A stretch of 64,000 nucleotides of DNA from Streptomyces sp. NA02950 (lineage in GTDB: Bacteria; Actinomycetota; Actinomycetes; Streptomycetales; Streptomycetaceae), in NCBI RefSeq assembly GCF_013364155.1, contig NZ_CP054916.1, positions 2,045,001 through 2,109,000 on the forward strand, read 5' to 3'. The position numbers and the translations under genes were made by a program. Below are positions 1-64,000 of the stretch, piece after piece; within the stretch, counting starts at the first letter, position 1; each line of letters begins with the position of its first letter. Below the pieces are notes generated by a model. That model worked only from the letters and a program-made list of their open reading frames with translations. It had not been told where the DNA came from and ran no database searches.

Positions 1-681
1 CGGGATCCGGTGGCCCTTCTCGTCCCAGGGCTGGATCGACTCGGGGTGGGCGTCGATGAACGCCCGCGCCCGGGTGAGCATCTCCGCCGGGGTGTCCACC
101 ACCTCGTGCACCAGACCCGTTTCCAGGGCACGCCCGGGCGCGTAACGCTGGCCCTGGAGCAGCACCTTGAGCAGTGCGTCGGTGACCCCGAGCAGCCGGA
201 CGGTGCGGGCGACACCGCCACTGCCCGGCAGCAGGCCCAGGGTGACCTCGGGGAAGCCGATCCGGGAGCCGGGGGCGTCGAGGGCGACACGGTGGTGGCA
301 GGCGAGGGCGATCTCCAGACCGCCGCCGAGCGCCGAGCCGTTGATCGCGGCGACGAGGGGCTTGCCGAGGGTCTCCAGTCGGCGCAGACCCCGCTTGATG
401 CGCAGATTCGCCTCGAACATCTGCTGGGCGTGCTCGGGCCCGGCCTGGATCATGTCCTTGAGATCGCCGCCCGCGAAGAAGCTCTTCTTGGCGGAGGTGA
501 TGACGATGCCGCGGATGGACTCCCGCTCGGCCTCGGCGCGGTCGGCGACCGCGTCGAGGGAGGCGATGAACGCGGCGTTCATGGTGTTGGCGGACTGGTC
601 GGGGTCGTCGAGGACGAGGGTGACGACGCCGTCGTCGCCCCGCTCCCAGCGGATGGTCGAGGCGGTGGTGGTCTCGGTCAT
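1..681 (-). CDS. fadB: FadB-type fatty oxidation enzyme, enoyl-CoA hydratase part (C-terminus outside window)
   Basis: The 227 visible residues form a crotonase (enoyl-CoA hydratase) domain: oxyanion-hole segments FFAGGDLKDM near residue 70 and NGSALGGGLEIALACHHRVA near 115, then GFPEVTLGLLPGSGG with the family Glu. The frame is still open at base 1. In actinomycetes an enzyme that starts like this and sits directly downstream of a thiolase is usually the long multifunctional FadB-type protein with a following 3-hydroxyacyl-CoA dehydrogenase domain; that part is off the edge, so the full architecture is inferred. It would hydrate enoyl-CoA and oxidise the 3-hydroxyacyl-CoA. Fourth gene of the minus-strand beta-oxidation operon. 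The start ATG follows a GGAG-like site. Confidence 0.85.
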   Translation of the reverse strand, partial: MTETTTASTIRWERGDDGVVTLVLDDPDQSANTMNAAFIASLDAVADRAEAERESIRGIVITSAKKSFFAGGDLKDMIQAGPEHAQQMFEANLRIKRGLRRLETLGKPLVAAINGSALGGGLEIALACHHRVALDAPGSRIGFPEVTLGLLPGSGGVARTVRLLGVTDALLKVLLQGQRYAPGRALETGLVHEVVDTPAEMLTRARAFIDAHPESIQPWDEKGHRIP

Positions 682-728
682 GGCACGGTCTCCAAGGGGG
701 AAGGGAGGTCGGTCGGGGTCGGGGGTGG

Positions 729-1943
<1,215 letters not shown>

Positions 1944-1985
1944 GTCAGCAGCCTTTCGAGGGGGTGCGGGTTGAAGGCGGGGAGC

Positions 1986-3146
1986 TCAGTCGGCGAGCAC
2001 GGAGCGGCTGATGATCTCCTTCATGATCTCGGTGGTGCCGCCGTAGATCGTCTGGATCCGGCCGTCGGTGAACGCCTTGGACACCGGGTACTCCGTCATG
2101 TAGCCGTAGCCGCCGTGCAGTTGGAGACACCGGTCGGCGATCCGCTTCTGGAGCTCGGTCGCCCACCACTTGGCCATGGACGCCTGCACGGCGTCCAGCC
2201 CGCCCGCCGTGTGGTCGGTGATGCAGCGGTCCAGGAAGGCGCGGGTGACGGCGCACTCGGTGGCCATCTCGGCTATCTCGAAGCGGATGTGCTGGAGCCC
2301 CGCGAGCGGCCGTCCGAACGCCTCGCGCTCCTTGACGTACGCCGTGGTGAGCTCCAGGACGTGTTCGGCGGCGGCGATGGCGGAGACCGCGATGGTCAGC
2401 CGCTCCTGGGCGAGGTTGGTCATCAGATGGCCGAAGCCGCCGTTCAACTCGCCCAGCAGGTTGTTCTTCGGCACCCGGACGTCGTTGAAGAACAACTCGG
2501 CGGTGTCCTGCGCCTTCTGGCCGATCTTGTCGAGGTTGCGGCCGCGCTCGAAGCCCTCCGTACCGCGCTCGACGACGAGCAGGCTCAGCCCCTTGGCGCC
2601 GCCCTCGGGAGTGGTCCGGGCGACCACGATCACCAGATCGGCCAGGATGCCGTTGGAGATGAAGGTCTTGGACCCGTTGAGCACCCAGTGGTCACCCGCG
2701 TCGGTGGCGGTGGTGCGGATTCCCTGGAGGTCGGAGCCCGCGCCCGGCTCGGTCATGGCGATGGCGGTGATGAGCTCGCCCGAGCAGAAGCCGGGCAGCC
2801 AGCGGCGCTTCTGCTCCTCGGTGGCCAGTGACCGCAGGTACGGGCCGATCATGTCGTTGTGCAGCGGGATCGCGAATCCGGAGGCGCCCGCGCGGGCCAG
2901 CTCCTCGGAGATCACCGCGGAGTAGCGGTAGTCGTCGCTCCCGCCGCCGCCGAACTCCTCGGGCATCGCGAGGCCGAGCAGCCCCTGCCGTCCGGCCGCG
3001 CGCCACACCGCGCGGTCGACCACACCGTCCTGCTCCCAGCGCTCGTGACGCGGGGTCACCTCCTTCTCGATGAAGGTGCGGACGGTCTCGCGGAACGCGT
3101 CGTGCTCGGCGGTGAAGATCTGGCGCGTCAGGGGCGTGCGGCTCAC
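1986..3146 (-). CDS. Acyl-CoA dehydrogenase
   Basis: 386 residues from a GTG at 3146 preceded by GAGGAG; the start overlaps the stop of the upstream CoA-transferase gene (GTGA), so translation is probably coupled. Family features are the MTEPGAGSDL flavin-contact segment near residue 131, WVLNGSKTFISNG near 154 and the C-terminal LHGGYGYMTEYPV. The usual medium-chain catalytic Glu of IYEGT is Gly here (IYGGT); instead Glu248 in QERL matches the catalytic position of isovaleryl/long-chain-type dehydrogenases. It catalyses FAD-dependent alpha,beta-dehydrogenation of an acyl-CoA, passing electrons to ETF. The substrate is not determinable; next to an AMACR-like protein, a branched acyl-CoA is plausible. 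Confidence 0.92.
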   Translation of the reverse strand: MSRTPLTRQIFTAEHDAFRETVRTFIEKEVTPRHERWEQDGVVDRAVWRAAGRQGLLGLAMPEEFGGGGSDDYRYSAVISEELARAGASGFAIPLHNDMIGPYLRSLATEEQKRRWLPGFCSGELITAIAMTEPGAGSDLQGIRTTATDAGDHWVLNGSKTFISNGILADLVIVVARTTPEGGAKGLSLLVVERGTEGFERGRNLDKIGQKAQDTAELFFNDVRVPKNNLLGELNGGFGHLMTNLAQERLTIAVSAIAAAEHVLELTTAYVKEREAFGRPLAGLQHIRFEIAEMATECAVTRAFLDRCITDHTAGGLDAVQASMAKWWATELQKRIADRCLQLHGGYGYMTEYPVSKAFTDGRIQTIYGGTTEIMKEIISRSVLAD

Positions 3147-4312
3147 GACGGGTTCTCCTCGGTGGCGGTCTCGGTGGAGTCCCGCGGGAAGGCGATGCCC
3201 CAGTCGCGGGCCACCTCGGCGGCGTCCGCGCCGGGGCGCGCGGGCGCACGGCGCACCGCGCCGGGGGTGGCGGAGAAGCGCGGGGCGGGCGCGGGCTGGG
3301 TGATGCCGCTGTGGTCGGTGAAGGTGGAACGGGCGGCGAGATGGGGGTGTGCGGGGGCCTCGTGCAGCGACAGGACGGGTGCGACACAGGCGTCGGAGCC
3401 CTCGAACACCGCCGTCCACTCCTCGCGGGTGCGCTCCTTGAAACGGGCGGCGATGGCGGCGCGCAGCCTCCCCCAGCCGTCGAAGTCCTCACGGGGCGGG
3501 GCCTGGTCGGCGATCCCGAGCCGCTCGGTGAACTCGTCGTAGAACTTCCGCTCCAGGGCGCCGACGGCCATGTATCCGCCGTCGGAGGTCTGGTAGGTGC
3601 CGTAGAACGGGCAACCGCCGTCGAGGAGGTTGGCGCCGCGGCGGTCCTGCCAGCCCCCGGCGGCCATCATGCCGTGGATCACGGCGGTGAGATGGGCGGT
3701 GCCGTCCACGATCGCGGCGTCCACGACCTGGCCGGGGCCGCCCGCGCGGGCGTGCTGGAGGGCGGCGAGGGCACCGATGACGAGGTAGAGCGAACCGCCC
3801 GCGTAGTCCCCGAGGAGGTTGGCGGGGGCCACCGGCGGACCGTCGGCAGCGCCGATCATGCCGAGCGCTCCGGCGACGGCGATGTAGCCGATGTCGTGCC
3901 CGGCGGTCCGGGCGAGCGGCCCGTCCTGGCCCCAGCCGGTCATCCGCCCGTAGACCAGCTTCGGATTGCGCGCCAGACACGCTTCCGGCCCCACCCCGAG
4001 CCGTTCGGCGACCCCCGGGCGGTAGCCTTCGATGAGGATGTCGGCGCGCTCGGCGAGGTCGAGCACGGCGGCCCGGCCGGCGTCGGACTTCAGATCGAGC
4101 AGCACGGAGCGTTTGTTGCGGTTGGCGATGTCGTAGTCGGGGTCGATCCGCAGACCGCCGGTGCCGCCCGGCCGGTCCACCCGGAGGACATCGGCGCCGA
4201 GGTCGGCGAGGACCATGGCCGCGAACGGGCCCGGCCCGATCCCCGCCAGCTCCACCACCCGCACCCCGGACAGCGGGCCGCCCGTCTCCGCCACGTCCTC
4301 TGTCGCCACCAT
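3143..4312 (-). CDS. CaiB/BaiF family CoA transferase, alpha-methylacyl-CoA racemase-like
   Basis: 389 residues. His139 in the GHDIGY segment and Asp169 in GDYAGGS match the His/Asp catalytic pair of mycobacterial alpha-methylacyl-CoA racemase, and the AVGALERKFYDEF segment supplies the third conserved acidic residue. Known family members epimerise 2-methylacyl-CoA thioesters so that the (S)-form can enter beta-oxidation; related proteins are CoA transferases. It is the first gene of the operon, with its stop overlapping the acyl-CoA dehydrogenase start. The ATG at 4312 was chosen because residues before it are not family-like. A 20-bp AT-rich inverted repeat sits 13 bp upstream. Confidence 0.9.
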   Translation of the reverse strand: MVATEDVAETGGPLSGVRVVELAGIGPGPFAAMVLADLGADVLRVDRPGGTGGLRIDPDYDIANRNKRSVLLDLKSDAGRAAVLDLAERADILIEGYRPGVAERLGVGPEACLARNPKLVYGRMTGWGQDGPLARTAGHDIGYIAVAGALGMIGAADGPPVAPANLLGDYAGGSLYLVIGALAALQHARAGGPGQVVDAAIVDGTAHLTAVIHGMMAAGGWQDRRGANLLDGGCPFYGTYQTSDGGYMAVGALERKFYDEFTERLGIADQAPPREDFDGWGRLRAAIAARFKERTREEWTAVFEGSDACVAPVLSLHEAPAHPHLAARSTFTDHSGITQPAPAPRFSATPGAVRRAPARPGADAAEVARDWGIAFPRDSTETATEENPS

Positions 4313-4325
4313 CCGACCCCAAACC

Positions 4326-4345
4326 TTATGACAATTTTGCTGTAA
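4326..4345. promoter_or_regulatory. AT-rich inverted repeat upstream of the beta-oxidation operon
   Basis: TTA-N3-CAA and TTG-N3-TAA arms face each other across two bases, in a locally AT-rich patch within very GC-rich DNA. It lies 13 bp before the first gene of the operon, where it would overlap the promoter. Such sites are typical of TetR-type repressors of fatty acid degradation, but no regulator gene adjoins it. The operator role is inference. Confidence 0.4.
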
Positions 4346-4467
4346 CACCGCTGATGCTAAGAAGACGTGCCGTATTCCACAAGCCCCCTGGCCGGGCGGC
4401 GGACAGCGAAAGGCCGTGGCCCCGCCGGTCCTTGACCGACGGGCCCACGGATGGGTCCCTGGCGCCG

Positions 4468-4845
4468 TCAGTCCGCGTCGAGCTCCGCGATCAGCCGCTT
4501 GGGAGCGACCGCCCGATAGCTCTCCTCGACCCAGTCGCACAGCAGGTCGGCCCCGGGCGCGCCGTCGGCGAGCGGTATGGACACCCACCCGGACCGGCCG
4601 AGGCCGTAGCCGGTCGGGGCGGCGCCGGGCTGGGACATCGCATGGGCGTGGGCCGCCTCGTCCCGCAGCTTGACGGTGACACCGGGCGTACGGTCGCCGT
4701 CGTCCGAGCCGAGGAAAACGAAGATCTTCTTGTTGACCTTGACCACGGAGTCGCCCCAGGGGAAGTCCTCCCAGGCGCCGGGGAGGCCGAGCGCGAACGC
4801 GCGCACCGCGTCCCGTACCCGGCGCGGGTCCTTCGACGCGGCCAT
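4468..4845 (-). CDS. MmcQ/YjbR family protein
   Basis: 125 residues. The compact double-wing CyaY-like fold of the YjbR family is suggested by the N-terminal helix, then FPWGDSVVKVNKKIFVFLG and the C-terminal WVEESYRAVAPKRLI segment. Family members are often called DNA-binding, but the biochemical role is unsettled. The ATG at 4845 is preceded by an excellent AGGAGG; an upstream in-frame ATG at 4881 lacks one. Monocistronic, downstream of and on the same strand as NanT. Confidence 0.85.
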   Translation of the reverse strand: MAASKDPRRVRDAVRAFALGLPGAWEDFPWGDSVVKVNKKIFVFLGSDDGDRTPGVTVKLRDEAAHAHAMSQPGAAPTGYGLGRSGWVSIPLADGAPGADLLCDWVEESYRAVAPKRLIAELDAD

Positions 4846-4912
4846 CGGCTCCTCCTGCGGTGTGCGGTCCACGGCTGTCATGAAGTGACCGGAGGGACGC
4901 GACCCCGCGTCC

Positions 4913-6367
4913 CTAACCGGTCTTCTCCACGCTAGCCCCCGGCACCGACAACGGCCGCTCGGGCACGAGGTGGTCCGCGCCGCCCGACGGATCGGTGAGC
5001 CGCCCCAGCCGCCGTGGCACATCGGCACCCACCAGGACGATCACCACCAGTGTCAGCCCGAAGGTGAGCACCGCCAGCGCCCGCCCCAGCGGCATCCCCT
5101 CGGCCAGATCGGCGCCGAGCACCGGGGCCACCGCGCCGCCCAGCGCCCCGGTGTTGTAGACGAACCCGAGGGAGGCGGCCCGGGTCCGGGTCGGGAAGTG
5201 GCCCGCGATGTACTTGGGCAGGATGCCGGAGATCCCCTGGCTCAGGGCGAGCAGGAAGAACAGCAGCACGCCGAGGCCGACCAGACTGTCCTGCACCGCG
5301 AACACCGGGAAGACGAAGGCCAGCGAGGCCAGCAGGGTGCAGGCATAGGCCTTCCGGGTGCCCAGCCAGTCGCCCACGAAGCCCGCGAGCCAGCAGCCCG
5401 CCATGGTCCCGAACCCGGCGTAGAACATCACGTCCGTGACCTCGTCGGGCGCGTAACCCAGCTCCGACTTCAGATAGGTCGGCAGCAGCGCCTGGATCGG
5501 CCAGCTGTAGAGGAACGCGCAGAACACCGTGGCCACCAGCGCCGTGTACAGCAGCCGGCCGCGCCGTCCGCCGAGCTGCGCGGCGAAGGCCAGCAGACAC
5601 CCCGTCGCCAGCAGCGACAGCGGCCAGCGCCACCCGGCGCCCACCGGGGTGAAGACGCAGAACAGCGCGGCGCTCGCGGCCGCCGCCAGGGCGGTGTTGG
5701 CCCAGGCGCGCCACCGGCCGGTGAACAGCGGGGCGAAGGGGTTGGGGCGCGCGTCGTCCGCCGCCACGTCCTGGCGCCAGTCCGCGGCCTCGGGGAGGGC
5801 GCGCCGTACCCACAGCGCGACGAACACCGGCAGTACGCCGATCCAGAACATCCAGCGCCAGCCCCAGTGCGGTACCACCCACTTGTAGAGCTCGGAGGCG
5901 AGGATGGTGCCGCCCGCGTAGCCGGAGATGAGAAAGCCGGAGGCGCGGTTGCGCAGCCGGGCGGGCCAGCTCTCCAGGACGTAGGTGGCGCTGGCACTGT
6001 ACTCACCAGCCATGCCCATGCCAATCAGCAGCCGGGCGGTGAAGAGGCTGAAGTAGTTCCAGGCGAAGCCACAGGCGAAGGTGCCCAGCGAGTAGAGCAG
6101 AATGCTGGCGATCATGGCCGGTTTGCGGCCGTAGCGGTCGCCCATCGCGCCCAGCAGCGCACCGCCGAGCCAGCGGGTGATGAAGGCACCGGAGACCAGG
6201 CTCGCCGCGGACGCCGTGCTGAGGTCGAACTCCTCGGCGATCTCGGTCAGTACGAGGGTGATCAGGACGAAGTCGAAGCCGTCCAGCAGATAGCCGATCC
6301 AGGCGGCGGCCAGGGACTTCCACTGGCCACGGGAGACCTCCCGGTACCAGGGTCCGGTGGCGGTCAT
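4913..6367 (-). CDS. nanT: MFS transporter, NanT-like (sialic acid/sugar acid:H+ symporter)
   Basis: 484 residues with about 12 to 14 hydrophobic segments. The N-terminus (PWYREVSRGQWKSLAAAW, then GYLLDGFDFVLITLVLTE) follows the pattern of Escherichia coli NanT closely, including the central insertion between the two halves. MFS motif A is GAMGDRYGRKP near residue 78. Its ATG overlaps the stop of the aldolase gene (ATGA), so the two are translationally coupled. Uptake of N-acetylneuraminate is the likely role, with the aldolase splitting it; no other nan or nag genes are present. Lactate or other acid specificity within the same subfamily cannot be excluded. Confidence 0.82.
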   Translation of the reverse strand: MTATGPWYREVSRGQWKSLAAAWIGYLLDGFDFVLITLVLTEIAEEFDLSTASAASLVSGAFITRWLGGALLGAMGDRYGRKPAMIASILLYSLGTFACGFAWNYFSLFTARLLIGMGMAGEYSASATYVLESWPARLRNRASGFLISGYAGGTILASELYKWVVPHWGWRWMFWIGVLPVFVALWVRRALPEAADWRQDVAADDARPNPFAPLFTGRWRAWANTALAAAASAALFCVFTPVGAGWRWPLSLLATGCLLAFAAQLGGRRGRLLYTALVATVFCAFLYSWPIQALLPTYLKSELGYAPDEVTDVMFYAGFGTMAGCWLAGFVGDWLGTRKAYACTLLASLAFVFPVFAVQDSLVGLGVLLFFLLALSQGISGILPKYIAGHFPTRTRAASLGFVYNTGALGGAVAPVLGADLAEGMPLGRALAVLTFGLTLVVIVLVGADVPRRLGRLTDPSGGADHLVPERPLSVPGASVEKTG

Positions 6368-7302
6368 GGCAACAGCCCCCCTTCCTCGAGGACATGACGC
6401 ACGGTCTTGACGGCCGCGTCGCCCAGCGGCACCTGGGGCGCGACGGTCGCCGGGCAGTCGATGACGCCCATCAGATGCAGCGCGGCCTTGAAACCTCCCA
6501 GCGCCGATGAACTTCCGCCCATCAGCGCCGGATCACCGGCATCGGTGAGGGCGAAGAGCGCGGCCAGCCGGTCCTGTTCGGCCGCGGCCCGGTCCCAGCG
6601 CCCGGCGCGGGCGTACCCGTACAGCCGGACGTAGCCGTCCGGGTCGACGTTGGCCAGCCCCGGGACCACCCCGTGGGCACCGGCCAGCAGGGCGCCGTCC
6701 ACGGTCAGCTCGGACCCGGTGAGCACGGAGAACTCCGCGTCCAGCCCGCGGCGGCGCACCTCCACGAGCAGCCGGCGCAGCGCACCGTCGTCACCGCTGC
6801 TGTCCTTGAGCCCGGCGAGGGTGCCGTCGGCGGCCAGCGGCAGAACGGTCCCGGCGGTCAGCTTGGCGTGGACCGAGACCGGGATGTCGTACGCGAAGAG
6901 CGGCAGCCCGGCACCGTCGCGCAGCCGCCGGAAGTGGTCGGCGATCTCCACCGGATGGGTGCGGGTGTAGAACGGCGCGGTGGCCACGATCCCGTCCGCG
7001 CCCAGCCCGGCGGCGGTCCGGGCCTGGTCCAGCACCCGTGCCGTGGTCATGTCGATCGCACCGGCGAGCACCGGCACCTGACCGCGCGCCACCCCGATCA
7101 CCGTCTCCAGGACGGTGCGGCGCGCGCGGTCGTCCAGATAGGCGGCCTCACCGCTGGAGCCGAGCGCGAACAGCGCGCTCACCCCCGCGCCGATCAGCCG
7201 CTCGGCGAGGGCGGCCAGGGAGCGGGTGTCGATCGCGCCGGTGGGGGTGAGCGGGGTGCACAGCGGCGGAACGACACCGGTGAGCGGAGCCGGAAGACTC
7301 AT
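6364..7302 (-). CDS. DHDPS/N-acetylneuraminate lyase family aldolase
   Basis: 312 residues forming a TIM-barrel class I aldolase of the DapA/NanA superfamily. The GSSGE phosphate/carboxylate loop is at residues 49-52, Tyr138 lies in FAYDIP and the Schiff-base Lys166 in AGLKDSSG. It cleaves or condenses pyruvate with an aldehyde. It is first in the operon with NanT, which argues for sialic acid or a related 2-keto acid rather than lysine biosynthesis; the sequence is not especially close to E. coli NanA, so I leave the symbol blank. A GTG one codon upstream (7305) is an alternative start. Confidence 0.85.
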   Translation of the reverse strand: MSLPAPLTGVVPPLCTPLTPTGAIDTRSLAALAERLIGAGVSALFALGSSGEAAYLDDRARRTVLETVIGVARGQVPVLAGAIDMTTARVLDQARTAAGLGADGIVATAPFYTRTHPVEIADHFRRLRDGAGLPLFAYDIPVSVHAKLTAGTVLPLAADGTLAGLKDSSGDDGALRRLLVEVRRRGLDAEFSVLTGSELTVDGALLAGAHGVVPGLANVDPDGYVRLYGYARAGRWDRAAAEQDRLAALFALTDAGDPALMGGSSSALGGFKAALHLMGVIDCPATVAPQVPLGDAAVKTVRHVLEEGGLLP

Positions 7303-7401
7303 CACAACCCAGCTTTCTGAACGCGGGCGGCCTGGGGCCCGGACGGATGGCCGATGCGACACCTGACGCCCCGCCACAACCGCCGAAATAGCGGGCAATA
7401 G

Positions 7402-7416
7402 GGACGTGGGACGTCC
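7402..7416. promoter_or_regulatory. 15-bp palindrome upstream of the aldolase/nanT operon
   Basis: Perfect 6-bp arms GGACGT and ACGTCC around GGG. It lies 100 bp upstream of the aldolase start and 123 bp upstream of the divergent DUF1203 gene. A closely similar palindrome (AGACAT-GGG-ATGTCT) precedes the sialidase gene at 46278. The architecture resembles GntR/LacI-type operators; the binding protein is unknown. Confidence 0.45.
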
Positions 7417-7538
7417 TATGTCGGGGCTGAATCTCGCTCAGCGCCGACACCGCTGTCAAGTACTCCGTCGGCCGGAGCCACCCGGCCCCCAGCGCGGCGT
7501 CCGAATACCGCCAGCCCCGGCCGCGTTCCCCGCCCAGC

Positions 7539-8078
7539 ATGAGACATATGAACGACAACAACACGCCCGAGAGGCACACCCCGGGGCACGAGACGCGGTA
7601 CGAGCTGCGGGCCATCGCGCCCGAGGCACTGAAGCGGCTGCGGATCACCGACGACGCGGACCGTCCGCCCCGCGTCGTGGTGGAGGACGAGAACGGCGAC
7701 TCACCGCTGCGCTGCTGCCTGGGCCGCAGCAGACCGCACGAGACCATCGTGCTCATCTCGTACGCCCCGCTTCTGCGCTGGGCACTGGACTCCGGCGCCG
7801 ATCCGGGCCCGTACGACGAGACCGGTCCGGTCTTCATCCACCGCGAGGAGTGCGACGGCTTCACGGGCCCCGGCGTTCCCGACGGCCTCCGCGGCGAGCG
7901 GCGGGTGCTGCGGGCCTACTCCGCCGACGGCTCCATCCTGGGCGGACTGCTGCTGGACGGCGGCACACCGACGATCGAGGAGGGGCTCGACCGGCTCTAC
8001 CGCGATCCGCGGGTGGCGGCGGTCCATGTGCGCGGCGTGGAGTACGGCTGCTTCCTGGCCGAGACCCGGCGCCTGTGA
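7539..8078 (+). CDS. DUF1203 family protein
   Basis: 179 residues. The family pattern is visible: a Cys-containing LRCCLGRSRPHETIVLISY segment near residue 57, then GPVFIHREEC near 91 and a C-terminal VHVRGVEYGC. The function is unknown; I see no catalytic signature. ATG at 7539 or 7548 are both possible and neither has a strong ribosome binding site. It ends 19 bp before the stop of the convergent endonuclease V gene. Confidence 0.78.
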   Translation: MRHMNDNNTPERHTPGHETRYELRAIAPEALKRLRITDDADRPPRVVVEDENGDSPLRCCLGRSRPHETIVLISYAPLLRWALDSGADPGPYDETGPVFIHREECDGFTGPGVPDGLRGERRVLRAYSADGSILGGLLLDGGTPTIEEGLDRLYRDPRVAAVHVRGVEYGCFLAETRRL

Positions 8079-8097
8079 CGACCGGGCGCGCCCGCGG

Positions 8098-8841
8098 CTA
8101 GGTGCGCGGGGCCCGTGCGCCGGCCAGCGCCCGGCGGCACAGCGCGTCGGCGCGCCGGGTGGTCTCGGGCTGCCGGTAGTCGCGGGCGAGGTGGAGGGTG
8201 TGGGCGCAGGCGCCGTCGAGGTCGACCCGGTGGCCGACCGAGACGAACACCGGCTTCACCCCGTCCCGGGTGCGCAGCGCCCGGCCGACCTCCTCGTCCC
8301 CGTCCAGCAGCGGTGACCAGTCGCCGCGGTGCGGTCCGGGGTCGGTGTGGCGGAAGGTGAAGGGGTTCTTGGCGACGCCGATGACCGGGAGCCCGGTGAG
8401 CACCCCCAGATGGCTGGCCAGCCCGAAGCGGCGGGGGTGGGCCAGTCCGTAGCCGTCGCACACCACCAGCTCCGGACGGTGACCGGCCCGGTCGAGGGCG
8501 CCGAGCGCCTCCAGGACGGCCGGTATCTCACGGAACGCCAGCAGTCCCGGCACATAGGGGAAGGTGACCGGTCCGACCGCCGTCGCCTCCCCGACGACCG
8601 CCAGGGTGCGGGGGTCCAGGGCCACGGCGGCGGCCGCGACCACCCCGCGCTCGTCGTCGTAGGCCACGTCCACCCCGGCCACCGGGCCCGCGCCCGCACC
8701 GGGCGCGGGCACCTCCCCGACGGTCACGACGGACGCCCGGAGCCGCTGCTGAACGGCGGTCGCCTCGGCCCCGGTCGTGGGCCAGTCGGCAGGCAGCTCA
8801 TAACGCGGCAGGTCAGGGTGGGGAGGGTAGGCACTGGTCAT
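8098..8841 (-). CDS. nfi: Endonuclease V (deoxyinosine 3' endonuclease)
   Basis: 247 residues. Family motifs in order: VAGVDVAY with the first metal-binding Asp, the damage-wedge segment PYVPGLLAFRE with the conserved Glu, CDGYGLAHPRRFGLASHLGV with the second Asp, and KPVFVSVGHRVDL with the active-site His. It nicks DNA one base 3' of deaminated adenine (hypoxanthine). The ATG start at 8841 is 27 bp from the divergent YciI gene, so the promoters must overlap. Confidence 0.93.
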   Translation of the reverse strand: MTSAYPPHPDLPRYELPADWPTTGAEATAVQQRLRASVVTVGEVPAPGAGAGPVAGVDVAYDDERGVVAAAAVALDPRTLAVVGEATAVGPVTFPYVPGLLAFREIPAVLEALGALDRAGHRPELVVCDGYGLAHPRRFGLASHLGVLTGLPVIGVAKNPFTFRHTDPGPHRGDWSPLLDGDEEVGRALRTRDGVKPVFVSVGHRVDLDGACAHTLHLARDYRQPETTRRADALCRRALAGARAPRT

Positions 8842-8855
8842 CGTGGGCACCACGC

Positions 8856-8861
8856 TACTAT
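8856..8861 (+). promoter_or_regulatory. Putative -10 element for a leaderless transcript
   Basis: TACTAT ends 7 nt before the ATG of the YciI gene. There is no ribosome binding site, so transcription probably begins at or next to the start codon. No good -35 is seen. Confidence 0.4.
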
Positions 8862-8868
8862 CCCGATC

Positions 8869-9168
8869 ATGTTCATACTGGACGTGACCTACACCGCCCC
8901 GCTCGACCGCGTCGAGGCCCTGCTCCCCCAGCACATCGCCTGGCTGGACGAGCAGTACGCGGCGGGCGTCTTCATCGCCTCCGGCCGCAAGGAGCCACGC
9001 GTGGGCGGGGTCATCCTGGCGGTCGGCGACGACCGCGCGGGGATCGAGGAACTGGTGACGTCCGATCCGTTCTCGCTCGCGGGGGTGGGCGAGTACACGA
9101 TCACGGAGTTCATCGCCACCAAGACGGCCCCGGCACTGGAGCCCTACCGCCAGCAGCCGGCCGGCTGA
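8869..9168 (+). CDS. YciI-like protein
   Basis: 99 residues with the ferredoxin-like YciI/YCII fold: the N-terminal strand MFILDVTYTAPLDRVEALLP, the conserved HIAWLDEQYAAGVF helix and the DPFSLAGVGEYTITEF ending. The conserved His20 and Asp63 of DPF are present. YciI proteins are small dimeric enzymes or accessory proteins, mostly of unknown substrate. Start assigned at ATG 8869; the message looks leaderless. Convergent with the Asp-box protein across a GC hairpin. Confidence 0.88.
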   Translation: MFILDVTYTAPLDRVEALLPQHIAWLDEQYAAGVFIASGRKEPRVGGVILAVGDDRAGIEELVTSDPFSLAGVGEYTITEFIATKTAPALEPYRQQPAG

Positions 9169-9188
9169 CCGCCCCGCTGTCCGCCGGG

Positions 9189-9201
9189 CCCCGTGACGGG
9201 G
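9189..9201. terminator. GC-rich hairpin between convergent genes
   Basis: CCCCG-TGA-CGGGG stem-loop between the YciI gene and the convergent Asp-box protein. No U-tract is present, as is common in Streptomyces terminators. Confidence 0.35.
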
Positions 9202-9222
9202 CGGGGTCCGGCGGCCGTCTCG

Positions 9223-10323
9223 TCACCCCACCGGTGTTGTCCCCAGCCGGGCGACCCGGCCCTTCTCCCCCGCGGCCCAGCAGCCGAGGTCCGGTGTGCA
9301 GTCGACGGTGTCGTACGAGCCGGTGTCGACCGTGCGCCAGGTGCGGCCCGCGTCGGTGGTGAGGTCCGTGCCGGTGGGGCCGACGGCCAGGGCCGCCCGG
9401 CGGCTGTACGGCAGCCAGCTGACACCCGAGCGGTAGGCGGCCGGCGGCCGGTCCGCCGTGGTCCAGCGGGATCCGCCGTCCCCGGTGACGGCCGCCGCGC
9501 GCGGGGACGGCTGGTCGGGCCGGTAGTCGCCGCCGACGGCGAGGCCGTGCCGGGCGTCGCGGAAGGCGAGCGCGAACACCCCGCGCGCCGGATCGCCCGC
9601 GGGGACCGGGGTCTCGGCCACCGTCCAGGTGCGGCCCGCGTCGGCGGTGCGGAACACCCGGGCGGTGGCCGCCCCGCCGGTGGCGAACCACGCGTTGCGC
9701 CCACCGGAGGCGACCAGACACTGCCCGCTCGCCGCGAACGCGGCCTCGCCCGGCTGTGCGGCGGGCATACCGTCCGAGGGCAGGACCCGCCAGCTGCGGC
9801 CGCCGTCACCGGTCGACAGGATCCGGTAGCGCCCGTCCACCGGATCGCTCAGCGCGATCCCGTGCCGGGAGTCGAAGAAGGTCATGCAGTCGTAGAAGGC
9901 GCGCGGATCGGCGTTACGGAAGCTCTCGCTCCAGGTCGCGCCCCCGTCGTCGGTGCGGAAGACCCGGGACGCCTCGCCCTCGCCGATCGCCAGTACCACC
10001 GCACGCCGGGTGTCGAACGCCTCGACATCGCGGAACTCCAGCCCCTCCGCACCGGGCGGGGAGACATTGCGCCAACTGCGCCCGCCGTCGTGCGTCCGCA
10101 GCACCGTGCCCTTGGTGCCCGCGACCCACGCCGTGTTCCGGCTGACGGCGGCGAGTCCGCGGAACCGGGCGTCGGCCCCGCTCTCCGTGAGCCGCCAGTA
10201 CACCCCCAACCGGCCCTCGGCGCCCGCCGGTTGAGCGTGGGCGGGCGCGGTGGTCACGGCGGCGAGCGCCGCCCCGCAGAGTCCGGCCGCCACCGCACGT
10301 CTCATCATGCTCATGATCCCCAT
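9223..10323 (-). CDS. Secreted Asp-box (BNR/Ycf48-like) beta-propeller protein
   Basis: 366 residues with a Sec signal peptide (MMRRAVAAGLCGAALAAV, cleavage near AHAQ). At least six Asp-box turns of the S/T-x-D-x-G-x-S/T-W type are visible: THDGGRSW, TDDGGATW, TGDGGRSW, TADAGRTW, TGDGGSRW and TTDAGRTW, which predicts a six- or seven-blade propeller. Related proteins are annotated as oxidoreductases or Ycf48-like assembly factors. It lacks the FRIP and arginine triad of sialidases, so it is not called one. Several Met codons cluster at the start; ATG 10323 follows GAGGG and was preferred over 10332. Confidence 0.8.
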   Translation of the reverse strand: MGIMSMMRRAVAAGLCGAALAAVTTAPAHAQPAGAEGRLGVYWRLTESGADARFRGLAAVSRNTAWVAGTKGTVLRTHDGGRSWRNVSPPGAEGLEFRDVEAFDTRRAVVLAIGEGEASRVFRTDDGGATWSESFRNADPRAFYDCMTFFDSRHGIALSDPVDGRYRILSTGDGGRSWRVLPSDGMPAAQPGEAAFAASGQCLVASGGRNAWFATGGAATARVFRTADAGRTWTVAETPVPAGDPARGVFALAFRDARHGLAVGGDYRPDQPSPRAAAVTGDGGSRWTTADRPPAAYRSGVSWLPYSRRAALAVGPTGTDLTTDAGRTWRTVDTGSYDTVDCTPDLGCWAAGEKGRVARLGTTPVG

Positions 10324-10441
10324 GGCCCTCATGGGGCGGGAAGCTAGCCCATCCGTGGGACGCCGTCCACGGACAGGTGAACGAGTGAGAGTGAGAAACT
10401 CCGAATCGCGGGACCGGCTCGGCCTTCCTAAGGTGACCGCC

Positions 10442-10906
10442 ATGGACAACGAACGTGGAAAGCCGTACGTGGGCGCCATGGTCACCGTCAGCTATGAGGC
10501 GGAGCGCTGTCTGCACGCCGGTGAGTGCGCCCGCGCCCTGCCGCAGGTCTTCGACCCGGAGCGGCGGCCGTGGATCCAGGCCGACGGCGCACCCGCCGAT
10601 GTGGTCGCCGAGGTGGTGCGGCGCTGCACCTCCGGGGCGCTCCGGTACCGGATGGCCAACGGCCGGACGGAGCAGCCCGACCGCCCCACGGCGCTCGCCC
10701 GCAGGTCCTCCGGTCAGATCCTGGTCCGCGGCGATCTGATGATCGAGACCCCGGACGGGGCCCGCAAGGAGACCCGCGCGACACTGTGCGGCTGCGGCGC
10801 CACCGGCAACGACCCGTACTGCGACGGGGCGGGGCCGTGCGGAACGAGGCCGGGGCCGGGGCCGACGGACCCGGGGCCCGGCGGCCGCGGGGAGCGGCAG
10901 CCGTAA
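10442..10906 (+). CDS. Divergent 4Fe-4S (Fer4_19) plus CDGSH-like iron-sulfur protein
   Basis: 154 residues. The N-terminal Fer4_19 domain has C23, C29 and C62 in VSYEAERCLHAGECA and VRRCTSGAL. The C-terminal CDGSH-like segment has C116-x-C118 and C127-D-G, but the histidine ligand expected at position 131 is Gly, and a Gly/Pro-rich tail follows. CDGSH proteins bind a 2Fe-2S cluster through three Cys and one His and move electrons or clusters; without the His the second site may be altered or lost. AAGGTGA sits 5 nt before the ATG. Confidence 0.82.
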   Translation: MDNERGKPYVGAMVTVSYEAERCLHAGECARALPQVFDPERRPWIQADGAPADVVAEVVRRCTSGALRYRMANGRTEQPDRPTALARRSSGQILVRGDLMIETPDGARKETRATLCGCGATGNDPYCDGAGPCGTRPGPGPTDPGPGGRGERQP

Positions 10907-10935
10907 GTAACCCCGGCCCTCGGTGGTGGTGTCCC

Positions 10936-12456
10936 TCAGCGGTTGTTGTCGACGCAGACCCGGGCCAGCACCGACACACAGTCCTTCGCGCTGTCGTCGG
11001 ACGAGGCGGTGGGCTTGGCCGTCGGCTCGTCGGTCGGCTTGGCCGTCGGCTCCTCGGTCGGCTCCTCGGTCGGTTCGTCGCTTGGCGTGGCGCTCTCGCT
11101 CGGGGTGCCACTGGGCTCTCCGGACCGGGTCGGCTCCGACGTACCACCGTCGGTCGGGTCATCCGTCGGGTGGCCGGTCGGCGGGGAGGACGGATCGGAC
11201 GGCTCGCCCGGAGAAGACGAAGCCGACGAACCGGGTGAAGTCGGCTGTGACGAGGGCGAAGAGGACGGCGCGGCGGAGGACGACGCCGGCCCGGAAGGAG
11301 ACACCGCGCTCGACGGCACGTCCGACGGTGACCGCCCCGTGGACGGCCGGTTCCGGGACGCCTCCCGCGCGGCCTCCGACCGCAGGTCGTCCGAGGTCCG
11401 CGGGGACGTACCGGAGGTCTCCGACGAACCCGACGACGCGGATGAATCGCCCCCATCGGAGGGCACCCCGGCACCGCCCGGATCCGACGGCGCCGATGCC
11501 GCCGCGGGCTGTCCCGGCCCCGCCTGGTCGGCGTCGGTCAGGGCCAGCCCGGCCGCGACCGCCGCACTCGCCACGAGCAGCACACCGACACCGGCCACGG
11601 TGGCCGCGACCGGCCCGGCCTGGCGCACCTGCCCCCGCATCAGATGGCGCACCGAACGCCGGGCGGACACCAGCGTGCCGCCCGCGGCCGCCGCGTGCGC
11701 ACCGCCGAGCGGCAGGGTGCGGGTGGCCGTACCCACCGCCGTCGCGCCGACGGCGGTGGCGGCGAGCGGCACCAGCCACTTCGCCGTCCCCCGGTCCAGC
11801 AGCGCCAGCAGCGCCGGTCCGGTGAGCGCGGGCAGCCGGTCGTCGGCCGCCACCATCCGCTCCATCCGGCTCCGGCAGTCCTGGCAGCCCTCGATGTGCA
11901 CGGCTATCTGCTCGGCCTGGTGGGGGGTGTCGACACCCTGCACATGCGCGGGCATCCGCTCCCAGTGCGCACCGCACGCCGCGCTCGCCGGGGCGCCCGG
12001 CTGGGCACGCAGATACTCCTGGCGCAGGCTCTCACGGGCCCGTTCGACCAGCGCGGCGGCGCCGTCGGCGTGGGTGCCGAGACGGCGGGCCACGCCCTCC
12101 GGCGACAGCCCGTCCACCTCCGCGTGCCACAGCGCGGTCACCCATCGCTGCGGCAGCTCACCCAGGACGTCCACCAGCGGCTCGAGGTACGAACCGCGCT
12201 GCGGCGGCCCCCAGCTCGCGGCCGCGGCGGAGAGCCCGCGCACGGCGCCGGTGAGTTCGGCCGGTACCGCGTCGGCACCGATCGGCTGCCCGGTCCGCAG
12301 CCGCCGCCACACCCGGTAACGGGCCTCGGCGACGAGGTCGCCGGCGGTCCAGGGATTACCGGTGAGGGTGCGGGCGTACGCGACGAGACGCGGGTATTCG
12401 GCTTCGTAGAGACGGCTGTAGGCGGCCGCGTCGAGCGCCGCGGGACCTTGGTGCAT
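10936..12456 (-). CDS. ECF sigma factor fused to a zinc-finger anti-sigma-like membrane domain
   Basis: 506 residues. Residues about 1-165 resemble sigma-70 regions 2 and 4 (YSRLYEAEYPRLVAYARTLT, then a region-4-like LPQRWVTALWHAEVDGLSPEGVARRLGTH). Residues about 180-225 hold an anti-sigma zinc-binding motif, HIEGCQDC (H-x3-C-x2-C). One membrane segment (VAATVAGVGVLLVASAAVAA) follows near 300, then a roughly 180-residue Ser/Pro/Thr/Glu-rich tail with PTEEP and PTAKP repeats that would lie outside the cell, ending in a Cys-containing CVSVLARVCVDNN. The N-terminus could be a tethered, self-inhibited sigma factor. Related fused ECF groups are known in actinobacteria; the signal and targets are unknown. 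Confidence 0.75.
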   Translation of the reverse strand: MHQGPAALDAAAYSRLYEAEYPRLVAYARTLTGNPWTAGDLVAEARYRVWRRLRTGQPIGADAVPAELTGAVRGLSAAAASWGPPQRGSYLEPLVDVLGELPQRWVTALWHAEVDGLSPEGVARRLGTHADGAAALVERARESLRQEYLRAQPGAPASAACGAHWERMPAHVQGVDTPHQAEQIAVHIEGCQDCRSRMERMVAADDRLPALTGPALLALLDRGTAKWLVPLAATAVGATAVGTATRTLPLGGAHAAAAGGTLVSARRSVRHLMRGQVRQAGPVAATVAGVGVLLVASAAVAAGLALTDADQAGPGQPAAASAPSDPGGAGVPSDGGDSSASSGSSETSGTSPRTSDDLRSEAAREASRNRPSTGRSPSDVPSSAVSPSGPASSSAAPSSSPSSQPTSPGSSASSSPGEPSDPSSPPTGHPTDDPTDGGTSEPTRSGEPSGTPSESATPSDEPTEEPTEEPTAKPTDEPTAKPTASSDDSAKDCVSVLARVCVDNNR

Positions 12457-12581
12457 GGTGGAACAACCCCTGGGGTGGTGCCTCGTCGGCGGCGGAGTTT
12501 TGTAACAGCTCCGCACGGCGCCCGAGACCGGGCATGGTTTTCGCAAGCCTAAATGCCCTATGTCCCCTCGAAAAATCAGTC

Positions 12582-12595
12582 GTGACACACGTCAC
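12582..12595. promoter_or_regulatory. Crp-like palindrome GTG-N6-GTCAC
   Basis: The sequence matches the reported Streptomyces coelicolor Crp motif GTG-N6-GNCAC. It lies between the divergent sigma/anti-sigma gene (126 bp away) and the SsgD-like gene (91 bp away). Assignment rests on the motif alone. Confidence 0.4.
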
Positions 12596-12685
12596 AGCAA
12601 CCATGGGTGCACTGGCCTGATCGCCCGTACGTCTTAACGGACGTAAGCGAGGCGAGGACCCGCACCGATCACAAGGGAGCCGGCG

Positions 12686-13105
12686 TTGTCCACAGTCATC
12701 GACCAAGCCGTTCAGGCCCACCTCATCGCGTCGACGCCCGAGGCACGCGCCATCCCGGCCTGTCTGCGCTACGAGCCCGACGACCCGTACGCCGTCCGCA
12801 TCTCCTTCCCGCCCTCCGCCTCCCTCGACGGGTCCGCGGTGGAGTGGACGTTCGGGCGCGAGCTGCTCGCGGCCGGGCTGCGCGGGCCCGCGGGGAACGG
12901 CGATGTGCAGATGTGGCCGTGCGGTCCGCAGCGCACGGTGCTGGAGTTCCACGCGCCCGAGGGCATGGCCATGGTCCAGTTCGACACCGGGGACCTGCTC
13001 AGATTCCTCGGCCGTTCGTACACCGTGGTCCCCGAGGGCAGCGAGAGCGGACAGCTGGACCTGGACGACGGTCTGGCGTCGCTGCTGGGGGACGCTCCCG
13101 CCTGA
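12686..13105 (+). CDS. ssgD: SsgA-like sporulation/cell division protein, SsgD-like
   Basis: 139 residues from a TTG preceded by GGGAG. SALP hallmarks are the RYEPDDPYAVRISF strand, VEWTFGRELLAAGL, GDVQMWPC and the C-terminal LDLDDGLASLL. SALPs are unique to sporulating actinomycetes and direct septum placement or cell-wall remodelling. The opening STVIDQ and the LEFHAPEGMA segment resemble SsgD more than SsgA or SsgB. SsgD in S. coelicolor, as I recall it, lies in the same general chromosomal region as a FadA/FadB pair, which fits this window. Confidence 0.8.
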   Translation: MSTVIDQAVQAHLIASTPEARAIPACLRYEPDDPYAVRISFPPSASLDGSAVEWTFGRELLAAGLRGPAGNGDVQMWPCGPQRTVLEFHAPEGMAMVQFDTGDLLRFLGRSYTVVPEGSESGQLDLDDGLASLLGDAPA

Positions 13106-13181
13106 GCCGGCGCCCCCGTCTCCCGTCTCCCGCGCCGGGGGCCGTCAGGCCCCTCAGGCGCACTGGGGCCTCTCGGGCCCC

Positions 13182-13862
13182 TCAGGTGCTGTTCGGGGAC
13201 GTGGTCGCCACGAGGATCGCCGTGGTGACCGCCGCGGCGAGCGCCGCCCGCACCTGTGCGATCACTTTCTCCAGTACCGGCCCCATTCCCCCACTTCGTT
13301 CCCCGAGTTCCGCAATGCGCTCCTTGTGGAGCTTCGCGTCCTTGGCCGTCACCACGGTCCGCAGTTCCCCCGCCGCCGCGAGTGCGACCAGTGCCGCGTC
13401 CCGCTCGGACACCTCGGCCACCGGCCGGTCACCGTGCAGCACCCGCACCGCGTCCTCGCGCATCCCCGCCACCAGATCGGTCCGTTCGAGCCGGTACTCC
13501 TTGAGCGGGAACACCCCCAGCACACGCCGCGCCGCCACCCGCAGATACCCGTCCGCCACCAGTTGGTCGCGCACGGCGTGCTCGGTCAGCCGCGGCTGAT
13601 GTTCCACCCAGGTCGCCCAGGTGCGCGGCCGGGACTCCCCGATCAGCTCCAGCAGCCCGTCGAGCGCACTGTTCCCGGTCATGGCATCGGCCACGGGGCG
13701 GGGCTTGCCGTCGGTGTCGGTGAGCAGTCCGCGCTGGGCCAGTTCGGTGAGGGCTCCGGCGCGGACGAGGAGCGCGGTGTGGGCACCGGTGGGCTTGCCG
13801 GTCCCGGGGTCGAAGGCGAGCAGATGGAGTGCGGCTGCGAGGGAGAGCGAGCCGTTCGGCAC
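13182..13862 (-). CDS. GPP34/GOLPH3 family phosphoprotein
   Basis: 226 residues. The GPP34 fold is recognisable from the N-terminal SLSLAAALHLLAFDP, the RAGALTELAQRGLL segment, RVLGVFPLKEYRLE and the C-terminal long helix. Eukaryotic GOLPH3 binds phosphatidylinositol-4-phosphate; the many Streptomyces paralogues have no assigned function. Starts at GTG 13862 after GGAGG. Convergent with the SsgD-like gene. Confidence 0.85.
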   Translation of the reverse strand: MPNGSLSLAAALHLLAFDPGTGKPTGAHTALLVRAGALTELAQRGLLTDTDGKPRPVADAMTGNSALDGLLELIGESRPRTWATWVEHQPRLTEHAVRDQLVADGYLRVAARRVLGVFPLKEYRLERTDLVAGMREDAVRVLHGDRPVAEVSERDAALVALAAAGELRTVVTAKDAKLHKERIAELGERSGGMGPVLEKVIAQVRAALAAAVTTAILVATTSPNST

Positions 13863-14046
13863 GGGGGCCTCCGGTCGGTGGTGTCGTCCGGTCGGTGCGA
13901 GGTGTCCCGACCATAACCGCCGGAGGCCGCGCCGGGACGGCGGCCACGCGCACCCCCCTTGCGCGCGCGTGACCGCCGCCCCTGGCTCATGTGTGGCCCT
14001 GCGGCCGGTCCTACGGGTGTTCCCGCCGGTGGCCCTACGGGTGGTC

Positions 14047-14550
14047 CTACGGGTGGTAGAGCTTGACGACGGCGGTCGTGGTGGTGCGCTTGAAGTCCGC
14101 GACCGGAGCGTGCGCGAAACCGCCCGTCTCGCCCCACGCGACGACGGTCACGGTCCGGCCGTCCCGCCCCACGCCGTAGAGGTGGATCCCGGGCTCGGAG
14201 TCCGGGTACGAGGTGTGGACGCCGTAGACATGGGCGCCGTCCTCGGCCGTGAGCGCGCCGTAGTCCCGCCAGGAGGCGGTGCCCTCGGGGTGGTCGCGCC
14301 GCCAGTCGGCGGCGCAGTTCCGGATCTTCTTCTCCGCGGCGGCGGCCAGCTTGCGGGCCGCGTCCACGGTGCCGGTCCTGACCACGATCTGGGCGGCGCC
14401 GGTGTCGTACTCGGTCCAGAAGGTGCGGTGGGTCGCCCCGGCCGAGGGGAAGGTCTTCTCGACGCAGAACGGGATGTTCTCGGGCAGCCCCTTGGTGACA
14501 TCACTCGCGTACCAGTCCGAGCCGGGGCGCGGCGGAAGCTCCCTCGGCAC
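14047..14550 (-). CDS. Secreted hypothetical protein, mature part in frame; signal peptide appears frameshifted
   Basis: The frame from GTG 14548-14550 encodes 167 residues with no family I can name; it has Cys29 and Cys78 that could pair and a TASWRDYGALTAEDGAHVYG core. Immediately upstream in another frame, ATG 14674 (or 14668) starts a textbook signal peptide (MVKHAVRRAAAGALAAAAVV, then GAAGTG). Deleting one base between about 14570 and 14625 joins this to a mature start reading AQAAVLSPPAHLVPREL. The real gene therefore probably spans 14047-14674 and is either mis-sequenced by one base or a recent pseudogene. Confidence 0.65.
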   Translation of the reverse strand: MPRELPPRPGSDWYASDVTKGLPENIPFCVEKTFPSAGATHRTFWTEYDTGAAQIVVRTGTVDAARKLAAAAEKKIRNCAADWRRDHPEGTASWRDYGALTAEDGAHVYGVHTSYPDSEPGIHLYGVGRDGRTVTVVAWGETGGFAHAPVADFKRTTTTAVVKLYHP

Positions 14551-14971
14551 GAGGTGGGCGGGAGGGCTGAGGACCGCTGCCTGGGCCGGGCCCGGTTCCG
14601 GCCGCCCCCACGACGGCGGCCGCGGCCAGCGCGCCCGCGGCGGCCCTGCGGACCGCGTGCTTGACCATGCGCATCAGGTGATTCCCCGTCTCTTCCTGTC
14701 ATGTCGGCGCGACTCATGCCGGTACCACTCATGCCGGTGCGACCTGTCATGTCACGGTGACGCCGCGCGGTTCGCGGCGGCAGGTGCCCAGCGTGCGGGC
14801 CGCCGGGGCGCGGGCGCCAGGAAAGGCGTGGCATCCGGGACGCTGGAATGCCTGCACGTACGCTGACTTGGGGGTATGACAACAGCCTGGAACGCGTCCG
14901 CGGGACACCCGTGGGACACGGCCCGCGGGACGCGAACGGGTGGGGAGTCGGGGAGGAAGGGGGACGGTTCC

Positions 14972-16768
14972 ATGGGGAGCGCCCATGAGGTCGCGGACTT
15001 CGCGGAGAGGCTGCGGGTCCTGAAGGAACGCTCGGGCCGCAGCTACGGCTCACTGGCCACGCGACTGCACGTCAGCACGTCCACACTGCACCGCTACTGC
15101 AACGGCGACGCGGTCCCGGCGGACTACGCGCCGGTGGAACGCTTCGCGCGGTTGTGCGGAGCCACACCGGAGGAGCTGATCGCGCTCCACCGCCGCTGGA
15201 TCCTGGCCGACGCGGCCAGACGCCGCACCACCACACCTCGCGGCGGCCCCCCGGGCAGACCCCGCCGCCCCGCCGCGACCGCCTCGCCCCCGGCTGGGAG
15301 CGCGGCAAGCGCCGGGGAACGGCGGACGGGGGCGGCCGCGGCTGACGACCGCGACAGGCCGTCGGACAGCCATCGGTCCGCGGCAGGGACTCGCGCCGCG
15401 GCGAGCGGTGGGCGTGTCGCCGACGGTGCGGCGGATGACGGGACACGCCGGGACGAGCGGGCACGCACCCCGGACGGTGGGAGCACCACCGGCGCCTCAC
15501 CGAACGGCTCGGCTCGCCGGGTCGCCGGGGTCGGCCGAGGCGGGCGTGAGCGGGTGGATGCCGCCCCGGCGGACGGCGGCGGTGGCGGCGACGAGGGCGG
15601 GGCTCACCTCCCTCCGGAGCCCGATGAGTCCGGTCCGCGCGCGGTGTCCGACCCCGCGGGGGACGCGCGGCCCCGGCCCAGCTGGGCCGCCCCGGAGTCC
15701 GGGGCGGGGGTGCGGTGGGCGCCGGTGGGGGGCGGCTCCGGAGCGCGCTCCGGGACACGGGAGCGGCTGCGGGCCGTGCCCACGGGAGAGGGTACGGTCC
15801 CGCGCCGGGCCGCCTGGCGACGGCGGCCGTGGGCGTTCATGGCCGGGGCCGCCGCCATGGTCGTGCTCGCCGTCACGGCGGTGGAGGTACGGCCGCCCGG
15901 CGACGACGAGGGGAAGGACGCCGCGGCCTCACCCCGGGCCACCGCCCACCCGCGGTCCGCCGTGCCCGTCGGCCCGACGGCGCGCGGGCATCTGGACCGG
16001 GCGGAGGCGGGCGACGGCGGGCACCGGTCCGGCGCGCCGCGCCACGACAGCAAGGGGCGCCACGGCGGCGGGCCGTCCGTCTCCGCCTCCGCCTCGCCCT
16101 CGCCGGGCGCGTCCGGCCGGCCGGGGGACACGCCCGGCAACGGCGGCTCGCGCGCCCCACTCACCCTCAGCACCCGCTCCCATGTGTGGGAGAACGGCTG
16201 CGACCACCGCTATCTCATCGACCGGTCGCCCACCGACGTCGCTCCGCCGCCCACCGAGCAGGACGCGCCGACCTGGGCCTCTGCCCACGGCGCCGTGCAC
16301 GGTGGAACCACCCATGTGGAGGTCACGGTGCAGGGCCGGGCGTCGTCCGCGGTGGTCCTCCAGGCGCTGCACGTACGGGTCGTGGGGCGGCACAGCCCCC
16401 TGGCGTGGTCGTCGTTCGCGATGGAGAACGGCTGCGGCGGCTCCCTCACCCCGCGCGCGTTCTCCGTCGACCTGGACGCGTCCCGTCCGCTGGCGCGCCC
16501 CACCGACGGCAATGACGCGGGCAAGCCGCTCCCCGCCGTCCGCTTGCCGTACCGCGTTTCGGCCACGGATCCGGAGGTGCTGCTGATCAACGCCCGTACC
16601 TCCGGCTGCGATTGCCGCTGGTATCTGGAGCTGGAGTGGTCGAGCGGCGGACGCGAGGGGACGGCGCGGATCGACGACCACGGCGCGCCGTTCCGCACCA
16701 GCGGGGTCAAGGGCCGCCCCGAGTACGGCTACGACTACGGAGACGGCGTCTGGCACAGATACGGCTGA
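14972..16768 (+). CDS. XRE-family HTH protein with membrane anchor and extracytoplasmic domain
   Basis: 598 residues. An XRE helix-turn-helix occupies residues about 5-70 (LRVLKERSGRSYGSLATRLH, then VSTSTLHRYC). A long, low-complexity Gly/Ala/Arg/Pro linker follows, then one membrane helix (PWAFMAGAAAMVVLAVTAVE) near residue 290 and an external domain of about 180 residues with Cys in WENGCDHRY, MENGCGG and TSGCDCRWY. The layout is like RodZ-type or signal-sensing XRE proteins in streptomycetes. ATG 14972 follows GGAGGAAGG. GTACGCTGAC at 14859 matches half of the palindrome at 33866. Confidence 0.8.
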   Translation: MGSAHEVADFAERLRVLKERSGRSYGSLATRLHVSTSTLHRYCNGDAVPADYAPVERFARLCGATPEELIALHRRWILADAARRRTTTPRGGPPGRPRRPAATASPPAGSAASAGERRTGAAAADDRDRPSDSHRSAAGTRAAASGGRVADGAADDGTRRDERARTPDGGSTTGASPNGSARRVAGVGRGGRERVDAAPADGGGGGDEGGAHLPPEPDESGPRAVSDPAGDARPRPSWAAPESGAGVRWAPVGGGSGARSGTRERLRAVPTGEGTVPRRAAWRRRPWAFMAGAAAMVVLAVTAVEVRPPGDDEGKDAAASPRATAHPRSAVPVGPTARGHLDRAEAGDGGHRSGAPRHDSKGRHGGGPSVSASASPSPGASGRPGDTPGNGGSRAPLTLSTRSHVWENGCDHRYLIDRSPTDVAPPPTEQDAPTWASAHGAVHGGTTHVEVTVQGRASSAVVLQALHVRVVGRHSPLAWSSFAMENGCGGSLTPRAFSVDLDASRPLARPTDGNDAGKPLPAVRLPYRVSATDPEVLLINARTSGCDCRWYLELEWSSGGREGTARIDDHGAPFRTSGVKGRPEYGYDYGDGVWHRYG

Positions 16769-16795
16769 CCGCCGGAGCGCGGCCGGACGCCGCGC

Positions 16796-19700
16796 TCACT
16801 CCGCCGCCGTGGCCAGCAGCAGCGCCGCGTCCCGTACGTCCGGGTGCGGATGCCCGCGCAGCGCGCGCAGGTGCTCGCGCCACGGCTCCGACCAGTCGGT
16901 GCGGCGGCCGCCCGCCTCGGTGAGGGTGGTGGCGAACAGCCCGGCGGCGTGGCCGCCGTCCTCGCTCAGCTGCCACGCCGCGTACAGCAGCGCCTCGTCG
17001 GAGCCGGGCCGCACCGCCGCGTTCAGCCGCTGGTGCAGTACCTCGGCGGTGCGGGCGGCGAGGGCCGGGCGGGCGGAGTGCAGTCGGCTGAGGCGGGCGA
17101 GCGCGGCGGTCAGCGGGCCGGGGCGGGAGTTCAGATCCAGGACGTGGACCAGGACATGGGCGGCGTCGGGGATGAACGTCTCGTAGCCGGCGAGGAGTTC
17201 GGCGGCGGCGGTGGCGGCGCGGCGCATCGGGCGTGTCGCCGTACCGCCGGGGGCGCGAGCGGCGAGCCGCGTGGCGAGGTGGCGGATCCGGCGGCGGGCG
17301 GGCCGGTCCCGGCCGGGCGCGGCGTCGGGGGTGCCGGGCCGGGTGTCGGCGATGGCGAGGGCGGCGAGCGCCCAGGCCAGGGGGTTGTCCTCGGGTGTGC
17401 CGTCGGGGGCGGCCGCCACCAGGGCCAGCAGCGCGTCGGCTGCGGAGCTCCAACCCGCCCGGTTGTCCAGGTCGGTGACGGCGGCGACCAGGACGGCCGC
17501 CACGTCCGGGGCCCAGGGCGACCAGACGGCGAGCGCGGCGTGGCCCGCCGCGGCCACCTCGGGGTCGTCGGTGTCGCAGACGACGCGGACGAGCTGGGCG
17601 TAGCGCGCCCGGTGGGGTTCGGGCAGGTCCAGCGGATGGACGCGCAGCACGGCGTGGCGCAGTTCGCGTCGGCCGCTCGCGGCGGCGGTCAGCATCTCCC
17701 AGACGCGCTTGGCGTCGAGCAGCCGGGTCGCGAGGGCGACGCAGGCGGCCTGGACGTCGTGGTGCTGGCCGGGCAGCGCACAGGCGTCGGCGAGGAGGGT
17801 GGCGGCGTCGGGCACGGGCAGCAGGGTGGCGGCGAGCCGGGCGGCCTCCTTGCGGCTGGTGACCTTCGGGGGCACGGTCGGCACGGCGGTCGCCACCCCG
17901 TCCGGTGCGAGGACACCGCGGATCGCGCCCTCCAGCCGTGACGGTTCGGCGTAGCGGGCCGCCCGGGTGGCCGCGTACATCGCCACCCGGGCCCGGTCGT
18001 CTCCCGCGTGGGCGAGCAGCGCGGGCAGGGCGTCGCCGGGCCGGTCGGTGCGGGCGAGGGCGGCGAGCGCGGCCTCGGCGAGCACCGGGTCGTCGGCATC
18101 GGCCCAGGCCCGTACGGCGGCGGCGCCGGTGACGGGGATCGGCGCGGCGCGGGCGATGGCCGAGGTGCGCTCATGGGGCGGGCGGGAGGAGTCGGCGGCG
18201 GTCCGCTCCAGGAGACGCGCCGCGGCGGCCTGCTGGCGGGGCAGCCAGCGGACGGCGTCATGGGTAGCGGGCGGGGTCCAGGGGGTGCCGGGTGTCAGAA
18301 ACCGGCCGTACGGCGGTGTGTCGGCCAGGACGAGGTCGAGCAGATCGGTGCGCCGGCGTGTCAACACCGCCAGGACGTCCGGCAGTACGGCCGCCGAGGG
18401 GTCCTGCGCGAGGATCTCCGCGACTCGCGCGTCGCGCTCACCGGGGGGCTCCAGCCACAGCCCGACGGCGGTGCGTGCGGTGGTGTCGCTGCCGAACTGG
18501 ATGGCCTGGCGCAGCAGTTCCTGGAGCTCGGGCATGGCGTGGGCGCGTCGCCCGAGCGAACGGACGAGGGCGAACGTCAGCTCGTGGTCGACCCGGTCGG
18601 CGCCCGCCTCCAGCCAGGGCCGCAGCGCTTCGAAGACGGTGTGTTCCTGGCCGCGCCGCAGGGTGTGGTCGAGTCTGCCGAGGTCGGCCGCGCCGACCCG
18701 CCCGGCGAGCCGGGTGACGGTGCGCAGCGCCCAGCCCAGCAGCTCCCGCTGCCCGGTGACGGCGTGTTCGCGCAGCAGCGCGACGGCGAGGCGGCGCAGG
18801 GCCCGCCGGGTGGCCGCTGAGGAGTCACGGGCCTGGATCGCGTCGCCCGCGACCCGGTCCAGATGCTCGGCGGCGGCGTCGGTGAACAGGGCCGGATGGA
18901 CGGTGGCGAGCGCGCCGAGCGCCGCGCAGCGCACCGGGTCCTGTTCGTTGCGCAGTCGTTCCAGCAGGGCCAGCAGCGAGGTGACGGCGTCGGGGTCGCC
19001 GGAGTGTGCGGCATTGCGGATCAGCAGGGGATAGGCGAGGGCGCGGTCCTCGGCCGGGGAACGGCGTGCCGCGCTGAGCAGTTCCTCGCGCGCCTCGTCG
19101 ACGGGCAGATACGCCACGGCCTCCAGCACCGCCGTCCAGTGCGCCCCGCGTTCGCGCGCCCGCGCTGCCATCCGGCGCGCCTCGACCTGACGGGCGGCGC
19201 GCGGCAGGACCTCGAGGACAACGGGGTCGAGGGACGCGTGGGCGGGGTCGCGGCCCTCGGTGGCGCGGGCGAAGACATCGGCGCGGCGGGCGGGCGGCAG
19301 CGCGGCCAGCAGCCGCGCCAGCGCACCCGCGTCGTGCCGCAGGGCCCGGGCCAGCTCGGGGAGTCCGGGCGGGTCGGCGCGTACGAGGCGGCGCAGTACG
19401 GCCCGTTCGAGGCCCGGGGCGCGCAGCAGGGGCGCCTGGGCCGGGGTGAGCAGCAGCCGCAGCGTGCGGGTGGGGTCGGCGGCCACCAGGGCGGACAGCC
19501 GGTGGCGCACCGGGAGCGGCAGCGCGCCGTGGCACACGTCCTCCAGCAGGTCCAGCACCCGGTGCGGTGCGACGGGAACGGCGAGGGCGACACCGTGTGC
19601 GTACCGCGCCCACCAGGCGTCGCGCAGGGCCTGGGGCAGCGTGGTGAGCTGCCGTTCGGCCTCGTCGAGGAAGGTGAGGGGGTGGCGGGGGACGAGGGGG

Positions 19701-20227
19701 CGCCAGCTGCCGACGGCGTGGAAGAGGGCGGGCAGCAGCCGGGCGAAGGTGTCCGCTCCGCAGCCGGGCAGCAGCCGGGCCGCCTCGGCGTCGCCCCATC
19801 GCTCCCGCACTGGCTCGATGAGCCGGTCGGCCAGCGCAACGCGCCGTCCGGCGACAACGGTACGCGTCAACTCCCGCCGTACGGCGGCGGGCGCGTCCTG
19901 GAACGCCGCCTCGAGCGCCTCGTCGTCGATCCCCTCCCCGTCCCGCGCCGCCGCGAGGGCGTGGTGGCGCACCACGGGGTCCGGGTCCAGGAGCCGCCGC
20001 TGAAGATGGCCGGTCCGTCCGCCGACCGCCGCGGCCGCGGCGGCGAGCCGCCGCTCGTACACCCCGCGACGCTCCAACTCGCCGATGAGCGCGCCGAGTT
20101 CACCGCGCGCGGTGGCCGCCCTGGTACGTACGGCCAGTTCGTGCATCCGGCGCGGATGCGGCAACGGGTCGAGGGCGGTGAGCAGCTCATCTGCGAGGGC
20201 GCGGGGGGCTCGGGGCTCATGAACCAT
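16796..20227 (-). CDS. Very large HEAT-like helical repeat protein
   Basis: 1143 residues, no signal peptide or membrane segment. The whole length is alpha-helical repeats of HEAT/ARM character: recurrent leucine/alanine helices followed by DPDPVVRHHAL, DPVRCAALGAL, DDRARVAMYAATRAARYAEP and HPDVRDAALLLATAAE. Such solenoids are protein interaction scaffolds. No catalytic motif was found and I do not recognise a named family. The ATG at 20227 lacks a ribosome binding site; CACAAT 8 nt upstream could be a -10 of a leaderless message. Confidence 0.8.
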   Translation of the reverse strand: MVHEPRAPRALADELLTALDPLPHPRRMHELAVRTRAATARGELGALIGELERRGVYERRLAAAAAAVGGRTGHLQRRLLDPDPVVRHHALAAARDGEGIDDEALEAAFQDAPAAVRRELTRTVVAGRRVALADRLIEPVRERWGDAEAARLLPGCGADTFARLLPALFHAVGSWRPLVPRHPLTFLDEAERQLTTLPQALRDAWWARYAHGVALAVPVAPHRVLDLLEDVCHGALPLPVRHRLSALVAADPTRTLRLLLTPAQAPLLRAPGLERAVLRRLVRADPPGLPELARALRHDAGALARLLAALPPARRADVFARATEGRDPAHASLDPVVLEVLPRAARQVEARRMAARARERGAHWTAVLEAVAYLPVDEAREELLSAARRSPAEDRALAYPLLIRNAAHSGDPDAVTSLLALLERLRNEQDPVRCAALGALATVHPALFTDAAAEHLDRVAGDAIQARDSSAATRRALRRLAVALLREHAVTGQRELLGWALRTVTRLAGRVGAADLGRLDHTLRRGQEHTVFEALRPWLEAGADRVDHELTFALVRSLGRRAHAMPELQELLRQAIQFGSDTTARTAVGLWLEPPGERDARVAEILAQDPSAAVLPDVLAVLTRRRTDLLDLVLADTPPYGRFLTPGTPWTPPATHDAVRWLPRQQAAAARLLERTAADSSRPPHERTSAIARAAPIPVTGAAAVRAWADADDPVLAEAALAALARTDRPGDALPALLAHAGDDRARVAMYAATRAARYAEPSRLEGAIRGVLAPDGVATAVPTVPPKVTSRKEAARLAATLLPVPDAATLLADACALPGQHHDVQAACVALATRLLDAKRVWEMLTAAASGRRELRHAVLRVHPLDLPEPHRARYAQLVRVVCDTDDPEVAAAGHAALAVWSPWAPDVAAVLVAAVTDLDNRAGWSSAADALLALVAAAPDGTPEDNPLAWALAALAIADTRPGTPDAAPGRDRPARRRIRHLATRLAARAPGGTATRPMRRAATAAAELLAGYETFIPDAAHVLVHVLDLNSRPGPLTAALARLSRLHSARPALAARTAEVLHQRLNAAVRPGSDEALLYAAWQLSEDGGHAAGLFATTLTEAGGRRTDWSEPWREHLRALRGHPHPDVRDAALLLATAAE

Positions 20228-20319
20228 GACGAGGATTGTGCACGGTGGGGGTGACCGCGCCGTAGGGGTGTCGGCCCGGTGCCACCGGACGCGCCCGCCG
20301 GGCCGCCGTCACACCGCGC

Positions 20320-20958
20320 TCAGACATCCGGCTGGTGGATGGTCTCCCACGGCACCTGGCGCCATGGACTCTTCTCGTTCATCGGGTCCACCAGCCGTTG
20401 CACCGCGCGGGCGGTGTCCTCCTGGGACACCGGCCAGTCCTCGTGTTCGGTCCCGGTCAGACCGTGCATCCACACCCGGCGGCCGATCATGTAGTCGTCG
20501 GCGTACTCCTTCCAGGAGCCGTAGGTGCGGGCCACCGGGGCGACCACCTCGCGCAGCAGCCGCCACGCGGTGGGCTCGTCGATGTACTCCGAGGCGAGGC
20601 CGTAGCGGACCACATCGGCGTAGCGGACGATGTCCCAGGCCAGCGGCGGGTGGCCGAGCCGGGGGGCCATCTGGTCGCGGTGGCCGTGCGAGGCGAGGAA
20701 GCCCAGGATCTCCAGCAGCGTTTCGGTGGAGGTGATGTCCCAGCTGTCCGAGAGCCGTGCCCGGGAGGTCGAGCGGTCGATGCGCTTGAGCGGGTAGAGG
20801 AGGGTGTGGGAGTGCCCCGGGGTGCGTTCGGCGAGGATCGCCGCGAGGGAGACCATCCACCGCTGGTGCGAGGTCAACGGAGTGGGGAAGCGTCTCTTCG
20901 CCGACGGGCCCACGGCCATCTTCACGAGGGCGCCGCCGAATTGTGTCCATCCAGCCAT
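20320..20958 (-). CDS. DUF1266 domain protein
   Basis: 212 residues. The family core is the Trp-rich C-terminal half: LAWDIVRYADVVRYGLASEY, then IDEPTAWRLL and TYGSWKEYADDYMIGRRVWM. Members are found in toxin/immunity-like and stand-alone contexts and have no proven function. ATG 20958 has no clear ribosome binding site. Oriented away from the betaine operon. Confidence 0.75.
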   Translation of the reverse strand: MAGWTQFGGALVKMAVGPSAKRRFPTPLTSHQRWMVSLAAILAERTPGHSHTLLYPLKRIDRSTSRARLSDSWDITSTETLLEILGFLASHGHRDQMAPRLGHPPLAWDIVRYADVVRYGLASEYIDEPTAWRLLREVVAPVARTYGSWKEYADDYMIGRRVWMHGLTGTEHEDWPVSQEDTARAVQRLVDPMNEKSPWRQVPWETIHQPDV

Positions 20959-21250
20959 AGGGCTGGAGATGCTGGCAGAGTCCCCGCGCACCCGTCAATC
21001 GCCACCCGCTGCCGTACCCCGCTGCCGCCGCTGCCGTACGTCGCCACCGGGCCCCTGGCCGTCGCCACCCGTTCCGCGCGACCCCGCCGATCAGCGGCCT
21101 TCCGGTTACGCCGTGCGAGGCGGACCGGCGCCACTTACGCTCGGTGTGTGGACCGGCCTCGCGCCCCGAGGGACCGAGGGACGGCGAAGGAGCACCCCGC
21201 GAGGTGTCACCACGGAGGCCGGTCACTCCGTCCGAGCCCGGAGGCGATTC

Positions 21251-22720
21251 ATGCCGGAGCTTTTCATCGGCGGCCGCTGGACAGCCGCCCTCGACGGACA
21301 CACCCGCGAGATCCGCTGCCCCGCGGACGGGAGCCTGGTGGCCACGGTCGACGAGGCCGGGCCGAAGGACACGGCCGCGGCCATCGCGGCCGCCCGTGAC
21401 GCCTTCGACCGCGGCCCCTGGCCCGGCACCCCGGCCGCCGAGCGCGGCAGGCTGCTGCTGCGCGTCGCCGACCTGCTGGAGCGCGACAAGGCCGACATCG
21501 CCCGCGCCGAGTCCCTGGACACCGGGAAACGGCTGGTGGAGAGCGAGTACGACCTCGACGACATCGCGAACTGCTTCCGCTGGTTCGGCCATCTGATCGC
21601 CTCGACGGGCCCGGGGCGGGTCATCGACGTGGGCAGCCCGGAGGTGGACAGCAGGGTGGTGCACGAGCCGGTGGGGGTCTGCGCCCTGATCACGCCGTGG
21701 AACTATCCGCTGCTCCAGACCGCCTGGAAGGTCGCCCCCGCGCTCGCCGCCGGGGACACCTTCGTGCTCAAGCCCAGCGAGCTGACCCCGCACAGCGCCA
21801 TCGGGCTGATGCGGCTGCTGGCCGAGGCCGGGGTGCCGCCGGGCGCGGCCAATCTGGTGCTGGGAGCGGGCGCGACCGTGGGCGCGCCACTGGCCACGGA
21901 CGAGCGGGTGGACCTGGTGTCGTTCACCGGCGGAGTGGTCACCGGCCGCTGGATCATGGCGGCCGCCGCGCCCACGGTGAAGAAGATCGCGCTGGAGCTG
22001 GGCGGCAAGAACCCCAACATCGTCTTCACCGACTCCGACTTCGACACGGCCGTGGACTACGCCCTGATGGCCGTGTTCCTGCACGCCGGGCAGGTGTGCT
22101 CGGCCGGTGCCCGGCTGCTGGTCCAGGAGCAGCTGCACGACGCGTTCATCGACGAGATCGTGCACCGGGCCCGGCAGATCCGGCTGGGCGGTCCGTTCGA
22201 CGAGGACGCCCGCAGCGGTCCGCTGATCTCCGCGGCGCACCGCGAGAAGGTGGCGGCCTATGTGGCGTCCGGGATCGACGAGGGCGCGGTGCTGCGCTGT
22301 GGCGGGACACCGCCGGACGACCCGGCGCTGGAGCACGGCTACTTCTATCTGCCGACGGTGCTGGACGACTGCACCCCGGACATGTCCGTGGTGGAGGAGG
22401 AGTCGTTCGGCCCGGTGCTCACCGTGGAGCGGTTCCGCGACGAGGACGAGGCCGTCGCGCTGGCCAATGACACGGTGTACGGGCTGGCGGGGGCGGTGTG
22501 GACGCAGGACGCGGAGAAGGCGCACCGGGTGGCGTCCCGGCTGCGCGCCGGCACCGTGTGGATCAACGATTTCCACCCGTACGTCCCGCAGGCCGAATGG
22601 GGCGGGATGAAGCAGTCGGGGATCGGGCGCGAGCTGGGCCCGGCGGGTCTGGCCGAGTACCAGGAGGCCAAGCACATCTGGCGCAACACCGCGCCCCGCC
22701 CGCAGAGGTGGTTCGCATGA
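21251..22720 (+). CDS. NAD-dependent aldehyde dehydrogenase, betaine-aldehyde dehydrogenase type
   Basis: 489 residues, complete ALDH. Asn151 is in TPWNYP, Lys174 in LKPSE, the SFTGG loop near 224, the general base Glu249 in LELGGKNP and the nucleophile Cys283 in GQVCSAG. It oxidises an aldehyde to the acid with NAD(P). It is first in an operon with an APC permease and a GMC oxidoreductase; together these could convert choline to glycine betaine, or degrade an amine or amino alcohol. The GGAGG site precedes ATG 21251. Confidence 0.88.
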   Translation: MPELFIGGRWTAALDGHTREIRCPADGSLVATVDEAGPKDTAAAIAAARDAFDRGPWPGTPAAERGRLLLRVADLLERDKADIARAESLDTGKRLVESEYDLDDIANCFRWFGHLIASTGPGRVIDVGSPEVDSRVVHEPVGVCALITPWNYPLLQTAWKVAPALAAGDTFVLKPSELTPHSAIGLMRLLAEAGVPPGAANLVLGAGATVGAPLATDERVDLVSFTGGVVTGRWIMAAAAPTVKKIALELGGKNPNIVFTDSDFDTAVDYALMAVFLHAGQVCSAGARLLVQEQLHDAFIDEIVHRARQIRLGGPFDEDARSGPLISAAHREKVAAYVASGIDEGAVLRCGGTPPDDPALEHGYFYLPTVLDDCTPDMSVVEEESFGPVLTVERFRDEDEAVALANDTVYGLAGAVWTQDAEKAHRVASRLRAGTVWINDFHPYVPQAEWGGMKQSGIGRELGPAGLAEYQEAKHIWRNTAPRPQRWFA

Positions 22721-22790
22721 CACCACCGAGGTGGTCGGCATGACACCGCGGGTGGTCGGCGTGCTGCCGCAGAGGTGGTGCGTATGACGG
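22701..22790 (+). repeat. Degenerate tandem repeat of a Shine-Dalgarno plus start-like unit
   Basis: Four successive units resemble GAGGTGGTNCGCATGAC: at about 22704, 22729, 22750 (GGGTGGTCGGCGTG) and 22772. The last one supplies the GAGGTGG and ATG of the permease gene; the first overlaps the end of the aldehyde dehydrogenase gene. Confidence 0.6.
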
Positions 22791-24331
22791 CGACCGAGCC
22801 CGCCGGGCCATCGCCGGGCGCCCGGCCCGAGGGCGGGCACGACGACGACTCGCTCACCGAACTGGGCTATCGCCCCGAACTCAAGCGGACCCTCGGCAAC
22901 TTCCATACCTTCGCCGCCGGGGTCAGCTACATCTCCATCCTCACCGGCACCTTCCAGCTGTTCTACTTCGGCGTGAGCCATGGCGGCCCGGCCTACTGGT
23001 GGTCCTGGCCGATGGTGTTCGCGGGCCAGCTGATGGTGGCGCTGTGCTTCTGTGAGCTGGCGGGCCGCTATCCGGTGGCCGGGTCGGTCTACAACTGGTC
23101 CAAGCTGCTGGGCGGGCCGCATGTGGGCTGGCTGGGCGGCTGGATGATGATGACGGCCACCATGGTGTCGCTGTCGGCGGTGGCGCTCGCGTACCAGATC
23201 ACGCTGCCGCAGATCTCCTCGTGGTTCCAGTTCATCGGCGACGGCAGCAGCGGCACCGAACGGGCCGCCAACGCGGTGATGCTCGGCAGCGTCCTGGTGC
23301 TGTTCACCACGCTGGTGAACGGCTTCGGCGTGAAGCTGATGGCACGGATCAACTCGGCGGGTGTGGCCATCGAGCTGGTCGCCGCGATCGTGCTGATCCT
23401 GCTGCTGGCCGCGCACATCACCCGCGGCCCGGCCGCCGTGATGGACACCTACGGCCTCGGCAGCGGAGAGCATCTGGGCTATCTGGGGGCGTTTCTGACC
23501 GCCTCGCTGGCCTCGGCCTACGTCATGTACGGCTTCGACACCGCCTCCTCGCTCGGTGAGGAGTCCTTGGACCCGGCCCGCAACGCACCGCGCGCCATCC
23601 TGCGGGCGCTCGTCGCCTCGTTCGTCATCGGCGGGCTCATCCTGCTCTTCGCGCTGCTCGCGGTGGAGAACCTGAACGCCAAGCAGCTGTCGGTGGACGG
23701 GCTCCAGTACGTGGTGCTGTCGGTCCTCGGCGGCACCATCGGCGACATGGTGCTGTGGTGCGTGGTCGTCGCGATCACGGTGTGCGCGCTGGCCGTGCAC
23801 ACCGCGGGGATCCGGCTGATGTTCGCCATGGCCCGGGACAACAACCTCCCCGGCGGCTCCAGGCTGGCCCGGGTCCATCCGCGGTTCCAGACCCCGCTGC
23901 TCCCGGCGATCCTCATCGGTCTGGTGGCGGTCGGCATCCTGGTCATCAACATCAACCAGCCACAGATCTTCTCGGTGGTCACCAGTATCGCGATCATCAT
24001 GATCTACATCGCGTATCTGCTGGTCACCGTCCCCATGCTGGTGCGCAGGCTCCGGGGTGAGTGGAAACCGGCCGAGGGCCGCTTCTCACTGGGCCGGTTC
24101 GGGCTGACGGTCAACGTCCTGGCGGTGCTGTGGGGGGTGGCGATGTCCATCAACCTGGCCTGGCCGCGCGCGCAGGTCTACAACGCCTCCGGTCCACAGC
24201 ACTGGTATCTGCGCTGGGGCGCGTTCCTGTTCATCGGCGTGGTCGCGCTCGGTGGCTTCGCCTACTACTGGTTCGTCCAGCGCAGACACACGGGTGTGCT
24301 CGCCGAGCACGCCGCCACCACCACCCCGTGA
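22784..24331 (+). CDS. APC-superfamily amino acid/amine permease
   Basis: 515 residues with about 12 membrane helices. The APC signature region is FHTFAAGVSYISILTGTFQL near residue 40, CELAGRYPVAGSVYNWS near 88, and the ASAYVMYGFDTASSLGEES turn near 245. It resembles the eukaryotic-type BAT/GABA permease group rather than lysine or glutamate exchangers. It would import the substrate (choline, an amine or an amino acid) processed by the flanking oxidoreductases. ATG 22784 was chosen for the GAGGTGG 5 nt upstream. Confidence 0.86.
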   Translation: MTATEPAGPSPGARPEGGHDDDSLTELGYRPELKRTLGNFHTFAAGVSYISILTGTFQLFYFGVSHGGPAYWWSWPMVFAGQLMVALCFCELAGRYPVAGSVYNWSKLLGGPHVGWLGGWMMMTATMVSLSAVALAYQITLPQISSWFQFIGDGSSGTERAANAVMLGSVLVLFTTLVNGFGVKLMARINSAGVAIELVAAIVLILLLAAHITRGPAAVMDTYGLGSGEHLGYLGAFLTASLASAYVMYGFDTASSLGEESLDPARNAPRAILRALVASFVIGGLILLFALLAVENLNAKQLSVDGLQYVVLSVLGGTIGDMVLWCVVVAITVCALAVHTAGIRLMFAMARDNNLPGGSRLARVHPRFQTPLLPAILIGLVAVGILVININQPQIFSVVTSIAIIMIYIAYLLVTVPMLVRRLRGEWKPAEGRFSLGRFGLTVNVLAVLWGVAMSINLAWPRAQVYNASGPQHWYLRWGAFLFIGVVALGGFAYYWFVQRRHTGVLAEHAATTTP

Positions 24332-24341
24332 GGAGAGGCCC

Positions 24342-25892
24342 GTGGACGAGTTCGACTACGTGGTGGTCGGTGGCGGTACGGCCGGATCGGTCGTGGCGGC
24401 GCGGCTGAGCGAGGACCCCTCGATCTCGGTGTGTCTGCTGGAGGCGGGCCCCTCCGACGTCGGCGACGACAACGTACTGCGGCTGGACCGCTGGATGGGG
24501 CTGCTGGAGTCCGGCTACGACTGGGACTACCCCATCGAGCCGCAGGGCAGCGGCAACAGCTTTATGCGGCACGCCCGCGCCAAGGTGCTCGGCGGCTGCT
24601 CCTCGCACAACTCCTGCATCGCCTTCTGGGCCCCGGCCGAGGACCTCGACGAATGGGCCTCCCAGGGGCTGGACGGCTGGTCGGCCGCCGACTGCTTCCC
24701 GCTGTTCCGGCGGCTGGAGTCCAACGACGCGCCCGGCGACCACCACGGCCACGACGGCCCGGTCACCATCCGCAGTGTGCCGCCGAAGGACCCGTGCGGG
24801 GTGGCGCTGCTCACGGCCTGCGAGGAGGCCGGGATCCCCACCGTCCCGTTCAACTCCGGCACCACCGTGGTGCACGGCGCCAACTGGTTCCAGATCAACG
24901 CGCGTGAGGACGGCACCCGTTGCTCCGCCTCGGTGGCGTATCTCCATCCGGTGATGGACGGGCGGTCCAATCTGGAGGTGCGCACCGGGCTCCAGGCCAA
25001 GCGGCTGGTGCTGAACGAGGACCGGCGCTGCACGGGCGTCGACTATCTGGCCCCCGACCTCATCCACACCCACACCGTGCACGCCCGTCGCGAGGTGATC
25101 GTCTCCTGCGGCGCGATCGACTCCCCGAAGCTGCTGATGCTCTCCGGCATCGGCCCGGCGGACCATCTGCGCGAGACGGGCATCGAGGTGGCCGTGGACT
25201 CCCCCGGTGTCGGCGAGAACCTCCAGGACCACCCGGAGGGCGTCATCATGTGGAACGCCGAGCAGCCCATGGTCACCCGCTCCACCCAGTGGTGGGAGAT
25301 CGGCATCTTCTCCCCCACGGAACCCGGTCCGGACCGCCCGGACCTGATGTTCCACTACGGCTCGGTGCCGTTCGACATGAACACCTACCGGCGCGGCTAT
25401 CCGACCTCCGAGAACGCCTTCTGCCTCACCCCCAATGTGACGCGCGCCCGCTCCACCGGGACCGTACGGCTGCGCACCCGCGACTTCCGCGACAAACCCC
25501 GGGTGGATCCGCGCTACTTCACCCACGAGCACGACATCCGGGTGATGACCGAGGGGTTCCGGGTCGCCCGCAACATCGCGGCCCGGCCCGCGCTGGCCCT
25601 GTGGGCGGGCGCCGAACTCGCCCCGGGCCCCGATGTGCACACCGACGACGAGCTGTTCGACTACATCCGGCAGACACACAACACCGTCTACCACCCGTCC
25701 TGCACGGTGCGGATGGGCGCCCCGGACGACCCGGCCGCGCCGCTCGACCCCCAGCTGCGGGTCAAGGGGGTCGCGGGGCTGCGGGTGTGCGACGGTTCGG
25801 TGATGCCGCATCTGGTCGCGGTCAACCCGTGCATCACCACGATGATGATCGGCGAGAAGTGTTCGGACATGATCAAGCGCCGTCATCCATGA
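24342..25892 (+). CDS. GMC-family FAD oxidoreductase, choline dehydrogenase type
   Basis: 516 residues from GTG 24342 after AGGAGAGG. The dinucleotide-binding GGGTAGSVVAARLSE is at residues 9-23, the GMC signature HARAKVLGGCSSHN near 78 and the second signature GAIDSPKLLMLSGIGP near 262. The active-site His is in HNTVYHPSCTVRMG, and VNPCITTM carries the Asn partner. GMC enzymes oxidise alcohols; with the neighbouring aldehyde dehydrogenase this pair resembles BetA/BetB. The substrate is not proven and no betI-type regulator adjoins. Confidence 0.85.
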   Translation: MDEFDYVVVGGGTAGSVVAARLSEDPSISVCLLEAGPSDVGDDNVLRLDRWMGLLESGYDWDYPIEPQGSGNSFMRHARAKVLGGCSSHNSCIAFWAPAEDLDEWASQGLDGWSAADCFPLFRRLESNDAPGDHHGHDGPVTIRSVPPKDPCGVALLTACEEAGIPTVPFNSGTTVVHGANWFQINAREDGTRCSASVAYLHPVMDGRSNLEVRTGLQAKRLVLNEDRRCTGVDYLAPDLIHTHTVHARREVIVSCGAIDSPKLLMLSGIGPADHLRETGIEVAVDSPGVGENLQDHPEGVIMWNAEQPMVTRSTQWWEIGIFSPTEPGPDRPDLMFHYGSVPFDMNTYRRGYPTSENAFCLTPNVTRARSTGTVRLRTRDFRDKPRVDPRYFTHEHDIRVMTEGFRVARNIAARPALALWAGAELAPGPDVHTDDELFDYIRQTHNTVYHPSCTVRMGAPDDPAAPLDPQLRVKGVAGLRVCDGSVMPHLVAVNPCITTMMIGEKCSDMIKRRHP

Positions 25893-26342
25893 CGCCGTGA
25901 GCCGTGGGACGACCCGCGCGCGGCGCCCATGCCGCACCCCGGCCCCCGTGTCCGGGATATGGAATGTGAGCTGGGACTTCTTGACCGGCCGGAGGTACCG
26001 CTGGTTGGATCGATGGCATGAAGCGACAGGACCTCACGCGGCGACGCCATGTCGACCTCGCGCGTGTCTCCAGCTCGTTCTGTTGCTGCACGGCCTGATC
26101 CGGTCGCATCCGGCCTGATCCACCACCGGGCCCGAGCGCGTCCCGCCGCTCTCCCCCACTGAGCCCCGTGGTTCTTGTGTGCCTTCTCCTCCCGACATCC
26201 GGCTGATGTCCGGCTGCCGCTGCGCGCCGCCGTTTCCCGCTCCTGGCGCGTAGCCACACAGCTCGTCCCCGCACGGCGACGCCCCCGTCGAACGCCGTGC
26301 GCCGATCCCGCCTGCCCGCACCTGTCTTCCGGGAGTCCCCCC
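25893..26342 (+). promoter_or_regulatory. 5' leader region of the organosulfur operon
   Basis: A 450-bp region between the GMC gene and sfnG. It holds a promoter-like TTGACC (25981) and TTGGAT (26005) 18 bp apart, the Cys leader peptide starting 8 nt after that -10, and a GACATC-CGGCT-GATGTC hairpin at 26194-26210. The arrangement is consistent with transcription or translation attenuation. Exact alternative structures were not resolved. Confidence 0.5.
26018..26098 (+). CDS. Cysteine-rich leader peptide (attenuator uORF)
   Basis: 26 residues, too short for routine gene calling. The peptide opens MKRQDLTRRRHVDLARV and has Cys-Cys-Cys at residues 22-24, then Thr-Ala and stop. Short, Arg/His-rich peptides of this kind (RRHVDLxRV followed by Cys) occur upstream of sulfur-assimilation genes in actinobacteria, and polycysteine uORFs have been shown in mycobacteria to attenuate downstream expression according to cysteine supply. 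The ATG lies where transcription from the predicted promoter would start, so it may be leaderless. It precedes sfnG by 244 bp. Confidence 0.8.
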   Translation: MKRQDLTRRRHVDLARVSSSFCCCTA

Positions 26343-27452
26343 ATGCCCGCAGACCCCCTCCGTTTCGCCTACTGGGTACCCAACGTCAGCGGTGGCCTGG
26401 TCACCAGTGCCATCGAGCAACGCACCGACTGGGGCTACGACTACAACCGCGAGCTGGCCCGGCTCGCCGAGAACAACGGCTTCGACTACGCGCTCAGCCA
26501 GGTCCGCTACATGGCCAGCTACGGCGCCGAGTACCAGCACGAGTCGACCAGCTTCAGCCTCGCCCTGCTGCTCGCCACCGAACGGCTGAAGGTCATCGCC
26601 GCCGTCCACCCGGGGCTCTGGCACCCCGGGGTGCTGGCCAAACTGGGCGCCACCGCCGACCAGCTGTCCGGCGGACGGTTCGCGGTGAACGTGGTCAGCG
26701 GCTGGTTCAAGGGCGAGTTCACCGCGCTCGGCGAGCCCTGGCTCGAGCACGACGAACGCTACCGGCGCGCCGAGGAGTTCATCCGTACCCTGCGGACGAT
26801 CTGGACCGAGGACCACGCCCACCTGGCCGGGGACTTCTACCGGATCCGCGACTTCTCGCTGAAGCCCAAGCCGGTGGACGTCCCCGACCGCCCGCATCCG
26901 GAGATCTTCCAGGGCGGCAACTCCACCGCCGCCCGCGCCATGGCGGGCCGGGTCTCCGACTGGTACTTCAGCAACGGCAAGGACTTCGACGGGGTCACCG
27001 AGCAGCTCCGGGACGTCCGTGCCTCCGCCGCCACCGCGGGCCGGCCGGCTCCGCGCTTCGGGCTCAACGGCTTCCTCATCGCCCGTGACACCGAGGCCGA
27101 GGCCCGGGAGACCCTGCGCGAGATCGTCGCCAAGGCCGACACCGACGCCGTCCACGGCTTCCGCGACGCCGTACGGCAGGCCGGGCAGTCCACCAGCGAC
27201 GGCAAGGGCATGTGGCAGGACTCCTCCTTCGAGGACCTGGTGCAGTACAACGACGGCTTCCGCACCGGGCTGATCGGCACCCCCGAGCAGATCGCCGAGC
27301 GCATCGTCGCCTACAAGCGGCTCGGCGTGGACCTCTTCCTCCTCGGCTTCCTGCACTACCTGGAGGAGGTCGAGTACTTCGGCACCCGGGTGCTGCCGCT
27401 GGTCCGTGAGCTGGAGGCGCAACTGCCGGAGCCCGAGCCCGCCCTCATCTGA
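26343..27452 (+). CDS. sfnG: FMNH2-dependent dimethyl sulfone monooxygenase
   Basis: 369 residues of the bacterial luciferase-like (LLM) family. SfnG-typical sequences are FAYWVPNVSGGLVTS at the start, DWGYDYNRELARLAE, NVVSGWFKGEFTALGEPWL near residue 118, and SSFEDLVQYNDGF followed by IGTPEQIAERIVAY. Characterised SfnG converts dimethyl sulfone to methanesulfinate and formaldehyde using FMNH2. GGGAG precedes ATG 26343. It heads an operon with two acyl-CoA-dehydrogenase-fold oxidoreductases, an FMN reductase and a second LLM enzyme. Confidence 0.92.
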   Translation: MPADPLRFAYWVPNVSGGLVTSAIEQRTDWGYDYNRELARLAENNGFDYALSQVRYMASYGAEYQHESTSFSLALLLATERLKVIAAVHPGLWHPGVLAKLGATADQLSGGRFAVNVVSGWFKGEFTALGEPWLEHDERYRRAEEFIRTLRTIWTEDHAHLAGDFYRIRDFSLKPKPVDVPDRPHPEIFQGGNSTAARAMAGRVSDWYFSNGKDFDGVTEQLRDVRASAATAGRPAPRFGLNGFLIARDTEAEARETLREIVAKADTDAVHGFRDAVRQAGQSTSDGKGMWQDSSFEDLVQYNDGFRTGLIGTPEQIAERIVAYKRLGVDLFLLGFLHYLEEVEYFGTRVLPLVRELEAQLPEPEPALI

Positions 27453-27495
27453 TCCGGCCCGCCATCTCACCGCGCACACCGAAAGGGGAACCCCC

Positions 27496-28713
27496 ATGAG
27501 CACCGTCACCCGCGTCGACTGGAACACTCGCCCCCGCCCCACCGACGCCGCCGGCTGGATCGGGCGCGCCGCCGACGTCGCCGGCGTCCTGGCCACCGAC
27601 GCGGCCGCGCGCGACAAGGCCGGAGCCACCCCGTACGCCGAGATCCGGCTGCTGAAGGATTCGGGCCTGGTCACCCTCCTCGGCCCCGCCGAACACGGGG
27701 GCGGCGGCCAGGACTGGACCACCGCGTACCGGGTGGTCCGCGAGGTCGCCAAGGCCGACGGCTCGATCGGCCAGCTGCTGGGCTACCACTATCTGTGGAA
27801 CTGGGCCGCCCGCCTGGTCGCCACCCGGGAACAGTGGGAGCAGGTGGAGGCCGAGGCGGCCCGGAACCAGTGGTTCTTCGGAGGCGCCGTCAACCCGCGC
27901 GACAACGACGTGGTCGTCAGGGACGAGGGCGACACCCTCACCTTCACCGGCCGCAAGTCCTTCTCCACCGGCAGCAAGGTCTCCGACGTCACCGTGCTGG
28001 AGGGTGTCCTGGAGGGCACCGAGAACCATGTGTTCGCCATCGTCCCGTCCGACAGCGAGGGGCTGGCCTTCGAGGACGACTGGGACAACATCGGCCAACG
28101 GCTCACCGAGAGCGGCAGCGTCACGATCGACGGTGTGCGCGTCCCCTGGTCGGCCGCCGCGGGCTATGTGGACAAGGAGTTCCGGCCCCGTGTCTACAAC
28201 ACCCTGAACGTACCGACGATCCAGCTGGTCTTCGTCAGCTTCTACCTGGGCATCGCGGCCGGGGCCCTGGAGACCGCCGCCCTCTACACCCGCACCAGGT
28301 CCCGTTCCTGGCTGCACGGCGGATACGAGACGGCCGTCGAGGAGCCGCATGTCATCGACACCTACGGCGATCTCACCGCCAAGCTCTGGGCGGTGGAGTC
28401 CTTCGCGGACACCGTGGCCGCCGAGGGCCAGCGGCTGCACGACGACCCGGACGCGGTGACCGAGGAGGCCCGCGGCGCGTTCGAGGTCCGGGCCGCCGCG
28501 GTGAAGGCGCGTGCCACCGAGGTCGCCCTCGAGGTCAGCAGCCGGATCTTCGAGGTCACCGGCGCCCGCTCCACCGCCTCCGCCGACGGTCTGGACCGCT
28601 TCTGGCGCAATGTGCGCACCCACACCCTGCACGACCCGGTGGCCTACAAGCGCCGTGAGGTGGGCCGCCATGTGCTCACCGGCGAACTCCCCCAGCCCAC
28701 CTGGTACTCCTGA
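27496..28713 (+). CDS. Acyl-CoA dehydrogenase-fold flavin monooxygenase (MsuC/SfnC/DszC-like)
   Basis: 405 residues. It has the acyl-CoA dehydrogenase fold but resembles the DszC/MsuC branch: FGGAVNPRDND near residue 131, FTGRKSFSTGSKVSDV near 151, DDWDNIGQRLTESGSVTIDG near 193 and the C-terminal FWRNVRTHTLHDPVAYK. The acyl-CoA catalytic Glu is not evident. Members use reduced flavin and O2 to oxygenate sulfur compounds, for example methanesulfinate to methanesulfonate. It sits 43 bp after sfnG with GAAAGGGG upstream, fitting the next step of dimethyl sulfone breakdown. Confidence 0.83.
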   Translation: MSTVTRVDWNTRPRPTDAAGWIGRAADVAGVLATDAAARDKAGATPYAEIRLLKDSGLVTLLGPAEHGGGGQDWTTAYRVVREVAKADGSIGQLLGYHYLWNWAARLVATREQWEQVEAEAARNQWFFGGAVNPRDNDVVVRDEGDTLTFTGRKSFSTGSKVSDVTVLEGVLEGTENHVFAIVPSDSEGLAFEDDWDNIGQRLTESGSVTIDGVRVPWSAAAGYVDKEFRPRVYNTLNVPTIQLVFVSFYLGIAAGALETAALYTRTRSRSWLHGGYETAVEEPHVIDTYGDLTAKLWAVESFADTVAAEGQRLHDDPDAVTEEARGAFEVRAAAVKARATEVALEVSSRIFEVTGARSTASADGLDRFWRNVRTHTLHDPVAYKRREVGRHVLTGELPQPTWYS

Positions 28714-28725
28714 CCGCTCTTCCGG

Positions 28726-28759
28726 GGGTGCGTCGGCCCGTCGGCGGGCCGACGCACCC
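28726..28759. terminator. Strong intra-operon hairpin
   Basis: A perfect 14-bp stem (GGGTGCGTCGGCCC with its complement) and a GTCGGC loop, 13 bp after the monooxygenase stop and 46 bp before the FMN reductase. It has no U-tract. It could be a partial terminator or an mRNA-processing/stability element that divides the operon 2+3. Confidence 0.55.
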
Positions 28760-28805
28760 GCCCCGCAGCCCCACCCCGCACCCCCGGTTCTTCGAAAGGT
28801 CCCCC

Positions 28806-29360
28806 ATGGCCACCGTCCTGTCCCTCTCCGGCTCCCCCTCCGCCACCTCCCGCACCGCCCGGCTGCTGCGCCATCTGGACGCGCGACTGACCGCACAGGG
28901 CCATGAGGTGGTCCCGCTGGACGTCCGTACGCTGCCCGCCGCCGCGCTGCTCGGTGCCGACTTCAGCCATCCGGCCATCACCCGTGCCACCGCCCTGGTC
29001 GAGCAGGCGGACGGGATCGTCGTCGGCACCCCCGTCTACAAGGCCGCCTACTCGGGGCTGCTCAAGTCGCTGCTGGATCTGCTGCCGCAGTACGCGCTCG
29101 CGGGCAAGACCGTGCTGCCCCTGGCCACCGGCGGCACCACGGCGCATGTCCTGGCCATCGACTACGCCCTGCGGCCCGTGCTGTCGTCGATGGGCGCGGC
29201 GCATATCGTCCAGGGCTGGTTCACCCTCGACAAGGACATCACCGTCGACCCGGACGGCGGGGTGACCGTGTCGCCCGGCGCTGCCGAGGCGCTGGGGCAG
29301 GTGGTCGACCAGTTCTCGGTGGCGCTCGGCCGCACCGCCGTGTTCGCCGCCGCCGGCTGA
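28806..29360 (+). CDS. ssuE: NAD(P)H-dependent FMN reductase (SsuE/MsuE type)
   Basis: 184 residues, flavodoxin-like fold. The FMN phosphate loop is SLSGSPSATSRTARLL at residues 6-21 and the flavin-ring contact GTPVYKAAYSGLLKSLLD at 74-91. It supplies FMNH2 to the two LLM monooxygenases and the DszC-like enzymes in the same operon. The length and the PVYKA(S/A)YSG motif are typical of SsuE. Confidence 0.9.
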   Translation: MATVLSLSGSPSATSRTARLLRHLDARLTAQGHEVVPLDVRTLPAAALLGADFSHPAITRATALVEQADGIVVGTPVYKAAYSGLLKSLLDLLPQYALAGKTVLPLATGGTTAHVLAIDYALRPVLSSMGAAHIVQGWFTLDKDITVDPDGGVTVSPGAAEALGQVVDQFSVALGRTAVFAAAG

Positions 29361-29383
29361 ACCCCCTCCCGAGGAGTACGCCC

Positions 29384-30583
29384 ATGTCCTCCCCGCCCGA
29401 AGGTGTGCACATCATCGCGGACGACGCCGAGGCGCTGGCGGTGGCCGCGCGGCTGGCCGAGGAGTTCCGCGCGGGCGCCGCCGAACGCGACGCCGCGCGC
29501 AGGCTGCCGCGCGCCGAACTGGACCGGCTGTCCGCGTCCGGACTGCCGGCCGTCACCATCCCGGCCGGGCACGGCGGCGCGGAGGTGACCGCCCGCACCC
29601 TCGCCGAGGTGTTCCGGCTGCTGGCCTCGGCCGACGCCAGTCTCGCCCAGATCCCGCAGAGCCACTTCGTCTACATCGAGGTGCTCCGCCGTCAGGGCAC
29701 ACCGGAGCAGCGCGCGTTCTTCTTCGGCGAGGTGCTGGCGGGGAAGCGGTTCGGCAACGCCCAGTCGGAGGCCGGTACCCGGCACGTCCAGGACATCCGC
29801 ACCCGGCTGGAGCCGCTGCCCGACGGCTCGTACACGCTCACCGGTGTCAAGCACTACTCCACCGGCGCCCTGTTCGCCGACTGGATCCCGGTGCTCGCCC
29901 GCGCCGGGGACGACACGCTGCACGTGGCGTACGTCCCGCGGAACGCGCCCGGGGTGACCGTCGTCGACGACTGGGACGGGATGGGCCAGCGGACGACCGC
30001 CAGCGGCACCGTACGGCTGCACGCGGTGCCGGTGCCCGCGAACCGCGTCATACCGCACCACCTCACTTTTCAGGGGCCCCAACTGCACGGCTCCGTCGCA
30101 CAGTTGCTGCACACGGCCATCGACGCCGGGATCGCCTCCGGGGCGCTGGCCGAGGCGGTGGAGTTCGTACGCACCAGCAGCCGTCCGTGGTTCGAGAGCG
30201 GGGTGGACACCGCGGCCGAGGACCCGCTGCTCATCCAGCGCTTCGGCGAACTGGCCATCCGGGTGCGGGCCGCCGAGGCCCTGCTGTCCACCGCCGCCCT
30301 CGCGGTGGACACCGCCCGGGACGACCTCACCGACCACACCGCCGCCGAGGCGTCGATCGCGGTGGCCGCGGCGAAGGTGGCGGCGGCGGAGGCGGCGGTC
30401 GAGACCGGCAGCGCCCTGTTCGAGGTGTCCGGCACCCGGTCGGCGCTGGACTCGCTCAATCTGCACCGCCACTGGCGGGACGCCCGCACCCACACCCTCC
30501 ACGATCCGGCCCGCTGGAAGGTCCAGCACATCGGCCGCTATGTGCTGGGCGGCATCCGGCCGCCCCGCCACGGACTGCTCTGA
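29384..30583 (+). CDS. sfnB: SfnB-family sulfur acquisition oxidoreductase
   Basis: 399 residues, acyl-CoA dehydrogenase-fold. It matches the SfnB pattern: HIIADDAEALAVAARLAEEF at the start, QIPQSHFVYIEVLRRQG near 89, GNAQSEAGTRHVQDIRTRL near 124, KHYSTGALFADW near 155 and the C-terminal HRHWRDARTHTLHDPARWK. SfnB genes are linked to dimethyl sulfone and sulfonate use, though the reaction is not settled. GAGGAG precedes ATG 29384, 23 bp after the FMN reductase stop. Confidence 0.88.
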   Translation: MSSPPEGVHIIADDAEALAVAARLAEEFRAGAAERDAARRLPRAELDRLSASGLPAVTIPAGHGGAEVTARTLAEVFRLLASADASLAQIPQSHFVYIEVLRRQGTPEQRAFFFGEVLAGKRFGNAQSEAGTRHVQDIRTRLEPLPDGSYTLTGVKHYSTGALFADWIPVLARAGDDTLHVAYVPRNAPGVTVVDDWDGMGQRTTASGTVRLHAVPVPANRVIPHHLTFQGPQLHGSVAQLLHTAIDAGIASGALAEAVEFVRTSSRPWFESGVDTAAEDPLLIQRFGELAIRVRAAEALLSTAALAVDTARDDLTDHTAAEASIAVAAAKVAAAEAAVETGSALFEVSGTRSALDSLNLHRHWRDARTHTLHDPARWKVQHIGRYVLGGIRPPRHGLL

Positions 30584-30696
30584 GCGCTCCGCGGGGCCGG
30601 ACGTCGGCGAGGCCGCTCAAGCCCCGTCCGCGCACCCGCGTCCCCCGCCCGAGTCCGCACACCCGCACCCCCGCACCCCGACCACGGAGATCCGCG

Positions 30697-31857
30697 ATGT
30701 CCCTCACCTTCCACTGGTTCCTGCCCACCAACGGCGACAGCCGCCACGTGGTCGGCGGTGGCCACGGAACGCCCGTCACCGCGGCGGGCGGTGACCGTCC
30801 GCCGTCCGTCGGCTATCTGACCCAGATCGCCCGCGCCGCCGAGGACCTGGGCTTCGTCGGCGCGCTGACCCCGACCGGGGCCTGGTGCGAGGACGCCTGG
30901 CTGACCACGGCCATGGTCAGCCGGCACACCGAACGGCTGAAGTTCCTGGTGGCGTTCCGGCCCGGCTTCGTCTCCCCGACGCTCGCCGCACAGATGGCCT
31001 CCACCTACCAGCGGCAGAGCGGCGGCCGACTGCTGCTCAACGTGGTCACCGGCGGCGAGAGCCACGAACAGCGCGCCTACGGCGACTTCCTCGGCAAGGA
31101 CGCCCGCTACGCCCGCACCGGCGAGTTCCTCCACATCGTGCGCGGGCTGTGGGACGGCGCGACCGTCGATCTGGCCGGGGACCATCTGCGGGTGGAGGAC
31201 GCCACACTCGCCCGGCTGCCCGACCCGGTGCCCGAGATCTACTTCGGCGGCTCCTCCCCCGCCGCCGGGCAGGTGGCCGCCCGCCATGCGGATGTCTATC
31301 TCACCTGGGGCGAACCGCCCGCCCAGGTCGCCGAGAAGATCGCCTGGATCCGCGGGCTGGCCGAGCGCGAGGGGCGCACCGTCCGCTTCGGCATCCGGCT
31401 GCATGTCATCACCCGGGACACCGCCGAGCAGGCGTGGGCCGAGGCCCGGCGGCTGCTGGACGGTTTCGACCCGGAGACCGTACGGGCCGTCCAGAACGGG
31501 CTGGGGCGCAGCGAGTCCGAGGGGCAGCGACGCATGCTCGCCCTGCACGGCGGCAGCCGGGACGCACTGGAGATCCACCCCAATCTGTGGGCCGGGATCG
31601 GTCTGGTCCGTGGTGGCGCGGGGACCGCCCTGGTGGGCGGCCACGCCGAGGTGGCGGAGCGGATCGAGGAGTACCACGGCATCGGTATCGAGGAGTTCGT
31701 GCTCTCCGGCTATCCGCACCTGGAGGAGGCGTACTGGTTCGGGGAGGGTGTGCTGCCGCTGCTCCGGGCGCGGGGGCTGTGGGCCCATCCGGCCCGTACC
31801 GACGCCGCCCCGCCGCCTGCCGCTCAGGTGCCCTTCGCGGTGTCCGGGACCTCGTAA
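30697..31857 (+). CDS. ssuD: FMNH2-dependent alkanesulfonate monooxygenase
   Basis: 386 residues, LLM family. SsuD-type features are the N-terminal FHWFLPTNGDSRHV, TPTGAWCEDAWLT near 57, GRLLLNVVTGG near 109 and PEIYFGGSSPAAG near 181. The enzyme releases sulfite from alkanesulfonates. Last of the five-gene operon, 113 bp after sfnB, with CGGAG before ATG 30697. No SsuABC transporter is nearby, so uptake must be encoded elsewhere or the substrate diffuses in (as dimethyl sulfone does). Methanesulfonate-specific MsuD activity is an alternative. Confidence 0.88.
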   Translation: MSLTFHWFLPTNGDSRHVVGGGHGTPVTAAGGDRPPSVGYLTQIARAAEDLGFVGALTPTGAWCEDAWLTTAMVSRHTERLKFLVAFRPGFVSPTLAAQMASTYQRQSGGRLLLNVVTGGESHEQRAYGDFLGKDARYARTGEFLHIVRGLWDGATVDLAGDHLRVEDATLARLPDPVPEIYFGGSSPAAGQVAARHADVYLTWGEPPAQVAEKIAWIRGLAEREGRTVRFGIRLHVITRDTAEQAWAEARRLLDGFDPETVRAVQNGLGRSESEGQRRMLALHGGSRDALEIHPNLWAGIGLVRGGAGTALVGGHAEVAERIEEYHGIGIEEFVLSGYPHLEEAYWFGEGVLPLLRARGLWAHPARTDAAPPPAAQVPFAVSGTS

Positions 31858-31863
31858 CAGCTC

Positions 31864-31904
31864 GGTCCGGCCGTCTTCGGAAACTACGCGTAGGGGGCCG
31901 GACC
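31864..31904. terminator. Inverted repeat downstream of the organosulfur operon
   Basis: GGTCCGGCC and GGCCGGACC form a perfect 9-bp stem around a 23-nt loop, 6 bp after the ssuD stop. A probable factor-assisted terminator. Confidence 0.5.
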
Positions 31905-31991
31905 AGAAGGACGATCTGATCAGGTACCGCAACCCGAAGAAGGTGAACATCGGGGACGATGCCCGACGGGCGGACAGGGGCGCTCATAGCC

Positions 31992-32366
31992 ATGTCCCGT
32001 CCGCCGAAGGGGAAGAACACCACGCTCGCGTTGGAGGCCTATCCGTTCACCCCGACCCCGAAAGACGTGTCCAGGCGCCGCAAGGCCCTGGACCGCTTCC
32101 TGCGCTCCTATCTGCCCACGGCGCGGCCGGGGCGCAGGGCTGCCGTGGCTGAGGCCGAGACCCGAGCCATCATGCGAGCCGCATACTCCGGCGTTACGCT
32201 CGCAGTAGTCATGGCTCGGGGGAAATCTCGCTCTACCGGAGTCGACCATGTCCACTACGTACACCGACATAGAGCTTCAGACAGAAGAAGTCGACCAGTC
32301 CAGAATCATGCGGAGCAGCGTGAGCTATGCGGTCGGCGACAGAGGCGGACTCGAATCGACGAGTGA
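31992..32366 (+). CDS. Uncertain hypothetical ORF
   Basis: 124 residues if real. The first 80 residues (MSRPPKGKNTTLALEAYPFT, then RRRKALDRFLRSYLPTARPG) look protein-like and basic, but the last 40 overlap the next gene and look like an out-of-frame shadow. No family recognised. It may be a remnant whose true 3' end was lost. Confidence 0.25.
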   Translation: MSRPPKGKNTTLALEAYPFTPTPKDVSRRRKALDRFLRSYLPTARPGRRAAVAEAETRAIMRAAYSGVTLAVVMARGKSRSTGVDHVHYVHRHRASDRRSRPVQNHAEQRELCGRRQRRTRIDE

Positions 32367-32640
32367 GGCCTACCGCCACCCCTGGACGTTCAAGCGACGG
32401 GGCATGGGGGACTATCTCCTGACGGGCTGGCCCGAGATGCGGCCCGACTCCAAGGCGTGGCTCGCTGCCGGAGAAGCGATAGTTCTCGGCGATGCGACGG
32501 CCGGCTCCTTCTTGGGACTCGCCCCCTTCACCGTGCACAACGTCGTACCGGAATCGGGGCAGATCCGATTCCGGCTCAACATCGAATGGCCCGACCCGCT
32601 GGCGATTCTCATCGACTTCTGGGTCATCCACTTCGTCTGA
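32248..32640 (+). CDS. Hypothetical protein
   Basis: 130 residues, acidic N-terminus, Trp-rich middle (HPWTFKRRGMGDYLLTGWPE) and a hydrophobic end (WPDPLAILIDFWVIHFV). CGGAG is present upstream of ATG 32248. Lower G+C and weaker codon bias than its neighbours suggest an accessory gene. I do not recognise the family; cytosolic or membrane-associated location is undecided. Confidence 0.55.
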   Translation: MSTTYTDIELQTEEVDQSRIMRSSVSYAVGDRGGLESTSEAYRHPWTFKRRGMGDYLLTGWPEMRPDSKAWLAAGEAIVLGDATAGSFLGLAPFTVHNVVPESGQIRFRLNIEWPDPLAILIDFWVIHFV

Positions 32641-32731
32641 GGACCCGGGCTGAGACGCGGCCCGGCGGTGCACTCGCCGCTGGGTCGGCCGGAGCGGGGC
32701 CTGAAGTCGGCCTACACCTCCGCCCTTGGGC

Positions 32732-32917
32732 TCAGCCGCGCGCCGCGTACTGGACGAACTGGCTCCAGCCTTCGCGTCCGACCGCGAGGGCAGGGCGGCT
32801 CACGTCCTTGGAGTCCCGTACGTGGACGGCCTGTTCGGTGACGGCGACCTCTACGCAACTGTCGCCCTGGGTACCGCTGTAGCTGGACTTGAACCAGGCG
32901 AGTTCGGACCTGCTCAT
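32732..32917 (-). CDS. DUF397 protein
   Basis: 61 residues with the DUF397 pattern: WFKSSYSGTQGDSCVEVAV, VHVRDSKD and a Trp-containing end (GREGWSQFVQYA). The ATG overlaps the stop of the upstream XRE regulator (ATGA). DUF397 proteins nearly always pair with an XRE regulator; some such pairs control development or antibiotic production, and the DUF397 partner behaves like an antagonist. Confidence 0.9.
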   Translation of the reverse strand: MSRSELAWFKSSYSGTQGDSCVEVAVTEQAVHVRDSKDVSRPALAVGREGWSQFVQYAARG

Positions 32918-33771
32918 AGCACTCCTCGCAGTCGCTCCAGTAGGCCCCGGGAGTCTTGGGGGTTCAGGGCCTGCGACCGCAGTGTGTCATAGCGCTGATG
33001 CAGGAGGCTCACTTCTTTCGGACCAGTGATCAACCGTCCGTTCTGCTGCCCTTCGGAGTACGCGAGCCGCCGTCCCTCTGCGGTTTCCAACAGCTGAACC
33101 GGGCCATCCAGGCACGCATGGAACTCCGCGTCCACCGGCATGACTTGAAGGATCACATTGCGCAGAGCGCTGAGCTCCAGCACGTGGTCGCACAGACCCC
33201 GCAACACCTCCGAACCGCCGAGCCGCTTCCGCAGGACCGACTCCTCCACGATGAAGGTGAACGGGACGTTCGGCCGTTCGTACAGCATCTTCTGCCGCTC
33301 CAGCCGAGCCGTCACCTGCTCCTCCAACTGCGTGTCCGTCAGGAGCGGAATGCTGTTGTCGAACACCGCACGCGCGTACGCCTCCGACTGCAACAGCCCC
33401 GGCACCAGCCTGCACTCGTACGTACACAGGCTCACCGCCACCCGCTCCAGCCGAGCCCACCGCCGGAACCACGCCGCGAGCCCCGGCTTGCCGCGCGTCA
33501 GAAACCCCGCCGCCTTCCGTAACGCACCCGTGTTGCCCAACACCTCCTCCGCCCGCTCCACGAACGACTCGTCCGGCATCCGCCGCCCCAGCTCCACCGA
33601 GGCCACCGTGTGCTTCGAGAACTGGACCAGTTCCCCGAACTCCACCCGGCTCAGGCCCGCGTGCTCGCGCAGGGCCTGGACGACGGCCCCGAAGGTCCGC
33701 AGACTGTCGGAGGGGTCGGGCTCCCGTTCCCAGTCGCCGTCCCCTGTCACACAGGCGTTGTCGGTCGTCAT
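32914..33771 (-). CDS. XRE-family regulator with DUF5753-type C-terminal domain
   Basis: 285 residues. An N-terminal HTH (FGAVVQALREHAGLSRVEFG then ELVQFSKHTVASVELGRRMP) is followed by the roughly 180-residue ligand-sensing-like domain of Streptomyces XRE/DUF397 systems (EYRLVPGLLQSE-type motif here CRLVPGLLQSEAYARAV, and HACLDGPVQLLE). It is cotranscribed with DUF397 and divergent from an ATPase gene. GGAGGTG precedes ATG 33771. A 19-bp palindrome in the shared promoter region is the likely binding site. Confidence 0.9.
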   Translation of the reverse strand: MTTDNACVTGDGDWEREPDPSDSLRTFGAVVQALREHAGLSRVEFGELVQFSKHTVASVELGRRMPDESFVERAEEVLGNTGALRKAAGFLTRGKPGLAAWFRRWARLERVAVSLCTYECRLVPGLLQSEAYARAVFDNSIPLLTDTQLEEQVTARLERQKMLYERPNVPFTFIVEESVLRKRLGGSEVLRGLCDHVLELSALRNVILQVMPVDAEFHACLDGPVQLLETAEGRRLAYSEGQQNGRLITGPKEVSLLHQRYDTLRSQALNPQDSRGLLERLRGVL

Positions 33772-33865
33772 ACGCGGACACCTCCAGCTGCGTACGTGCG
33801 AGGGCCCCCGCGCTCACTCACCCAGGGTGATGGATCAACCGGCGTACCGTCCACCGAACGCGCAT

Positions 33866-33884
33866 GTACGCTGACTCAGCGTAC
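33866..33884. promoter_or_regulatory. 19-bp palindrome, candidate XRE operator
   Basis: Perfect 9-bp arms GTACGCTGA and TCAGCGTAC with one central base, between the divergent XRE and ATPase genes. A half-site GTACGCTGAC also precedes the membrane-anchored XRE gene at 14859. Confidence 0.6.
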
Positions 33885-33932
33885 GCAGCGCGCCGCTGGC
33901 GAGGGCCACCGCACACCCACCACCGTGGTCCC

Positions 33933-34370
33933 ATGAACGTAAGCACGTCCCAACTCCCCGCCACCCCACGAGCCTTCACTCAGCGCCTGTCCTCCACCCG
34001 GCGCGGGGCCCGGCTCGCCCGCCTGTTCGCCGTCGAACAGCTCCGCACCTGGCCGGTATCGCCAAGCCTCACCGAGCGCGCCGAGGGAATCATCGCCGAG
34101 CTGGCCGCGAACGCGGCACTGCACGGACGCGTCCAGGGCCGCGACTTCCGGCTCACCCTCACCCAGCACGAGGCGACGGGAGTCCTCCGCATCGAGGTCA
34201 CCGACACCCGTGGCGAGAAACTGCCCGCGCTCGTCTCGACCCCGCCACCGGACCGCGAATCCGGCCGTGGCCTGCTCCTGGTCGCCACGCTCGCCGACCG
34301 CTGGGGCACCGAGCCGCACCAGCCCGTGGGCAAGACCGTATGGGCCGAGCTGGACCCCCGCTCCGGCTGA
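33933..34370 (+). CDS. RsbW-like ATP-binding protein (HATPase_c_2)
   Basis: 145 residues of the GHKL ATPase fold: the N-box IIAELAANAALHG near residue 51, the ATP-contact LRIEVTDTRGE near 87 and the G-box ESGRGLLLVATLADRWG near 107. Such single-domain proteins are anti-sigma or regulatory kinases in streptomycetes. ATG 33933 is within-frame of a longer ORF but marks the conserved start. Divergent from the XRE-DUF397 pair, the usual three-gene association. Confidence 0.88.
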   Translation: MNVSTSQLPATPRAFTQRLSSTRRGARLARLFAVEQLRTWPVSPSLTERAEGIIAELAANAALHGRVQGRDFRLTLTQHEATGVLRIEVTDTRGEKLPALVSTPPPDRESGRGLLLVATLADRWGTEPHQPVGKTVWAELDPRSG

Positions 34371-34428
34371 GCCCATGGGTGATCCGTCGGCGACACCTTC
34401 CCGCCGGCTGGGGCCGTGGGGCGTTCTT

Positions 34429-34445
34429 CTGGAAATTTCTTCCAG
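34429..34445. promoter_or_regulatory. Candidate TetR operator at the tetR promoter
   Basis: CTGGAA-N5-TTCCAG, a perfect 6-bp-arm palindrome. It overlaps the expected -35 of a promoter whose -10 is TAGGCT at 34457. The same architecture (CTAGAA-N5-TTCTAG) precedes the convergent SDR gene. Confidence 0.55.
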
Positions 34446-34491
34446 TTCTGGTGCATTAGGCTGTCCGCCATGACGCCAACAGGTTCGAACC

Positions 34492-35088
34492 ATGTCTCCT
34501 AAGCAGCAGCGCGGCGAGGCAACCGTCGACCGTCTCCTGACGGCCGCCCTGGAGGTCTACGCCTCGTCGGGCCAGCAGGGGTTCACGGTGAACGCGGTCA
34601 CCGAGGCATCTGGCGTCAGTCTCGGCAGTCTTTACCACCATTTCGGCAGTTTCGACGGTCTCGCGGCGGCCCTTTACACGAAGTGCATGGCGGAGCTGTT
34701 CGACGAGTTGACCACTGCCGTGACCCGTACCCGCACCGCCCGCACCGGTGTCGCCGCGATCGTCAGGGCCTATCTGCGCTTCACCGAGGAACGGCCCGAC
34801 GCCGCGCTCTTCATCCATGCCTCCGCGTACTCGGGCTACCTCGCGGCTCACGCCGACCGGATCCGCGCCGCCAAGGGCGTCATGCTGAAAGGCATCGTGG
34901 ACTGGATGCGGCCGCGGATCGAATCCGGCGAGATCCTGCCCACCCCCGAGCCCCTGATCGAGTCACTGGTGATCGGACCGGTTGCCGAAACCGCGCGCCG
35001 CTGGCTGTCCAGCACGTATGACATCGACCTCGCCCAGGCGGCGCGGATCCTGCCCGACCGGATCTGGCGGTCTCTTCGACCGGACTAG
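34492..35088 (+). CDS. TetR-family transcriptional regulator
   Basis: 198 residues. The N-terminal HTH is AALEVYASSGQQGFTVNAVT then EASGVSLGSLYHHFGSFDGL; the rest is the helical ligand domain. A possible leaderless ten-codon uORF begins at 34470 and overlaps the tetR start out of frame, which may tune its level. Its stop codon and that of the convergent SDR share the four bases CTAG at 35085-35088. Probable autorepressor and repressor of the SDR. Confidence 0.9.
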   Translation: MSPKQQRGEATVDRLLTAALEVYASSGQQGFTVNAVTEASGVSLGSLYHHFGSFDGLAAALYTKCMAELFDELTTAVTRTRTARTGVAAIVRAYLRFTEERPDAALFIHASAYSGYLAAHADRIRAAKGVMLKGIVDWMRPRIESGEILPTPEPLIESLVIGPVAETARRWLSSTYDIDLAQAARILPDRIWRSLRPD

Positions 35089-35927
35089 GGTCTGCCTTCG
35101 GTCGCGTTCAGCCCTGTCAGCCCTGTCAGCGTCTCGGCCTGGTCCCAGACCCGCTGCGCCAGGGCCTGGTCTGCCGCGACGGGCGCCAGGGGGGCCTGCC
35201 GGTCGGCATCGAAGTAGCGACCGGAAGCGCCACCGGATTCGAGAGCGAGCCGGACCACGGGCGTGGCACCTCGCTCGGGGCTGGCCCAGGACCGTTTCAT
35301 CGCCTTCAGGAGAACGCCCGGCACCCCGCCGGGGTCTCCGAGACCGGTCCTGATCACCCCCGGGTGTACCGCGTCGACGGTCACGCCCGTTCCCCGCCAA
35401 CGATCGGCGAACAGCGGGACCATGAGGAGATTGGCGAGTTTGGTGGTGCAGTAGGTACGCATCCGATGGAAGTCCGCGCCCACGGGGGTGCGGTCCATAT
35501 CGAGTCGTCCCTTGATGTACAGGCCGGCGCTGACGTGGACGACCCGGGTCCGGCTCTCCAGCAATCGCCCCTCCAGGAGGCGGTTGAGCAGAAATGGCGC
35601 CAGGTGATTCACGACGAAAGAGCGCTCCAGCTCGTCCGGGGTGTTCACCAGCCGGGTGGGCCACACGCCGGCGTTGTGCACCAGCACATCGATGGAGCCG
35701 CACCGTCGCAGTAATTCGTCCGCCACCGACCGCACCTCGGAGAGTACGGACAGATCGCCGGTCACCAGGTCGACGGAGCCCCCCAGTGCCGCGGCCGCCC
35801 GTTCCCCGCGCTCGCGGTCCCTGGTGACGAGCACGACGCGGCAGTCCCGCCGCACGAGTGCGGAGGCCACCGCGTAGCCGATGCCCCGGTTGCCGCCTGT
35901 CACCACCGTCGTCAAGGTGTCCTCCAT
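35085..35927 (-). CDS. Short-chain dehydrogenase/reductase
   Basis: 280 residues. The cofactor motif TGGNRGIG is at residues 10-17, NAG in VLVHNAGVW near 85, and the active site Tyr in RMRTYCTTKLAN (YxxxK) near 155 with Ser in VVHVSAG near 130. The layout fits the retinol dehydrogenase-like/WWOX branch (LVNTPDELERSFVVNHLAPF). The substrate is unknown. ATG 35927 is preferred; GTG 35936 is possible. Regulated in all likelihood by the convergent TetR through the operator just upstream. Confidence 0.88.
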   Translation of the reverse strand: MEDTLTTVVTGGNRGIGYAVASALVRRDCRVVLVTRDRERGERAAAALGGSVDLVTGDLSVLSEVRSVADELLRRCGSIDVLVHNAGVWPTRLVNTPDELERSFVVNHLAPFLLNRLLEGRLLESRTRVVHVSAGLYIKGRLDMDRTPVGADFHRMRTYCTTKLANLLMVPLFADRWRGTGVTVDAVHPGVIRTGLGDPGGVPGVLLKAMKRSWASPERGATPVVRLALESGGASGRYFDADRQAPLAPVAADQALAQRVWDQAETLTGLTGLNATEGRP

Positions 35928-35948
35928 ACCGGGCACTGTAGCGCCTTA

Positions 35949-35965
35949 CTAGAAGTTAATTCTAG
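35949..35965. promoter_or_regulatory. Candidate TetR operator at the SDR promoter
   Basis: CTAGAA-N5-TTCTAG in an unusually AT-rich patch, immediately upstream of a TACAGT -10-like element (35937-35942). It matches the tetR-promoter palindrome in arm length, spacing and four of six arm bases or better. Confidence 0.55.
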
Positions 35966-36036
35966 AAAGATGCTTCAATGGGAGGCGTCCGATCGGGCAC
36001 ACTGGACGGTGGCAGGACGTCAGAGAGCGGAGCGGC

Positions 36037-38025
36037 ATGAGCAGTGACCACGACGACGAGCGGGACGGCGGCACCCGGAGTATCCAGCCGCTGTCGCCCG
36101 CCGACCCGCCCCGGATCGGCCCCTACGCGCTGCTCGGCCGGCTCGGCGCCGGCGGCATGGGCCGGGTCTATCTGGCCCGCTCCGGGGGCGGTCGCACGGT
36201 GGCTGTGAAGGTGGTGCACGAAGAGCACGCCTCGAACCGGGAGTTCCGGGCGCGCTTCCGCCGGGAGATCGCGGCGGCCCGACGCGTCGGTGACCGCTAC
36301 ACCGCACCCGTGCTCGACGCGGACCCGGACGCCGGGCAACCCTGGGTGGCCACCGGTTATGTGCCGGGTCCGTCATTGGGCCAGGCCCTCAGGGAGTACG
36401 GTCCGCTGCCCACCGCCTCCGTGCACGTACTGGCCGACGGGCTGTTACGGGCGCTCCAGGTCATTCACGGCGCCGGGATCGTGCACCGCGATCTGAAGCC
36501 GTCCAACGTGCTGCTCACCGTCAAGGGCCCACGGGTGATCGACTTCGGTATCGCACGCGCGTTGCAGAGATCTGCGGAGTCCCTGCTGACCAGCACGGGA
36601 AGGGTCATCGGCTCGCCCGGGTTCATGGCGCCCGAACAGATCATCGGAGAGGAGATCGGGCCCACCGCCGACGTCTTCGCGCTCGGCTGTGTCCTGATGT
36701 ACGCGGCGACGGGGCGGCTGCCGTTCGGGCGCGACGCGAGCAATCAGCACGCGCTGATGTACCGGGCCGTCGAGTCCGAGCCGGATCTGACCCCGATCGA
36801 GGACCCACCGCTGCGCGCCCTGATCGCCCGCTGTCTGACGAAGACGCCCACCGAACGCACCGGCGTGGACGCGCTGTTGGCGGATCCCGAGCGGGCGCGG
36901 CCTTCGGAGGCCGCGAAGCGGGCCTGGCTGCCCCCGGGGCTCGTGGCCCGCCTTGCGCAGGACGCGGCACGGCTTCTCGACTCGGAGGCGCCGTCCACCG
37001 CGGAACCGGCGCCGGCTCCGGCACCCGGATCGGCGGCTCCCGCGGCTCCAGCGGGCCCCGACGCCTCCGCGGTCGGCGCGCCGCCGCAGTCGGCGCCCTC
37101 CGGTAAGTCCAGGGCACCGACGCCGGAACGGGCGGCACCGGAGCCCGCACCACAGCCGGAGCGGAAACCGGCACCGGCAGCCAAGACTCCTCCTTCCGCC
37201 CCCGCCGGAGCCACAACCGCCCCCGGGCCCACGCGCGTCAGCCGTCGCAGAACCTGGGGCGTCGGCATCGTCGCCGTCGTCGTAGCGGTCACCGGCAGCA
37301 CCGTGCCCCTCCTCGACCGCGATGGCGGCAGGCGAGGGGCGGCCCCCGGCGACCACCACACCGCCGCGCCCCGGCCGGCCAACTCCGCCCCGCACCACAC
37401 GCCTTCACCGTCGAAGGACCCCGGTGACACGGGAAGGCACCAGGGCAAGGAGGGAGACAGGCGCCAGGGCGGGGACGCCCGCGAGGCCGGGCCCGGTCCG
37501 TCGTCGTCCGGTGGTGACCGTGACCACGGCTCCTCCGGCGGCGCCTCCACCTCCGACGGCAGCGGAACGCCTGGCAACATCACCAGGTCCACTCCCGGCA
37601 CGGGCAGTGACACTGGCAGCAGCGGCGGTACCGGCCCCGGCTCGCCCGGCCCCGGCTCGCCCGGCTCCGGCACATCCGACAACCGGGTTCCGGCGCGGTT
37701 CGTCGGCACCTGGTCCCTCACCTCACCGTACGCTCCGCAACCGCAGAAGGTGACCATTGACCGGGCCGCCCCCGGCCGGCACGCGGTCACCCTCATCTCC
37801 GATTCCGGCGGAGCCCACTGCGAGCAGGTGGCCGAACTGGTTGCCGTGACGGACAGCGGCGCGCGTATCGACATCGGCACCGCCGAAGTGGAGGAGGCGC
37901 GCTCCAGCCCCGCCGTCTGCGCGGACTCCGCCCCCTCCTCCTTCGTCCTCGACGGCTCGAGCGGCATCCGCCATGACGTCGGACCCGCCCACGGCGACGG
38001 ATACCACTATGAGCGCGTCGAGTGA
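36037..38025 (+). CDS. Membrane-anchored Ser/Thr protein kinase (PknB-type), TTA-containing
   Basis: 662 residues. Kinase domain about 27-280: Gly loop LGAGGMGRVY, Lys58 in VAVKVV, HRDLKPSN with Asp152, DFG Asp169, and SPGFMAPEQ. A Pro/Ala-rich linker, one membrane helix (VGIVAVVVAVTGSTVPLL) near 410, then an external Ser/Gly/Pro-rich stalk and a small C-terminal domain (RFVGTWSLTSPYAPQPQKVT) with Cys residues in GGAHCEQV and AVCADS. No PASTA repeats. Codon 137 is TTA (36445-36447), so full translation should need the bldA tRNA and may be developmentally timed. Confidence 0.92.
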   Translation: MSSDHDDERDGGTRSIQPLSPADPPRIGPYALLGRLGAGGMGRVYLARSGGGRTVAVKVVHEEHASNREFRARFRREIAAARRVGDRYTAPVLDADPDAGQPWVATGYVPGPSLGQALREYGPLPTASVHVLADGLLRALQVIHGAGIVHRDLKPSNVLLTVKGPRVIDFGIARALQRSAESLLTSTGRVIGSPGFMAPEQIIGEEIGPTADVFALGCVLMYAATGRLPFGRDASNQHALMYRAVESEPDLTPIEDPPLRALIARCLTKTPTERTGVDALLADPERARPSEAAKRAWLPPGLVARLAQDAARLLDSEAPSTAEPAPAPAPGSAAPAAPAGPDASAVGAPPQSAPSGKSRAPTPERAAPEPAPQPERKPAPAAKTPPSAPAGATTAPGPTRVSRRRTWGVGIVAVVVAVTGSTVPLLDRDGGRRGAAPGDHHTAAPRPANSAPHHTPSPSKDPGDTGRHQGKEGDRRQGGDAREAGPGPSSSGGDRDHGSSGGASTSDGSGTPGNITRSTPGTGSDTGSSGGTGPGSPGPGSPGSGTSDNRVPARFVGTWSLTSPYAPQPQKVTIDRAAPGRHAVTLISDSGGAHCEQVAELVAVTDSGARIDIGTAEVEEARSSPAVCADSAPSSFVLDGSSGIRHDVGPAHGDGYHYERVE

Positions 38026-38185
38026 CCCGACCAGGAAGACCGGCCGCCGTGCGGGGATGCCGCCGCTGAGCGACGTCCGTACCCGGAGGTGCCGCTCACC
38101 CCGGCCGTGCATGGGGGCGTCAGCGAACACTACTAACCGGTAATGGGAAAGTAAAAACTCCTGCGCACGATCCCATTGACCTACA

Positions 38186-38201
38186 TACCAGCCGGTCGGT
38201 A
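38186..38201. promoter_or_regulatory. TetR-type palindrome upstream of MHS transporter
   Basis: TACC-N2-CCGG-N2-GGTA, the classic form of many actinobacterial TetR sites, 45 bp upstream of the transporter start. No TetR gene adjoins it, so the regulator is elsewhere. Confidence 0.45.
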
Positions 38202-38246
38202 CGGTCCCCGCACTCCTCGTCCCCGCACCCTCAGGAGTGTGCACGT

Positions 38247-39581
38247 ATGGACACGGCACCCCCGTCTCCGCTCGCCAGTACAGCCCAGACGCCCCCTCCC
38301 GCCGACCCACACCGCCGCCGCGTGGCCACCGCGGCCACCCTCGCCTCCGCCGTCGAGTGGTACGACTACTTCGTCTTCGGCATCGCCGCCGCTCTTGTCC
38401 TCCCGGATCTCTACTTCCCCGCGGGCAACCCCTCGGCCGGTGTGCTCGCCGCCTTCGCGACCTTCGCGGTCGGCTTCCTCGCCCGCCCCATCGGCGGCAT
38501 CATCGCCGGTCAGCTCGGTGACAAACGCGGTCGCAAGCCGATGCTCGTCCTCGCGCTCACCCTGATGGGCCTCGCCACCACCGGTATCGGCATCCTGCCG
38601 ACGTACCAGAGCATCGGCATCGCGGCACCGCTGGTGCTCGTCCTGCTCCGCGTCATGCAGGGCATCGCGGTCGGCGCCCAGTGGGGCGGCGCCATGCTGA
38701 TGGCCACCGAGTACGCACCCGAGGGGAAGCGCGGGCTCTACGGCAGCCTCGTCCAGCTCGGGGTGCCGATCGGCGTGGTCACCGCCAACACCGTGTTCCT
38801 CACCGCGGGCGCCCTCACCGACGACGCCGCCTTCGCGTCCTGGGGCTGGCGGATGCCGTTCCTGGTCGGCTTCCTCGTCCTCGCCCTCGCCTGGTACATC
38901 CACGCCCGCGTCGAGGAGACCCCCGAGTTCCGCGAGGCCGAACAGGCGCTGGCCGAGCAGGAGAAGAACGAACAGCGCTCCCCGCTGCGGACGATCCTGC
39001 GCAACCACCTCGGCACCGTGCTCCTCGCCGGCGGCTCCTTCGCCGTGAACACCGCGACGTTCTACATCATCATCACCGGCGTACTGGACTACTCGACCCG
39101 CGAACTCGGTATGAAGCGCGAGTCGGTGCTCCTCGTCTCGCTCGGCGTCAGCGTCACCCAGCTCGTGCTGATCCCCGCCGCCGCCGCGCTGTCCGACCGC
39201 ATCGGACGGCTGCGGATCTACGCCGCGGGCGCGGTCGGCCTCCTGGTCTGGGCGGTCCCGCTGTTCCTGCTCATCGACACCAAGTCACTGCTGTGGCTGG
39301 CCGTCGGCACGTTCGTCACCAGCTGTTTCCTCAGCATCATGTACGGGCCGCAGGCGGCTCTGTTCGCCGAGCTGTTCACCGCCGAGATGCGCTACACCGG
39401 CGCCTCGCTCGGCTACCAGATCGCCGCGGTGCTCGGCGGAGGTCTGGCGCCGTTCATCATGGTGCTGCTGCTGGAGGCGACGGGCACCTCGATGGCCGTC
39501 TCCGGCTACATCATCGGCCTCGCCGTGATCGCGCTCCTGTCGATCAGAGTTCTCGCACGGCGGGCGGCCGCCCGGGAGTGA
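38247..39581 (+). CDS. MFS transporter, metabolite:H+ symporter (MHS) family
   Basis: 444 residues, 12 membrane helices. MHS hallmarks are SAVEWYDYFVFG in the first helix, RPIGGIIAGQLGDKRGRKPM near 75-95, and GWRMPFLVGFLV near 205. Relatives carry shikimate, alpha-ketoglutarate, citrate or betaine. AGGAG precedes ATG 38247. Monocistronic: a strong terminator follows 40 bp later. Confidence 0.9.
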   Translation: MDTAPPSPLASTAQTPPPADPHRRRVATAATLASAVEWYDYFVFGIAAALVLPDLYFPAGNPSAGVLAAFATFAVGFLARPIGGIIAGQLGDKRGRKPMLVLALTLMGLATTGIGILPTYQSIGIAAPLVLVLLRVMQGIAVGAQWGGAMLMATEYAPEGKRGLYGSLVQLGVPIGVVTANTVFLTAGALTDDAAFASWGWRMPFLVGFLVLALAWYIHARVEETPEFREAEQALAEQEKNEQRSPLRTILRNHLGTVLLAGGSFAVNTATFYIIITGVLDYSTRELGMKRESVLLVSLGVSVTQLVLIPAAAALSDRIGRLRIYAAGAVGLLVWAVPLFLLIDTKSLLWLAVGTFVTSCFLSIMYGPQAALFAELFTAEMRYTGASLGYQIAAVLGGGLAPFIMVLLLEATGTSMAVSGYIIGLAVIALLSIRVLARRAAARE

Positions 39582-39621
39582 CATCGACCGTCCGAGCCGC
39601 GGCCGCGGCCGCGGCTTCGCC

Positions 39622-39652
39622 GGCGCCGGTGCGGTCCATCCGCACCGGCGCC
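39622..39652. terminator. Perfect 13-bp-stem hairpin after MHS transporter
   Basis: GGCGCCGGTGCGG, loop TCCAT, and its exact complement. It lies 41 bp after the transporter stop and is symmetric, so it could also stop leftward transcripts. Confidence 0.65.
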
Positions 39653-39850
39653 ACGGCGCCGCACGGACGCCTACGGGCGCGCCGGGCCAATGGTCGGGCG
39701 GGCAGTTCCTCCTCGCCATTGCAGGCAAAACGCAGGCGCGCGCAGTGGCCCCTACTGCGCTGCCCGCAGGAATCCGTCCGGTAGGCGCGCGAGGAGACCC
39801 ATGGCCGACGGGTACCCGGAGTTCCGCCTGCGGCTGCCGAACGGAGGGCC

Positions 39851-40144
39851 CTACGCCCGAGGACGCGTCCTGCCCGACAGGGGCACCGCAGGCCCTCGCA
39901 GCACCTGCCACAGTTGGACCTCCCCGGAAACCCGCTGTCCCTTACGCTGCCGGTCCAGCCATGCCTGCACATCGTCCAGGGCAAACAACGGGCTGTTCAC
40001 GCCGCCGCCCGCAGGCGCGGGGAAGTCGTCGTAGCGCCGACTCCAGTTGAAGACCGCGGCACGGGTGACGCCTACGAGTCGTGCGCTCTCGGAGCCGATG
40101 ATCAGTGGAGCTGCCTGCGGGGGCTTCAAAAAATCCATCGCCAT
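39851..40144 (-). pseudogene. Truncated N-6 DNA methylase-like protein, HTH part only
   Basis: 97 residues. The N-terminal helix-turn-helix (ESARLVGVTRAAVFNWSRRY then DDFPAPAGGGVNSPLFALDD and VQAWLDRQRKGQ) resembles the DNA-binding start of actinobacterial N-6 DNA methylase/restriction-like proteins, which normally run to 500-plus residues. Here the frame ends after VQLWQVLRGPA and no methyltransferase motif (NPPY) follows in any frame. Probably a relic; an independent small excisionase-like DNA-binding protein is an alternative. Confidence 0.5.
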
Positions 40145-40248
40145 GCGGGTGATGCGCAGTCCAGAAGAATGGATAACGCGCCGAGAAAGCCGGTGTGAAA
40201 CGAGTGTGAAGAAGGTTTCGGTGATGCTCGGGAGGCTAGGGAAGGCTC

Positions 40249-40650
40249 ATGAGTTACCCCCATGGCTACCGAGCCGAAAACGGTCCGCACAGCAACGATC
40301 AAAATCACCCATACCCTGACGACTCCAGCGTCCACCATGGCGCCCCTCAGCGTCGGATACGCAATGAGAGAGGTCTCGGGGCAGACAGGACAGCGCTGAT
40401 CATTCACACCCTCGCGGACATCGCCGCGGGTTTTCTGGTGTTGTGGATCCTGCTGTACCTGCTCGACGCGAATCAGGCGAATGTCTTCGTCGACTTCGTT
40501 CACGGTATGGCCGACTGGCTCGCGGGCTGGTCACAGGACATCTTCACGATGGACGCGGAGAGCGTCCGCGTCTTCTTCAACTACGCACTTCCCGCGGCGA
40601 TTTACCTGGCAATCGGCCACGGCGCCGCGGCGTGGGTGCGACGGCTCTGA
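40249..40650 (+). CDS. Small membrane protein, hypothetical
   Basis: 133 residues. A hydrophilic His/Asn/Pro-rich N-terminus of about 45 residues precedes two membrane helices (LIIHTLADIAAGFLVLWILL and VFFNYALPAAIYLAIGHGAA) separated by an acidic/aromatic loop. No named family. AGGGAAGG precedes ATG 40249. A two-hairpin terminator follows directly. Confidence 0.75.
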   Translation: MSYPHGYRAENGPHSNDQNHPYPDDSSVHHGAPQRRIRNERGLGADRTALIIHTLADIAAGFLVLWILLYLLDANQANVFVDFVHGMADWLAGWSQDIFTMDAESVRVFFNYALPAAIYLAIGHGAAAWVRRL

Positions 40651-40657
40651 CACCTCG

Positions 40658-40724
40658 CACCTCACCGAGGTGTGGACGGCGGCCGGTACCCCTTCTCGTG
40701 GAAGGGAGACCGGCCGCCGCCGTC
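40658..40724 (+). terminator. Double hairpin terminator after the small membrane protein
   Basis: A 6-bp hairpin is followed by a long stem built from GACGGC, GGCCGGT and CCCTTC with their complements around a TCGTG loop, with a 3-nt bulge. Starts 8 bp after the stop. Confidence 0.6.
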
Positions 40725-41273
40725 TTGGCCCGACATGAGGGACGGGCGCGGGCGGACGGCGTGCAACCCGCCCGCGCCACGCGTCCTGTCTCCCTGAACC
40801 GGGGGGGACCGGAATCGACCAGGAAGGACGCGCACCGATGATCAATCGGCAGTACACACAGCGCCGCGCCGCACATGCGTGTTACTCCCCGGCCATTGCC
40901 CCTCGGCGCGACCGGCCGATCCTGTCCGGGTAACACGATCCGGCCCTTGGACGCTGAAGGTAATGCCGCTCTCACCACGGCTGCGGTCCGGTCCGAAGGG
41001 CCGTGCTCCAGCCGCCCGCAGCAAACCCAGAACGTCAACACACAACGGCCGGAGATCACACACCGAGTTCCCCCGTCGAAACAGCGCACGTACGGCGAAA
41101 CCTTGAGCACTCGAAATGCCGAGGCGCACCCTGCTCCGCCTGTCCGGAATTCCGCTTCTACCCGCCGGTGAGCGGCCGGGCATTCCCTTGCCTTTCAGGC
41201 AGATGAAGGGACCGGAAGAGCGTCGGTCCGCTGTTCGCCCTCCGCCGCGGAACACAGGTCACACAACACAAAT

Positions 41274-41300
41274 GGTGCCGACCGGGATCCGGTCAGCACC
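41274..41300 (-). terminator. tRNA-Leu terminator
   Basis: On the minus strand, GGTGC-T-GACCGG, loop ATC, CCGGTC-G-GCACC, followed by ATTTGTGTTGTGTG. It begins 21 nt after the tRNA 3' end. Confidence 0.65.
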
Positions 41301-41320
41301 ATCGATGTGTGCGGTCAGAG

Positions 41321-41405
41321 TGTCCGAGGGGGGACTTGAACCCCCACGCCCGATAAAGGGCACTAGCACCTCAAGCTAGCGCGTCTGCCATTCCGCCACC
41401 CGGAC
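41321..41405 (-). tRNA. tRNA-Leu (anticodon GAG)
   Basis: 85 nt with long variable arm. The acceptor stem pairs GTCCGGG with CTCGGAC and the discriminator is A. The anticodon stem CTAGC/GCTAG encloses loop TTGAGGT, anticodon GAG (complement of 41370-41372), reading CUC and CUU. The T arm is GGGGG-TTCAAGT-CCCCC. CCA is not encoded, as is common in streptomycetes. Confidence 0.95.
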
Positions 41406-41548
41406 AGGTGTGCCCCGCGGTCCCCCGCGGCGACATGGACAACGATACCAAGGTTTTGGAGTGCGTTTCACCTGCGTATGCGCACCGCCCCGGGCGGGGC
41501 CGACCTGGGGTGACGCGGACCCGGGGCGGACGGTCGTCACGCTCGGCG

Positions 41549-43093
41549 TCAGTCCGGCATCAGGTGGTAGTCGGGGAAGTTTCCGGGGAGTCGCTCGGCC
41601 TCCGGACCCTCGGTGACGGCCCGGACCAGCAGCTCGCCGCCGACGAAGGCGCCGCGCCAGGAGGCACCGAAGCCGCCGAACAGCTCGTCGCGGTCGCCGC
41701 GGGAGCGGGGGACGCCGTGGCCGGTCTTGAAGGCGCGGATCTGAGGGGCGAGACGGTCGTAGGTGGCGGGATCGTCGCAGGAGAGGGTGGCGACCAGGGC
41801 GCCGTTGCTGGCGTTCATGGCGGCGAGCAGTTCGGCCTCGGTGTCGACCAGGACGATGGTGTCCACCGGGCCGAAGGGCTCGGCATGGTGCAGGGGTGAG
41901 GTCGAGGGCGGGTTGAGCAGGGTGACCGGTGCCGCGTAGGCGGACAGGTCCTGGCCGGGGAGGAAGTGGCCGTCGGCGAGATCGCCGCGGTGCAGGGGGA
42001 CGGCGCCGCGGTCGATGGCCTCGGCGACCTGGTCGTTCAGCTCCTTGGCCTTGGCCGCGTTGATCAGGGGACCGAAGTCGAGCTCGGGAAAGGGGTCCGA
42101 GGGGTGCTCCACCGCCAGCGGATGGCCCACCCGGACCGAACGGACCGCGGGCAGATAGACGGAGAGGAAGGCGTCGAAGGACGAGCGCTGGACAACGAAG
42201 CGCGGATAGGCGGTGCAGCGCTGCTTGGCGTAGTCGAAGGTCTTGCGGATGCGCGGGGCGAGGCCGTCCCAGTCGGTGAAGTTCCAGATGCCCCAGGCGT
42301 TGAGCCCCTCCTGCTCCAGGATGTGGCGCTTGCCGAGGTCGGCGACGGCGGTGGCGACGCGGGCGCCGGTGTCACGGCCGCCGACGAAGGAGACACAGCC
42401 GATCTCCGGCGAGCGGACCAGGGCTTCGGAGAGTTCGCCGCCGCTGCCGCTGAGGAGTGTGATCGGGACGCCCTCACGGACGGCGAGCGCCGAGGCGAGG
42501 GTGAGACAGGCCAGCCCGCCGTCGGTCGGGGTCTTGGCGATCACGGCGTTGCCCGCCAGCGCCTGGACGAGCATGGCGTGGGCGAGGACGCTCATCGGGT
42601 AGTTCCAGCTGGCGATGTTGGACACCGGTCCGGGCAGTGGGGCACGGCCCCGCACCATGCGCTCGATCTCCTCGGCGTACCAGCGGACACCGTCGATGGC
42701 CCGGTCCACATCGGCGCGGGCCAGTCGCCACGGTTTGCCGATCTCCCAGACGAGGAGCAGGGCGAGCAGGTCGCGGTGTTCGGTGAGCGCGTCCAGCGCG
42801 GCGACGACGCGGGCCCGCCGCTCCGGCAGGGCGGTGTGGCGCCACTCGCGGTGCTGGTCGAGGGCGGCGCGTACGGCCCGGTGAGCGGTGTCGGCGTCGA
42901 GGCGCGGCGGACCGGCGATCGGACTGCCGTCGACGGGGGTGGTGGCGGGAAGCGCATGGCCGTCGGCCTGCCAGCGGCCGTTCCAGAGGTTGTGGACGCC
43001 GTCGTCCTGGAACGCCTCGGGTGCGAGCGCCAGGCAGCGTCGCCAGGCGTCGTCCCAGGCGGTGTTGGGCTTGAGGGTGAGGGTGGGTGCCAT
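41549..43093 (-). CDS. Aldehyde dehydrogenase family protein (divergent, 514 aa)
   Basis: 514 residues. The ALDH core is visible: SNIASWNYPMSVLAHAML near 157, the VGGRDTGA loop near 236, Glu in HILEQEGLNAWG and the presumed nucleophile Cys in YAKQRCTAYPRFVV near 292. The motifs depart from the BADH consensus and the N-terminal AWRRCLALAPEAF extension is unusual, so it belongs to a divergent, PaaN-like or actinobacteria-specific branch. Substrate unknown. Monocistronic; GCGGAG precedes the ATG. Direct and inverted repeats lie in its upstream region. Confidence 0.83.
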   Translation of the reverse strand: MAPTLTLKPNTAWDDAWRRCLALAPEAFQDDGVHNLWNGRWQADGHALPATTPVDGSPIAGPPRLDADTAHRAVRAALDQHREWRHTALPERRARVVAALDALTEHRDLLALLLVWEIGKPWRLARADVDRAIDGVRWYAEEIERMVRGRAPLPGPVSNIASWNYPMSVLAHAMLVQALAGNAVIAKTPTDGGLACLTLASALAVREGVPITLLSGSGGELSEALVRSPEIGCVSFVGGRDTGARVATAVADLGKRHILEQEGLNAWGIWNFTDWDGLAPRIRKTFDYAKQRCTAYPRFVVQRSSFDAFLSVYLPAVRSVRVGHPLAVEHPSDPFPELDFGPLINAAKAKELNDQVAEAIDRGAVPLHRGDLADGHFLPGQDLSAYAAPVTLLNPPSTSPLHHAEPFGPVDTIVLVDTEAELLAAMNASNGALVATLSCDDPATYDRLAPQIRAFKTGHGVPRSRGDRDELFGGFGASWRGAFVGGELLVRAVTEGPEAERLPGNFPDYHLMPD

Positions 43094-43150
43094 CTGTTGT
43101 CTCCGCTCTCGTGCGCACGGGCGGGGCGGGGGTGGCGTTTCCGATGTGCG

Positions 43151-43190
43151 GTTCCGTACGGAGCGTGAAGTGACGTGCGAGTTCCGTACG
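43151..43190. repeat. Direct repeat GTTCCGTACG, 30-bp spacing
   Basis: The 10-mer occurs at 43151 and 43181, exactly 30 bp apart (about three helical turns), 58 to 97 bp upstream of the aldehyde dehydrogenase start. Each copy is followed by a GTGA(C) element. Candidate cooperative regulator site. Confidence 0.5.
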
Positions 43191-43244
43191 CATGTGACGG
43201 TACTGGTCCAGGGCGCGCGGATGCCCCGGTTCCCTTCCCGATAT

Positions 43245-43263
43245 GGCTGACATCACGTCAGCC
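43245..43263. promoter_or_regulatory. Inverted repeat GGCTGAC-N5-GTCAGCC
   Basis: Perfect 7-bp arms in the divergent region between the aldehyde dehydrogenase and the L7/L12-like gene. Binding protein unknown. Confidence 0.4.
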
Positions 43264-43344
43264 GACTGGGCGCACAGGTCGGTCCAGGCAGTGGACCTCG
43301 TCCGTCCATGTCGTCGGAGAGGCAGGCCATTACGCTTGCCGCCC

Positions 43345-43641
43345 ATGGAGATAGCTGTCTACATCACTCTTTTTGCGCTGGTCCTGCTCTACCCCGCCAT
43401 CGACGGCAGGATGCGACGCCTGGACCGCAGGGCCGCGCGGATCGAGCGCAAGGTCGACCTGGTCATCGACCATCTGGGGATCACCGTGCCCCAGCCCGGC
43501 GTCGAGGAGGTGGTGAGGCTGCTGCGGGAGAACAAGAAGGTCGAGGCCATCAAGGTCTACCGCAAGCTCACCGACGCGGACCTGGTGGAGGCCAAGGAGG
43601 CGGTGGACCGTATGGAGCGCCTGGAGAACCCCGGCCGCTGA
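43345..43641 (+). CDS. Membrane-anchored ribosomal L7/L12 C-terminal domain-like protein
   Basis: 98 residues. One N-terminal membrane helix ([17 protein letters not shown]), then a helix of Arg/Asp/Glu ([19 protein letters not shown]) and an L7/L12 C-terminal-like module ([20 protein letters not shown] then [16 protein letters not shown]). It is not the ribosomal protein itself; such proteins are common and uncharacterised in actinobacteria. No ribosome binding site; TACGCT 8 nt upstream suggests a leaderless message. Confidence 0.82.
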
Positions 43642-43711
43642 AGCCCGAGCCCGTCCGTGTGCTGGACAATGGGGCGGTACGGAACCACGCACGGAAGCGG
43701 GACTGATCGAC

Positions 43712-44572
43712 ATGGGACGGGTCACCGAGCGGCGCCGGGTCATCCGCGTCCGGGACGGCGCGGTCAGCGCGCGGCCCGACACCCTCGTGGCCGAGGAACC
43801 GCTCGAGATCCGGCTGAACGGCAAACCGCTGGCGATCACCATGCGGACACCCGGAGACGACTTCGCCCTCGCCGCGGGCTTCCTGGTGAGCGAGGGGGTG
43901 CTCGGGCACCAGGACGAGCTGGCGAACATCGTCTACTGCGCGGGCGCCACCGAGGACGGCTCGAACACGTACAACGTGGTGGATGTGAAGCTGGCGCCCG
44001 GTGTCGCCGTCCCGGACATCACCCTGGAGCGGAACGTCTACACGACGTCGTCGTGCGGACTGTGCGGAAAGGCCAGCCTGGACGCCGTACGGACCACCGC
44101 GCGGTGGCCGCTGACGGCGGACGGCGCGGAGACGGCGGGGGTGCGGATCGAGCCGCGGACGCTCTCCGCCCTTCCCGACCGGCTGCGCGCCGCGCAGCGC
44201 GTCTTCGACCGGACCGGCGGACTGCACGCGGCGGCGCTGTTCACCCCGGACGGCGAACTGCTGGACGTGCGGGAGGACGTGGGCCGCCACAACGCGGTGG
44301 ACAAGCTGGTCGGACGGGCGCTCCAGCAGGGGCTGCTGCCGCTGTCCGGGGCGGTGCTGCTGGTCTCCGGCCGCGCCTCGTTCGAGCTGGCGCAGAAGGC
44401 GGTCATGGCGGGGATCCCGGTACTGGCGGCGGTCTCGGCACCGTCCTCGCTGGCCGTGGACCTGGCCGCGGAGACGGGGCTGACCCTGGTCGGCTTTCTG
44501 CGCGGCACCTCGATGAACGTGTACGCGGGCGAGGAGCGCGTCGCCCTGCCGACGGGGGCCGTCGAGCGCTGA
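43712..44572 (+). CDS. fdhD: Formate dehydrogenase accessory sulfurtransferase FdhD
   Basis: 286 residues. The catalytic Cys115 and Cys118 lie in [12 protein letters not shown]; other family blocks are [10 protein letters not shown] near 28, [13 protein letters not shown] near 46, [13 protein letters not shown] near 192 and [13 protein letters not shown] near 221. FdhD moves sulfur from IscS to the molybdenum cofactor of formate dehydrogenase. No formate dehydrogenase subunit gene adjoins it here. Confidence 0.94.
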
Positions 44573-44591
44573 GGCCGCGCCGTGCCGGCCG

Positions 44592-45095
44592 TCAGCCCTT
44601 CCGCGCGCCCTCGCCCGGGGCGGCCGACGCGTCCGACGCGTCCGGCGCGCACGGCTCACCCGGTTCGACGATCCGCCGCAACAGCGCGACCAGCTGCGCC
44701 CGTTCGGCCGCGCTGAGCCCCGCCGTCAGCTCGTCGTTCGCCTCGTCACCGAGCCGCCGGGTGCGCCGCAGCCGGCGCTCCCCCTCCGCCGAGATCGCGA
44801 TCGCGTTCTTGCGGCGGTCCTTGGGATCGGGACTGCGGGTGACCAGGCCCTCCCCCTCCAGATCGGTCACGATCCCGACCATGTCCTTGGGGTCGATACC
44901 GAGGCTGCGGCCCAACTCCGCCTGGGACACCGGTCCCAGCTCCGCGACCGCGGACAGCACCGCGTGGTGCATCATCCGCATCCCCTCACCGGCCAGGGCC
45001 TCCGCCACCAGCCGGTGACCACGCGCGGCGGCGCGGCCGAGCAGCCAGCTGGGCAGGGCGCGGATATGGGCGGGGGCGAACGAGGTCTCGGGCAT
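44592..45095 (-). CDS. MarR-family transcriptional regulator
   Basis: 167 residues. Winged helix: MMHHAVLSAVAELGPVSQAE then LGRSLGIDPKDMVGIVTDLE and the wing GLVTRSPDPKDRRKNAIAIS. Divergent from the quinone reductase gene across 108 bp that contain two strong palindromes. Such pairs are typically repressor and target responding to quinones or other electrophiles. Confidence 0.9.
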   Translation of the reverse strand: MPETSFAPAHIRALPSWLLGRAAARGHRLVAEALAGEGMRMMHHAVLSAVAELGPVSQAELGRSLGIDPKDMVGIVTDLEGEGLVTRSPDPKDRRKNAIAISAEGERRLRRTRRLGDEANDELTAGLSAAERAQLVALLRRIVEPGEPCAPDASDASAAPGEGARKG

Positions 45096-45114
45096 GGCAC
45101 CAGCCTACCCGTTT

Positions 45115-45152
45115 ATTCATGGGGCCTACCAACGTTGGCCTTCCCCATGAAT
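45115..45152. promoter_or_regulatory. Concentric 38-bp palindrome, MarR operator candidate 1
   Basis: Outer arms ATTCATGGGG and CCCCATGAAT (10 bp, perfect) share one centre with the inner perfect palindrome CCAACGTTGG at 45129-45138. It lies 20 bp upstream of the MarR start. Confidence 0.6.
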
Positions 45153-45162
45153 TTCAGATACC

Positions 45163-45177
45163 GTTGGGGCACCCAAC
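45163..45177. promoter_or_regulatory. MarR operator candidate 2
   Basis: GTTGGG-N3-CCCAAC, 27 bp before the quinone reductase start. It shares the CCAAC/GTTGG core of the concentric palindrome. Confidence 0.5.
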
Positions 45178-45203
45178 AATTCCTGCGACCCCTGGAGGCA
45201 TCC

Positions 45204-46165
45204 ATGCGCCGTGTCCGTTTCCATGCCCACGGCGGCCCCGAGGTGCTGCGCGTCGAGGATGCCGAACCCCCCGTCCCCGCCCCCGGTGAGCTGCTGATCC
45301 GTACCGAGGCGATCGGTGTGACCCTGCCCGGCGTGCGCCGCGTCCGGGACCGGTCGGCACCGCTGCCCGGGGTGCTGGGCGGGGATGTGGCGGGCGAGGT
45401 CCTCGCGCTCGGGGAGGACGTGACCGGCTTCGCGGTCGGCGACCGGGTCGCCGCGATCTCGTTCTCGGGCGCCTACGCCGAGGTGACCACCGCCCCGTCT
45501 TCACGGCGTCCCGCATCCCCGACGGAGCGACCGCCGTCGACGCCGTCGCCCTCGTCCGCAGCGGCCATGTCGCCCTGGCCGCCCTCGCCACCGCCGAAGC
45601 CGCCACTGCCGAAGCCGCCCCCGCCGCGCCGTCCTCCGGCGGATCCGTGCTGATCACGGGAGCAGCCGGCGGCGTCGGGCATCTCGCGGTCCAACTGGCC
45701 CGGCTCCAGGGCGCGTCCCGGGTGGTCGCCGCCGTGGGCTCGCCCGGCAAGGCCGGGTTCCTGCGCGGACTCGGCGCGGACGCGGTGGTGGTGTACGGGG
45801 ACGAGTCCTGGGGCGAGTCCGTCGACACCGTGCTCGACGGGGTCGGCGGCGAGGTCCTGCCCCGCGCCCTGACGGCCGTCGCCCCCGGCGGGCGGCTGGT
45901 CTTCTTCAACTCCGGCGGCGGGACCGTACCCGCCTGGGAACTGCTGTCCGGTTCGCGGACCATCACCGGACTGACCATGGCCCGTTTCTCCCGGACCCGC
46001 CCCGAGCTGTACGCACGTCATCGCGCCGAGCTCTGGCGGCTCTTCGCCGAGGGACGGCTGCGCCCCGCCGTGCACGCCGAGATCCCCCTCGAGGAGGCCG
46101 CGAAGGCCCACGAGATCATCGAATCACGCGGCAACCTCGGAAAGGTCGTACTGCTCCCCCGCTGA
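45204..46165 (+). pseudogene. Quinone oxidoreductase/MDR alcohol dehydrogenase with single-base frameshift
   Basis: Would be about 320 residues. The first frame gives the N-terminal GroES-like domain (PEVLRVEDAEPPVPAPGELL, then GGDVAGEVLALGEDVTGFAV, GDRVAAISFSGAYAEV). The second gives the Rossmann domain (VLITGAAGGVGHLAVQLARL, then VDTVLDGVGGEVL and IPLEEAAKAHEIIESR). Homology passes from one frame to the other at 45497, where CCGTC would read CCGGTC with one added G. No zinc ligands, as in NADPH:quinone reductases. GGAGG precedes ATG 45204. Either a sequencing error or a recent mutation. Confidence 0.85.
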
Positions 46166-46277
46166 CCCCGGACCGGCACCCGAACGCCGCCAACCCGCCC
46201 TGTTCCGCAGAGATATGACGCAAGGTCCTTGTGGCGGGCGGCCGGAAGACGAGAAACTTTCTGCCGCAGTCACCCTG

Positions 46278-46310
46278 AGACATGGGATGTCTTGATGTCC
46301 TGATGTCCAG
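46278..46310. promoter_or_regulatory. Palindrome plus 8-bp tandem repeats upstream of sialidase
   Basis: AGACAT-GGG-ATGTCT (46278-46292) is a perfect 15-bp palindrome like that at 7402. From 46287 the octamers ATGTCTTG, ATGTCCTG and ATGTCCAG run in tandem. The palindrome is 92 bp before the sialidase ATG. Confidence 0.5.
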
Positions 46311-46383
46311 ATGCCGATGCCGTCCAGATACCGTCCACCGTCCCGGTGGCTCTGACGGACCGTCCGAAGGGCAGGTCGTGACC

Positions 46384-48333
46384 ATGGCGTCAGTTCCCCT
46401 TCCCCGCCCCCGCAGCAGACCGTGGCGACGCCGCGCGGCGGTGCTGCTCGCCGCCGCGGCGCTGGCCCTGACCCCGCTTCCGGTACGGGCCGCGGACTCG
46501 GATTCCCCCGCGTCCGCGGCCCGCGCCGCTTCCGGGTTCGAGCAGCAGGTGCTGTTCAAGGCCGCCGAGGAGCAGGGGTACTCCTGCTTCCGGATCCCGG
46601 CGGTGGTGAAGTCCAAGGACGGCACCCTGCTGGCGTTCGCCGAGGGCCGGGTGGACAACTGCGGTGACGCCGGGGACATCGACCTGGTGCTGAAGCGCTC
46701 CACCGACGGCGGCCGCACCTGGGGGCCGCTCCAGGTGATCAACGAGGGCGGCGGGGACACCCACGGCAACCCGGCGCCCATCGTGGACCTGCGCACCGGC
46801 CGTATCGTGCTCGCCAGCACCTACAACACCGGCCGGGACGACTCCCAGAGCTGCGATGTGCCCTGTGACCGCACCCCGCACCTCCAGTACAGCGACGACG
46901 ACGGCGCCACCTGGTCCGCCCCGACCGACCTCAGCCCCGCTCTCCTGCCGCCGTCCTGGAACTCCTGGTACGCCACCGGTCCGGTGCACGGCATCCAGCT
47001 CCGGCACGGCCGCCACAAGGGCCGTCTCCTCTTCACCGTCAACACCGAGAGCCACGACGGCACCCGCATCACCCACAACCACGCCGCGCTCGCCTACAGC
47101 GACGACGGCGGCAGGCAATGGAAGATCGGCGCGGTGGACACCTTCCCGATCGCGGCGGACGGCACCTTCCGGCAGAAGCCGTCCGAGATGACGCTCGTGG
47201 AGCGCTCCGACGGCTCGGTCTACGTCAGCGGGCGCGAACAGGACGGCACCGACCTCGGCCACCGCGACTACGCCATCAGCCGGGACGGCGGCGAGAGCTT
47301 CACCGCACCCTTCCGCACCCTCCCCGATCTGCCCACCCCGCAGGTGCAGGGGTCGATCCTGCGGCTGCGCGACCCCGGCCGCGGCGGCCACGGCAGACTG
47401 CTGTTCTCCGCCCCCGCCGACCCCGACCGGCGCCGCACCATGATGATCCGTTCCTCCTGGGACGAGGCCCGCAGCTGGGACGGCGTCGAGGACGGCGCGG
47501 TGGTCACCACGGACTGGTCCGGCTACTCGGACATGACCGCGATCTCGCGCCACACCGTCGGGCTGCTCTACGAGGGCGGCGCGGTCGACGCACGCGACGA
47601 GATCCGCTTCGCCCGGTTCACCGAGGACTGGCTCGGCCCGCGCCGGGCCCCCGCGCCCACCACCGAGGACCGCGCCCCCGCCGCCCGGCCCGCGTCGGTG
47701 CTCGGGGAGGCGTCGGGCACCGAGGGCCGCTTCGGCCGCGGACTCGCCTTGGACGGCACCGACGACGCCGTACGGCTGCCCTACCGGGACGCACTGCCAC
47801 TGGGCACCCGCGACTTCACCGTGAGCATGTGGTTCCGCTACTCCGCCGCCTCGGGGCAGCACCCCTTCCTCTGGATGGGCGGAATCGGCACCAGGCAGCC
47901 ACAGGTCTGGCTGCGCGGTGAACCGGCGAGCAACCGGATCCGGGCACTGATGACCACGGTCAACGGCTTCGCCACCTTCACCAGCGCCTCGGTGAGTACG
48001 AGCAGCGCGCACAACGACGGGCAGTGGCACCATCTCGCCCTGATCCGCTCGGGGGGACGGCTCTCCCTCAGCGTGGACGGCGGCGCGGCCGCCACCGCGC
48101 CCGACGCCCCCGGCACCGTCAGCCGCACCTCGCCCTTCGCCCTTCACCTCGGTCAGTCCGTGGACAGCCGGTCCCGGATGACGGGCGATCTGGACGAGTT
48201 CCGGCTCTACGACCGGGCGCTGAGCGACACCGAACTCCGTCGGATCCGCGAGTTCAACGCCCCGCTCGACGGCCATGGCTCCGGCGCCCTGGTCCGTCTG
48301 CCCCTGGACCGTGTACGGTCCGCCCACCGCTGA
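46384..48333 (+). CDS. Secreted exo-alpha-sialidase with C-terminal LamG-like domain
   Basis: 649 residues. Signal peptide (RRRAAVLLAAAALALTPLPV, cleavage near VRAA). The sialidase propeller has the FRIP motif (SCFRIPAVV) near residue 77, then GDIDLVLKR, Asp boxes STDGGRTW, SDDDGATW, SDDGGRQW and SRDGGESF, and the ATGPVHGIQL and GRLLF blocks. Residues about 450-640 form a LamG/concanavalin-like domain (FTVSMWFRYSA, DGQWHHLALIRSGG, GDLDEFRLYDRALSDTEL). It releases terminal sialic acids from glycans outside the cell. GTG 46378 is an alternative start. NanT and the aldolase lie 39 kb away. Confidence 0.9.
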   Translation: MASVPLPRPRSRPWRRRAAVLLAAAALALTPLPVRAADSDSPASAARAASGFEQQVLFKAAEEQGYSCFRIPAVVKSKDGTLLAFAEGRVDNCGDAGDIDLVLKRSTDGGRTWGPLQVINEGGGDTHGNPAPIVDLRTGRIVLASTYNTGRDDSQSCDVPCDRTPHLQYSDDDGATWSAPTDLSPALLPPSWNSWYATGPVHGIQLRHGRHKGRLLFTVNTESHDGTRITHNHAALAYSDDGGRQWKIGAVDTFPIAADGTFRQKPSEMTLVERSDGSVYVSGREQDGTDLGHRDYAISRDGGESFTAPFRTLPDLPTPQVQGSILRLRDPGRGGHGRLLFSAPADPDRRRTMMIRSSWDEARSWDGVEDGAVVTTDWSGYSDMTAISRHTVGLLYEGGAVDARDEIRFARFTEDWLGPRRAPAPTTEDRAPAARPASVLGEASGTEGRFGRGLALDGTDDAVRLPYRDALPLGTRDFTVSMWFRYSAASGQHPFLWMGGIGTRQPQVWLRGEPASNRIRALMTTVNGFATFTSASVSTSSAHNDGQWHHLALIRSGGRLSLSVDGGAAATAPDAPGTVSRTSPFALHLGQSVDSRSRMTGDLDEFRLYDRALSDTELRRIREFNAPLDGHGSGALVRLPLDRVRSAHR

Positions 48334-48401
48334 GACGGTGAACCGGCCATGTTCCCGGGGTCCGAGGTCCGGGCCCCGGGACATCGGTAGGGTGCCCGAT
48401 C

Positions 48402-49070
48402 ATGACCGAAGCCGACTTCCTCCGGGCCACCCGGACGTCCTACGACACCTTGGCCGCCGACTACGACGAACAATTCCGTGACGTGCTGGCGGGCAGACCG
48501 CTGGACCGCGCGGTGCTCACCGGGTTCGCCGAGTCCGTACGGGAGGACGGGGGCGGGCCGGTGGCCGACGTCGGCTGCGGGCCCGGGCGGGTCACGGCCC
48601 ATCTGCACGGTCTGGGGCTGTCCGTCTTCGGGGTCGATCTGTCACCCGGGATGGTGGCGCTGGCCCGGCGGGAACATCCGAAGCTGCGGTTCGAGGAGGG
48701 GTCGATGCTGGCCCTGGACCAGCCGGACGGTTCGCTCGCGGCGGTGGTGGCCTGGTACTCGACCATCCATGTCCCGGCGGAACGGCTGCCGGAGGTGTTC
48801 GCGGAGTTCCACCGGGTGCTGGCGCCGGGCGGCCGGCTGCTGGTCGCGTTCCAGGTGGGCGACGATCCGCTGTGCTTCACGGAGGCGTTCGGCCACCAGG
48901 TGGACCTGACCTTCCGGCGGTGGCGGCCGGACCGTATCGCCGAGCTGCTGGACCGGGCCGGGCTGCCCGTGCACGCGCGGACGGTGCGGGAGCCGGTGCG
49001 TACAAAGTCGCATACGGAGTCCACCCCGCAGGCGTTTCTGATCGCCCGCAAACCGGTCGGCCACGGCTGA
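48402..49070 (+). CDS. Class I SAM-dependent methyltransferase
   Basis: 222 residues. SAM-binding motif I is VADVGCGPGRVTAHL near residue 48, motif II LSPGMVALARREHP and the post-motif LAPGGRLLVAFQVGD near 148. N-terminal YDTLAADYDEQF is typical of methyltransferase type 11/25. The substrate is unknown. TAGGGT ends 8 nt before the ATG, so the message is probably leaderless. Confidence 0.87.
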   Translation: MTEADFLRATRTSYDTLAADYDEQFRDVLAGRPLDRAVLTGFAESVREDGGGPVADVGCGPGRVTAHLHGLGLSVFGVDLSPGMVALARREHPKLRFEEGSMLALDQPDGSLAAVVAWYSTIHVPAERLPEVFAEFHRVLAPGGRLLVAFQVGDDPLCFTEAFGHQVDLTFRRWRPDRIAELLDRAGLPVHARTVREPVRTKSHTESTPQAFLIARKPVGHG

Positions 49071-49493
49071 CCCCCGCCCCCAGGCCGGTGTGACGGTCAC
49101 CACACCTGGCGTGAACCCATGGATCCGGCATCGACCCCGGGCCGCAGGCCGCGGTCGGTGTCCGGGTCACCGGACTTCGCACCGCTGTACGGAAATCGGC
49201 CGTGTGACGCCGCTGTGCGGGCATCGGCGAAGTGTCCCGCCGGCACCATTCGGGCGGGCCCTGTGCCACCATCGGAGAGATTCCGTGCAGAAATCCGTTA
49301 CATATGAGCCACACATGCGGTGCATAGGACGCGACTCACAGCAATCCCGCCCCCGGACTCCCCGGTTGACAGCCTTTCATCTCACCGGGCGCCACGCATT
49401 CCGCGCGTTCCGGGCACAAAGGGCCTCTCCCGCATCGGTGGCCCGATCCGGTAGCGTCGCGGCGCTGTGCGGAGCGGCTTCAAGGAGCAGGTA
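49071..49493. other. Intergenic region upstream of acyl-CoA ligase
   Basis: 423 bp without a convincing gene. TTGACA at 49366 and TAGCGT at 49452 are isolated promoter-like words without a well-spaced partner. Nothing else is evident. Confidence 0.4.
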
Positions 49494-51317
<1,824 letters not shown>

Positions 51318-51348
51318 CGAGCCACCGACCGCTCTGAGGGGGCACGAA

Positions 51349-52029
51349 ATGATCGACGTCATTCTCCCCGACCTTTCCGAACGCATCTTGTCCCTGCCGT
51401 CCGAGGAGACACCCCGGTCCTCCGTCCCGGCGCTGACCGGGCACGTCGTCCTGGGCGGGCCGGTGTCCGTACCCGTGACGGCGCAGCTCGTCGGCGGGGA
51501 TCCGGAGCTGGCCGCCTTCCTCCAGGCCGAGGCGCACAGCGCCGTCTACCACCTGCTGCACTGCTCGGTGACCTGCGCCCGGGACGCGCCGGAGCCCGAG
51601 TTGCACTCCGTCAACCTCGATCTGACGCTCTCGGCCGAGCCGGCGCGCGACGGCGCCGCCGCCTTCCAGCCGGTGGCCTGGTCCATGACCCCGCGGCAGT
51701 GCACCGAGGCGGCCGATGACGCGCCGTTCGCCCCGGCCGCCCGCCTCGGGCCGCGGCTGGGATTCCTCGACGGCGGCCGCTCCGACCCCGGTGAGCGGAT
51801 CTGTCTGGAGGCGCGGCGGGAGCTGCGCTCCGATCCGGGCTGGGAGATCCGGCACACCCACGCGGTGCGGATCGGCGGTACGTACCGGCTGGCCATGGTG
51901 GTCCGGGCGCCGCGCGGGGCGATGACCCGGGCGTCGGTCGCGGTGGGGGCCACCGTGCGCGAAGGCCACACCCTGCACCGCTTCCGGGAGGAGATCGCGG
52001 ACCCGCTGCCGCTCATGGCACCTCGGTGA
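51349..52029 (+). CDS. Hypothetical protein
   Basis: 226 residues, 31 bp after the ligase and probably cotranscribed. No signal peptide or membrane helix. The middle (HSAVYHLLHCSVTCARDAPE) and C-terminus (GTYRLAMVVRAPRGAMTRAS) are moderately conserved-looking but I recognise no family. GAGGGGG precedes ATG 51349. Confidence 0.65.
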   Translation: MIDVILPDLSERILSLPSEETPRSSVPALTGHVVLGGPVSVPVTAQLVGGDPELAAFLQAEAHSAVYHLLHCSVTCARDAPEPELHSVNLDLTLSAEPARDGAAAFQPVAWSMTPRQCTEAADDAPFAPAARLGPRLGFLDGGRSDPGERICLEARRELRSDPGWEIRHTHAVRIGGTYRLAMVVRAPRGAMTRASVAVGATVREGHTLHRFREEIADPLPLMAPR

Positions 52030-52414
52030 CCCGCGCGGCGGCCCGCCGGCACCCCGCTCTTCGCGGGGGCGGCCGAGGTGATGATCACCATCGCAACTCG
52101 CGGGCCGGTGCGGACGCGGCGGCCTTCGCGGCCGGTCTCTACGGTCCGCTGGGCACGGTACCGGCGCCGGCCGGCGCGGCCGGCGGCAAAGCGGATCCGG
52201 GGGACGCGGGTGGGGTGCCGGCACCGGGGCCGCCCCCGCGTAGATCACGCGGTGCCGCCGTCCGTCATGCCGGCACGCCATAGGGACCACGGATTCGCCC
52301 CTTCGGACATATGCGCCGGACCGGAGCATTACGGACGGCGGGAATGCGCCACGGCCGTTGATCGTTGACGGTGGCGTAGGACGTATGTGTATCCGACGTA
52401 AGGATCGACTGCTC
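52030..52414. other. Intergenic region with promoter, no gene
   Basis: 385 bp. The first 230 bp are very GC-rich with several inverted repeats (for example ACCGGCGCCGGCCGGCG) and could terminate the upstream pair. The 3' part holds the aldo/keto reductase promoter. An 85-codon frame from 52026 looks like noise. Confidence 0.45.
52365..52393 (+). promoter_or_regulatory. HrdB-type promoter of the aldo/keto reductase
   Basis: TTGACG and TGTATC with a 17-nt spacer, 22 bp upstream of the GTG start, with AAGGA between. A conventional housekeeping promoter by sequence. Confidence 0.5.
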
Positions 52415-53248
52415 GTGAGCAAGATCCCCTTCATCACCCTCAACAACGGCGTCCGGATGCCCCAGCTCGGGTTCGGTGTCTGGCAGGTTCCGGACGACGA
52501 GGCACAGGTCGCGGTGCGGCAGGCACTCGAGTCCGGGTACCGGAGCATCGACACCGCGGCCATCTACGGCAATGAGGAGGGCACGGGGAAAGCACTCGCC
52601 GCGTCGGGCATCCCGCGCGACGAGCTGTTCGTCACCACCAAGCTCTGGAACTCCGACCAGGGCTATGACGCCGCCCTCCGCGCCTTCGACACCTCGCTGA
52701 CCAAGCTGGGCCTGGACTACATCGATCTCTACCTGATCCACTGGCCGCTGCCCGAGGTGAACAGGTTCGTGGATACCTGGAAGGCGTTCGAGAAGATCTA
52801 CGCCGACGGCCGGGCCAAGGCCATCGGGGTCTCCAACTTCCACCCCGCGCATCTCCAGCGACTGCTCTCCGAGGGCTCGGTCGCCCCGGCGATCGACCAG
52901 GTCGAGCTGCATCCGCAGCTCCAGCAGGCGGAGCTGCGGGCGTTCAACTCACGCCATGGCATCGCCACCGAGGCGTGGTCCCCGCTCGGCCAGGGCAAGG
53001 GGCTGCTGGAGGACCCGAAGCTGGCGGCGATCGGCGCCAAGTACGGGAAGTCCCCGGCCCAGGTGGTGCTGCGCTGGCATCTCGACCTCGGCAATGTCGT
53101 GATCCCCAAGTCCGTGACCCCGTCGCGGATCACGGAGAACATCGACGTCTTCGACTTCGAGCTGGACGCGGAGGACCTGTCCACCCTCGGGGCGATGGAC
53201 GCGGGCAACCGGCTGGGTCCCGACCCCGACACCTTCAACATGATCTGA
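52415..53248 (+). CDS. Aldo/keto reductase, 2,5-diketo-D-gluconate reductase type
   Basis: 277 residues, AKR5-like TIM barrel. The catalytic tetrad is visible: Asp in SIDTAAIYGNEEG with the Tyr, Lys in VTTKLWN and His in YLIHWPLP. The NADPH phosphate site is IPKSVTPSRITEN near 230. It reduces carbonyl compounds with NADPH; the physiological substrate is unknown. GTG 52415 follows AAGGA. Confidence 0.9.
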   Translation: MSKIPFITLNNGVRMPQLGFGVWQVPDDEAQVAVRQALESGYRSIDTAAIYGNEEGTGKALAASGIPRDELFVTTKLWNSDQGYDAALRAFDTSLTKLGLDYIDLYLIHWPLPEVNRFVDTWKAFEKIYADGRAKAIGVSNFHPAHLQRLLSEGSVAPAIDQVELHPQLQQAELRAFNSRHGIATEAWSPLGQGKGLLEDPKLAAIGAKYGKSPAQVVLRWHLDLGNVVIPKSVTPSRITENIDVFDFELDAEDLSTLGAMDAGNRLGPDPDTFNMI

Positions 53249-53283
53249 CCCCGGCACCGGCCCGACGGCCGACCGGCCCAACC

Positions 53284-53310
53284 GCCCCGCCGCGTACGAC
53301 GCGGCGGGGC
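53284..53310 (+). terminator. Terminator after aldo/keto reductase
   Basis: Perfect 12-bp stem GCCCCGCCGCGT/ACGCGGCGGGGC with an ACG loop, followed by GTTCTTGTG. Confidence 0.75.
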
Positions 53311-53453
53311 GTTCTTGTGCGCGCCTCCTCGGGGCGTTCTCGCGGCCACCCCCCAGGGAGCCGCCCGCCGAGCGGTCCTCGGCCCCCACAATTACGCTTG
53401 GCGATCAGTAAGACACACAGCGTGACCATTTATGACGCCTGAGGAGACAGAAC

Positions 53454-54629
53454 ATGCCCCGCAGACGCCGTCACGGCCTTGAACTGGCCGCCGGTTGCAC
53501 CCTCGCCCTGGCCGCCCTCTTCCTGAGCAACGGGATACCAGCCGCCGCCGACCCCGGCGATCCCACCCACGGCCCGCAGCGGGAGATCCCGCCCGGGATG
53601 CTCGCCGCCATGCAGCGTGACCTCGGTCTGACGGCCGATGAGGCGAAGACCCGGATCAACAACGAGTACCAGGCCGGTGCCGCCGAGCCCGGTCTGCGCA
53701 AGAGCCTCGGCAGCAGCTACGGCGGCGCCTGGGTGAGCGGCAACACCGCCGAGCTCACGGTGGCCACCACCGACCGGGGCCAGAGCGGCACCATCACCGC
53801 CAGCGGCGCCCGGGCCGCGGTCGTCGACCACAGCCTGGCGGAACTCACCACCGCCAAGGAGGCCCTGGACCGGGCCGCCGCCCAGCGCGCCCCGGCCGTC
53901 GACGCCGCCTCCGCCTGGTACGTCGACGTCAGGAGCAACAGCGTGGTGGTCCAGGCGAACAACACCGCCGGGGCGACGGACTTCGTCGCCGCCAGCGGCG
54001 CCGACCGCGATGTCGTCCGGGTCGTGCAGTCGGCCGAGCGGCCGCGTCCGCTCTACGACCTGCGCGGCGGCGAGGCGTACTACATCAACAGCTCCGCGCG
54101 CTGCTCGATCGGCTTCTCGGTCACCCAGGGCGACCGCAACGGCTTCGTCACCGCCGGCCACTGCGGCGACCCCGGGGACTCCACCGCCGGGTACAACCGG
54201 GTCGCCCAGGGCTCCTTCCAGGGATCCACCTTCCCGGGCAACGACTACGCGTGGGTGGAGACCAACAACAACTGGACGCCGCAGCCGTGGGTTGTCGGCG
54301 CCGACAACACCAATGTGGTCGTCAGCGGCTCCCAGCAGGCGCCGGTCGGCTCCTCCGTCTGCCGCTCCGGCTCGACCACCGGCTGGCACTGCGGCACGAT
54401 CCTCCAGCACAACACCAGCGTGCAGTACACCGAGGGCACCGTCAGGGGCGTCTCCCGCACCAATGTGTGCGCCGAGCCCGGTGACTCCGGCGGGCCGTAC
54501 ATCTCCGGCAGCGAGGGACAGGGCGTTCTCTCCGGCGGCTCCGGCAACTGCACCCGGGGCGGTACGACCTACTACCAGCCGCTGAATCCGATCCTCTCGG
54601 CCTACAGCCTCACCCTCACCACCGGCTGA
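53454..54629 (+). CDS. Secreted serine protease, streptogrisin/alpha-lytic type (S1E)
   Basis: 391 residues. Signal peptide (LAAGCTLALAALFLSNG), an alpha-lytic-protease prodomain to about residue 200, and a mature chymotrypsin-fold domain of about 188 residues starting near YDLRGGEAYY. The catalytic triad is His236 (TAGHCG), Asp264 (GNDYAWV) and Ser345 (GDSGGPY). Cys pairs at 217/237, 303/313 and 339/366 fit the streptogrisin disulfides. No C-terminal chitin-binding domain. GAGGAG precedes ATG 53454. Extracellular protein breakdown. Confidence 0.93.
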   Translation: MPRRRRHGLELAAGCTLALAALFLSNGIPAAADPGDPTHGPQREIPPGMLAAMQRDLGLTADEAKTRINNEYQAGAAEPGLRKSLGSSYGGAWVSGNTAELTVATTDRGQSGTITASGARAAVVDHSLAELTTAKEALDRAAAQRAPAVDAASAWYVDVRSNSVVVQANNTAGATDFVAASGADRDVVRVVQSAERPRPLYDLRGGEAYYINSSARCSIGFSVTQGDRNGFVTAGHCGDPGDSTAGYNRVAQGSFQGSTFPGNDYAWVETNNNWTPQPWVVGADNTNVVVSGSQQAPVGSSVCRSGSTTGWHCGTILQHNTSVQYTEGTVRGVSRTNVCAEPGDSGGPYISGSEGQGVLSGGSGNCTRGGTTYYQPLNPILSAYSLTLTTG

Positions 54630-54636
54630 CCCCGCC

Positions 54637-55527
54637 TCATCCCGTCCGCACCGCGCTGTGGACGGTCTGGGCGCTCAGCACGAACACATCGGGCCGCCGC
54701 ATGATCCCGGCCGGGTCGCCGGGGTCGAGCAGCCGGTCCAGCGCGACGAGGTCGCCGTCGGCCAGCAGATCGGCGGCGGCCTCGCGCCGGTGGCCCAGTT
54801 CGGCCAGGAGCCAGCGGCGGGCCGGGAGGTCCAGCGGGGCGGGCAGATCGAGGAGGAAGGTACGGCTCGTGGCCCCGTCGAGACCGGCCTCGGTCAGCAT
54901 CGCGGGCCAGTCGTCGATCGTCTCCACCGAGTCCGGCAGCGACTCCCGCATCTCGGCGAACATCTCCCTGTTGACCACCTCGAGCCGGGCCAGCAGACCG
55001 GGCCGCCCGAGCCCCGTGTGGTACGGCAGACAGTTCAGCGGCAGCCCGCCCTCGGCCAGGGCCAGCACTCCCCCGGGGCGCACCAGCCGGGCGAGCTCGC
55101 GGACCGCCCCCCGCTGGTCGCCCAGGTGGTGCACGGTCTTGCTGGACCAGATCAGATCCGCCTCGCCCAGTGCCCCGAGATCGCCGGGCAGTTCGGCGAA
55201 CCGGGTGGTCACCCGGTCGGCGAGGCCCAGCCGCGCGGCACGCTCCCGGGTCCGCTCCAGCAATTCCGGAGTGCCGTCCACCGCGACCACCTCGGCCTCC
55301 GGGAAGAGCTCGGCGAGCAGACAGGTGACCACCCCGGGGCCGCTGCCGACATCGAGGATCCGGTGCACGGCCCGGCCGGTCCGTCCGTCCAGCCACTCCG
55401 CGGCCTGGCGGTGGACCGGGCCGTTCAGCTCGGCACCCTGCTCCAGGAGCGGACCGAGGACGTTCCAGTCGAGATCGGTGTGGTGATGTCCCTGGGTGTG
55501 GGCGTGCGCGCCCTGGTGTCCGGTCAT
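54637..55527 (-). CDS. Class I SAM-dependent methyltransferase with His-rich N-terminus
   Basis: 296 residues. An unusual His-rich start (GHQGAHAHTQGHHHTDLDWN) precedes motif I ILDVGSGPGVVTCLLAEL near 58 and motif II VVAVDGTPELLERT. The LIWSSKTVHHLGDQRGAVRE block is typical of methyltransferase type 12/25. Substrate unknown; the His stretch might bind metal. Divergent from sigK across 195 bp. Confidence 0.86.
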   Translation of the reverse strand: MTGHQGAHAHTQGHHHTDLDWNVLGPLLEQGAELNGPVHRQAAEWLDGRTGRAVHRILDVGSGPGVVTCLLAELFPEAEVVAVDGTPELLERTRERAARLGLADRVTTRFAELPGDLGALGEADLIWSSKTVHHLGDQRGAVRELARLVRPGGVLALAEGGLPLNCLPYHTGLGRPGLLARLEVVNREMFAEMRESLPDSVETIDDWPAMLTEAGLDGATSRTFLLDLPAPLDLPARRWLLAELGHRREAAADLLADGDLVALDRLLDPGDPAGIMRRPDVFVLSAQTVHSAVRTG

Positions 55528-55570
55528 GGCGCCGAGCCTCCCCCGCGCCCCGAGGGAACGCCAACGTATC

Positions 55571-55585
55571 TTGCCGGAACGGCAA
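55571..55585. promoter_or_regulatory. Palindrome TTGCCG-GAA-CGGCAA
   Basis: Perfect 6-bp arms in the region between the divergent methyltransferase and sigK genes, 44 bp upstream of the methyltransferase start. Possible operator for an unknown regulator. Confidence 0.35.
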
Positions 55586-55643
55586 TTCCCCGGTCCGCGC
55601 CGCTGCCTGCCCGTCTTCCTGCGCATCTTCGGAGCAGCTTCAC

Positions 55644-55670
55644 CAATCCACGCCCTTCCGCGCCACGAAT
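55644..55670 (+). promoter_or_regulatory. SigK-type promoter of the sigK-rskA-phr operon
   Basis: CAATCC at 55644-55649, a 16-nt spacer and CGAAT at 55666-55670, 52 bp before the sigK start. It resembles the mycobacterial SigK promoter as I recall it (CCATCC and CGAAT) and recurs exactly upstream of cfa. Confidence 0.65.
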
Positions 55671-55722
55671 GAGGTACGACACGTGCGTGTGCGCCGCATC
55701 GCTCATCCCGGAAGGACGGCCT

Positions 55723-56307
55723 GTGAGAGAACCCGTGTACATCGGCGGACCGGCCGCCCGCGGCCCGGCCCTCGAGGAGTTGCTCCACATGGTGGCCCGG
55801 GGGGACCAGAACGCGTTCGCGGCCCTGTACGACGCCGTCAGCGGGCCCGTCCTCGGGCTGACCCGCAGTCTGCTGCGCGACCCCGCGCAGGCCGAGGAGG
55901 TCACCCAGGAGGTGCTGGTCGAGGTGTGGCGGACGGCGGCGCGGTTCGAGCCGGGGCGGGGCAGCGCCATGGGGTGGATCATGACGCTGGCGCACCGGCG
56001 CGCGGTGGACCGGGTACGGTCCGCGCAGGCCGCGTCCGACCGCGAGGCACGCGCCGCGCTGCTCGCCCGCACCCCCGCGTTCGACGAGGTGACCGAGCAG
56101 GTGGAGGCCAGGCTGGAACGGGAGCAGGTGCGCCGCTGCATGCGGACGCTGACCGAGCTGCAACGGCAGTCGGTGACGCTCGCCTACTACCGGGGCCGTA
56201 CCTACCGCGAGGTGGCGGAGCTGCTGTCGCTGCCGCTGGGGACCGTGAAGACCAGACTCCGGGACGGGCTCATCCGGCTCCGGGACTGCATGGGGGTCGG
56301 GGCATGA
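55723..56307 (+). CDS. sigK: ECF RNA polymerase sigma factor SigK
   Basis: 194 residues from GTG 55723 after GAAGGA. Region 2 includes ALYDAVSGPVLGLTRSLLRD and EEVTQEVLVEVWRTAARFEP; region 4 is LTELQRQSVTLAYYRGRTYR then EVAELLSLPLGTVKTRLRDG. The immediately overlapping RskA-type anti-sigma gene identifies it as the SigK (ECF19) group. An upstream CAATCC-N16-CGAAT element suggests autoregulation. The photolyase gene follows on the same transcript. Confidence 0.9.
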   Translation: MREPVYIGGPAARGPALEELLHMVARGDQNAFAALYDAVSGPVLGLTRSLLRDPAQAEEVTQEVLVEVWRTAARFEPGRGSAMGWIMTLAHRRAVDRVRSAQAASDREARAALLARTPAFDEVTEQVEARLEREQVRRCMRTLTELQRQSVTLAYYRGRTYREVAELLSLPLGTVKTRLRDGLIRLRDCMGVGA

Positions 56308-57122
56308 CCAGAGCCGATCTGCACACCTTGACGGGGGCGTACGCGGTGCACGCGCTGTCGGGCCGGGAGCTGGAGGAGTTCGAGCGCCATCTCGCGGTGT
56401 GCGAGGCGTGCGCCCAGGAGGTGGGGGAGCTGCGGGAGACCGCCGGACGGCTGGCGGTGGCCAGCTCGCTGACGCCGTCCCCGCTGATGAAGGACGAGGT
56501 GATGCGGCGGATCGCCACGGTCCGTCAGGAGCCGCCGCGGGTGGCGGCCCATGACGGCCGCGACGACCGGCGGACCCAGGAGGGCCGTTCCGGCGCCCGC
56601 GAGTCCCATGCCGGACCCCGGCGGCGCGGTGGGCGCCGCCGGGGCCTCGACTACGCCCTGGCGGCCTGTCTGGCCGGGGCCACCGCGCTCGGCGGGGCCG
56701 CGGTGTGGCAGTACCGGCAGGCGTCCGACGCCCGGGACACCGCGGGCCGCGCCGAGCGGCGGGTCGCGGAGGTGGAGGAGCTGGCCCGGGTACTGGCCGC
56801 GCCGGACGCCCGTACCCGCAGCGGCAGGCTGACGGACGGGGCGACGGGCGCGGTCGTGGTCTCCCGCGGCCTTGACCGGGCGGCGTTCCTCGCCTCCGGA
56901 CTGCCCGAGCCGCCCTCGGGCCGGGTCTACCAGCTGTGGTTCAGCGACGGGGGCACGATGCGCTCGGCGGGGCTGCTGCACACCAAGGACGGTGGCACGG
57001 CGACCCTGCTGCACGGGCCGGTCGGACAGGCGTCGGCCATGGGGCTCACCGTGGAGCCCGCCGGGGGTTCGAAGGCACCGACGACCGACCCGGTCGCGCT
57101 GATGACGTTCCCCTCGGGCTGA
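56304..57122 (+). CDS. rskA: Anti-sigma-K factor RskA
   Basis: 272 residues. N-terminal anti-sigma domain with zinc-type HLAVCEAC (H-x3-C-x2-C) near residue 30, one membrane helix (YALAACLAGATALGGAAVW) near 118, a short coiled-coil-like segment (AERRVAEVEELARVLAAP) and the external RskA domain (PPSGRVYQLWFSDGG, SAGLLHTKDGG). Overlaps sigK by ATGA. It holds SigK at the membrane until regulated proteolysis or redox change releases it. Confidence 0.92.
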   Translation: MTRADLHTLTGAYAVHALSGRELEEFERHLAVCEACAQEVGELRETAGRLAVASSLTPSPLMKDEVMRRIATVRQEPPRVAAHDGRDDRRTQEGRSGARESHAGPRRRGGRRRGLDYALAACLAGATALGGAAVWQYRQASDARDTAGRAERRVAEVEELARVLAAPDARTRSGRLTDGATGAVVVSRGLDRAAFLASGLPEPPSGRVYQLWFSDGGTMRSAGLLHTKDGGTATLLHGPVGQASAMGLTVEPAGGSKAPTTDPVALMTFPSG

Positions 57123-57141
57123 GCCGGTGTAAACGAACAGG

Positions 57142-58518
57142 GTGACCTCTTCGATCGCCGTCTTCACCTCCGATCTGCGGCTGTGTGACAACCCCGTGCT
57201 CCATGCCGCCCTCCGCGCCGCCGACCAGGTCGTTCCGCTGTTCATGGTGGACCGCGCACTGGCCCGCACGGGGTTCGCCGCCCCCAACCGGGTGGCGTTC
57301 CTGGCGGACGCCCTGGCCGATCTGGACGCGGGGCTGCGCAAACGCGGGGGCCGTCTGGTCCTCCGTAAGGGTGATCCGGTGGCGGAGATCCGCCGGGTGG
57401 CGGCACAGGCGGACGCCGCGGAGGTCCATATCGCGGGCGGGGTGAGCGGCTACGCGGGGCGGCGCGAGGCGCGGCTGCGCGAGGCGCTGGCCGCGGACGG
57501 GCGGACCCTGCGGGTGCACGGCGCGGTGGTGACGGCGGTCGAACCGGGCGAGGTGGTCCCGGCGGGCAGGGACCACTTCGCCGTGTTCACCCCGTACTTC
57601 CGCGCCTGGCAGCGGATCGAGCCGCGCCGGGCGCTGGCCGCCCCGCGCACCGTGCCGATGCCGGGGCTGTCGGGCTTGCGCTCCGAACCGCTGTCCGCGG
57701 TGGCCTCGCTCGCCCCGGGCACCCCCTCGCCCGGACTGCCCGAGGGGGGCGAGACCGCCGGGCGCCGCCGGTTCCACGCCTGGCGGCGGTCGGGGCTCGA
57801 CGGTTACGCCGACGACCACGACGACCTGGCGGGCGACGCCACCTCCCGGCTCTCCCCGTATCTCCACTTCGGCTGTCTGTCCGCGGCGGAACTGGTGTGC
57901 CGGGCACGGGAGGCGGGCGGTGCGGGCGCCGAGGCGTTCGTCCGGCAGCTCGCCTGGCGCGACTTCCACCACCAGGTGCTCGCCGCCCGCCCGGACGCCG
58001 CCCACACCGACTACCGCCCCCGCCACGACCGGTGGCGCGCCGATGACGCGGAGATCGCCGCCTGGAAAGCGGGCCGCACCGGCTATCCGCTGGTCGACGC
58101 CGGGATGCGGCAGCTCGGCCACGAGGGCTGGATGCACAACCGGGCCCGACTGCTGGTGGCCGGCTTCCTCACCAAGACGCTGTACACGGACTGGCGGATC
58201 GGCGCCCGGCACTTCCTGGACCTGCTGGTGGACGGCGACATGGCGAACAACCAGCTCAACTGGCAGTGGGTGGCGGGCACCGGTACCGACACCCGCCCCA
58301 ACCGTGTGTTCAACCCGCTCGCCCAGGCCAGGCGCTTCGACCCGGACGGCTCGTATGTGCGCCGCTGGGTCCCGGAACTGGCCGGAGTGGCGGGCCCGCG
58401 CGTCCACACCCCCTGGCGCCTCCCGGAAGCCGAGCGCTCCCGTCTGGACTACCCCGACCCCATCGTCGACCTGCAAGCGGGCCTGAACCGCTTCACACGT
58501 GCCCGGGGCCGCGGCTGA
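57142..58518 (+). CDS. phr: Deoxyribodipyrimidine photolyase
   Basis: 458 residues from GTG 57142. N-terminal photolyase alpha/beta domain (FTSDLRLCDNPVLHAALR), then the FAD-binding domain: SRLSPYLHFGCLSAAEL near 233, RQLAWRDFHHQVL near 272, GYPLVDAGMRQLGHEGWMHN near 314, and NNQLNWQWVAGTGTD near 371. The Trp residues of the electron-transfer chain are present. Repairs UV-induced cyclobutane dimers using blue light. Only 19 bp follow rskA, so it is cotranscribed with sigK. Confidence 0.93.
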   Translation: MTSSIAVFTSDLRLCDNPVLHAALRAADQVVPLFMVDRALARTGFAAPNRVAFLADALADLDAGLRKRGGRLVLRKGDPVAEIRRVAAQADAAEVHIAGGVSGYAGRREARLREALAADGRTLRVHGAVVTAVEPGEVVPAGRDHFAVFTPYFRAWQRIEPRRALAAPRTVPMPGLSGLRSEPLSAVASLAPGTPSPGLPEGGETAGRRRFHAWRRSGLDGYADDHDDLAGDATSRLSPYLHFGCLSAAELVCRAREAGGAGAEAFVRQLAWRDFHHQVLAARPDAAHTDYRPRHDRWRADDAEIAAWKAGRTGYPLVDAGMRQLGHEGWMHNRARLLVAGFLTKTLYTDWRIGARHFLDLLVDGDMANNQLNWQWVAGTGTDTRPNRVFNPLAQARRFDPDGSYVRRWVPELAGVAGPRVHTPWRLPEAERSRLDYPDPIVDLQAGLNRFTRARGRG

Positions 58519-58526
58519 CGTCCCGT

Positions 58527-58541
58527 CGGGGCTCCGCCCCG
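58527..58541. terminator. Hairpin between convergent phr and cfa
   Basis: CGGGGC-TCC-GCCCCG in the 39 bp between the two stop codons; usable from both sides. Confidence 0.5.
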
Positions 58542-58557
58542 CGCTCCGGCCCGGCGG

Positions 58558-59790
58558 TCAGACCGGCACCGCCGGGTACCAGGACTCGGGGGTGACCGGC
58601 ATGCAGCTGACGCCGCGGTCGGTGGGGCGGACCGCGAGGATCTGGTCGATGCCCATCCGGCCCTCCTCCAGGGCGAGGGCCGCACCGGCGAGCCACAGGT
58701 GCCGGCCGCGGGCGGTGGCCTCGCCCACCAGGCGGCGGAAGCCGTCCCAGTCGGCCTCCAGGGTGGTGCGCCAGGCGGTGACCGTGCGAACGTAGTGCTC
58801 GCGCAGCGACTCCGAGGCACGCACCTCGAGTCCGGCCGCTTCCAGACGGCCAATGGTCTCGCCGAGCGGGCGCATCCGCAGCTGGGGGGCGAGGTACGCG
58901 GCGAGCGGCGGCCCCGCGTCGGCCCCCGGGGACGGGCGGGAGATCTGCTGGACCAGGGCCCGGCCGCCGGGGCGGAGCATCCGGTGCAGGGTGCGGACGA
59001 GGTCCGGGTACTGCTCGTCGCCGACGTACTCGCCCGTCTCGACGCAGGCGACGGCCTCGTACTGGCCGCCCCGCAGAGCGCGGTAGTCGCACAGGTCGAC
59101 GTCGATCCGGTGGTCCAGGCCGAGTTCGCGGACCCGCTCGGCCAGCAGGTCGTGCTCCTCGCGGACCGTGGTGACGGCGGTGACCTGCGCGCCGTAGCGG
59201 TCGGCGGCGTGCAGGGCGAGGGCTCCCCAGCCGCAGCCGATGTCCAGCAGCCGGGCGCCGGGCACCAGGTTCAGCTTGCGGCAGATGACGTCCAGCTTGT
59301 CGCGCTGGGCGTCGGCGAGCCGGTACGCGGGGTCCTCGCTGGTCCAGTAGGCGCAGGACTGAGCCATGGACGGGTCCAGCAGCCGTTCATGGAACTCGGC
59401 CGTGGCATCCGGGCCCCCGGGGGCCGCGCGGGCGGGCGGCCAGGGGCCGAGGGCGCCGAGCCGGGCGGCGGTGGCGGCGGCTCTGGCCCGGGTGGTCAGG
59501 GCGGGTCCGGATGGCGGCGCGGGACGCCCGCGTACCGCGTGCCACACGGCGCGCAGGCCCTCGGTGACGTCGCCCTCGACATCGAGGTCACCGCTGATGT
59601 ACGCCTCGGCGAGGCCGTATCCGGTGGGCCGCCACACCAGCCCGCGCAGCGCCCGCCGGGAGCGCAGCCGCACCCGGGGCGCCCCCGGCGGCCCCGCCTC
59701 GCTGCCGTCCCAGGCGCACAGCCGCACCGGAAGCGGGGCGCCGAGCAGGCGCTCGGCGAAGGGGACGAGGGCAGCGGCCACGTCGCTCAT
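58558..59790 (-). CDS. cfa: Cyclopropane-fatty-acyl-phospholipid synthase (Cfa-type)
   Basis: 410 residues. The N-terminal lipid-binding part contains YGLAEAYISGDLDVEGDVTE; the SAM domain has motif I RLLDIGCGWGALALHAADRY near 188, QSCAYWTSEDPAYRLADAQ near 148 (the CFA substrate/SAM signature) and VETGEYVGDEQYPD near 262, where canonical enzymes have VEMxEHVG. It adds a methylene group to unsaturated phospholipid chains. AGGAGG precedes ATG 59790. An exact copy of the sigK promoter motif lies 73 bp upstream. Convergent with phr. Confidence 0.88.
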   Translation of the reverse strand: MSDVAAALVPFAERLLGAPLPVRLCAWDGSEAGPPGAPRVRLRSRRALRGLVWRPTGYGLAEAYISGDLDVEGDVTEGLRAVWHAVRGRPAPPSGPALTTRARAAATAARLGALGPWPPARAAPGGPDATAEFHERLLDPSMAQSCAYWTSEDPAYRLADAQRDKLDVICRKLNLVPGARLLDIGCGWGALALHAADRYGAQVTAVTTVREEHDLLAERVRELGLDHRIDVDLCDYRALRGGQYEAVACVETGEYVGDEQYPDLVRTLHRMLRPGGRALVQQISRPSPGADAGPPLAAYLAPQLRMRPLGETIGRLEAAGLEVRASESLREHYVRTVTAWRTTLEADWDGFRRLVGEATARGRHLWLAGAALALEEGRMGIDQILAVRPTDRGVSCMPVTPESWYPAVPV

Positions 59791-59862
59791 CGGTCTGCCT
59801 CCTGAAGCAGAGCCGCCGGCGTCCTCACTCCGCCGCACGGCCACCGGTATCTTCCGGGAGGT

Positions 59863-59889
59863 ATTCGGGGCCGTCCGGGCGGCGGATTG
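59863..59889 (-). promoter_or_regulatory. SigK-type promoter of cfa
   Basis: On the minus strand CAATCC, a 16-nt spacer and CGAAT, the same as before sigK; both are also preceded by C. It begins just after the end of the upstream pterin dehydratase gene. Confidence 0.65.
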
Positions 59890-59895
59890 GTCACC

Positions 59896-60207
59896 TCACA
59901 CGTCGCGTGCGCCGTGCTCCCTGGCCGCGGCCTCGATGCGGCGCGCGAGCCCGAAGTCCAGCTCGGTCACCTTGCCGCCCACGCTGTGGGTGTTCACCGT
60001 GACGCCGACCGTGTTGTACCCGAGCGTCAGATCGGAGTGGTGGCCCAGCTCCTCCTGGATCCGGGCGATCTCCGCGACCAGTCCGGCCGCCCGCGGATGA
60101 CCGTCGAGGACATAGCGGCGCGAGAGCCGGTCGTCGGCGTAGGACCAGCCGGAAAGCGGTTCGAGGCGGTCCTCGATCTCCTGCTGGCCGAGCGGCTCGA
60201 CTGCCAT
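59896..60207 (-). CDS. Pterin-4a-carbinolamine dehydratase
   Basis: 103 residues, the single-domain PCD/DCoH fold. The active-site motif is EELGHHSDLTLGYNTVGVTV (His-His then Asn/Thr) near residue 52, followed by THSVGGKVTELDFGLARRI. It dehydrates 4a-hydroxytetrahydropterin to recycle tetrahydrobiopterin-type cofactors. AAGGGATG precedes ATG 60207. It is directly upstream of cfa on the same strand but the cfa promoter lies between them. Confidence 0.92.
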   Translation of the reverse strand: MAVEPLGQQEIEDRLEPLSGWSYADDRLSRRYVLDGHPRAAGLVAEIARIQEELGHHSDLTLGYNTVGVTVNTHSVGGKVTELDFGLARRIEAAAREHGARDV

Positions 60208-60309
60208 GGCACATCCCTTCGTCCTGGGTGGCGGACCGGCTCGTCCCGGTGACGGGTCGGCGCCTCCACCCTGCCACGTCCGCCCTCCGGGGTCGGTTAC
60301 CTTCGGTCC

Positions 60310-61113
60310 ATGACAACTGCCACGTCGGCCGGGGTGGGTGAGCTGCTGCGCGGCTGGCGGACCCGCCGGCGCATCAGCCAGCTTGAGCTCGCGCTGCGCG
60401 CCGATTCCTCCTCGCGCCACATCAGCTTCATCGAGACCGGCCGCTCCCGGCCCAGCCAGGAAATGGTGCTGCGGCTCGCCGACCATCTCGACGTACCGGT
60501 GCGGGAGCGCAACGCGCTGCTGCTCGCCGCGGGTTACGCCCCGCACTACCCGGAGCGGGCGGTCGACGACCCCTCGATGGGCGCGCTGCGCGAGGGGATG
60601 GAGCGGCTGCTCACGGGCTATGAGCCCTACCCAGCGCTGGTGGTGAACGGCACCTACGAGGTGCAGGCGGCCAACCGCGGGATCGCCATGCTGCTGGACG
60701 GCGTCGCGGACCATCTGCTGGTGCCGCCGCTCAACGCGATGCGCATCACCCTCCACCCGGAGGGCCTGGCGCCCCGTATCCGCAACTTCCGCGAGTGGCG
60801 CGGCCATCTGCTGGACCAGATGGACCGCCAGCTCGCGGTGATGCGCTCCCCCGCCCTGCGGGCGGTGTACGAGGAGGTGGCGGCCTATCCGCTGCCGGTG
60901 GCCGGTGGCCGGGAGAGCGCCGTGGCCGGGGGCCATGCGCCGTTCGCCCTCCCGATGATGATCGAGCACGGCGGCCGGGTGCTCTCCTTCATCTCCACCA
61001 TCGCCACCTTCAACACCCCCATGGACGTGACCGTCTCCGAGCTGGCCATCGAGACGTTCCTCCCGGCCGACCGGGAGACCGCCGCCGCCCTGGGGGAGCT
61101 GGTCAGGCCGTAG
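60310..61113 (+). CDS. XRE-family regulator with MmyB-like ligand-binding domain
   Basis: 267 residues. HTH at about 8-65 (LLRGWRTRRRISQLELALRA then DSSSRHISFIETGRSRPS), then the MmyB-like PAS-fold sensor (YEPYPALVVNGTYEVQAANR near 106, and PPLNAMRITLHPEGLAPRI). In streptomycetes such regulators control an adjacent reductase or SnoaL-like gene. Here the partner is the convergent, overlapping SnoaL-like gene. TACCTT 6 nt before the ATG suggests a leaderless message. Confidence 0.9.
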   Translation: MTTATSAGVGELLRGWRTRRRISQLELALRADSSSRHISFIETGRSRPSQEMVLRLADHLDVPVRERNALLLAAGYAPHYPERAVDDPSMGALREGMERLLTGYEPYPALVVNGTYEVQAANRGIAMLLDGVADHLLVPPLNAMRITLHPEGLAPRIRNFREWRGHLLDQMDRQLAVMRSPALRAVYEEVAAYPLPVAGGRESAVAGGHAPFALPMMIEHGGRVLSFISTIATFNTPMDVTVSELAIETFLPADRETAAALGELVRP

Positions 61114-61474
61114 GGACGCGGTCCAGGAAGCCGAGGACGGAGCGGATCCGGCCGTCCTCGGCCAGGGTGATCACATCGAATCCGGCGACCGGCGCGGAGC
61201 CGTCGGCGGTGGAGACCAGCTCCCAGGTGAACCGGACGATGTCGTGGTGGCCGTCGGCGGTGCCGGTGTGGCGGAACTCGAAGCCGGGGAACTGCTCATG
61301 GGCCCCGGCGATGACGGCGGCGAGCTGCTCATGGCCGCGGACGTCGACCAGCGGGTCGGTGTAGCTGCCGTCCTCGGACCAGGCGGCGGCGACGGCCTTG
61401 GCGAGGGTGTCGGCTTCGGTGGCGTTCCACGCCTCGAAGTAGCGGGCCACGGCGGCGTTGTAGTCGAAGGTCAT
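61103..61474 (-). CDS. SnoaL/NTF2-like protein
   Basis: 123 residues with the NTF2-like cone fold: VARYFEAWNATEADTLAKAV, WSEDGSYTDPLVDVRGHEQL and VRFTWELVSTADG, ending ILTLAEDGRI-type (here DVITLAEDGRIRSVLGF). Members include polyketide cyclases and isomerases; most are of unknown function. ATG 61474 follows GAGGAG; GTG 61483 is possible. Its 3' end overlaps the convergent XRE gene by 11 bp. Confidence 0.85.
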   Translation of the reverse strand: MTFDYNAAVARYFEAWNATEADTLAKAVAAAWSEDGSYTDPLVDVRGHEQLAAVIAGAHEQFPGFEFRHTGTADGHHDIVRFTWELVSTADGSAPVAGFDVITLAEDGRIRSVLGFLDRVPTA

Positions 61475-61619
61475 GGGGGTCACGCTCCTCAACGGGAATG
61501 CGAATGCGACTGGTCAGGGACCGGATACCGGGCCGGAGTGCGCCGGCCCGGGATCCGTTGCCCTCACTCTGCCGCGGCACCGCCGGGAGGGTCGATGACC
61601 TCTGAGGTCATGGCGGTGG

Positions 61620-63092
61620 TCAGGAGCGCTGGGCCGCCACCAGCTCGATGGCCTCCTCCTTGGTGGCGACGGCGGGCGGGGAGCCCTCCAGGGGCTTGCG
61701 GGCGGTCTCCTTCATCGCGACGGTGGCGATGATGCCGACGAGGGCCGCGGCCATCGTGTAGTACGCGGGCATCAGATCGTCGCCGGTACCGCTGACCAGG
61801 CCCTCGATCGCCAGCGGCGTGGTGCCGCCGAAGAGCGAGACGGAGATGTTGAACGCGATGGACAGCGAGCCGTAGCGCACATCGGTCGGGAACAGCGCGG
61901 GCAGCGACGCCGACATGACGCTGACGTACGGCAGCAGGCACAGCCCCAGCAGGAGCAGCCCGGCGAACACCGCGGCGGGGCTGCCCTGCTTGATGAGCAG
62001 GAAGCTGGGCACGGCGAGGACGAGGAAGCCGGCCGAAGCGCTCATCAGCAGCGGTTTGCGGCCTATGCGGTCGGAGAGGCGGCCGACGAAGGTGATGGCC
62101 GCCATCAGGACCAGCATCACCACGATGATGGACACCAGGGCGCTGGTGCCGCTGTAGCCGAGGGTGTCCGACAGATACGTCGGCATGTAGGACAGCAGCA
62201 TGTAGTCGGTGATGTTGTACGCGGCCACCAGCGCGATGCACAGCACCATCACCGGCCACTGGGTCCGGAACACCTGCCAGAACGGCCGGGTGTTGCGCTC
62301 CTCGGCCGCGGTGGCGCCGTTGTCCTCCAGCTTCCGGAAGGCGGGCGTCTCGTCCAGCTTCAGCCGCAGATACAGGCCGATCAGCCCGACGGGGGCGGCG
62401 GCCAGGAACGGAACGCGCCAGCCCCAGGACTGCATCGCGGAGTCGGAGAGCGCCACGGTCAGCACCGTGACCATTCCGGCGGCGGCGGTGTAGCCGATGA
62501 GGGTGCCGAACTCCAGGAAACTGCCGAAGAATCCACGGCGTTTGTCGGGCGAGTACTCGGCGATGAAGGTGGATGCCCCGCCGTATTCACCGCCCGTGGA
62601 GAAGCCCTGGAGCATCCGGAAGAGGATGAGCAGCGCGGGCGCCCCGAAGCCGATGGTGGCGTATCCGGGGATGAGGCCGATGGCGAGCGTACTGGACGCC
62701 ATCATGATCATGGTGACGGACAGGACTTTCTTCCGCCCGATACGGTCGCCGAGCGGTCCGAAGTACAGCCCGCCGAGCGGCCGTACAAGAAACGCGACGG
62801 CGAATGTCGCAAGCGAGGAGAGAACCTGGGCCGTGTCATTTCCGGACGGAAAGAAGACCTTGCCGATGGTGACCGCAAGATAGCTGTAGATCCCGAAGTC
62901 GAACCATTCCATGGCGTTTCCCAGCGCCGCCGCCTTCACGGCCTTCCGAACCGCTCTCTCCTCCGTCACCGTGATATCGCTGCGGCGCAGCGGCGGGTTC
63001 TTGCGGCGCTTGACGGCCCGCATCAGCCGAGGGTGACGGGGGGCGGAAGCGGCGGCCGGGGCAGGGGTTTCGGAATCAGTCGGGATCGGCAC
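61620..63092 (-). CDS. MFS transporter, MHS family, ProP-like (proline/glycine betaine:H+ symporter)
   Basis: 490 residues from GTG 63092 (AAGAG upstream); TTG 63098 is an alternative. Twelve membrane helices; MHS/ProP hallmarks are GNAMEWFDFGIYSYLAVTIG in the first helix, RPLGGLYFGPLGDRIGRKKV near 105, and GFSTGGEYGGASTFIAEYSP near 163. ProP takes up osmoprotectants on hyperosmotic stress, but MHS specificity is hard to read from sequence. The C-terminal coiled coil of E. coli ProP is absent. Confidence 0.87.
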   Translation of the reverse strand: MPIPTDSETPAPAAASAPRHPRLMRAVKRRKNPPLRRSDITVTEERAVRKAVKAAALGNAMEWFDFGIYSYLAVTIGKVFFPSGNDTAQVLSSLATFAVAFLVRPLGGLYFGPLGDRIGRKKVLSVTMIMMASSTLAIGLIPGYATIGFGAPALLILFRMLQGFSTGGEYGGASTFIAEYSPDKRRGFFGSFLEFGTLIGYTAAAGMVTVLTVALSDSAMQSWGWRVPFLAAAPVGLIGLYLRLKLDETPAFRKLEDNGATAAEERNTRPFWQVFRTQWPVMVLCIALVAAYNITDYMLLSYMPTYLSDTLGYSGTSALVSIIVVMLVLMAAITFVGRLSDRIGRKPLLMSASAGFLVLAVPSFLLIKQGSPAAVFAGLLLLGLCLLPYVSVMSASLPALFPTDVRYGSLSIAFNISVSLFGGTTPLAIEGLVSGTGDDLMPAYYTMAAALVGIIATVAMKETARKPLEGSPPAVATKEEAIELVAAQRS

Positions 63093-63131
63093 AGGCAACT
63101 CTTTTCACTGGACGAACGTGTTGCGCTTACC

Positions 63132-63146
63132 CCACGTTCGACGTGG
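63132..63146. promoter_or_regulatory. Inverted repeat CCACGT-TCG-ACGTGG
   Basis: Perfect 6-bp arms between the ProP-like gene and the divergent PEP mutase-like gene. Candidate operator. Confidence 0.35.
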
Positions 63147-63147
63147 T

Positions 63148-63666
63148 ATGCGAGGGCGGCCTGTTGAGGATGCCGGGCGGCTGACCTGCCCTGCCGCGCC
63201 CCGCCTCGAGGCGCGTTCGACCGCCTTGCAAGGGACTCCCGGCATCTTCGAGGCCATGTGCTACGGCAAAGAGCTGCGAGAAGCGATCGGGTCGCCTCGC
63301 ACCACACCACTCATCGGTATCTACGACATGTACTCGGCCTCCATCGCGGCCGAGCACTACAACGAATTAGCTGTCTCGGGATTCGGCTTCGCCGCATCCC
63401 ATTACGGGCTTCCGGACATCGGTTTCATCGCCTGGCCCGACCTGCTGGGATTTGCGGAACGGCTGCGCCTGGCCTTCCCCGAGCACCATCTGCTGGTCGA
63501 CATCGACGACGGATATGTGGACCCCGAAGTCGCCTGCCATGTGGTGCAGCGGCTGGAGCGGGCCGGGGCCTCCGGAGTCATTCTGGAGGACCGGAAGCGT
63601 CCGCGCCGGTGCGGTCACGCGGACGGCAAGCTGGTCCTGCCGCTCGAGGAATACCTCGCCAAGCTC
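63148..63666 (+). pseudogene. Truncated PEP mutase/isocitrate lyase superfamily gene
   Basis: From ATG 63148 (or 63256) the frame gives a good PEP-mutase/ICL-fold N-terminal two-thirds: PLIGIYDMYSASIAAEHYNE, LAVSGFGFAASHYGLPDIGF, the metal-binding VDIDDGYVD and LEDRKRPRRCGHADGK, then PLEEYLAKL. After Leu at 63666 the similarity stops; the expected VVARTDA segment is missing although the frame stays open to the window end. The following DNA reads as another gene on the other strand. It contains a TTA codon at 63367. Probably inactivated by a rearrangement, or an assembly join. Confidence 0.7.
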
Positions 63667-63884
63667 TCCTCGACCCGTACGGCCGCGTACCGATCGCCGC
63701 CGATCTGGGCCTCCTCCTCGGCCGAGATGTACACCGAAGCGCTCCGCAGCGGTCCGATCCGGGCGGGCAGCGGCCGCAGCAACACCTCCTGCGCCGCCAC
63801 CGCCACCGATCGCACCTGCCGCGGCCGCCGCCGGTGGCGTGGCTCCGACCGCGCCCGGAGACACCGGGCCGCGAGGAGGAACAC
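63667..63884 (-). pseudogene. Fragment of a PP2C/SpoIIE-type phosphatase (RsbU-like)
   Basis: Read on the minus strand from GTG 63884, the segment VFLLAARCLRARSEP is followed by QVRSVAVAAQEVLLRPLPAR then IGPLRSASVYISAEEEAQIG and GDRYAAVRVE, the characteristic lead-in to a SpoIIE phosphatase domain (normally IGGDLYA). The catalytic domain that should follow (GDVRGKG) is absent: the sequence turns into the antisense of the PEP mutase-like gene. A TGA at 63921-63923 closes the upstream frame, whose tail (ATVAAASAPEAGVVPADPAG) enters from the window edge and is unidentified. Confidence 0.6.
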
Positions 63885-64000
63885 CCACCCCGCCTGCCGG
63901 ACCGCCCGGACTCCGCCCGGTCAGCCGGCCGGGTCGGCGGGCACCACTCCGGCCTCCGGGGCCGACGCGGCCGCCACCGTGGCCGTGGTCACCCCGGCGG

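Follow-up and report, generated by a model that had tools for sequence, protein, structure and literature searches.

Promoter motifs suggest a reduced SigK–RskA regulon of photolyase and Cfa-type methyltransferase genes in a Streptomyces

Introduction

At the mycobacterial sigK locus, SigK is described as controlling a Cfa-type gene, UfaA1 (PMC10540498). Replacement of both cysteines of Mycobacterium tuberculosis SigK abolishes activation, and the signal that activates SigK–RskA is reported as unknown (PMC7509140). The M. tuberculosis regulon, whose biological role is described as little known, was induced by a 2-aminoimidazole tied to envelope stress (PMC5547695), and light induced mpk83 and mpk70 of M. 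kansasii, the counterparts of M. tuberculosis SigK targets (PMC9861118). In Rhodobacter sphaeroides, RpoE directly activates phrA and cfaS under singlet oxygen; the RpoE–ChrR pair of R. capsulatus is also singlet-oxygen-induced and is nearer to SigK–RskA than to the R. sphaeroides pair (PMC7074977).

Here we analysed 64,000 nucleotides of the Streptomyces sp. NA02950 genome (the window), in which an initial annotation had proposed that SigK and RskA link a photolyase to cyclopropane lipid synthesis through two identical promoters. In the passages of the literature that we consulted, we found no earlier report of SigK control of photolyase or furan-lipid genes, or of the anatomy of the Streptomyces regulon; an earlier mention may exist elsewhere.

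Results

SigK-type promoter sites in the window and the genome

The sites and the gene divergent from sigK are as follows.
55642..55670, plus strand: predicted SigK-type promoter of sigK-rskA-phr, ACCAATCC-N16-CGAAT (pattern scan and conservation)
59863..59891, minus strand: predicted SigK-type promoter of cfa (pattern scan and relatives' loci)
54637..55527, minus strand: class I SAM methyltransferase gene, divergent from sigK, without a SigK-type site of its own (profile match)

Scanning for CAATCC-N16-CGAAT revealed two matches in the window, at 55644–55670 (plus strand) and 59863–59889 (minus strand), confirming the core observation of one site before sigK and one before cfa; none of 100 dinucleotide-shuffled windows contained a match. 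The whole 9.77-Mb genome contained only these two sites, and no occurrence of the reversed control pattern. Either site extends by two bases to ACCAATCC-N16-CGAAT, and no further site of this form within two mismatches was present before any gene elsewhere in the window. The initial annotation likened the half-sites to the mycobacterial SigK promoter. The two promoters are identical in their elements and spacing, while their 16 spacer bases differ. The CGAAT element lies 52 bases from the GTG of sigK (55723) and 72 bases from the probable ATG of cfa (59790, preceded by GGAGG), within one base of the 52 and 73 given before.

Allowing one mismatch in the extended motif added five genomic positions. 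Three of them share one sequence, and the copy inspected (L005) lies within a long reading frame; a fourth (L009), inside a reading frame, was rejected. The sole position retained (L008) precedes a DUF4331 gene at 7.27 Mb, probably a third SigK target.

The sigK-rskA-phr operon

55723..56307, plus strand: sigK, ECF sigma factor SigK, 194 aa, GTG start (NCBIfam PRK09646)
56304..57122, plus strand: rskA, membrane anti-sigma factor, 272 aa, overlapping the sigK stop (RskA_C, zf-HC2)
57142..58518, plus strand: phr, class I photolyase, 458 aa (DNA_photolyase and FAD_binding_7 profiles)

Profile searches bore out the earlier gene calls (SigK, RskA_C, photolyase and CMAS). SigK scored 291.8 bits against PRK09646 (cut-off 226), as a member of the SigK family, and was the single SigK-family match in the genome at 1e-40. 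Its best PDB match was 4NQW, with which both regulatory cysteines align; the pair equivalent to Cys133/Cys183 was present in all 81 loci examined. RskA matched RskA_C (99.9 bits) and zf-HC2 (27.3 bits), with RskA_N slightly below its cut-off (25.7 bits against 27), and contains one weakly hydrophobic segment near residue 117 (Kyte-Doolittle 1.49). Its N-terminal domain carries HX3CX2C, kept in 80 of the 81 loci. The C-terminus consists of an RskA_C domain with no cupin match, which sets it apart from the ChrR type; the claim that RskA is unrelated to ChrR is nevertheless too simple, as both proteins have class I anti-sigma domains (PMC7406223).

Phr scored 125.9 bits against DNA_photolyase and 243.1 bits against FAD_binding_7, the profiles that assign it to class I, and its best solved match was E. 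coli photolyase (1DNP); against TIGR03556 (8-HDF) it reached 284.8, below the cut-off of 884.6. No other FAD_binding_7 (PF03441) gene turned up in the genome, in a search confined to that photolyase family. Of 73 loci examined, 37 have phr after rskA and 36 do not; phr is absent from all 34 hand-picked more distant loci.

Conservation of the motif in relatives

The sequence supports an autoregulated SigK–RskA unit that includes the photolyase, as originally proposed, with sigK predicted to be read from its own SigK-type promoter, since the motif 5' of sigK is conserved. It is likewise found at cfa orthologues, and the idea survived this comparison. The sigK loci were the best 80 of 451 relatives (Streptomyces and close kin), so this sample is biased to close kin. 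In these 80, a slightly degenerate motif occurred 163 times against once for the reversed pattern. Among the 79 loci with room for it, 74 had it 5' of sigK and 5 did not; it also stood 5' of the amine oxidase gene in 32 of 39 (7 without) and of the molybdopterin oxidoreductase gene in 28 of 33 (5 without); the spacer was 16 in 133 of the 134 sites before these genes.

Across 61 Streptomyces genomes, the strict motif gave 82 sites versus 1 for the control. The 47 genomes that have a SigK-family gene held 80 of these sites, and the 14 lacking one held 2; 47 of the 82 were within 12 kb of a SigK-family gene, and 18 were directly upstream of sigK. Seven of the 47 genomes had no strict site. Four of these had a site within one mismatch upstream of a sigK, and in G004, G013 and G042 the same check found nothing above chance level there. 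In the 34 more distant loci, a looser site was present within 1 kb upstream of sigK in only 18; it was missing there from L165, which has the full lipid gene row. Because this motif also adjoins SigK-family paralogues in Streptomyces, it cannot by itself identify one sigma factor. Among 20 retrieved motif sites, five (L222, L232, L233, L234 and L239) had no clear target gene, and neither had L160 and L162.

A probable larger regulon in relatives

In relatives, the sites precede sigK-rskA(-phr), an amine oxidase-DUF1365-Cfa-Cfa-DUF1295 operon and a molybdopterin oxidoreductase-fasciclin operon. The furan-fatty-acid enzyme UfaO has the DUF1365 domain, and the FAD-binding amine oxidase behind the motif resembles UfaD. 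Genome-wide searches of the window's genome revealed neither a DUF1365 gene, and hence no furan-fatty-acid gene of this kind, nor a fasciclin gene, the MPT70/83-like target that stands behind the motif in relatives. DUF1365 was found in 20 of the 61 Streptomyces genomes; SigK was present in 19 of these 20 versus 28 of the other 41, and in 17 of the 20 DUF1365 lay within 15 kb of it.

59896..60207, minus strand: pterin-4a-carbinolamine dehydratase, landmark flanking the cfa promoter (profile and relatives' loci)

The dehydratase gene, which bounds the cfa promoter in relatives, is probably outside the regulon. At locus L044 the operon promoter adjoins it, as in the window, and the cfa copy is split over two frames; L043 retains the promoter (one mismatch) with the genes gone, and in L035–L039 and L042 both cfa and its promoter are missing at this place. 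The window cfa promoter probably once served the amine oxidase-DUF1365-Cfa-Cfa-DUF1295 operon. A regulon of phr and cfa as the original design is judged unlikely, because relatives have the longer operon at the same place; the pair looks like the leftover of a larger regulon. The contents of that regulon point to light or singlet-oxygen damage.

The cfa gene and its product

58558..59790, minus strand: cfa, CMAS-family methyltransferase, Cfa2 subtype, 410 aa from the ATG at 59790 (profile and structure matches)

The sequence also supports the second SigK-type promoter, that before cfa; a Cfa-type gene under SigK has a precedent at the mycobacterial locus (PMC10540498). The CMAS domain scored 183.7 bits. 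Where E. coli Cfa (6BQC) and 7QOS have LLHTIG, the window protein reads LVQQIS, with glutamine in place of histidine. This position corresponds to E. coli His266, a bicarbonate ligand; the window Cfa lacks this histidine of cyclopropane fatty acid synthases. The cyclopropane product named in the initial annotation is doubtful, because this key histidine is replaced. A further CMAS copy at 5.62 Mb retains the histidine, as judged by eye.

Discussion

We consider it likely that the window contains a reduced, autoregulated SigK–RskA regulon which has lost DUF1365 and fasciclin genes and probably responds to photo-oxidative or lipid-peroxidation stress. From the sequence, its conservation and the gene content, all directly observed, we infer the following mechanism. 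Membrane-bound RskA would hold SigK until the signal releases it, and SigK–RNA polymerase would then read the ACCAATCC-N16-CGAAT promoters. Transcription of sigK-rskA-phr would supply positive feedback and a brake, together with photolyase from the sole PF03441 gene found; the gene for the Cfa2-type methyltransferase, and probably the DUF4331 gene at 7.27 Mb, would be transcribed as well. Many Streptomyces relatives would use these sites also for a furan-fatty-acid-type operon (UfaD-like amine oxidase, DUF1365/UfaO, two CMAS and DUF1295) and the molybdopterin oxidoreductase-fasciclin operon. The window lineage appears to have lost DUF1365 and fasciclin, so that the old operon promoter now precedes the surviving methyltransferase gene. 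Light or singlet oxygen may be the signal.

A different signal is the strongest alternative: the regulon would be real and answer general envelope or thiol-redox stress through RskA and a SigK disulphide, light repair being incidental. The conservation of both SigK cysteines (81/81) and of HX3CX2C in RskA (80/81) is consistent with this, as are the effect of cysteine replacement in M. tuberculosis (PMC7509140), the envelope-stress-linked inducer of its regulon (PMC5547695) and the 36 of 73 loci in which phr is not beside rskA. However, the gene content of relatives (photolyase, UfaD/UfaO-like and Cfa) resembles a singlet-oxygen regulon, and the SigK-like pair of R. capsulatus is singlet-oxygen-induced (PMC7074977). 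We regard an envelope or thiol signal as a real possibility, though the less probable one.

It is rather unlikely that cfa is a relic of the old operon in decay, with transcription continuing from the SigK promoter but no useful product. The absence of DUF1365 and fasciclin, the loss of cfa from this place in L035–L039 and L042, the promoter without genes in L043 and the split copy in L044 would fit such decay, and so would a dN/dS of 0.34–0.37, above those of sigK, rskA and phr. Yet this ratio is well below 1 and lower than that of the flanking dehydratase gene (0.48–0.72), the SAM-site motifs are retained, and cfa has an uninterrupted frame in the window, L033 and L034, with a perfect promoter in all three.

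Light control of the LitR type exists in Streptomyces, and the motif is common to other SigK-family paralogues of the genus; both sites might thus serve another sigma factor, or a LitR/LitS-type regulator might mainly control phr, with SigK merely nearby. We consider this improbable, given the single SigK-family match in the window genome at 1e-40 and, across the 61 genomes, the location of 80 of 82 strict sites in SigK-bearing genomes, 18 of them directly 5' of sigK. Chance resemblance of the two sites was ruled out by the shuffles (0 in 100), the reversed pattern (0 in the genome) and the relatives (163 versus 1 in the best 80 of 451 loci).

The reduced SigK–RskA regulon, if read correctly, is a compact case of regulon pruning with the promoters retained. 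Streptomyces gene content offers a concrete and cheap hypothesis for the SigK–RskA signal, singlet oxygen or lipid photo-oxidation; if it holds, a regulon best known for two mycobacterial antigens would belong to an ancient response to light damage. The gene content also hints that some Streptomyces may make furan fatty acids. More speculatively, and with only tentative confidence, SigK–RskA might be the actinobacterial counterpart of sigmaE–ChrR: its ancestral regulon would comprise furan fatty acids and photolyase, furan lipids would act as a singlet-oxygen sensor triggering SigK release, and the MPT70/MPT83 regulon would be a later derivative. On this view, furan fatty acids would be made by those Streptomyces that keep the full operon, and in the window species, where DUF1365/UfaO is lost, the switch would operate without the furan-lipid loop.

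Comparison with known systems

The Vibrio cholerae MerR/ChrR blue-light response, in which light induces photolyase-family genes along with a putative CFA synthase (PMC5241685), has other regulators and is analogous in output only. The M. tuberculosis/M. bovis system shares with the window a SigK with both cysteines, an adjacent RskA and autoregulation, predicted as such in the window (PMC7509140), as well as the Cfa-type UfaA1 at the sigK locus (PMC10540498), and it shares with the Streptomyces relatives fasciclin proteins like MPB70/83. The window sigK operon differs in its photolyase, none being named for the mycobacterial SigK regulon in the accounts consulted; its genome has neither fasciclin nor DUF1365, and the Streptomyces relatives add the molybdopterin oxidoreductase. 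The R. capsulatus RpoE–ChrR pair is SigK–RskA-like and adjoins an operon with the cryptochrome/photolyase CryB, but belongs to a proteobacterium, has other targets and is reported to lack RSP_1087–1091 homologues (PMC7074977).

R. sphaeroides sigmaE–ChrR (ECF11) differs in having a cytoplasmic cupin-type anti-sigma factor, whereas a SigK-type sigma factor is paired here with a membrane RskA_C protein; the window genome lacks DUF1365, and the likeness is one of gene content. Both systems have a photolyase and a Cfa/UfaM-type methyltransferase gene under one ECF sigma factor, predicted as such in the window, and the Streptomyces relatives also share UfaD-like and UfaO (DUF1365) genes. With DUF1365 and UfaD-like genes behind the motif in relatives, the Rhodobacter singlet-oxygen regulon offers a closer parallel than first stated; since DUF1365 is the domain of UfaO, the ancestral output was probably nearer to the sigmaE–ChrR regulon than the initial annotation had recognised.

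Repeated promoter-like sequence and the genes behind it

The initial annotation had described one promoter-like sequence, CAATCC-N16-CGAAT, present twice, and this observation is correct and strong: exact copies precede sigK and cfa, and both read ACCAATCC-N16-CGAAT in the extended form.

55644-55670, plus strand: exact motif copy before sigK
59863-59889, minus strand: exact motif copy before cfa
54637-55527, minus strand: class I SAM methyltransferase gene, diverging from the sigK promoter and without a SigK-type site
~7,271,149-7,272,677 of G000:C1, the window's genome (3-1529 of locus L008): DUF4331 gene, ACCAAGCC-N16-CGAAT 28 bases upstream

The motif had no match in 100 shuffles of the window, and the two copies were the sole exact matches in the whole 9.77-Mb genome, where the backward-read motif had none. 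The extended motif at one mismatch gave five extra genomic places. Three of them, copies of one sequence including L005, which was checked and lies inside a long reading frame, were rejected, as was L009, inside a reading frame. The DUF4331 gene at 7.27 Mb is a probable third SigK target; in a relative (G055, locus L223), an exact site also stands 28 bases ahead of a protein 84% identical to its product.

SigK scored above the NCBIfam cut-off for its subfamily, and RskA has, besides an RskA_C domain, a zinc-finger-like HX3CX2C motif at its N-terminus and one segment of modest hydrophobicity. By eye, the RskA N-terminus (HTLTGAYAVHAL) is near the AS19-1 consensus HTLAGAYALDAL given in an excerpt of PMC7406223; M. 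tuberculosis RskA belongs to anti-sigma group AS19-1. The third operon gene encodes a class I photolyase, the sole PF03441 gene found in the genome, and the opposite-strand gene a CMAS-family methyltransferase; the nearest solved structures by sequence were 4NQW (M. tuberculosis SigK), 1DNP (E. coli photolyase) and 5Z9O (a CFA synthase) for SigK, photolyase and methyltransferase, respectively. Of the proposed cyclopropane synthase, the CMAS family assignment stood and the cyclopropane product is doubtful: the window's Cfa has LVQQIS where E. coli CFA synthase and 7QOS have LLHTIG, whose His (266 in E. coli numbering) is the bicarbonate ligand. Gln occupies this position in all 20 compared sequences of both subtypes, and His is retained, by eye, in the genome's best CMAS match, at 5.62 Mb. 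Because Gln replaces the ligand His, "cyclopropane synthase" is here a family label, not a product.

Conservation of the sites in relatives

SigK relatives are encoded in 451 stretches of named genomes, and the best 80 of these, from Streptomyces and close kin (1.20 Mb), contained the slightly degenerate motif 163 times versus once for its reversed form. For these best 80 of 451 loci, site counts covered genes whose available upstream sequence reached 300 bases or more: the motif preceded 74 of 79 sigK, 32 of 39 amine oxidase and 28 of 33 molybdopterin oxidoreductase genes, with a spacer of 16 in 133 of these 134 sites. No degenerate-motif site was found upstream of sigK in L068, L073, L104, L109 and L112, of the amine oxidase in L044, L046, L085, L091, L109, L110 and L112, or of the molybdopterin oxidoreductase in L047, L050, L063, L075 and L076; ACCAAACC or ACCAAGCC stands in place of the amine-oxidase site in L044, L046, L091 and L110. 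In the same best 80 loci, 11 more sites preceded other mapped genes and 18 had no assignable mapped gene, 13 of the latter being on the plus strand close to the end of the fetched stretch, the expected place of a divergent pair's outward half.

The fuller loci run from sigK-rskA(-phr) into an opposite-strand row of DUF1295, two CMAS genes (one in some), DUF1365 and the amine oxidase; past the latter lies a minus-strand site, and a second, back-to-back site stands ahead of molybdopterin oxidoreductase and fasciclin genes (Pfam on one or two representatives per protein). Across L033-L112, the fasciclin gene behind a SigK motif was usually partnered by an Oxidored_molyb (PF00174) protein. Thirty-four hand-picked, more distant loci from the phylum (L163-L196) held 28 copies of a looser site, C[AC]ATCC and CGAA with a spacer of 15-17, versus 0 of the reversed form; the looser site lay within 1 kb upstream of sigK in 18 loci and was absent there in 16, and four of five fasciclin genes had it within 500 bases. 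None of the 34 contained a photolyase match. L165 carries the row amine oxidase-DUF1365-Cfa-DUF1295-SigK-RskA, with no looser site found ahead of it.

In an evenly drawn sample of 61 Streptomyces genomes, the strict pattern ACCMATCC-N16-CGAAT had 82 matches versus one for the control; because the genomes are related, no p-value is attached to the counts from this sample. The 47 genomes with a SigK-family gene held 80 of the matches and the other 14 held two, and a match was present in 40 of 47 versus 2 of 14 genomes. A SigK gene was no more than 12 kb away from 47 of the 82, with 18 directly upstream of it and 15 divergent beside it. Seven of the 47 SigK-bearing genomes lacked a strict match: G002, G003, G031 and G034 have CCAATCC-CGAAT upstream of a sigK with at most one mismatch (spacer 17 in G003), and in G004, G013 and G042 the best such stretch has 3-4 mismatches, the same as random stretches. 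DUF1365 was present in 20 of the 61 genomes, within 15 kb of SigK in 17; SigK accompanied it in 19 of the 20, versus 28 of the 41 others. Twenty motif sites were fetched for target inspection (labels not backed by Pfam were given by eye); five had no clear gene behind and 15 had one (molybdopterin oxidoreductase, DUF4331, hydrolase-like, CHRD-like, anti-sigma-like, small secreted-type protein). Judged from sequence, the SigK regulatory reading of the sites is very probably right.

In other Streptomyces (L144, L145, L147, L150, L151, L240, L241), a second-type SigK-RskA pair and a DUF4331 gene diverge from each other, and CCAATCC- or CCCATCC-type sites occupy the gap. In L143, L146, L148, L149 and L152, the motif (3002+ or 6999-) is found ~50-105 bases before a small anti-sigma-like protein, with zf-HC2 in L143 and no strong SigK match near.

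Probable reduction of the regulon in the window's lineage

The sites and genes of the two-gene regulon first proposed are in place, but an original two-gene design is unlikely, since relatives carry a longer operon at this position; the two-gene picture is probably the pruned remainder of an older regulon common with mycobacteria. The window's cfa is of the second methyltransferase subtype, 8 bases separate its promoter from the match to the pterin dehydratase, and neither DUF1365 nor fasciclin was found in the genome. L044 retains the lipid operon in full, and there the operon's promoter (one mismatch) is 37 bases away from that match. On the simplest reading, the front part of the lipid operon would have been deleted, so that its former promoter came to stand ahead of a single methyltransferase. 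The operon also shows signs of recent decay: in L044 the counterpart of the window's gene is broken across two frames (11600-12920), and in L043 the promoter is kept (~11003, one mismatch) with no methyltransferase gene behind. L035-L039 and L042 have neither promoter nor cfa-type gene at this place (best 4-6 mismatches, the random level), phr is also absent there in L036, and the L040 and L041 stretches are too short to show presence or absence of promoter and gene. Purifying selection on cfa is moderate: across the three species compared its dN/dS was 0.34-0.37, above that of sigK (0.01-0.04) and of rskA and phr (0.21-0.31) and below that of the dehydratase (0.48-0.72).

Comparison with known systems

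Excerpts of earlier papers place the UfaA1 locus, and also MPB70/83, under SigK control (PMC10540498) and credit Veyrier 2008 with the mpt83-sigK-rskA cassette, which has a conserved SigK site (PMC7509140). In the literature searched, we found no report of SigK control of a photolyase, no earlier description of Streptomyces SigK regulon anatomy and no earlier statement linking the SigK operon to furan fatty acid enzymes.

The signal may not be light alone: in M. tuberculosis, the SigK regulon is switched on by a compound associated with envelope stress (excerpt of PMC5547695), and in half of the loci phr is not kept beside rskA (it lies within 1.2 kb downstream in 37 of 73). In M. kansasii, mpk83 and mpk70 are up in light, below carotenoid and photolyase genes, dipZ is not light-raised and sigK is absent from the table excerpt (PMC9861118); in Nesterenkonia, RskA is down under UV-B (excerpt of PMC8965627). 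The photo-oxidative reading, drawn by analogy, is plausible at about even chances. As excerpted, UfaO contains DUF1365, UfaD has desaturase action and predicted NAD/FAD binding, and furan fatty acids need both (PMC7380195); the Streptomyces amine oxidase appears UfaD-like by domain description and gene order. Parts of two further papers state that the core sigmaE-ChrR regulon takes in rpoE-chrR and the furan-lipid genes, which ChrR turnover by singlet oxygen requires (PMC6852236), that RpoE is a direct activator of phrA and cfaS, and that R. capsulatus RpoE-ChrR, which singlet oxygen induces, is nearer to M. tuberculosis SigK-RskA than to R. sphaeroides RpoE-ChrR (PMC7074977).
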